Shown here: positions 1 through 20,008 of the stretch, piece after piece
Layout of the letters: every line of letters starts with the position of its first letter
How positions within the stretch are numbered: the stretch's first letter is position 1
IMG/VR virus record: IMGVR_UViG_3300028596_000080
Location: 1 to 20,008 of that record
Length of the DNA stretch: 20,008 nt
Source: a virus
Direction: 5' to 3' (one strand)
Translations under genes and position numbers: made by a program
The notes under the pieces: generated by a model
Database searches by the model: none
Told to the model about the DNA's origin: nothing
What the model saw: only the letters and a program-made list of their open reading frames with translations

Positions 1-53
1 ACTGGGCGGGCTTTGGGGAGGATCTGCAGCAGTTGCTGCTCATTGATGGGCAT
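1..53 (-). CDS. Endolysin, N-terminus only (probable GH19 chitinase-like lysozyme)
   Basis: This is the first 17 codons of a gene that runs off the left edge. The visible peptide is MPINEQQLLQILPKARP. From memory of the family, this matches the opening of GH19 (chitinase-like) endolysins of Pseudomonas phages, which typically begin with a similar ITEQQLLQILPNA segment. Such enzymes cleave peptidoglycan glycan strands during lysis. The start at 53 is preceded by GGAG at 60-63 with good spacing. The ATG four bases further upstream (57-55) hits a stop after five codons, so it is not the start. The gene follows the last spike gene and a strong terminator, the usual place for a lysis cassette. No catalytic residues lie inside the window, so the family call rests on the N-terminal motif only. 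Confidence 0.6.
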   Translation of the reverse strand, partial: MPINEQQLLQILPKARP

Positions 54-70
54 GCATTTCTCCAGGCAAT

Positions 71-94
71 AAAAAACCCGCCAAGTGGCGGGCT
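71..94 (-). terminator. Rho-independent terminator after the spike gene
   Basis: On the minus strand a GCCCGCC / GGCGGG stem with an ACTT loop is followed directly by six T residues. It lies between the stop of the spike gene (150) and the Shine-Dalgarno of the endolysin (60-63). Stem, loop and T run are all clean, making this one of the two best terminators in the window. Confidence 0.85.
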
Positions 95-149
95 AAAGAA
101 TTTCAAGATATAGACATCGCGCTAAACGCACGTCCAATGTGGCCTCAAA

Positions 150-1769
150 TTAGCCAACCCGCCAAACGGTACCGTCGCTAAAAACAGGTACTTTACCCAC
201 CCCGCCGCCCAATAATGCCGCATTGAAAACCGTGGTCTCCGCGTCAGAGACGAAAGCTCGCGCACCGAGACCAGCCGTAACAGCACTAGGGAGATTCGCG
301 ACAACGAAAACGGTGCTTTTGACTACCCCCCGCAGGACCGTCTCTTGCACTTCTTCGTTACCAAGCACAACTTGATCGTCACGGGTACTGTAGGTCTCGT
401 GCCCAATCGCGATCGAGTTTGATGCGTCAGTTTTCTGCAGCGCGTTATTCCCTGAACGATTACCGATAAAAATACTACCCAGCACTTCATCGGAAACCGC
501 CACGAGGCTCCTGCCCGCCTCATGCCCGATGGCTACAACATCGCTGCCCAGAAACTCTTCTACAGCACGATAACCGATGCCGATTACTCTGTTGCCGGCT
601 GGCGTGCCTCCTGTCCCGTCTGCCTGATTGATCTGTGGGAAGCCCGACGATATAGAGCCTGCCGATCCGCCGACAAATACGCAGTGGCTACCGTTTAGAC
701 GGTTTCGTCCGGCAGCTCTACCGACCACAATACATTCGTCCCCGTCTCGTTTGTACTCCCCGGAAACGTATCCCGCGAATATGTTGCCCGCTCCTTGGCA
801 CACCCAGCCTGCGCTGTCGCCTAGTCCAGTATTATTGCCAGCGTTCACTCCCTGTTCTAACGATCGGAAACCTACTGCGGTTGCGCCGACCCCAGTCGCA
901 TTGTAGCGACCTGCACGAGTGCCAACATATGTGCAATCTGATAGGTCAACTCCCATCTGTGCAGAAACCACACCAATTGCAATATTTGACGACTCGGTTT
1001 GTTGCAACTCCAGAGCGGACTCACCAATACCGATATTTGAACCGCCGGAAGTTACGCTATTACATGCTTTTAAACCAATCCCCATATTCCGCTGGCCGGT
1101 GGGCGGCACTGTTGGCCCGTAATTGCCAAGCCAAAAACCAAACGAGCTAGCATGCCACCGCGCGAGATCAGTACCCAACGCTTTGATATGAGTTTGCTGC
1201 GCAGTCCCCAGTGCCACTTGGCCACTCTGAGAGGCCAATGCATTGTGGCCAATTACTACAACATCATTGTTTTCAGCACCGCCCAGAGCATTAAATCCAA
1301 CTAGCGTTTGCCTAGACCCCGTGGTTGTGTTTCCGCCAGCATTTGTGCCGATAGCAGTGCAGGGCCCACCAGTCGATCTACTAAGAGCATACGCACCAAT
1401 GGCAACTATTTCATCACCGCTATATGCATATGCAGCGCTCCGGCCAATCGCAATATTAGAATCGCAATCTCCCGTCGCGAGAATCATTGCCTCCGACCCA
1501 ATAATTACATTATTGTCGGCGCCTTGGACGCGATATGCAGCACTCTCCCCAATCATGACGTTGTCGTTACCCGTGGAGTTATCGCGTCCAGCATTATTCC
1601 CTAAATAGACGTTTCGAACACCACTGGAAACTGCTTCACTTGAATTGAACTCTACCTCTTCTTTTTGAGTTCCTAGGGATTGTTGCTTATCGTCAGTGGT
1701 AGTTTGGTCAAGTTCACTCGACGGACTGGAACCATCAGACTGTTGTGATTTTCCGTTGTTGGATTTCAT
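150..1769 (-). CDS. Tail spike/fibre with beta-roll 'xIGxxA' repeats (YadA-head-like)
   Basis: This 539-residue protein is probably a trimeric receptor-binding spike. Residues 1-48 are a polar Ser/Gln/Glu-rich segment with no recognisable tail anchor. From about residue 54 to 470 there are roughly 23 copies of a degenerate unit such as NIAIGRSAA, VVIGHNAL or IGIGESAL. The period is near 20 residues and resembles the left-handed beta-roll of YadA-type adhesin heads. Two cap-like segments occur, QVALGTAQQTHIKALG (184-199) and QVVLGNEEVQETVLRG (466-481), which suggests two successive roll modules. The last 45 residues (GARAFVSDA ... KVPVFSDGTVWRVG) resemble a C-terminal module common on phage fibres. 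GGAG lies just upstream of ATG 1769. The middle of the gene looks AT-richer than the tail genes (about 48% GC in the line at 1501). The receptor is unknown. Confidence 0.75.
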   Translation of the reverse strand: MKSNNGKSQQSDGSSPSSELDQTTTDDKQQSLGTQKEEVEFNSSEAVSSGVRNVYLGNNAGRDNSTGNDNVMIGESAAYRVQGADNNVIIGSEAMILATGDCDSNIAIGRSAAYAYSGDEIVAIGAYALSRSTGGPCTAIGTNAGGNTTTGSRQTLVGFNALGGAENNDVVVIGHNALASQSGQVALGTAQQTHIKALGTDLARWHASSFGFWLGNYGPTVPPTGQRNMGIGLKACNSVTSGGSNIGIGESALELQQTESSNIAIGVVSAQMGVDLSDCTYVGTRAGRYNATGVGATAVGFRSLEQGVNAGNNTGLGDSAGWVCQGAGNIFAGYVSGEYKRDGDECIVVGRAAGRNRLNGSHCVFVGGSAGSISSGFPQINQADGTGGTPAGNRVIGIGYRAVEEFLGSDVVAIGHEAGRSLVAVSDEVLGSIFIGNRSGNNALQKTDASNSIAIGHETYSTRDDQVVLGNEEVQETVLRGVVKSTVFVVANLPSAVTAGLGARAFVSDAETTVFNAALLGGGVGKVPVFSDGTVWRVG

Positions 1770-1784
1770 ATTCTCTCCAGATAT

Positions 1785-1806
1785 AAAAACCCGCCAATCG
1801 GCTGGT
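1785..1806 (-). terminator. Weak terminator-like hairpin upstream of the spike gene
   Basis: On the minus strand ACCAGCC and GGCGGGT pair around a GATT loop with one internal A-G mismatch, followed by five T residues. It lies between the SGNH paralogue stop (1824) and the spike start (1769), directly before the spike's GGAGAG. It has the same layout as the elements at 71-94, 5385-5407 and 14420-14441, but a poorer stem. Confidence 0.5.
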
Positions 1807-1823
1807 ATGAGGGGTGCTTTTAC

Positions 1824-3206
1824 CTACTTCGGCTGGTTAGATGATAGCAGCGGGCTCCGCAGGAAGCTTACGGCCGGCACGTACAGGGTGTTCAGGGCAT
1901 AACTGCGTGACTTCAACAACTGGTTGATGCCGGTGTACGGCATGGTCGCGCCAACCGTTGGGTTGAACAAAATCGGTTTCGCGCCAATGGAACGGATGTA
2001 ATCGAGCAGATAGGTGATCTGAAACTGGAAAACCTGCGGCGACCTATCTTGATAGTAGTCATTGGTGGACCCAATCACCCAAACATAATCTGGCTTTTCT
2101 TTGGCCACATCTGCAAAGAAACGAGCCACCATCTGGTCAGTGCGGTTGCCCGGTATCCCCTTGCTGATCACTTGTGCGTTGTCCAGCCGCTCCTTCAGGC
2201 GCTGGTGAATACCGCCACCTGGAGTGGACCAACTGTCCCCCAGAATCACATGCTTGCCACGATTGAGCTCTTCGGCCGGTGAAAGAGCGTGGTAATGAGT
2301 GATCGAGCCTGGGTAGAAGACGGCTGCACCAGATGTTGGCACTGTGACTTTCACCCGAATTTTACTGCCAGCAACAATCGTGTAAGGGATGTCGACGGAG
2401 GCGATGGTGTTGTCTCTGGTAACCTGGGTCCTTGCCACCTCAACCACTTCGCCGGTCTGCCGAAGCTCGGTCACGACGATATCGAGAGTGGCCGCTTGCT
2501 TGCCGTCCTGCTTGCCCGGGTTGATCACAATATTGGTGACCATGTTCTCGTAGAGCGATACGGCAGGCTTCGACGCGACGCCACTGCCGGCGTTTCCTGT
2601 ATGTACAGCGATACCTATGCCATCCTCAGGCTGACCACCAACGTCACCATAGCCGGACGCCGGAGCTGGCATGGACTTGGCGCCGTTGATAGTTTCCCAC
2701 CCAGCCGTCGACTTGAACTGCACTGCACGACGCAGCATCGGCCTTTGCGCTAATTGGCGAAGCGCATCATCCACCACACAGGCGAACCCGAACTGATTGG
2801 CGTGCGCATCATCACGGTAGAAGTTATAGAACTTCCCGCCTTGAGTCATTGCGCGCGGCAGTGGACGGTCGATGGTTACTTGGTCATTCCCGGCATCAGT
2901 GATCACCACAGGGTAATACGTTCTGTCGTCCCCTTCGTAGCAGGCTAGTTGGCCACGGCTGAAGCCTTTGATTGTGGAAAGTGGAATCACCGATCCGCCA
3001 GCAGCAACGGGAGCCCGGGCCGTAGCAGTAATGATGCCCCCCGGCTCATTGGTGTACCACCCCACACCGGACAGCGTGCCGAAGTGAAGGTCGATGAAAG
3101 CGGGATTCAGGTCGTTGTGCTTGATGGGTTCAGCTACAACAGGCGACGCAGCTAGCAGAGCCGTAAACAGGGAAGCCAGGAAACGCATGCGGAACTTTCC
3201 GTCCAT
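1824..3206 (-). CDS. SGNH/GDSL hydrolase-like protein with Sec signal peptide (paralogue of the fibre at 3228-5369)
   Basis: This is a 460-residue protein, or 454 if translation starts at the second ATG (3188). The sequence from that second Met, MRFLASLFTALLAASPVVA, has a basic n-region, a hydrophobic core and V-x-A before EP. That is a textbook signal peptide, predicting export across the inner membrane. The rest is paralogous to the upstream fibre, sharing LNPAFIDLHFG, YNFYRDDAHAN and NRGKHVILGDSW. SGNH block I is GDSW (Ser325 in 460-residue numbering), a block-II-like segment is GIPGNRTDQ, and block III is GSTNDYY (Asn382). No DxxH block V is visible and the protein ends soon after KSRSYALN. 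The fibre's anchor is absent. The substrate could be an acetyl group on LPS or capsule, but that is inference. Both starts have only weak GGA-type ribosome sites. Confidence 0.75.
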   Translation of the reverse strand: MDGKFRMRFLASLFTALLAASPVVAEPIKHNDLNPAFIDLHFGTLSGVGWYTNEPGGIITATARAPVAAGGSVIPLSTIKGFSRGQLACYEGDDRTYYPVVITDAGNDQVTIDRPLPRAMTQGGKFYNFYRDDAHANQFGFACVVDDALRQLAQRPMLRRAVQFKSTAGWETINGAKSMPAPASGYGDVGGQPEDGIGIAVHTGNAGSGVASKPAVSLYENMVTNIVINPGKQDGKQAATLDIVVTELRQTGEVVEVARTQVTRDNTIASVDIPYTIVAGSKIRVKVTVPTSGAAVFYPGSITHYHALSPAEELNRGKHVILGDSWSTPGGGIHQRLKERLDNAQVISKGIPGNRTDQMVARFFADVAKEKPDYVWVIGSTNDYYQDRSPQVFQFQITYLLDYIRSIGAKPILFNPTVGATMPYTGINQLLKSRSYALNTLYVPAVSFLRSPLLSSNQPK

Positions 3207-3220
3207 GAGTAGTTCCGCAT
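3187..3220 (-). promoter_or_regulatory. Perfect 10-bp inverted repeat enclosing the SGNH paralogue starts
   Basis: The arms ATGCGGAACT and AGTTCCGCAT (minus strand) are perfect reverse complements separated by 14 nt. The loop holds the ATG at 3206. The distal arm overlaps the weak ribosome site of the second start and ends in the AT of its ATG (3188). Folded as RNA it would occlude the second start and present the first in the loop. No T run follows, so it does not look like a terminator. The structure is directly visible; a translational control role is inference. Confidence 0.5.
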
Positions 3221-3227
3221 TATCACA

Positions 3228-5369
3228 TCACACCAATGATTGCTGCCAGCAGATGTCGGCCAAAATCCAGGCGGTGATCGGCGACCCCGTACCATTGGTC
3301 ACGCTCAATTTCACGAACCGCAAAGCGGTGTCAGTCCTGGGTAGCGGGAAGTCATTGGTGACGCCTATGCCCGTGAAAGTCGAGAGATCGACCGCGCCAG
3401 CGCCATCGGCAGCCGAGCTGTACTCCAGCTTCAGCGTCATGCCTACAAGTGATTGAGTCAGGAAGCGGAGCATCGCCGGCAGCCTAGTTTGCCCCGGGCT
3501 CACTGCCAGGACTGTGGTAGCACCAGCCGCTACAGTGACCGATCCCGAGTAGGTGAAGTTGCGTTGTACGCCCCCAGGGCCGTTAGGCCCCAGCTCCTGC
3601 GGAACGTAACGGATATTGAGCGCGTAGCTCCGCGACTTGGTCAGTTGCTCCGGCACATAGCTGATCGCGCCTACCGTGGCATTGAAGAAGATCGGTTGAG
3701 CGCCAATTTGCTGGATCATGTTGCGCAACTGGTGGATCTGCTGCTCAAAATCAGCATTGCTCACATCGGCGTAGTAATCATTCGTGCCGACCATGACCCA
3801 TACGTAATCGGGGTTCTGCGGGACTACATCCGTTTGAAAGCGAGCGATCAACTGCGACGCCCGGTTTCCTGGCACGCCTGCACTGACCACGGAGGCCTTG
3901 TTGAGTCGAGCAATCAGTCGGTTGTGGAAATCGCCACCACTGGTGAACCAGCTGTCGCCAAGCAATACATGCTTCCCTCTGTTGACGTCGTTCAGATACC
4001 CGCCAACACGGTTGTGCATCATCGCGCCGATGTAGAAGCGCCAAGGCCCAGAGTTTGGAGAGAGAACACGGACGCGAATGTAGCTTCCCGGGCGGGAGGT
4101 GTACTTGAGCTCCTGCAAGCCTGCCGCTCCCCATGCTGGGGTGACAGCGAGGAAGGCGATGGTCTGCGTCAAGCCCTCGGCCGTTGTCTCCTCGACGCCA
4201 ATGTTGACCGTTCCAGTGAAACCACCGTCTCGGGTGCCTGGGTTGATGTAGATTTGCGTGACGTAGTCACCGCCGGTCAGGGCGACGGGGCGTGATAAAG
4301 CGCCAGCGTTCGCCGCCGATGCGTGCTGGACCAGAATAGAGCGCTCGCCAATTGCTGCGCCGCTCGGGTTGTCGTAGCTCGTGGCGGTTTGCGACGTAAG
4401 CGTAGCGCCAAGAACTGGAGTCCATACGGAAGCATCTTTCGCCTGGTACTCGGTGCGCATCAGTCGCTTTTTGCTGAGTTGCCTCAGGCCGTCATCACAC
4501 ACCGCATTGAAGCCATACGTGTTGGCGTGAGCGTCATCCCGGTAGAAGTTGTACAGCAGCGATCCATTGGCGACTGGAGCCGGGAGCGGAAGTGCCATCG
4601 TGAGCGTCAGGGTGCCGATCAGCTTGATCACCGACGTGTAGTACTCGCCATTTGTGGCCAAGTACACTACAAGCTGCCCACTGTAGAGGCCTGTAACGTT
4701 GTTCACCGTGATGGTGTTTGACGTTGATCCGGTCACAGTGTGAGGAACAATGTTGCCTGGCTCAGAAGCAGTCCATCCAACACCCTGCAGAATTCCGAAG
4801 TGCAGGTCGATCAGAGCGGGCTCAAGTGTGTTGCCGAATAGACGATTGACATTCCCTGCTGCAGCGATGGCGCTCGCATTGGCTTGAATCTGCGTTGCTT
4901 GAGACAGGTTCACTGCCTCAATAGCGGAAAGATCGGCATCGACCGTGCTCCCCCCCCTATGCACCATCGTCGCGCCAGTCGAAGAGGCCAACGCCTGGCG
5001 CAAGGCGGCATCCCCGACAGCCTGAAGCTTTGGTGCATCCGTGGCCCAGGTCCCGGTCAGTGTCAGCGGGATATCCGCAGCATTGATCACCCTGTACAAC
5101 TCGCCATCACGCTGAACCAGCTGGGTTTGCCGATCTACGACGATGCCGGCGCCATAAATCACGTAGACCGACTCATAGCCCTGCGCGATCAGGTAGTCAG
5201 TTACTTGCTGCATGATCCCGCGCCAGGACTTCAACGGCACGCCAAGACGGCTCAGATACTCGGCCAGAGGTCCATTGAGCAGTAAGTCGATGATACTGGT
5301 ATTGTCGTAGAGGTCGCGGGGATCGCTGGAGCCATCCGGTTCAACGGGGTTGCCAGTGTTGTAGCGCAT
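3228..5369 (-). CDS. Anchored tail fibre/spike with SGNH-hydrolase-like domain
   Basis: This 713-residue fibre probably binds and may deacylate a surface polysaccharide. Residues 1-135 form a tail-attachment region starting MRYNTGNPVEPDGSSDPRDL, a motif shared by many Pseudomonas phage fibres, followed by the segment LYRVINAADIPLTLTG. A helical linker spans about 115-175. The region shared with the downstream paralogue runs from about 182 to 565 and includes YNFYRDDAHAN near 273. SGNH block I is GDSW (Ser473), a block-II-like segment is GVPGNRAS (Gly501), and block III is GTNDYY (Asn530). No DxxH block V is seen. Residues about 585-713 form an extra beta-rich C-terminal domain absent from the paralogue. 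ATG 5369 is chosen because CCGGAGAATCT precedes it. A GTG at 5384 would place that ribosome site inside the coding region. Confidence 0.8.
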   Translation of the reverse strand: MRYNTGNPVEPDGSSDPRDLYDNTSIIDLLLNGPLAEYLSRLGVPLKSWRGIMQQVTDYLIAQGYESVYVIYGAGIVVDRQTQLVQRDGELYRVINAADIPLTLTGTWATDAPKLQAVGDAALRQALASSTGATMVHRGGSTVDADLSAIEAVNLSQATQIQANASAIAAAGNVNRLFGNTLEPALIDLHFGILQGVGWTASEPGNIVPHTVTGSTSNTITVNNVTGLYSGQLVVYLATNGEYYTSVIKLIGTLTLTMALPLPAPVANGSLLYNFYRDDAHANTYGFNAVCDDGLRQLSKKRLMRTEYQAKDASVWTPVLGATLTSQTATSYDNPSGAAIGERSILVQHASAANAGALSRPVALTGGDYVTQIYINPGTRDGGFTGTVNIGVEETTAEGLTQTIAFLAVTPAWGAAGLQELKYTSRPGSYIRVRVLSPNSGPWRFYIGAMMHNRVGGYLNDVNRGKHVLLGDSWFTSGGDFHNRLIARLNKASVVSAGVPGNRASQLIARFQTDVVPQNPDYVWVMVGTNDYYADVSNADFEQQIHQLRNMIQQIGAQPIFFNATVGAISYVPEQLTKSRSYALNIRYVPQELGPNGPGGVQRNFTYSGSVTVAAGATTVLAVSPGQTRLPAMLRFLTQSLVGMTLKLEYSSAADGAGAVDLSTFTGIGVTNDFPLPRTDTALRFVKLSVTNGTGSPITAWILADICWQQSLV

Positions 5370-5384
5370 AGATTCTCCGGGCAC

Positions 5385-5407
5385 AAAAAGGCCCGCGCTA
5401 GGCGGGC
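5385..5407 (-). terminator. Terminator-like hairpin between the tip protein and the fibre
   Basis: On the minus strand GCCCGC and GCGGGC pair perfectly around a five-base loop, followed by CTTTTTG (five T). It lies downstream of the tip gene stop (5428) and immediately before the fibre's GGAG and ATG 5369. Confidence 0.75.
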
Positions 5408-5427
5408 ATGCTCGTTTCAGGTGCCGG

Positions 5428-8139
5428 TCATGCCGGCGGGAAGTTGTCGTCGTCCAGGTAGACGCGCTCGTCGTAGTTCACTGCGGTGACGTTGCAGCTG
5501 ACGGTGCCGCTTGGGTTGACCTCTTTGATCAGTGCGGGATAGCAGAACTTGGCCTTTGGCCCGAACTGGAGCACTGGCGCGTCCATAGCGCTGTTCAGCA
5601 CCGGAACGAAATCCAGACTAGGGATGGTCAGGCGGTAGTCATCGATGCGGGTCGCCACGTAGGGGCCAGAGGCGCTGCCATCACGACGCCGAAGAGCAAT
5701 CCAGTGCTCACCACCTGCCGACCAGTCGAAACGCTCTGAGGAAACTAGCATGTGCTGGCTACCCAGCTGCGCATACCCCTTGAGCATTGCGCTCTGGCCG
5801 TAACCCGGCGTGGTATCGCCAAGCAGCGCGTAGTCGAGATATCCGCTATTGAGCGCGTCCAGCTCCGTGGTAAAGCTGTACCGCTTGCGCTGGTAGACCT
5901 GCTGCCGGCGGCGGCGCATACCGTAGCGCCAGGCCCGGGTCTCGTCGCTGATTCCCTCTACCTTGACCTTTTCGGTTCTCAGCCCGAGATCGCCGGGCAA
6001 GCGGCATTCAACTGTCTCGACCTGCCAGGTGGTGCCGTCCGTGTACTCAACATCGACACCATCGAAGTCATCCTCTGTGACGTGTTCGGCCTCTCGCTTG
6101 AGTGACTTGGTCATCACCTGAGGGTTATAGATGTGGTCGAAGTCCGGGCCGCGCGGCTCATCACGCACCGGGCGAATCAGGCCTCGATCAATCGTCAGCT
6201 CGGAGAATCCAACTTGAAGAGCTTCGATCATGCAGGCTTTGACCGTGCTGGCCGAGTCGATCGTCCGGTCGTAGTAGTCGCCGCGGGCAGTCCAGATCGC
6301 CTGCAGGCGGTCCAACTCGTCAAGATCCAGGTCTGAATCCCCATCCTCCACCGAGTATCCGACGCTCTGCGCGACATATCCAATCCAGGCCGCGATGTCA
6401 CGGGTCGGCTCTGGCGCAGTCCATGCTCCGTCACGCCGGGTGCGCAGCTTGCGCATGGCGATCACCGATACCTGGCTCTCGGATTGGGATGCGATACGGT
6501 TGCCGCCCTTGACCCGCAGGGCCAGCAACGTCACGCCGGCGTAGCTGGTCGGCGCCGGCAAGTTCGCGCGCAGGCCGTACCACTGGACGGTGTTGGCGTC
6601 CTGGGTGCTAGTTGACTTGGCTCCGATACGCCGCATCCGCACTTCTGGCCGGATATTGCCAGGAATGTCCATGTACTCGGTGAAACCGAGCTGGTCCAGG
6701 GTCATCTGGGTGTAGGTCTTCTTGAACGAAGTCCAGGCGCCTGCTGCAGCGATGTCGCGGTACTGCATCTCGACGGTCACCGACAGGTTGTTCAGGTCGC
6801 CCTTCCCGCCCACATGCACCAAGCCTTGAGGAAAGAAGATGTCCCAGCCAATGCGGCTTGTGGTCGTCCCAGCAGGGCACGCCGGGAACGGGCCAGACCA
6901 GTCGCCCTCTTGCGTTGATCCGTCTAGGGTCAGGACCGCCGCAGAGGTGGTCAGCGCGTCATACCCGGGCCAGGTCGCATCGTTGTCACCCGTAGCGTTC
7001 ATGCGCTCGACCGATATGGCTGACGTACTGGCCGCTGTGATGCGGTAGCGCAGGCCACGGAAGCCAATGCCCATTACCAGGCCGGTACCGAGCGCCAGGC
7101 CGGTTGCAGCGCCTCCGGCGGCCCAGTCGAGCGTCATCTCGTCTGGTGCGGATCCGACGCCAGGGGTGTACGTGGCCACGGTGTAGTTGCCAGCATTCGC
7201 GCCGACGATCTCGATTGGCATACCCACGTACAGCGCGAACTGGTCGAGGTTTCCGCGAATGATGTCCCGGCCGGCGCCGCCGTCGATTACATCCAATGGA
7301 TAACCGACCTCAATGCGAACGATCATGCCGGCGGCCCAGCCTGCCGGGAACTGGCCCGCTCCGGTGGGCACTGTGATGGTTTTCCCAGCGAACTGGTACG
7401 ACTGCGCGCTTGGCACCGGCGTCACGGCATAGGTTGCCTTCAGCTCAATGCCGGCGGCACCGGTAGAGGTGGCCCCAACCTCGGGCGCGGAATGCCACCA
7501 CTTGGCGGCAGTCTCGGCTGACAGGTTGGCGCCCGGTTCGTACAGCGTGAATTCGGCGTCCTCGCCAAGCGAGATAACCGGCGTTTCGCCGATCAGGATG
7601 CTGCTCACCGGAATGTCGTAGCTGCCCTTCCCCACTACCAGCAGCATCTCGATCCACTGCGAACGTGGGTCGTCGAAGTACCTGTTCGGTGGTAAGGCAT
7701 AGTCGGGGTATGGACGCTGTCGGCCGGCGATCTCACGGATGACCGCATTCAGCTTCACCTGGTTGCCCTTTACCGTGGCCAGGCTCAGGTCATTGCCGCG
7801 CTTCGTGTTGCCGCCGCTGTTCAGGGACGGCATCTTGGGCATCAGCGCTCCCAGTACTGCCTTGGCACCGAACACCAGCGCCAAGGTGATCGAGAACGGG
7901 TCAGTGCCCTTCGGCTCCCGGTAGATCTCGACACGATCCTCAGGGCCGAACTCGATAGTCGCCCACTGGGTCGGCAGCGCGCGGTCTCCATTGATGAACA
8001 CGCTTACCGGCAGCTCTGCGGGCTCTACCTCTTTCGGCATGCCGTCAGCACGGAACCAGGCCAGCACGCTCTGCCGGCTTTCCACCGCACGCAACTCTGC
8101 AGGCCCGGCAGCGAGCTTGTTTGGGTAGATTTCGATCAT
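5428..8139 (-). CDS. Host-specificity/central tail tip protein, TipJ/lambda gpJ-like
   Basis: This 903-residue protein should form the central hub of the tail tip that closes the tube and contacts the host envelope. It opens MIEIYPNKLAAGP. A hydrophobic Ala/Gly-rich stretch at about 81-100 is followed by GNDLSLATVKGNQVKLNAVIREI, a sequence style I associate with the TipJ family. The end YDERVYLDDDNFPPA is also typical. It is shorter than lambda gpJ (1132 residues) and seems to lack gpJ's long C-terminal receptor-binding part, consistent with that job having moved to the downstream fibre and spike. Start 8139 overlaps the preceding peptidase stop as ATGA. The frame stays open upstream to 8463, but that extension is Pro/Arg-rich, antisense-like in composition and overlaps the peptidase gene, so it was rejected. 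Confidence 0.85.
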   Translation of the reverse strand: MIEIYPNKLAAGPAELRAVESRQSVLAWFRADGMPKEVEPAELPVSVFINGDRALPTQWATIEFGPEDRVEIYREPKGTDPFSITLALVFGAKAVLGALMPKMPSLNSGGNTKRGNDLSLATVKGNQVKLNAVIREIAGRQRPYPDYALPPNRYFDDPRSQWIEMLLVVGKGSYDIPVSSILIGETPVISLGEDAEFTLYEPGANLSAETAAKWWHSAPEVGATSTGAAGIELKATYAVTPVPSAQSYQFAGKTITVPTGAGQFPAGWAAGMIVRIEVGYPLDVIDGGAGRDIIRGNLDQFALYVGMPIEIVGANAGNYTVATYTPGVGSAPDEMTLDWAAGGAATGLALGTGLVMGIGFRGLRYRITAASTSAISVERMNATGDNDATWPGYDALTTSAAVLTLDGSTQEGDWSGPFPACPAGTTTSRIGWDIFFPQGLVHVGGKGDLNNLSVTVEMQYRDIAAAGAWTSFKKTYTQMTLDQLGFTEYMDIPGNIRPEVRMRRIGAKSTSTQDANTVQWYGLRANLPAPTSYAGVTLLALRVKGGNRIASQSESQVSVIAMRKLRTRRDGAWTAPEPTRDIAAWIGYVAQSVGYSVEDGDSDLDLDELDRLQAIWTARGDYYDRTIDSASTVKACMIEALQVGFSELTIDRGLIRPVRDEPRGPDFDHIYNPQVMTKSLKREAEHVTEDDFDGVDVEYTDGTTWQVETVECRLPGDLGLRTEKVKVEGISDETRAWRYGMRRRRQQVYQRKRYSFTTELDALNSGYLDYALLGDTTPGYGQSAMLKGYAQLGSQHMLVSSERFDWSAGGEHWIALRRRDGSASGPYVATRIDDYRLTIPSLDFVPVLNSAMDAPVLQFGPKAKFCYPALIKEVNPSGTVSCNVTAVNYDERVYLDDDNFPPA

Positions 8140-8531
8140 TCCCGGTCTCGGTAGTAGAGGACAGTGTTGTGGTCGCGCTTCCACTGGGAAATCGGCAGGC
8201 AGCGGGCACCGCGTGTGGGGTTGATTTCGAGGATCTTGAGCCGGCCACCAGCCTCGACGACCAGGGCAACGTGCACGCAGATGTGCCCGCGCATCACGGC
8301 AGCGATGGCGCCATGCTCCGGCTGGCACACTTCCATGTGCACGGTTTCTTCCCGGTACGCCCGGGTGAACTCCCGCGGATCGGTGTTGCGTACATGCCCC
8401 CAGCTCGGCAGCAGACGTTTGCCCAGGTGCAGGTGGCGCACCTCCCTGACCAGGCCCCAGCAATCGAATATTTCCGGACCGCGAGCGCCGTCCTCATACC
8501 TGCAGGACAGGTACTTGTTGATCCATTCCAT
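8136..8531 (-). CDS. NlpC/P60 family peptidase, tail-tip assembly (lambda gpK C-terminal domain-like)
   Basis: This 131-residue protein is a single NlpC/P60 cysteine peptidase domain. The catalytic Cys24 lies in FDCWGL, and the probable catalytic His87 lies in CVHVALVVE after GHI. Asn104 in LEINP is a candidate third residue (inference). Lambda gpK couples such a domain to a JAMM/Mov34 domain, which is absent here. The family acts in tail-tip assembly or local peptidoglycan cleavage at DNA entry. ATG 8531 is chosen because AAGGG precedes it. A longer in-frame start at 8693 would run across the end of the DUF1833 gene. It lies 11 nt downstream of the DUF1833 stop and overlaps the tip gene by four bases. 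Confidence 0.8.
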   Translation of the reverse strand: MEWINKYLSCRYEDGARGPEIFDCWGLVREVRHLHLGKRLLPSWGHVRNTDPREFTRAYREETVHMEVCQPEHGAIAAVMRGHICVHVALVVEAGGRLKILEINPTRGARCLPISQWKRDHNTVLYYRDRE

Positions 8532-8542
8532 AGGGGAAACCC

Positions 8543-9040
8543 TTAGAGATATTTGAGGCCGGGGAAACGCTTGGTGTTCGCAATGTCCCGTGGAAACGCC
8601 GTGCCGATCATGTCGAAAAACCCGCACTGCAAGGTGGCCTGGTTCTGCTCGAAGGAATCGCTGTCGACCGACATGCGATAGGGCCTCTCGCATGGGGCCG
8701 ATAGGTTGCTGGCCAGGTACACCCTGTATGTTGCGGTTACCCTGGCGATCGCATCCAGCGCCTCATCTGCACGCTGCATGACCTCGCCGGTGGTGTTGTC
8801 CACGCCGAATGCTAGAGCCTGGTTGCCCTTGTTGTTCTTCTGCGGGAGCGCGATGCTGATGTTCGCTGCGGTGAAGGTGATCAAGCGCCCGTCTTCAGTG
8901 CCGCAAACACGGTCCTTGAAGCCATTGCAGATCAGCACAGGCGAATCCCATGCCGGACAGGTGATTTCCAGCGTCCGGACGAACGCCTCCTTACCGCCAG
9001 AGGCCAGGGCCTCGCGGTAGGTGTCTTCGAGAATTGTCAT
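8543..9040 (-). CDS. DUF1833 family minor tail protein (lambda gpL position)
   Basis: This 165-residue protein has the DUF1833 layout: an N-terminal helix (LEDTYREALASGGKEAFV), a beta-sandwich-like middle, and the characteristic C-terminal FPRD...TKRFPGLKYL. These proteins sit directly before the NlpC/P60 and J genes and take the place of the N-terminal part of lambda gpL at the tail tip. Five cysteines (28, 38, 46, 117, 139) are present, which I regard as many for this family. AGGGG lies upstream of ATG 9040, and the preceding small gene stops 9 nt upstream. Confidence 0.8.
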   Translation of the reverse strand: MTILEDTYREALASGGKEAFVRTLEITCPAWDSPVLICNGFKDRVCGTEDGRLITFTAANISIALPQKNNKGNQALAFGVDNTTGEVMQRADEALDAIARVTATYRVYLASNLSAPCERPYRMSVDSDSFEQNQATLQCGFFDMIGTAFPRDIANTKRFPGLKYL

Positions 9041-9049
9041 GGTTTACCC

Positions 9050-9286
9050 CTATGCGAATACTCGCCACGGGGTGTTCGGGCTCAGTTGCTCGATACCCGC
9101 CGGCCAGACAATAGACCCAGTGCTGCGCACGTTGGCGTGGTAGCCTGGCAGCGCCTCAACGCTCTCGCCATCCACAAGCACGCGATAAATCACACCGATC
9201 TCATCGATAGTCACGCCACTCGGCAGGGCTCCCAGGGCAGCTTGCATAGCCTCAGCGGTGGCAGCCCGCAGGTAATAATCGGTCAT
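9050..9286 (-). CDS. Small tail-module protein of unknown function
   Basis: This 78-residue protein opens with MTDYYLRAATAEAMQAAL and contains DEIGVIYRVLVDGESVEALPGYHANV, ending NTPWRVFA. I do not recognise a named family. The pattern suggests a short helix followed by a beta-rich domain. The start overlaps the stop of the preceding lectin-like gene as ATGA, and the stop lies 9 nt before DUF1833, so it is translationally coupled in the tail-tip operon. It may accompany the lectin-like protein as a small chaperone or linker, but that is only inference from position. Confidence 0.7.
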   Translation of the reverse strand: MTDYYLRAATAEAMQAALGALPSGVTIDEIGVIYRVLVDGESVEALPGYHANVRSTGSIVWPAGIEQLSPNTPWRVFA

Positions 9287-10461
9287 GTGGTTAGGGCCTG
9301 CAGTTGAGCGGCGCTGAGCCGGTAGGGGAAGTATTGCATGCGTCGGATGTGACCTGTCATGTGCGCTGTAGTTGTCGCAACGCCGCGCGTTCCAAGTGTC
9401 AAACGGTCAATTGTTGGCAGTGCCACAGGGCCGCTCGGCGCTCCGGTCAACAACCCGGCAGACGAGAACTGCACACCTTCTGCTGCGTCGTACGCAACGG
9501 CCTGTTTTAGAAGAATATTGGGAGCTATAACGCCGCCGAGACTTTGCGCGAATTGCGGAACGTTCGCATCATCCGAAACTTCAGCCCGTGACAATCCCCC
9601 GCTGCTCAAATACAGCATAACCCTAGGGTTGCTGGCGGCTGTACCAAGCATCCCACCAGCAACGCTCAAGACAGTTCTATTAACCGATTCGACGTACAAA
9701 GTACCTTCGCCCGAGTTTAACCATGTTGATGCTGGAACAAAGGCCATGTCAGCGGCTCGGGTAACCTGCGCAGTGGTTGTGGGTATCAATGAGCTTGGCG
9801 CCTCACCAGCTTCGAACTGAGCACCCCATGGATAAAGGCCCGCAACACCATTGCCAGTGTATGAAGCGCCAGATGCGTCGGCCATCTGCACATCGAACGA
9901 TAGCGCTGGCGGCGCGGCTATGGTGGTCGCCACGATCCAGCAGCGATACCAACCGTTCGGCCACAGTTCCATACCTACAGAATCAAGCGTTGCCGTGGCG
10001 GCCTCAATGGTGCCGGTGTCAAGGTTGAACCGCGCAGAGCCTGGGTTTGTCCAGTTGCCGAAAATGTCCGTTTCAAGGTACAGCCGGCGCCCGCTGCCAT
10101 CAGCCTTGGCGAAAACAGATCGGCAGTATTTCGTGCTACCCGCAGCGGTGATGGCGCCCTGGGTGACACGGTGAACCCCGGTGCTGGTGTCCTCGGTGAA
10201 CTTCACAGCGGTTGTACCATCAGGCGCCAGAATGCCTGGCGCGGCTGTCACTGCAAGCCCACCCTTGGCCCACGTCGCGTTGGTGAAGTCGTTTGACCGC
10301 AAGGCCATGTTCACCCGCTGCTGTTCGAAGAGTAGCCCTCTCGTTTCAACCCGAGGGGCGTTGACCGCTGCTACTTCCAACAGATTGGTTGCTGGGTTCA
10401 ACCAGGTACCAGTGGTCGATCGAGTGAAAGTGATGATGTCGGAAAAGCTCTTATCCTGCAT
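9283..10461 (-). CDS. Tail protein with spike-fibre jelly-roll and lectin-like C-terminal domain
   Basis: This 392-residue protein appears to have two parts. Residues about 10-245 have the pattern ITFTRSTTGTW, then RGLLFEQQRVNMALRSNDF, then AQFEAGEAPSSLIPTT. I associate this with 'phage head spike fibre' and carbohydrate-binding-like jelly rolls. Residues about 246-392 look like a concanavalin A/LamG-like fold, ending GHIRRMQYFPYRLSAAQLQAL, a frequent end of that fold. It probably decorates the tail tip and binds a sugar (inference). Its start lies inside the end of the preceding gene (11-base overlap) and its stop overlaps the next start as ATGA. The exact domain names would need a profile search. 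Confidence 0.7.
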   Translation of the reverse strand: MQDKSFSDIITFTRSTTGTWLNPATNLLEVAAVNAPRVETRGLLFEQQRVNMALRSNDFTNATWAKGGLAVTAAPGILAPDGTTAVKFTEDTSTGVHRVTQGAITAAGSTKYCRSVFAKADGSGRRLYLETDIFGNWTNPGSARFNLDTGTIEAATATLDSVGMELWPNGWYRCWIVATTIAAPPALSFDVQMADASGASYTGNGVAGLYPWGAQFEAGEAPSSLIPTTTAQVTRAADMAFVPASTWLNSGEGTLYVESVNRTVLSVAGGMLGTAASNPRVMLYLSSGGLSRAEVSDDANVPQFAQSLGGVIAPNILLKQAVAYDAAEGVQFSSAGLLTGAPSGPVALPTIDRLTLGTRGVATTTAHMTGHIRRMQYFPYRLSAAQLQALTT

Positions 10462-11128
10462 ACGTCACCACCAGTACCAAGCTGTCTGCACCGCTGCCGA
10501 CGCCATAGGTTTGCGAAAGGAAGTCCAAGGAGAGCGACGGACTGTCCGCGCGGGACACTTGGTATTGGGACGGCTGACCGACACGGGTCTCGTCCGCCTC
10601 GACACTGATACGCAGGCCGTCACGCAGATTGCGGATGTCCGCCAATGCTGCTGCATAAGTTGGGTAATCGAAGACATACACCGGCCACTCCCTGTTAACT
10701 GCCATGTCGATGATGTTCATCATGAACCAGAACTGCGGGAACTCCTCCCAGCCCGGTTGGATCAGGGGTGGCTCACGCAGCTCAAGGACTGCCGAGAACT
10801 CCCACCGACTGACCTGCACGAGCGTCGGGCCGGTGTAGTGCCCGGCAAAGCGGCAGTCGTACTCTTTGAAGCCTATCGGGGTGAGCAAAGTAGCCTTGAA
10901 CCACTCCACCCCCTGCACCAGCGACCGTGCATACCAGCCCTGGAAGAACGCCATCTGGTTGCGATCGCAGTTCCATTTGGCGTTGATCAGGTATGGCACT
11001 TCGTCGAAGTTCAGCCGCTGCCGAGCGCGCCCCGACACCATTGGAGTGCGGAGCATGGGATCGACAGGGGTGTCCAGCGCGTAGCCGTCCTGCAGCGGCA
11101 GCGGCAGTTCTGCTGGGTATTCGATCAT
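10451..11128 (-). CDS. Minor tail protein at the Dit/gpM position
   Basis: This 225-residue protein opens with YPAELPLPLQDGYALDTPVD followed by SGRARQRLNFDEVPY. This pattern belongs to a family of phage tail proteins found right after the tape measure gene. The conserved-looking core includes WYARSLVQGVEWFKATLLTP, GFKEYDCRFAGHYTGP, and FSAVLELREPPL. By position it should join the tail tube to the tip, like lambda gpM or a distal tail protein, but I cannot assign a structure. The start overlaps the tape measure stop as ATGA, indicating coupled translation. A Dit fold is plausible but not shown. Confidence 0.7.
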   Translation of the reverse strand: MIEYPAELPLPLQDGYALDTPVDPMLRTPMVSGRARQRLNFDEVPYLINAKWNCDRNQMAFFQGWYARSLVQGVEWFKATLLTPIGFKEYDCRFAGHYTGPTLVQVSRWEFSAVLELREPPLIQPGWEEFPQFWFMMNIIDMAVNREWPVYVFDYPTYAAALADIRNLRDGLRISVEADETRVGQPSQYQVSRADSPSLSLDFLSQTYGVGSGADSLVLVVTYAG

Positions 11129-14100
11129 GAGCCTAGCCCCTGAAGTCCGTATTTGGCTCGTAGCGCCTGGTCTGCCTCGCCGTCACCCATGACGCTGGCT
11201 ACCCACACCTTGATGAAATCCTGGTTGCCCTCGCGGGTGACCTGGGAAGTGCCGGCACGCGTAGGGTCTTCATAGATCTGCACGATCGGCTGAGGCATCG
11301 GCGCATAACCCGACCCCTGGCCAGCAGACCCGCCGGAAGAGACGCGCTCACCGGAGTTGATGGCCTCCAGCAGGGCGCGATTCTTCTTCGTTGCGGCGGC
11401 ATTGACGATGAACTCGCCATCGCTGAGCTTTGCGAGGTTACTGTCGGAGGTTGCAGTGCCCGCGCCGGCGAAGTAGCCGCCGGTAGCGAACCCAGGTACC
11501 GCCGCCAGTGTTGTGGCCAGCGCAGTGGTTGAAGTCAGGGCAGCGGCTGCCGGGATCGAGTTGCCGCCGAAGCTTGCAAGCGATGCCAGGGCCGCTGCCG
11601 GCGCCCACGCAGCAGCCGTAGTGCCAGCCAGCGCAATGGACGTGCCGGCTGTAGCGGTGCCGAGCGTCGCAGCCAATGCGGCGTTGAGTCCCATCTGAAC
11701 GCCCATCTTGACGAATCCGGCGATGACTTCGCGCAGAACATCCTTGCCAAGATCGCCGAACGACTGAAGCGACAGGTTCAAATTCATGATCCGGTCGGTA
11801 ATGCCGCTGGCCACCGATCCAAATGCACTCGAAAACACTTGCTGCGTCTGGCCCGCAATATCCCGCGCCTGATTGCCGAAGTTCTGGACCGCTGCCGTCC
11901 ACCCGTTGATAGGGTTGAGCATGGCCTGGTCCATCTGCGCCCAGCCGGCCTGCAATGCTTCCAGCTGTCTCGGCAGAAACTCGTTGGTTAGGTCGATCTG
12001 CGTTTGCAGGTCCTGCCGCTGCTTCTCCGTCGTGGCGTTGGCGAGTTCAGTACGCAGTTGGAGGATGCGGTCGTTGGTCTGCTGCTCCAGTTGCACACGC
12101 TGCTGCAGACGGGTCGACTGCAAGTCGCCCATGCCCACGCCCTGAGCCTCCAGGCTGTACTGAGTCCGCTGGGTGTTGAGTTGCTTCTCCAGCTCCGCGC
12201 GGTACTGCTCGGCTTGCGTCAGGCCTTGGGCGCCTTTGATGGCGGCGCCGTAGTTGATCGAAGCCTGGGCCAGGGCCTTGTTGTACTCCTCCTGGGTGAT
12301 CTTGCCCTTATCCAGCACCAGCTGTAGCTGGCCCTGCTCCTTGACCAGTGCCCGCGCAGCCTGCGCCGCCGGGTCGTACTGGTTGTAGAGCTTGGCGAAG
12401 GTGTTTTCAGCCTCGGAGGCGCCTCGACTCTGCCCGCTTACCGCCTTGGGCGTATTCCTCTTGGCCTCCCGCGCCTTGATGTCGGCAATCTGCTGCTCGA
12501 TGCTCTTCCGGGCCGCTGCGTACTTGGCTTCCTCTTCAGCGGTGAAGCCGCCGGCCTTCTGTGCGTCTGCACGGGCCTTGTCGATGTCCTTCAACTGCTT
12601 CTGCAGCTTCTCGGTCTGGGTCTGCGCCGCTTTGAATGTGGCGTTGATAGTGTCGATGCCCTTCTTGCCGGCATCTTGAATAGCCTTGCTTGCCGCATCC
12701 TCAGAAGCTTTTCGACCAGCCTCAGCAATAGCTGATTGCAGATCGGCAGCTTGTTGGCGCAGTTGATCAACGCTCTTGGAAGTCACCCCGAGTCCAAACG
12801 CCGCGCGGCCGCCCTGCTGAATGCCCTTTTCGGCATCCGATATTTTGCGCTCTACGTCCGCAAGTTGTTGCTCCAGAGACTTGTCACGGCCAACGTCCAG
12901 CATCGCGTCCCAGGCTTTCTTGGCAAACCCAGCGACCGACTGCCAGGCAGATTCCAGGGTGCCGAGGTTTCCCTCAATCTCCTTGGCTCGACTACTGATC
13001 TCCTCGGCGTAAAGGCCTGCGGCCATCTGCGCCGCCCCCATGGTGTCGCCCTGCTCCTGCAGGGAAACGATGTTGGCGTACTGCGAGGTGGTCAGAATGT
13101 TCAGCTCAGCGTCGAGCTTCTTGATTGCCTCGACCGGGCTTTTCGCGATGTCGTTGAACGACTTCACAACCTCGTCGATGTCTCGACCGGTTTGCTTCGA
13201 CCAGGCCAGAGAGGCCTGGGTGATCTCCGCGTACATCGAGGTGAGCGGGTTGCCTGCGGCTGCCAGCTTGGTGAGCACAGCCGCTGCAGCGCCAACCGTG
13301 CCGCTGGTGCTGGCCACTTCATTGGCAAGGTCCGCCAACTGGCCTGCACTGGTGCCGGCGGCGTTGCCGTTCTCGATCAACGCATTGGCGAAGCGCTCAG
13401 ATTCCTCAGAGCCCTGGTAGTAGGCCAGCGCCAGAGTAGCGGCGGCTGCCGCGGCAACGGAAAACGGGTTCACCAATCCAAGGACGTAGCCACCCATGGC
13501 GCGCGCGGCCGGCCCTACACCACCGAACATATCCTTGAGCTGACCGCCCTGCTGCAGGAATACAGTCAGAGGTGCCTGCCCGGCCTGAAGGCTGACGGCA
13601 ATATCGGTGAACTGGGCAGGAAGGCCACGTAAGGACGCCTGGTAGGCCTTGGCCGAAATTCCGGCCTTGTTCATGCCGGTGCTGGTTTCACCCAGAGCAT
13701 CGCGCATGGTGTTAATGCGCTGGGTGTACTCGACAAACGTGTCGCTTTCGACGAGGCCGGCCTTTTTGAACTTGGCCAGTTTCTCCTGCATGTCGTCCAG
13801 GCGACCAAGCGCAGCGACCGTCGGATTGATCTGGCCTACCAGTCGAGCCAGCTCCTGACGTTGCTGCTCTAGCGATGCGTCGGCGGCCTTAGAGCTGCCG
13901 GAAACCGAATCCATGGCTACGTCGGCCTGTCGCGCACCACTGGCGACTTGTTCAAGCGCGGCAGCAACACGGATCAGCTGGGCATTGACTTGGCTTTGCG
14001 TGCTGGAGAAAACACTGAATCCATTCGACAACTGGCCGATGCCAGTCGACATCTGCGACAGCAGCGTGTTCGACTGAGCCAGACTTGCGTCCAGTTTAGT

Positions 14101-14403
14101 CACGCCCGCCCCCACAGACAGCATGGCGGATTCTAAGGCATCTGACTTCGACACCAAGACCGACATCTGGCGATCAGTGGAAGCCGTTGATTTGTCTATG
14201 CGCCCAAGCGCCGTGACGGCCGCTGAAGCCATTTTGCCCATGTTCGAGCCAAGGGTAACGGTTACCCGGCTCAGATTCTCAGTTGAGGCCGCGGCTCCTT
14301 CACCGCTCTGCTCTACCTTGTTGAGCGAGTCGCTCAGGTCATCGGCATTTTTCTTTGCTGGGCGCGAGTCAATCGTAATGGCAAGGCGGGATTCCTGCGC
14401 CAT
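11125..14403 (-). CDS. Tail tape measure protein
   Basis: This 1092-residue protein sets tail length and is the window's longest gene. The N-terminal 250 residues are Ser/Ala/Gln-rich and helical. The segment AYQASLRGLPAQFTDIAVSL (about 253-272), the hydrophobic stretch near 303-330 and the following STSGTVGAAAAVLTKLAAAG fit the lambda gpH-type TMP_2 family. Lys/Gln/Glu-rich coiled coil covers about 490-850. The C-terminal region has FSSAFGSVASGITDRIMNLN and KMGVQMGLNAALA, like the lambda TMP C-terminal domain, then FATGGYFAGAGTATSDSN and LSDGEFIVNAAATKKNRALL, typical tape measure ends. GGAG lies before ATG 14403. At the usual 1.5 angstrom per residue it predicts a tail near 160 nm. Confidence 0.95.
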   Translation of the reverse strand: MAQESRLAITIDSRPAKKNADDLSDSLNKVEQSGEGAAASTENLSRVTVTLGSNMGKMASAAVTALGRIDKSTASTDRQMSVLVSKSDALESAMLSVGAGVTKLDASLAQSNTLLSQMSTGIGQLSNGFSVFSSTQSQVNAQLIRVAAALEQVASGARQADVAMDSVSGSSKAADASLEQQRQELARLVGQINPTVAALGRLDDMQEKLAKFKKAGLVESDTFVEYTQRINTMRDALGETSTGMNKAGISAKAYQASLRGLPAQFTDIAVSLQAGQAPLTVFLQQGGQLKDMFGGVGPAARAMGGYVLGLVNPFSVAAAAAATLALAYYQGSEESERFANALIENGNAAGTSAGQLADLANEVASTSGTVGAAAAVLTKLAAAGNPLTSMYAEITQASLAWSKQTGRDIDEVVKSFNDIAKSPVEAIKKLDAELNILTTSQYANIVSLQEQGDTMGAAQMAAGLYAEEISSRAKEIEGNLGTLESAWQSVAGFAKKAWDAMLDVGRDKSLEQQLADVERKISDAEKGIQQGGRAAFGLGVTSKSVDQLRQQAADLQSAIAEAGRKASEDAASKAIQDAGKKGIDTINATFKAAQTQTEKLQKQLKDIDKARADAQKAGGFTAEEEAKYAAARKSIEQQIADIKAREAKRNTPKAVSGQSRGASEAENTFAKLYNQYDPAAQAARALVKEQGQLQLVLDKGKITQEEYNKALAQASINYGAAIKGAQGLTQAEQYRAELEKQLNTQRTQYSLEAQGVGMGDLQSTRLQQRVQLEQQTNDRILQLRTELANATTEKQRQDLQTQIDLTNEFLPRQLEALQAGWAQMDQAMLNPINGWTAAVQNFGNQARDIAGQTQQVFSSAFGSVASGITDRIMNLNLSLQSFGDLGKDVLREVIAGFVKMGVQMGLNAALAATLGTATAGTSIALAGTTAAAWAPAAALASLASFGGNSIPAAAALTSTTALATTLAAVPGFATGGYFAGAGTATSDSNLAKLSDGEFIVNAAATKKNRALLEAINSGERVSSGGSAGQGSGYAPMPQPIVQIYEDPTRAGTSQVTREGNQDFIKVWVASVMGDGEADQALRAKYGLQGLGS

Positions 14404-14419
14404 AGCATTCTCCAGGCGT

Positions 14420-14441
14420 AAAAAAACCCGCTTGGCGGGCT
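14420..14441 (-). terminator. Terminator between the tail chaperone extension and the tape measure
   Basis: On the minus strand CCCGC and GCGGG pair around CAA, extendable by G-U and A-T to seven pairs, followed by seven T residues. It overlaps the TAG stop of the frameshifted chaperone extension and lies immediately before the tape measure's GGAG. This position would let the terminator limit or tune tape measure expression after the more abundant chaperone. Confidence 0.8.
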
Positions 14442-15233
14442 ATCGTTTTGGCGGCGTCGGCCCGTGCTTCTCCTGCTGCTCATCCCAGTGCCTGCGGTAC
14501 TCGTCATCCAGCGCGAAAATCGCAGCGTCGAACTCATCGCGACAAATCGCTGTGGGATAGCGGGCCAGATAGTCAGTGATGGCTGCTGGGGAGATTGGTG
14601 CTGGAGCGCCGATCATTCCGACGTATTGCCGGGTGCGGCTGATAGAGCCGTAGGCCTCAAGGACCTCAGCAGTGACGCCATCAATCTCGGGCTGAGGCGG
14701 TACCGGCGCTACGCCTTTCAGCCTTTCGCGCTTCCAACGGGCTTTTTCGTTGCTTTCGCCCGCCCACTCCCGCCCCCAGATGTAGGCGTCGAGGGCTTTT
14801 TTGCGGTGGCCTGGGCCTTCTCTTCGATCCGGCGGGCAATGTCTAGACCAGTTTGGACAGCCAGGAAGTAGACGCTGGGCATCTGCTTGATCAGTTGCTT
14901 GCAGAGCTCTGGAGTGTATGGGGCTGGAACGCCTGGATTGCCTGCCTCATCTACTCCCTCCCAATCCTTGATCAGGTGGCGCGCAGCCAGATCGGTATAC
15001 AGGTCGTCGTCGATCTCGATCTCTTCCAGCGGGATCTCGGCGACGTTGAACGCCGCGGTACCGACCTTCACCTGCTGGTCAATAGCAGCAAGGTGGCGCT
15101 TGATGAGGGACTGATGCGACTTATAGATCGGATCGGCGATTGAACCGACCAGGATCTTTGCCCCCTTGGCGAACTCGACCCAGCGGGTGCCATTGGTGTC
15201 CAGTTCGGGCTTCTTGGCAATGGTGAAGGCCAT
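14440..15233 (-). CDS. Tail assembly chaperone, -1 frameshift fusion (gpGT-type)
   Basis: This is the long form made by -1 frameshifting, join(14440..14796, 14796..15233) on the minus strand. The first 146 residues equal the short form. After the A AAA AAG heptamer the -1 frame is open for 118 codons. It reads ALDAYIWGREWAGESNEKAR, then WKRERLKGVAPVPPQPEIDG, and ends TAG at 14440-14442. The extension is acidic/aromatic, unlike the low-complexity zero-frame tail, and reads like real protein. It has no independent start with a ribosome site. Lambda and many siphoviruses make such gpG and gpGT pairs directly before the tape measure gene, where GT binds the tape measure and recruits tube subunits. 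That function is family knowledge; the frameshift itself is inferred from the sequence. Confidence 0.8.
14718..15233 (-). CDS. Tail assembly chaperone, short form (gpG-type)
   Basis: This 171-residue zero-frame product starts MAFTIAKKPELDTNGTRWVE, with AGAGGA upstream of ATG 15233. Residues 1-140 look folded, with VEFAKGAKILVGSIADP and IEIDDDLYTDLAARHLIKDW. Residues 141-171 are low-complexity Lys/Ser/Thr/Gly, as expected for a tail used only when no frameshift occurs. It follows the tail tube gene and precedes the tape measure gene, the standard location. It would coat the tape measure protein during tail assembly and be absent from the virion. The family assignment rests on position, the frameshift signal and sequence style. 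Confidence 0.85.
   Translation of the reverse strand: MAFTIAKKPELDTNGTRWVEFAKGAKILVGSIADPIYKSHQSLIKRHLAAIDQQVKVGTAAFNVAEIPLEEIEIDDDLYTDLAARHLIKDWEGVDEAGNPGVPAPYTPELCKQLIKQMPSVYFLAVQTGLDIARRIEEKAQATAKKPSTPTSGGGSGRAKATKKPVGSAKG
14796..14802 (-). promoter_or_regulatory. Programmed -1 frameshift slippery heptamer A AAA AAG
   Basis: Reading in the chaperone frame, codons 144-146 are GCA AAA AAG, giving the heptamer A AAA AAG, the same as in Escherichia coli dnaX and very efficient in bacteria. Both tRNAs can re-pair as AAA AAA after a one-base slip. The new frame stays open for 118 codons. An AGAAGG element lies about 13 nt upstream and might act as a stimulatory internal Shine-Dalgarno (speculative). 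Confidence 0.8.
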
Positions 15234-15249
15234 GGTAATCCTCTGCGGT

Positions 15250-15284
15250 AAAAGGCCCAGCGCGCACCGCAGGGCGCGCCAGGC
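15250..15284 (-). terminator. GC-rich hairpin with short T run after the tail tube gene
   Basis: On the minus strand GCCTGGCGCGC pairs with GCGCGCTGGGC (11 pairs including two G-U), followed by C and only four T residues. It lies between the tail tube stop (15291) and the chaperone's ribosome site. It could be a weak terminator or an mRNA-stabilising hairpin. Confidence 0.5.
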
Positions 15285-15290
15285 AAAGGG

Positions 15291-16460
15291 TTAAGCGGTG
15301 ATGGTGATGGTAGAGGTTCCGTTCTTGGTCGGATCGGCCTTGCTGGTCGCGGTGATGGTGGCCGTGCCAATCGCAACGGCAGTCACCAGGCCGGTCTGGC
15401 TGACAGTGGCCTTGGCTGCGTCGGACGTGGTCCAGGTGACTTGCTGGCTGGCCCCCACAGGAGCCACCAGAGCCTCCAGATCGCGGGTCTTGCCCACCTG
15501 AACGCTGGCAGTGGTCGGCGCCACGGTCACACCGGTGACAGCGATGGGCGCTGGGGTTCGTGTGATGGTCGGCGGCACCCGGCGGCCGGTATAGGTCAGT
15601 TCGACCTGGATGATGTCGGTCGCTCCACCGTCGGGCCAGTCGCCACTGATCTCCATTTCCGGCAGAAGGAAGGTGTAACCACCGTCGGCATTGTTGAGGG
15701 TGAATTCAAAGCTCAACGCGCTACCGGTCTGCTGAGCCTTCCAGAACTCGTAGGCCTTCTTGGACCAGCTGATGGTGATCGAGCCCGACGGAGTGAAGAT
15801 GGTCGGGATGATGTTGCCTGGGAACGGGTTGCCATTTCCGATGCAGCGCTGGGTCTGGACGCCGTTGTCGAACTGCAGGTTGAAGCTGTCGACGCAGGCG
15901 TTGTCCTCGCCCAACTGCTCACCGTTGATCTTCAGGCCGCTCACGTCCTTGAAGCCATAGCGGCGCTGCTTGGCCTCGGGCTGAGGGCTGACGATAAACG
16001 AGGTGTCATCGGCCTTGTCTTGCCAAGATGTGGCGGCAAACGTGGTGGTGACCGTAATTTCGTTGTCACTGGGGATATCGAAATTCATGGTCGCGACCTG
16101 GGCGCCGCGGGCAACCGCTGCAACACCGATGTCACTGGCGTAGGAACCGATCGAGAACGTGATTCGGTCGTTACCCATGGTCAGCACGTTGCCGGCCCAG
16201 TCCTTGCCGAAGCAGGACGCCATGAACTCGTCCAGCGCGCCATAGCGCAGCTTGGTTTCCACGTCGCCACCGACGTCGACAGTGGTCTGGGTCGTGCCCT
16301 GGGCCATTCGGTCAGCGCCGATCTCGTTGTTCTCTTCAGTGTTGTAGGTTGGCACGAGACCGAAGCTGACACGGGTCAGCACGTTCCAGTTACCCGCCGG
16401 TGTTACTCCTGGGGTGACTTCGCGCTTCCACGCGGTCGAGACCTTGGCACCACTGGACAT
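15291..16460 (-). CDS. Major tail tube protein with C-terminal Big_2 Ig-like domain
   Basis: This 389-residue protein forms the tail tube hexamers. Residues 1-300 fit phage tail tube proteins, with VSTAWKREVTPGVTP, FGLVPTYNTEENNEIGADRM and DVGGDVETKLRYGALDEFMA near the start, and WSKKAYEFWKAQQTGSALSF later. Residues about 308-389 form a Big_2 bacterial Ig-like domain (VTGVTVAPTTASVQVGKT, VTWTTSDAAKATV, GLVTAVAIGTATITATS). The Ig domain should decorate the outside of the tube, like the C-terminal domain of lambda gpV, probably adding weak adhesion to cell-surface sugars (inference). AGGAG lies about nine bases before ATG 16460, within a palindrome. Confidence 0.9.
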   Translation of the reverse strand: MSSGAKVSTAWKREVTPGVTPAGNWNVLTRVSFGLVPTYNTEENNEIGADRMAQGTTQTTVDVGGDVETKLRYGALDEFMASCFGKDWAGNVLTMGNDRITFSIGSYASDIGVAAVARGAQVATMNFDIPSDNEITVTTTFAATSWQDKADDTSFIVSPQPEAKQRRYGFKDVSGLKINGEQLGEDNACVDSFNLQFDNGVQTQRCIGNGNPFPGNIIPTIFTPSGSITISWSKKAYEFWKAQQTGSALSFEFTLNNADGGYTFLLPEMEISGDWPDGGATDIIQVELTYTGRRVPPTITRTPAPIAVTGVTVAPTTASVQVGKTRDLEALVAPVGASQQVTWTTSDAAKATVSQTGLVTAVAIGTATITATSKADPTKNGTSTITITA

Positions 16461-16471
16461 GGGGTGTTTCT

Positions 16472-16483
16472 CCTATCGATAGG
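16472..16483. repeat. 12-bp palindrome overlapping the tail tube ribosome site
   Basis: CCTATCGATAGG is a perfect palindrome. Its last three bases begin the AGGAG Shine-Dalgarno of the tail tube gene. It could form only a tiny hairpin, so a regulatory role is doubtful; chance or a protein site are possible. Confidence 0.3.
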
Positions 16484-16486
16484 CGT

Positions 16487-16508
16487 AAAAAAACCGCCAT
16501 GTGGCGGT
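16487..16508 (-). terminator. Rho-independent terminator before the tail tube gene
   Basis: On the minus strand ACCGCC pairs with GGCGGT around an ACAT loop, followed by a run of seven T that starts with the last base of the stem. It lies between the tail terminator stop (16522) and the tail tube start (16460), separating low-abundance connector genes from the highly expressed tube gene. Confidence 0.8.
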
Positions 16509-16521
16509 GGAGGTGGTGGGC

Positions 16522-16926
16522 TCAGTAGGCCCGGTATGGCACCCGGACGTTGACCTGGTACCAGCTGTTGCCGTCGTCGCCGACGACCTGCGGGGAGGCC
16601 TCGAAGAAGTCGAAGGGGCCTTCCGGGGCGCTGTAGAACTGGAAATGGGTAACCAGTGCGTCGACGGCCTGGGTGATGGCCAGCGTGCCGCTGTAGCTCG
16701 GGACGAACAGCTGAATGGTGACGATCCCGGTCTGGCGCACGCATGGCCCTACTCCGACCTCTGGGGTGCTGGATAGGCCCGGCGAATCAGCCAATCGCGC
16801 CCAAATGCTTCGCCCGGCCGGATCGAATGGCTTGGGTGAGTTCGGATAATCGACTGCGGAGGCGGGAATACCCGCCCACTGAGTCATGCGCCCGGTGATG
16901 ATTGCGCGGATCTGTTCGAAGGTCAT
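16522..16926 (-). CDS. Tail terminator protein (DUF4128-like)
   Basis: This 134-residue protein starts MTFEQIRAIITGRMTQWAGI and contains WARLADSPGLSSTPEVGVG, GIVTIQLFVP and FDFFEASPQVVGDDGNSWYQ. This is the pattern of DUF4128-type tail terminators, which cap the tail tube and join it to the head. Length and position, between an HK97-gp10-type protein and the tail tube, fit. The start overlaps the previous stop as ATGA. The frame is open much further upstream (to 17460), but that extension is Arg-rich shadow sequence over the preceding gene and was rejected. Confidence 0.8.
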   Translation of the reverse strand: MTFEQIRAIITGRMTQWAGIPASAVDYPNSPKPFDPAGRSIWARLADSPGLSSTPEVGVGPCVRQTGIVTIQLFVPSYSGTLAITQAVDALVTHFQFYSAPEGPFDFFEASPQVVGDDGNSWYQVNVRVPYRAY

Positions 16927-17483
16927 TTGCTGTACGCCTGGGAGACGCCGTGGAACGAAACGGCGTAGACGCCGCCCGGGGCCTGGGTCGAATGACCATC
17001 TTCCAGCGGCTCCGCGTACGGCAGGTTGTTCTGGATGTAGACGACAGCGTACGGCTCGACCGACTGAAGCACGGCACCGCCGTTGCTGACGGTGGTCGTC
17101 CCGGATGGGTCTACGGCGTCGAGCTGCGCGTAGCTGGGCGCGCCCACAGTGACGATGTTGTTGGCCCGGAACCGCCCGCCGACATAGCCCTGCCCCGCGG
17201 CGACCTGCCCAACGAAGAAGTTCTGCTCCCGCTCGCGCTTCGTCAGCTTCTTGTTGCCCAACTGCGCCGCCTTGGCGTCGTAGGCATCGGCCATGGCGAC
17301 GTTCCTGGCCTTGAGCTCCTGATTCACCTTCCAGAGGCTGGGGTTGCCCACAGGAGAGCGCATCACGACCTCCTGCAGCATGGCCATGGCAATGACGCGG
17401 GTTCGGGTAGCGACTGCTTCGTCGATATCCTCGCGGAACATCGTCGGTGGCGTGCTCCACCCCCTGCCCTTGCCTTTGGCCAT
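16923..17483 (-). CDS. HK97 gp10-like tail completion/head-tail joining protein
   Basis: This 186-residue protein starts MAKGKGRGWSTPPTMFREDI and has an N-terminal helical region (REDIDEAVATRTRVIAMAML). It then has PYAVVYIQNNLPYAEPLEDG followed by HSTQAPGGVYAVS. The PYA..LEDGHSTQAP signature is characteristic of HK97-gp10-type proteins. They take part in completing the tail and joining it to the head. ATG 17483 is chosen because GAGGAAGTGACC precedes it. That ribosome site lies inside the end of the preceding gene, only 2 nt apart. An in-frame extension to 17762 overlaps the preceding gene and was rejected. Confidence 0.85.
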   Translation of the reverse strand: MAKGKGRGWSTPPTMFREDIDEAVATRTRVIAMAMLQEVVMRSPVGNPSLWKVNQELKARNVAMADAYDAKAAQLGNKKLTKREREQNFFVGQVAAGQGYVGGRFRANNIVTVGAPSYAQLDAVDPSGTTTVSNGGAVLQSVEPYAVVYIQNNLPYAEPLEDGHSTQAPGGVYAVSFHGVSQAYSK

Positions 17484-17485
17484 GG

Positions 17486-17866
17486 TCACTTCCTCAGCTG
17501 AATCTCGTAGTGGGCCTGGGCTGGGTCGATGCCGGGGCTGACAATCCGGTACGTCGCCGGCAGGCCAGTGATCAGGTCGGTTACCGTGATCTGGTGGCCA
17601 ACTGCGGGCCTGTCGGTGACCTCGTTGGCCAGGCAGATCAGCAGCACGTCGCCAACTAGGATGTTCACCCCGTCGATTCGTCGGCTGTCGTAGCTGTCGA
17701 GCACCCCGCGCCCGGTGTAGATCACTGGCTGTGCCGTGGTGGTCTCGTTGACCGGATCCCACACGCCAGGCCCCATGTAGGACCCGGTGAACGGGAAGAC
17801 CGCATCAGCGAGATCATCGTCGAAGGCCTCAGCAAGGTCGGCCTGGATATCACCGCGAAGGCCCAT
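17486..17866 (-). CDS. Head-tail connector candidate (stopper/minor structural protein)
   Basis: This 126-residue protein starts MGLRGDIQADLAEAFDDDLA, a short helix, followed by a beta-rich part with VIYTGRGVLDSYDSRRIDGV and LVGDVLLICLANEVTDRPAV, ending AHYEIQLRK. I do not recognise a precise family. The position between an adaptor-like protein and an HK97-gp10-like protein is that of head-completion stopper proteins. AAGGGGGT just before ATG 17866 decides this start. The longer in-frame ATG at 18079 would lie well inside the preceding gene. The gap to the preceding stop is 2 nt. Confidence 0.7.
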   Translation of the reverse strand: MGLRGDIQADLAEAFDDDLADAVFPFTGSYMGPGVWDPVNETTTAQPVIYTGRGVLDSYDSRRIDGVNILVGDVLLICLANEVTDRPAVGHQITVTDLITGLPATYRIVSPGIDPAQAHYEIQLRK

Positions 17867-17868
17867 GT

Positions 17869-18261
17869 CTACCCCCTTTTGACTGCGAAGGCGAATGGGT
17901 TGCTGCGCCAAGGCGACACCAGCGCCAGGGCGAGCTGAACGCACGAAGGCTGGGCGGCCGTGGAAGTCTTGTCGATCGATCCGAAGCTCTTGCTGGTCGA
18001 AACCGAGCCGGCCTTGACCGTCTTGGCCTCGAGCGCCCCCTCGGTCTGCTGCACGTACAGCTTTCCTTGGGATGCGCACTTGGCCAGCCGGGCACCGGCC
18101 TGCTTCACGTCGTCCGGGATGTCGTCCATGTCGATGCCGACCAGATTCAGCGCAGTCAGGTAGGCGTTCGCCTCGAAGACCGCCTCTTCCTTGGCCTCAG
18201 CAGGCGCCCAATCAGCCCCGAGGATGCCATCCACGTCGGCCACAGTGATGTAGGTAGCCAT
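17869..18261 (-). CDS. Head-tail adaptor-like protein (often named 'DnaT-like ssDNA-binding')
   Basis: This 130-residue protein starts MATYITVADVDGILGADWAP. It has helical segments KEEAVFEANAYLTALNL and PDDVKQAGARLAKCASQG, with a polar end. This matches a phage family that databases often label DnaT-like, but in head-tail gene clusters it is more likely a gp6-type connector/adaptor that docks on the portal (inference). GGAGG lies before ATG 18261. It is followed after 2 nt by the next connector candidate. Confidence 0.7.
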   Translation of the reverse strand: MATYITVADVDGILGADWAPAEAKEEAVFEANAYLTALNLVGIDMDDIPDDVKQAGARLAKCASQGKLYVQQTEGALEAKTVKAGSVSTSKSFGSIDKTSTAAQPSCVQLALALVSPWRSNPFAFAVKRG

Positions 18262-18300
18262 CAGGCCTCCGCTTGTATGAGTGGGGCCGCAGCCACGGTG

Positions 18301-18882
18301 TTACTGCTGGTTGAGCTCGGCGACCTGTTTCTGCAGTGATTCTTTCGAGGCGTTGGCGCGGTAGGTGACGCCGGCCTTGTCCAGCGCAGCTTTCAGCGCC
18401 TCGACCTCAGGATCGGCAGCCGCACCCTTCAGGGATTCGATCTGCTTGAGCAGTTCGGCCTTCTCCTGCTCCAGGTCTATTACCTTCTGGACTTCGCCGT
18501 CGCGCTCGCGCTGCAGGCTGGCAATTCCGGCATCGACCGCTTCCAGCACCTGGAACAGGCGGCCTGCGGTTTCGCCCAGTTCGCCTTGTGGACGCTCCAG
18601 GGCCTGCTCCGCGAAGGACTCGACGATCACGCCAACGGCAGCCAGCTCAGCCGTCAGTTCATCGACCACGTCTTGGCTCAGACCGCCCGCCTCGACAACC
18701 ACGGCCACGGCCTTCAATTCGGGCCGAATGCTGACCTCTGGTACGTCTTTGGCCTCACCGTTGCGATTGGTAGCGGCGTTGGCGTCGACGATGACCAGAC
18801 CATGCACTTTGGCCAAGGCCTTCACATCTTCCTGGTACTGGTGGAACGGCCCGGCCAAGTACCAGATGTTGTTCTTGCTCAT
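18301..18882 (-). CDS. Structural-cluster protein with coiled coil and HeH-like C-terminus
   Basis: This 193-residue protein of unknown function follows the capsid gene. The N-terminal part, MSKNNIWYLAGPFHQYQEDV, KALAKVHGLVIVDANAAT and PEVSIRPELK, resembles a recurrent Pseudomonas phage protein in this position. Residues about 115-155 form a charged coiled coil (LQRERDGEVQKVIDLEQEKA). Residues about 159-190 (DPEVEALKAALDKAGVTYRA, then NASKESLQKQVAEL) look like a HeH/SAP-type helix-extended-helix motif, which is often nucleic-acid binding. ATG 18882 is chosen because GAGGA precedes it. The in-frame ATG at 18909 falls inside a hairpin and has no good ribosome site. Confidence 0.7.
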   Translation of the reverse strand: MSKNNIWYLAGPFHQYQEDVKALAKVHGLVIVDANAATNRNGEAKDVPEVSIRPELKAVAVVVEAGGLSQDVVDELTAELAAVGVIVESFAEQALERPQGELGETAGRLFQVLEAVDAGIASLQRERDGEVQKVIDLEQEKAELLKQIESLKGAAADPEVEALKAALDKAGVTYRANASKESLQKQVAELNQQ

Positions 18883-18895
18883 GCTCACGTCCTCA

Positions 18896-18922
18896 GTGGG
18901 CCAGGCCATAGGCCCAGCCCAC
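18896..18922 (-). other. 12-bp intercistronic RNA hairpin after the capsid gene
   Basis: On the minus strand GTGGGCTGGGCC and GGCCTGGCCCAC pair over all 12 positions (two are G-U) around a TAT loop. On the plus strand the two wobble positions become mismatches, so it fits RNA from the minus strand. No T run follows. It lies between the capsid stop (18931) and the next start (18882), suggesting an mRNA-stabilising or processing structure. Confidence 0.55.
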
Positions 18923-18930
18923 CATCAGGG

Positions 18931-19908
18931 TTACTTGGAAGCGTCACCGATCAGAGCCACACCGGCAGTGTGCTTGATGCTGGTGGCGGTCTTGTCCCAG
19001 TTGGTACCGGTGGCCAGTTCGGCATCGGTCGGGGACTTGCCGCCAGCGGTTACATCCCAGGTGTAGCCCTTGAGACCCAGGCCGAAGGTGTAGTCGGTCT
19101 GCAGCGTGGTTTCGATCCGCTCCTTGCCGTTGGTGGTCTGGACGTTGCTGATGATGTCGCGACCGTCGTGCACCAGAGCCGCACCCTGGACCAGGGACAG
19201 GATGATTTCCTTGTCCGGCGCAGGATCCACACCAGCCTGCATCAGGGCAGGAGCATCGGTAACCACCGACACCTTGCCGAGAATGTCGATCACGCGGACA
19301 TTGCCCGCCTGGAACAGCTGCTGCTGGTTGGCCAAATTCTGACCGATCAGCTTGTGGTAGGTGGTGCCTTGCATAACCTGGGTGATCAGGTTCTGACTGG
19401 CATCGCCGAACTTCGCGTGGGCGTTGTTCAGACCGGCATAGGTGATGCCGGCGGTGGCCGACACGTCGTTGACGGCGGCGGCCTGGGCAGTGATCGCAGC
19501 GACCAGGGCGGCGATGGCGGTGTTCAGCTGGTCCTTCAGCAGGATCTCGGCGAACGCGCGGGATGCTACCTCAATGCCTTGGGCGGTCGGGCGCTCCAGC
19601 CAGGTCATTTGCGACGGCTCGTAGCGGATCGGGCCGAAGCCACCAGCAACTTTCACCGAGGTGTTTTTCAGCTCGGTCAGGTCGGTGATCGGCGCGGCGC
19701 CGTTGGCGGCGTAGCGATCCACACGGCGCTGAGCGGCGGCCAGGGTCTGGAAGAACGACTCTTGGAGGAAGTCGCCGGTGAAGCCGTCCGGAGACAGCAC
19801 GATGGCGCCGCGGCTGGCGGCGTTGAAGGCAACGAGCATCTGATCCAGCGTCTCGATGGTCGCCGGCATGATGTATTCGTTGAAAACCTGCATTTGCGAC
19901 AGGGACAT
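18931..19908 (-). CDS. Major capsid protein
   Basis: This 325-residue protein starts MSLSQMQVFNEYIMPATIET. It contains GAIVLSPDGFTGDFLQESFF, AAAQRRVDRYAANGAAPITD, SVKVAGGFGPIRYEPSQMTW and later TTYHKLIGQNLANQQQLFQA and VRVIDILGKVSVVTDAP. These are features of a phage major coat protein of about 325-330 residues with an HK97-like fold, possibly the Gp13-like family (recalled, not searched). AAGGAAA lies about nine bases before ATG 19908. The C-terminal part has GLGLKGYTWDVTAGGKSPTD, typical of late coat protein strands. It follows a short 3' fragment of a likely capsid assembly gene, and should be the most expressed head gene. Confidence 0.85.
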   Translation of the reverse strand: MSLSQMQVFNEYIMPATIETLDQMLVAFNAASRGAIVLSPDGFTGDFLQESFFQTLAAAQRRVDRYAANGAAPITDLTELKNTSVKVAGGFGPIRYEPSQMTWLERPTAQGIEVASRAFAEILLKDQLNTAIAALVAAITAQAAAVNDVSATAGITYAGLNNAHAKFGDASQNLITQVMQGTTYHKLIGQNLANQQQLFQAGNVRVIDILGKVSVVTDAPALMQAGVDPAPDKEIILSLVQGAALVHDGRDIISNVQTTNGKERIETTLQTDYTFGLGLKGYTWDVTAGGKSPTDAELATGTNWDKTATSIKHTAGVALIGDASK

Positions 19909-19920
19909 GGGTGTATTTCC

Positions 19921-20008
19921 TTATTTCAATGGAAGGTCTGGGAACCGGCTGGCAAGTGCCGCCGTGCGTTCCTCTTTGGTGCCGCCGATGTTTCCTTTTG
20001 CGGCCCCG
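19921..20008 (-). CDS. C-terminal fragment of an upstream head gene (scaffold/protease or decoration candidate)
   Basis: The last 28 codons of a gene entering from the right edge are readable. The frame ends in TAA at 19921-19923 and includes KGNIGGTKEER and SRFPDLPLK. The stop lies 12 nt before the capsid start, so the genes are in one operon. The position directly before the major capsid is that of scaffolding, protease or decoration proteins. The short tail resembles the end of capsid-assembly proteins I have seen in related phages, but the evidence is too small to choose among them. Confidence 0.55.
   Translation of the reverse strand, partial: GAAKGNIGGTKEERTAALASRFPDLPLK

Follow-up and report, generated by a model that had tools for sequence, protein, structure and literature searches.

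The window, a stretch of 20,008 bases that constitutes an IMG/VR virus record, covers the minus-strand head-tail region of a D3-like Pseudomonas siphophage or prophage. On that strand the tail-tip J protein is followed by a tail fibre (3228-5384), a gene that we term X (1824-3188) and a spike (150-1769). X encodes 454 amino acids plus a stop codon and belongs to the SGNH (GDSL) hydrolases, matching Lipase_GDSL_2 (PF13472) at 47.1 bits (cut-off 32.9), and its C-terminal part aligns with a TesA-like SGNH profile at an hhalign probability of 99.8. Its product is 44% identical to the neighbouring fibre over residues 27-445. The fibre joins a D3-type N-terminal anchor to the same, probably permuted, SGNH core and an extra C-terminal domain, and is probably of the SGNH tail-fibre/tailspike deacetylase kind. 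The original prediction that X is a fibre paralogue devoid of this anchor is confirmed: the first ~177 residues of the fibre give hits to phage tail-fibre PHROGs as well as to D3 orf27, and X gives no match to either. The fibre's last ~115 residues, which form its C-terminal domain, are likewise missing from X. The gene beyond X codes for a 539-aa YadA-like repeat spike located between X and the endolysin. In contig L048 a protein with a spike-like C-terminus (VFSDGxVWRVG) is encoded between J and the fibre (1777-3681) and L047 lacks the repeat spike gene, which thus is apparently mobile.

An open reading frame is indeed present on the minus strand at 1824-3206, as had been noted, but comparison of orthologues does not bear out the proposed start at 3206 and places it very probably at the ATG at 3188. 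In the 80% identical Pseudomonas orthologue L016 the upstream ATG runs into a stop codon after three codons (ATG GAC GGA TAG) and the second ATG, equivalent to 3188, is preserved; hence translation of this copy is possible only from the latter. The upstream ATG is out of frame in L049 and absent from L050. The DNA around the start is predicted to form an RNA hairpin (3187-3220, minus strand), with a 10-bp stem (3211-3220 paired with 3187-3196), an SD-like GGACGGA in its loop and the start codon within the stem at its 3' foot. The arrangement of hairpin and SD-like loop also occurs in L004, L046-L050 and L057. Pairing is retained in all nine orthologues, each with an uninterrupted run of seven or more base pairs, and at four of these pairs both partners have changed; when the 3' strands were reassigned, just 12 of 5040 arrangements paired equally well. 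As the thermodynamic z-scores are unremarkable (-0.4 to -1.1), the case for the hairpin depends on covariation among few sequences, and the structure, for which no Rfam family was matched, suggests translational control of X.

Read from 3188, the protein begins with MRFLASLFTALLAASPVVA followed by EP, and residues 1-19 (3132-3188, minus strand) constitute a predicted Sec/SPase-I signal peptide with n-, h- and c-regions and small residues at -3/-1; neither a lipobox nor a twin arginine is found at this N-terminus. We scored signals with a home-made scorer that took 28 E. coli signal peptides as positives; under leave-one-out these have a median of 12.1 and a 10th percentile of 6.6. By this measure the window's X scores 5.3, a moderate value somewhat under the 10th percentile of the positives. 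Its orthologues score 6.1-14.1 with the exception of L050 (-0.1), and the 16 other genes of the window lie far below X at -1.5 or less. Signal prediction with this scorer sets X well apart from its neighbours, although the score itself is moderate and L050 fails. More telling than the scorer value, in our opinion, is the conservation of signal properties despite strong sequence change: between the window and L046 the region has a pN of 0.27 and a pS of 0.75, yet all copies keep MR, then a hydrophobic stretch, then small residues, with a small-x-small end clear in each except L050 and a predicted cleavage site that shifts by one residue among copies. The signal peptide that had been anticipated for X is thus borne out by features shared across its orthologues, if weakly in L050.

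The catalytic core of X displays the first three SGNH blocks in their usual order, namely GDSW (block I, residues 317-320, 2229-2240) with the nucleophile Ser319, GIPGNR (block II, residues 344-349, 2142-2159) with Gly344, and TND (block III, residues 375-377, 2058-2066) with Asn376. These take the forms GDSW, GxxGNR and TND/TNN across all copies of X; block I is invariant in 23 of 23 alignment rows, and Ser319, Gly344 and Asn376 are invariant in every row. No canonical block V (DxxH) follows block III, that is, past residue 377. A motif of the form D-x-H-x-N-x-x-G is found ahead of the serine motif instead, at residues 127-134, within which DDAHAN (residues 126-131, 2796-2813) supplies His129, and a helix (residues 132-148 in the AlphaFold2 secondary structure) comes after it. 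His129 is invariant in all rows that cover the position, and several fibres have HPN here, as in the classical block V. Asp127 is invariant in all nine copies of X and position 126 is Asn in five of the nine; the catalytic Asp may be either Asp126 or Asp127. Based on this arrangement it seems likely that X and the fibre are circularly permuted SGNH enzymes whose histidine motif precedes the serine motif. Because profile searches with the N-terminal part of X recovered no canonical block V, it is the motif and the helix that make the case for permutation. The same H-S-G-N residue order with a D-x-H block V has been described in AlgJ and AlgX (PMC4148444).

Between the histidine and serine motifs lies a beta-rich insert resembling a jelly roll or carbohydrate-binding module (residues 151-303, 2280-2738). 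When the AlphaFold2 model of X (pLDDT 85.7, pTM 0.84) was compared with the PDB using Foldseek, CE2 carbohydrate esterases ranked first, followed by CBM22 and TesA, the last aligning over only ~125 of 175-180 residues; CBM22/CBM16 and CE2 are the matches to the insert. The model thus recalls the CE2 enzymes (PDB 2waa, 2wao), its best PDB matches, which unite a jelly roll with an SGNH domain, but the chains as a whole align only loosely (query-length TM 0.19-0.21) and, unlike in CE2, block V of X comes before the jelly roll. The mature protein has just two cysteines, Cys83 (2940-2942) and Cys137 (2778-2780), both present in all nine copies. Many fibres carry a cysteine at 83, but the partner at 137 is missing from the compared fibres except the distant L054, the only one to have the pair. 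A cysteine pair maintained in the putatively exported branch but not in the branch that stays in the cytoplasm would fit an oxidizing compartment, and the two residues may form a disulphide.

When IMG/VR, the contigs of GTDB genomes and whole genomes were scanned, orthologues of X at 64-99% identity were found in L003/L006 (Pseudomonas sp. GM84), L004, L046-L050, L057 and genome G354, whose protein is identical to that of L046. The signal and the loss of anchor and C-terminal domain are conserved in eight viral or prophage contigs besides the window (the signal being weak in one), and every orthologue sits directly behind a fibre gene. A close X was found in two of 399 Pseudomonas genomes, the family and order genome samples yielded no additional genome with one, and among isolate phage records no X was found, the sole match being a protein of 806 aa from the tail region of Vibrio phage 1.154.O, which shares the domain. 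The GM84 prophage has the same gene order as the window and runs on to endolysin and Rz-like genes. Its fibre (L003/L006, NZ_AKJC01000343) is without its N-terminal half and abuts opposite-strand genes, as a result of either a deletion within a remnant prophage or a join made during assembly, with X, spike and lysis genes intact. A second, decayed fragment of X is also present in GM84 (G001:C43:39452-39760; L013, L014) as pieces of 91% and 82% identity whose middle is missing. In L074 the position directly behind the fibre is held by a different GDSL lipase gene (8009-9427, 473 aa) without a signal peptide.

In phylogenetic trees the X sequences form one clade apart from all fibres, with support of 97/100 and recovery in 98% of bootstrap trees; its stem measures 1.1 changes per site, and dN/dS among pairs of X is ~0.05-0.12, an indicative range since dS is saturated for distant pairs; these values suggest that X is under purifying selection. 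We accordingly rejected the possibility of a recent duplicate in view of the long stem, and that of a pseudogene or fibre fragment in view of the invariant catalytic residues, the purifying selection and the separate clade. X is, as judged from its sequence, an old paralogue of the fibre enzyme that is predicted to be exported. Comparison of the window with L066/L047 revealed near-identity in J (98.1%), the fibre (99.6%) and the fibre-X junction (97.6%), but only 72% identity in X codons 37-454, a discrepancy which indicates that cores of X are swapped between near-identical phages as the start, the signal and the fibre stay. L004 follows the same trend, with a dS of 0.28 in X against 0.05 in the fibre. 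Given these discordant histories within one phage, X need not share the substrate of its fibre.

X lies 39 bp behind the fibre on the same strand. A consensus scan of the window detected no promoter-like site upstream of X, and there is no terminator at the fibre-X junction. A terminator-like hairpin (5391-5407, minus strand) lies just upstream of the fibre gene, where the fibre-X unit would begin, and in L066 and L069 a terminator likewise precedes the fibre and a strong one follows X, so that the pair is bracketed. Fibre and X therefore look like one late transcription unit, and the combination of a short gap without terminator, the bracketing terminators and the lack of a promoter of its own points to late, lytic expression of X. 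Near-identical DNA with TATAAT-like and SD motifs occurs directly before the fibre start in L051 (5370-5440) and L054 (5410-5485), and is a possible fibre promoter; a hydrophobic in-frame leader at this place resembles another signal peptide but, given the near-identity of the DNA and these motifs, was taken to be non-coding.

We also examined the slot between fibre and endolysin in related phages. In D3 it holds three seroconversion genes and PMG1 is similar; AT3-SGNH acetylases occupy it in D3, PMG1, L073 and L075, Wzy-type polymerases in D3, PMG1 and Marin, two annotated polymerases in BUCT566 and a GT2 gene in L076, and the PS-1 slot has no gene. The AT3, MBOAT, Wzy and GT genes of the slot are often on the opposite strand. 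The D3-type slot of JBD44 contains an MBOAT gene paired with one matching PF16822 (ALGX) (gp40-gp41; L081 2328-4939), annotated only as hypothetical and MBOAT, which we consider a probable two-gene surface O-acylation system. Judged by this gene content, the slot is a site for surface-polysaccharide editing genes, those altering the O-antigen of the host among them, and X sits inside it. Phage Sf6 is known to block superinfection by acetylating O-antigen (PMC9558356).

Bringing together the paralogy, the single clade, the conserved signal and catalytic residues, the purifying selection, the gene position, the likely shared unit and the start hairpin, all of which are supported by sequence, we infer export, a disulphide, esterase activity, a substrate, a timing and an effect on adsorption, and consider it reasonably probable that X acts as an exported acyl-esterase, which is produced in late infection and modifies the surface receptor of its own phage. 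Under this proposal X would be an ancient offshoot of the receptor-binding fibre esterase of the same phage and would be translated by the infected cell, probably late, from the fibre-X message. The Sec machinery would export it with removal of the signal peptide, and it would then act in the periplasm or on post-lysis debris, where its Ser319-His129 site, putatively permuted, would strip O-antigen or exopolysaccharide of acyl groups, probably acetyl ones. Alteration of the receptor recognized by the fibre could prevent progeny from adhering to the cell that made them, or to its debris, and reduce adsorption of related phages; being made late, X would reach only new polymer unless it were at the outer surface. 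The fuller scenario, in which a duplicated receptor-binding esterase became a fibre-cotranscribed exported receptor editor with the start hairpin as timing or dosage switch, recombination independent of the fibre and self-receptor editing on the producing cell, is more tentative, and we offer it as possible rather than probable.

The original prediction of an exported derivative of a receptor enzyme acting on surface acyl groups is well supported by the signal, the S/G/N/H residues, the cysteines, the clade and the slot, and its moron or lysogenic-conversion component fares less well. Under the latter, X expressed from the prophage would keep the lysogen surface deacylated, resulting in standing superinfection immunity or a changed antigen in the manner of the D3 cassette. 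Like a moron of this type, X does lie in the D3/PMG1 seroconversion slot, used also by AT3, MBOAT-ALGX and GT2 genes, and the GM84 contig retains X, the spike and the lysis genes despite its halved fibre. However, the consensus scan gave X no promoter and terminator of its own apart from the late genes, X directly trails the fibre within a unit that is terminator-bounded in relatives, and the known conversion genes of the slot are often on the opposite strand. Late lytic use is thus better supported, and we regard lysogenic conversion as unlikely.

Addition rather than removal of acyl groups, by X acting as a periplasmic O-acyltransferase akin to AlgX, AlgJ or PatB, appears very unlikely. X does share with these permuted SGNH O-acetyltransferases the H-S-G-N/Y order, the D-x-H motif (as in AlgJ, PMC4148444) and an inferred periplasmic site, and the MBOAT and ALGX pair of JBD44 occupies the same slot. 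Unlike them, X has a jelly-roll-like insert and a phage-fibre origin and gives no match to PF16822, which JBD44 gp40 does match; no MBOAT or AT3 donor partner was observed beside X at any of its loci, its structural neighbours are esterases, and its closest kin are tail enzymes that act extracellularly without an acyl donor.

We see just as little reason to expect an accessory virion protein whose hydrophobic N-terminus goes unused as a signal. The tail-module position and the identity to the fibre would suit such a protein, but X has no anchor domain, its signal-like features survive strong sequence change in nearly all orthologues, and it has the extra cysteine pair. The earlier remark that a signal peptide does not belong in a tail module is correct for virion proteins, of which X is most likely not one. 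Least credible is a lysis aid that strips peptidoglycan O-acetyl groups in the periplasm so that endolysin can cut: SGNH peptidoglycan O-acetylesterases exist and X immediately precedes the endolysin in L047 and L048, but its descent from an enzyme that binds receptors and has a carbohydrate-binding-like insert, and the action of the remaining slot genes on surface polysaccharide, argue against it.

The exported acyl-esterase that we favour has partial parallels in known systems. SGNH phage tail proteins are active esterases or deacetylases, and X resembles coliphage G7C gp63.1 and the Klebsiella prophage SGNH receptor-binding proteins (PMC13123978) as a phage SGNH/GDSL enzyme of the tail module, but differs in having a signal peptide, no tail anchor or fibre C-terminus, and a block V that precedes block I. 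With the D3/PMG1 cassette (iap, oac, wzy-beta) it shares the slot from a homologous fibre to the endolysin and the expected surface polysaccharide target; whereas the D3 cassette adds acetyl via a membrane AT3-SGNH protein, X is soluble, predicted to be exported, expected to remove acyl groups and situated within the fibre's transcription unit. NanS-p of Stx phages is likewise an SGNH-type O-acetylesterase carried by a phage without being part of the tail, but it is a relative of bacterial NanS and differs from X in family and location (PMC10462455). Our survey of the open-access literature yielded no report of a phage receptor enzyme with an exported paralogue.

Phages carry virion receptor enzymes as well as accessory receptor-changing enzymes, usually of unrelated origin. 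With X as an exported twin of the virion enzyme, the two strategies would have a common ancestor and a common message. Whether a phage strips its own receptor off the cell that produces it can be tested directly with X, which also singles out the D3-type slot for searches for surface-editing genes.
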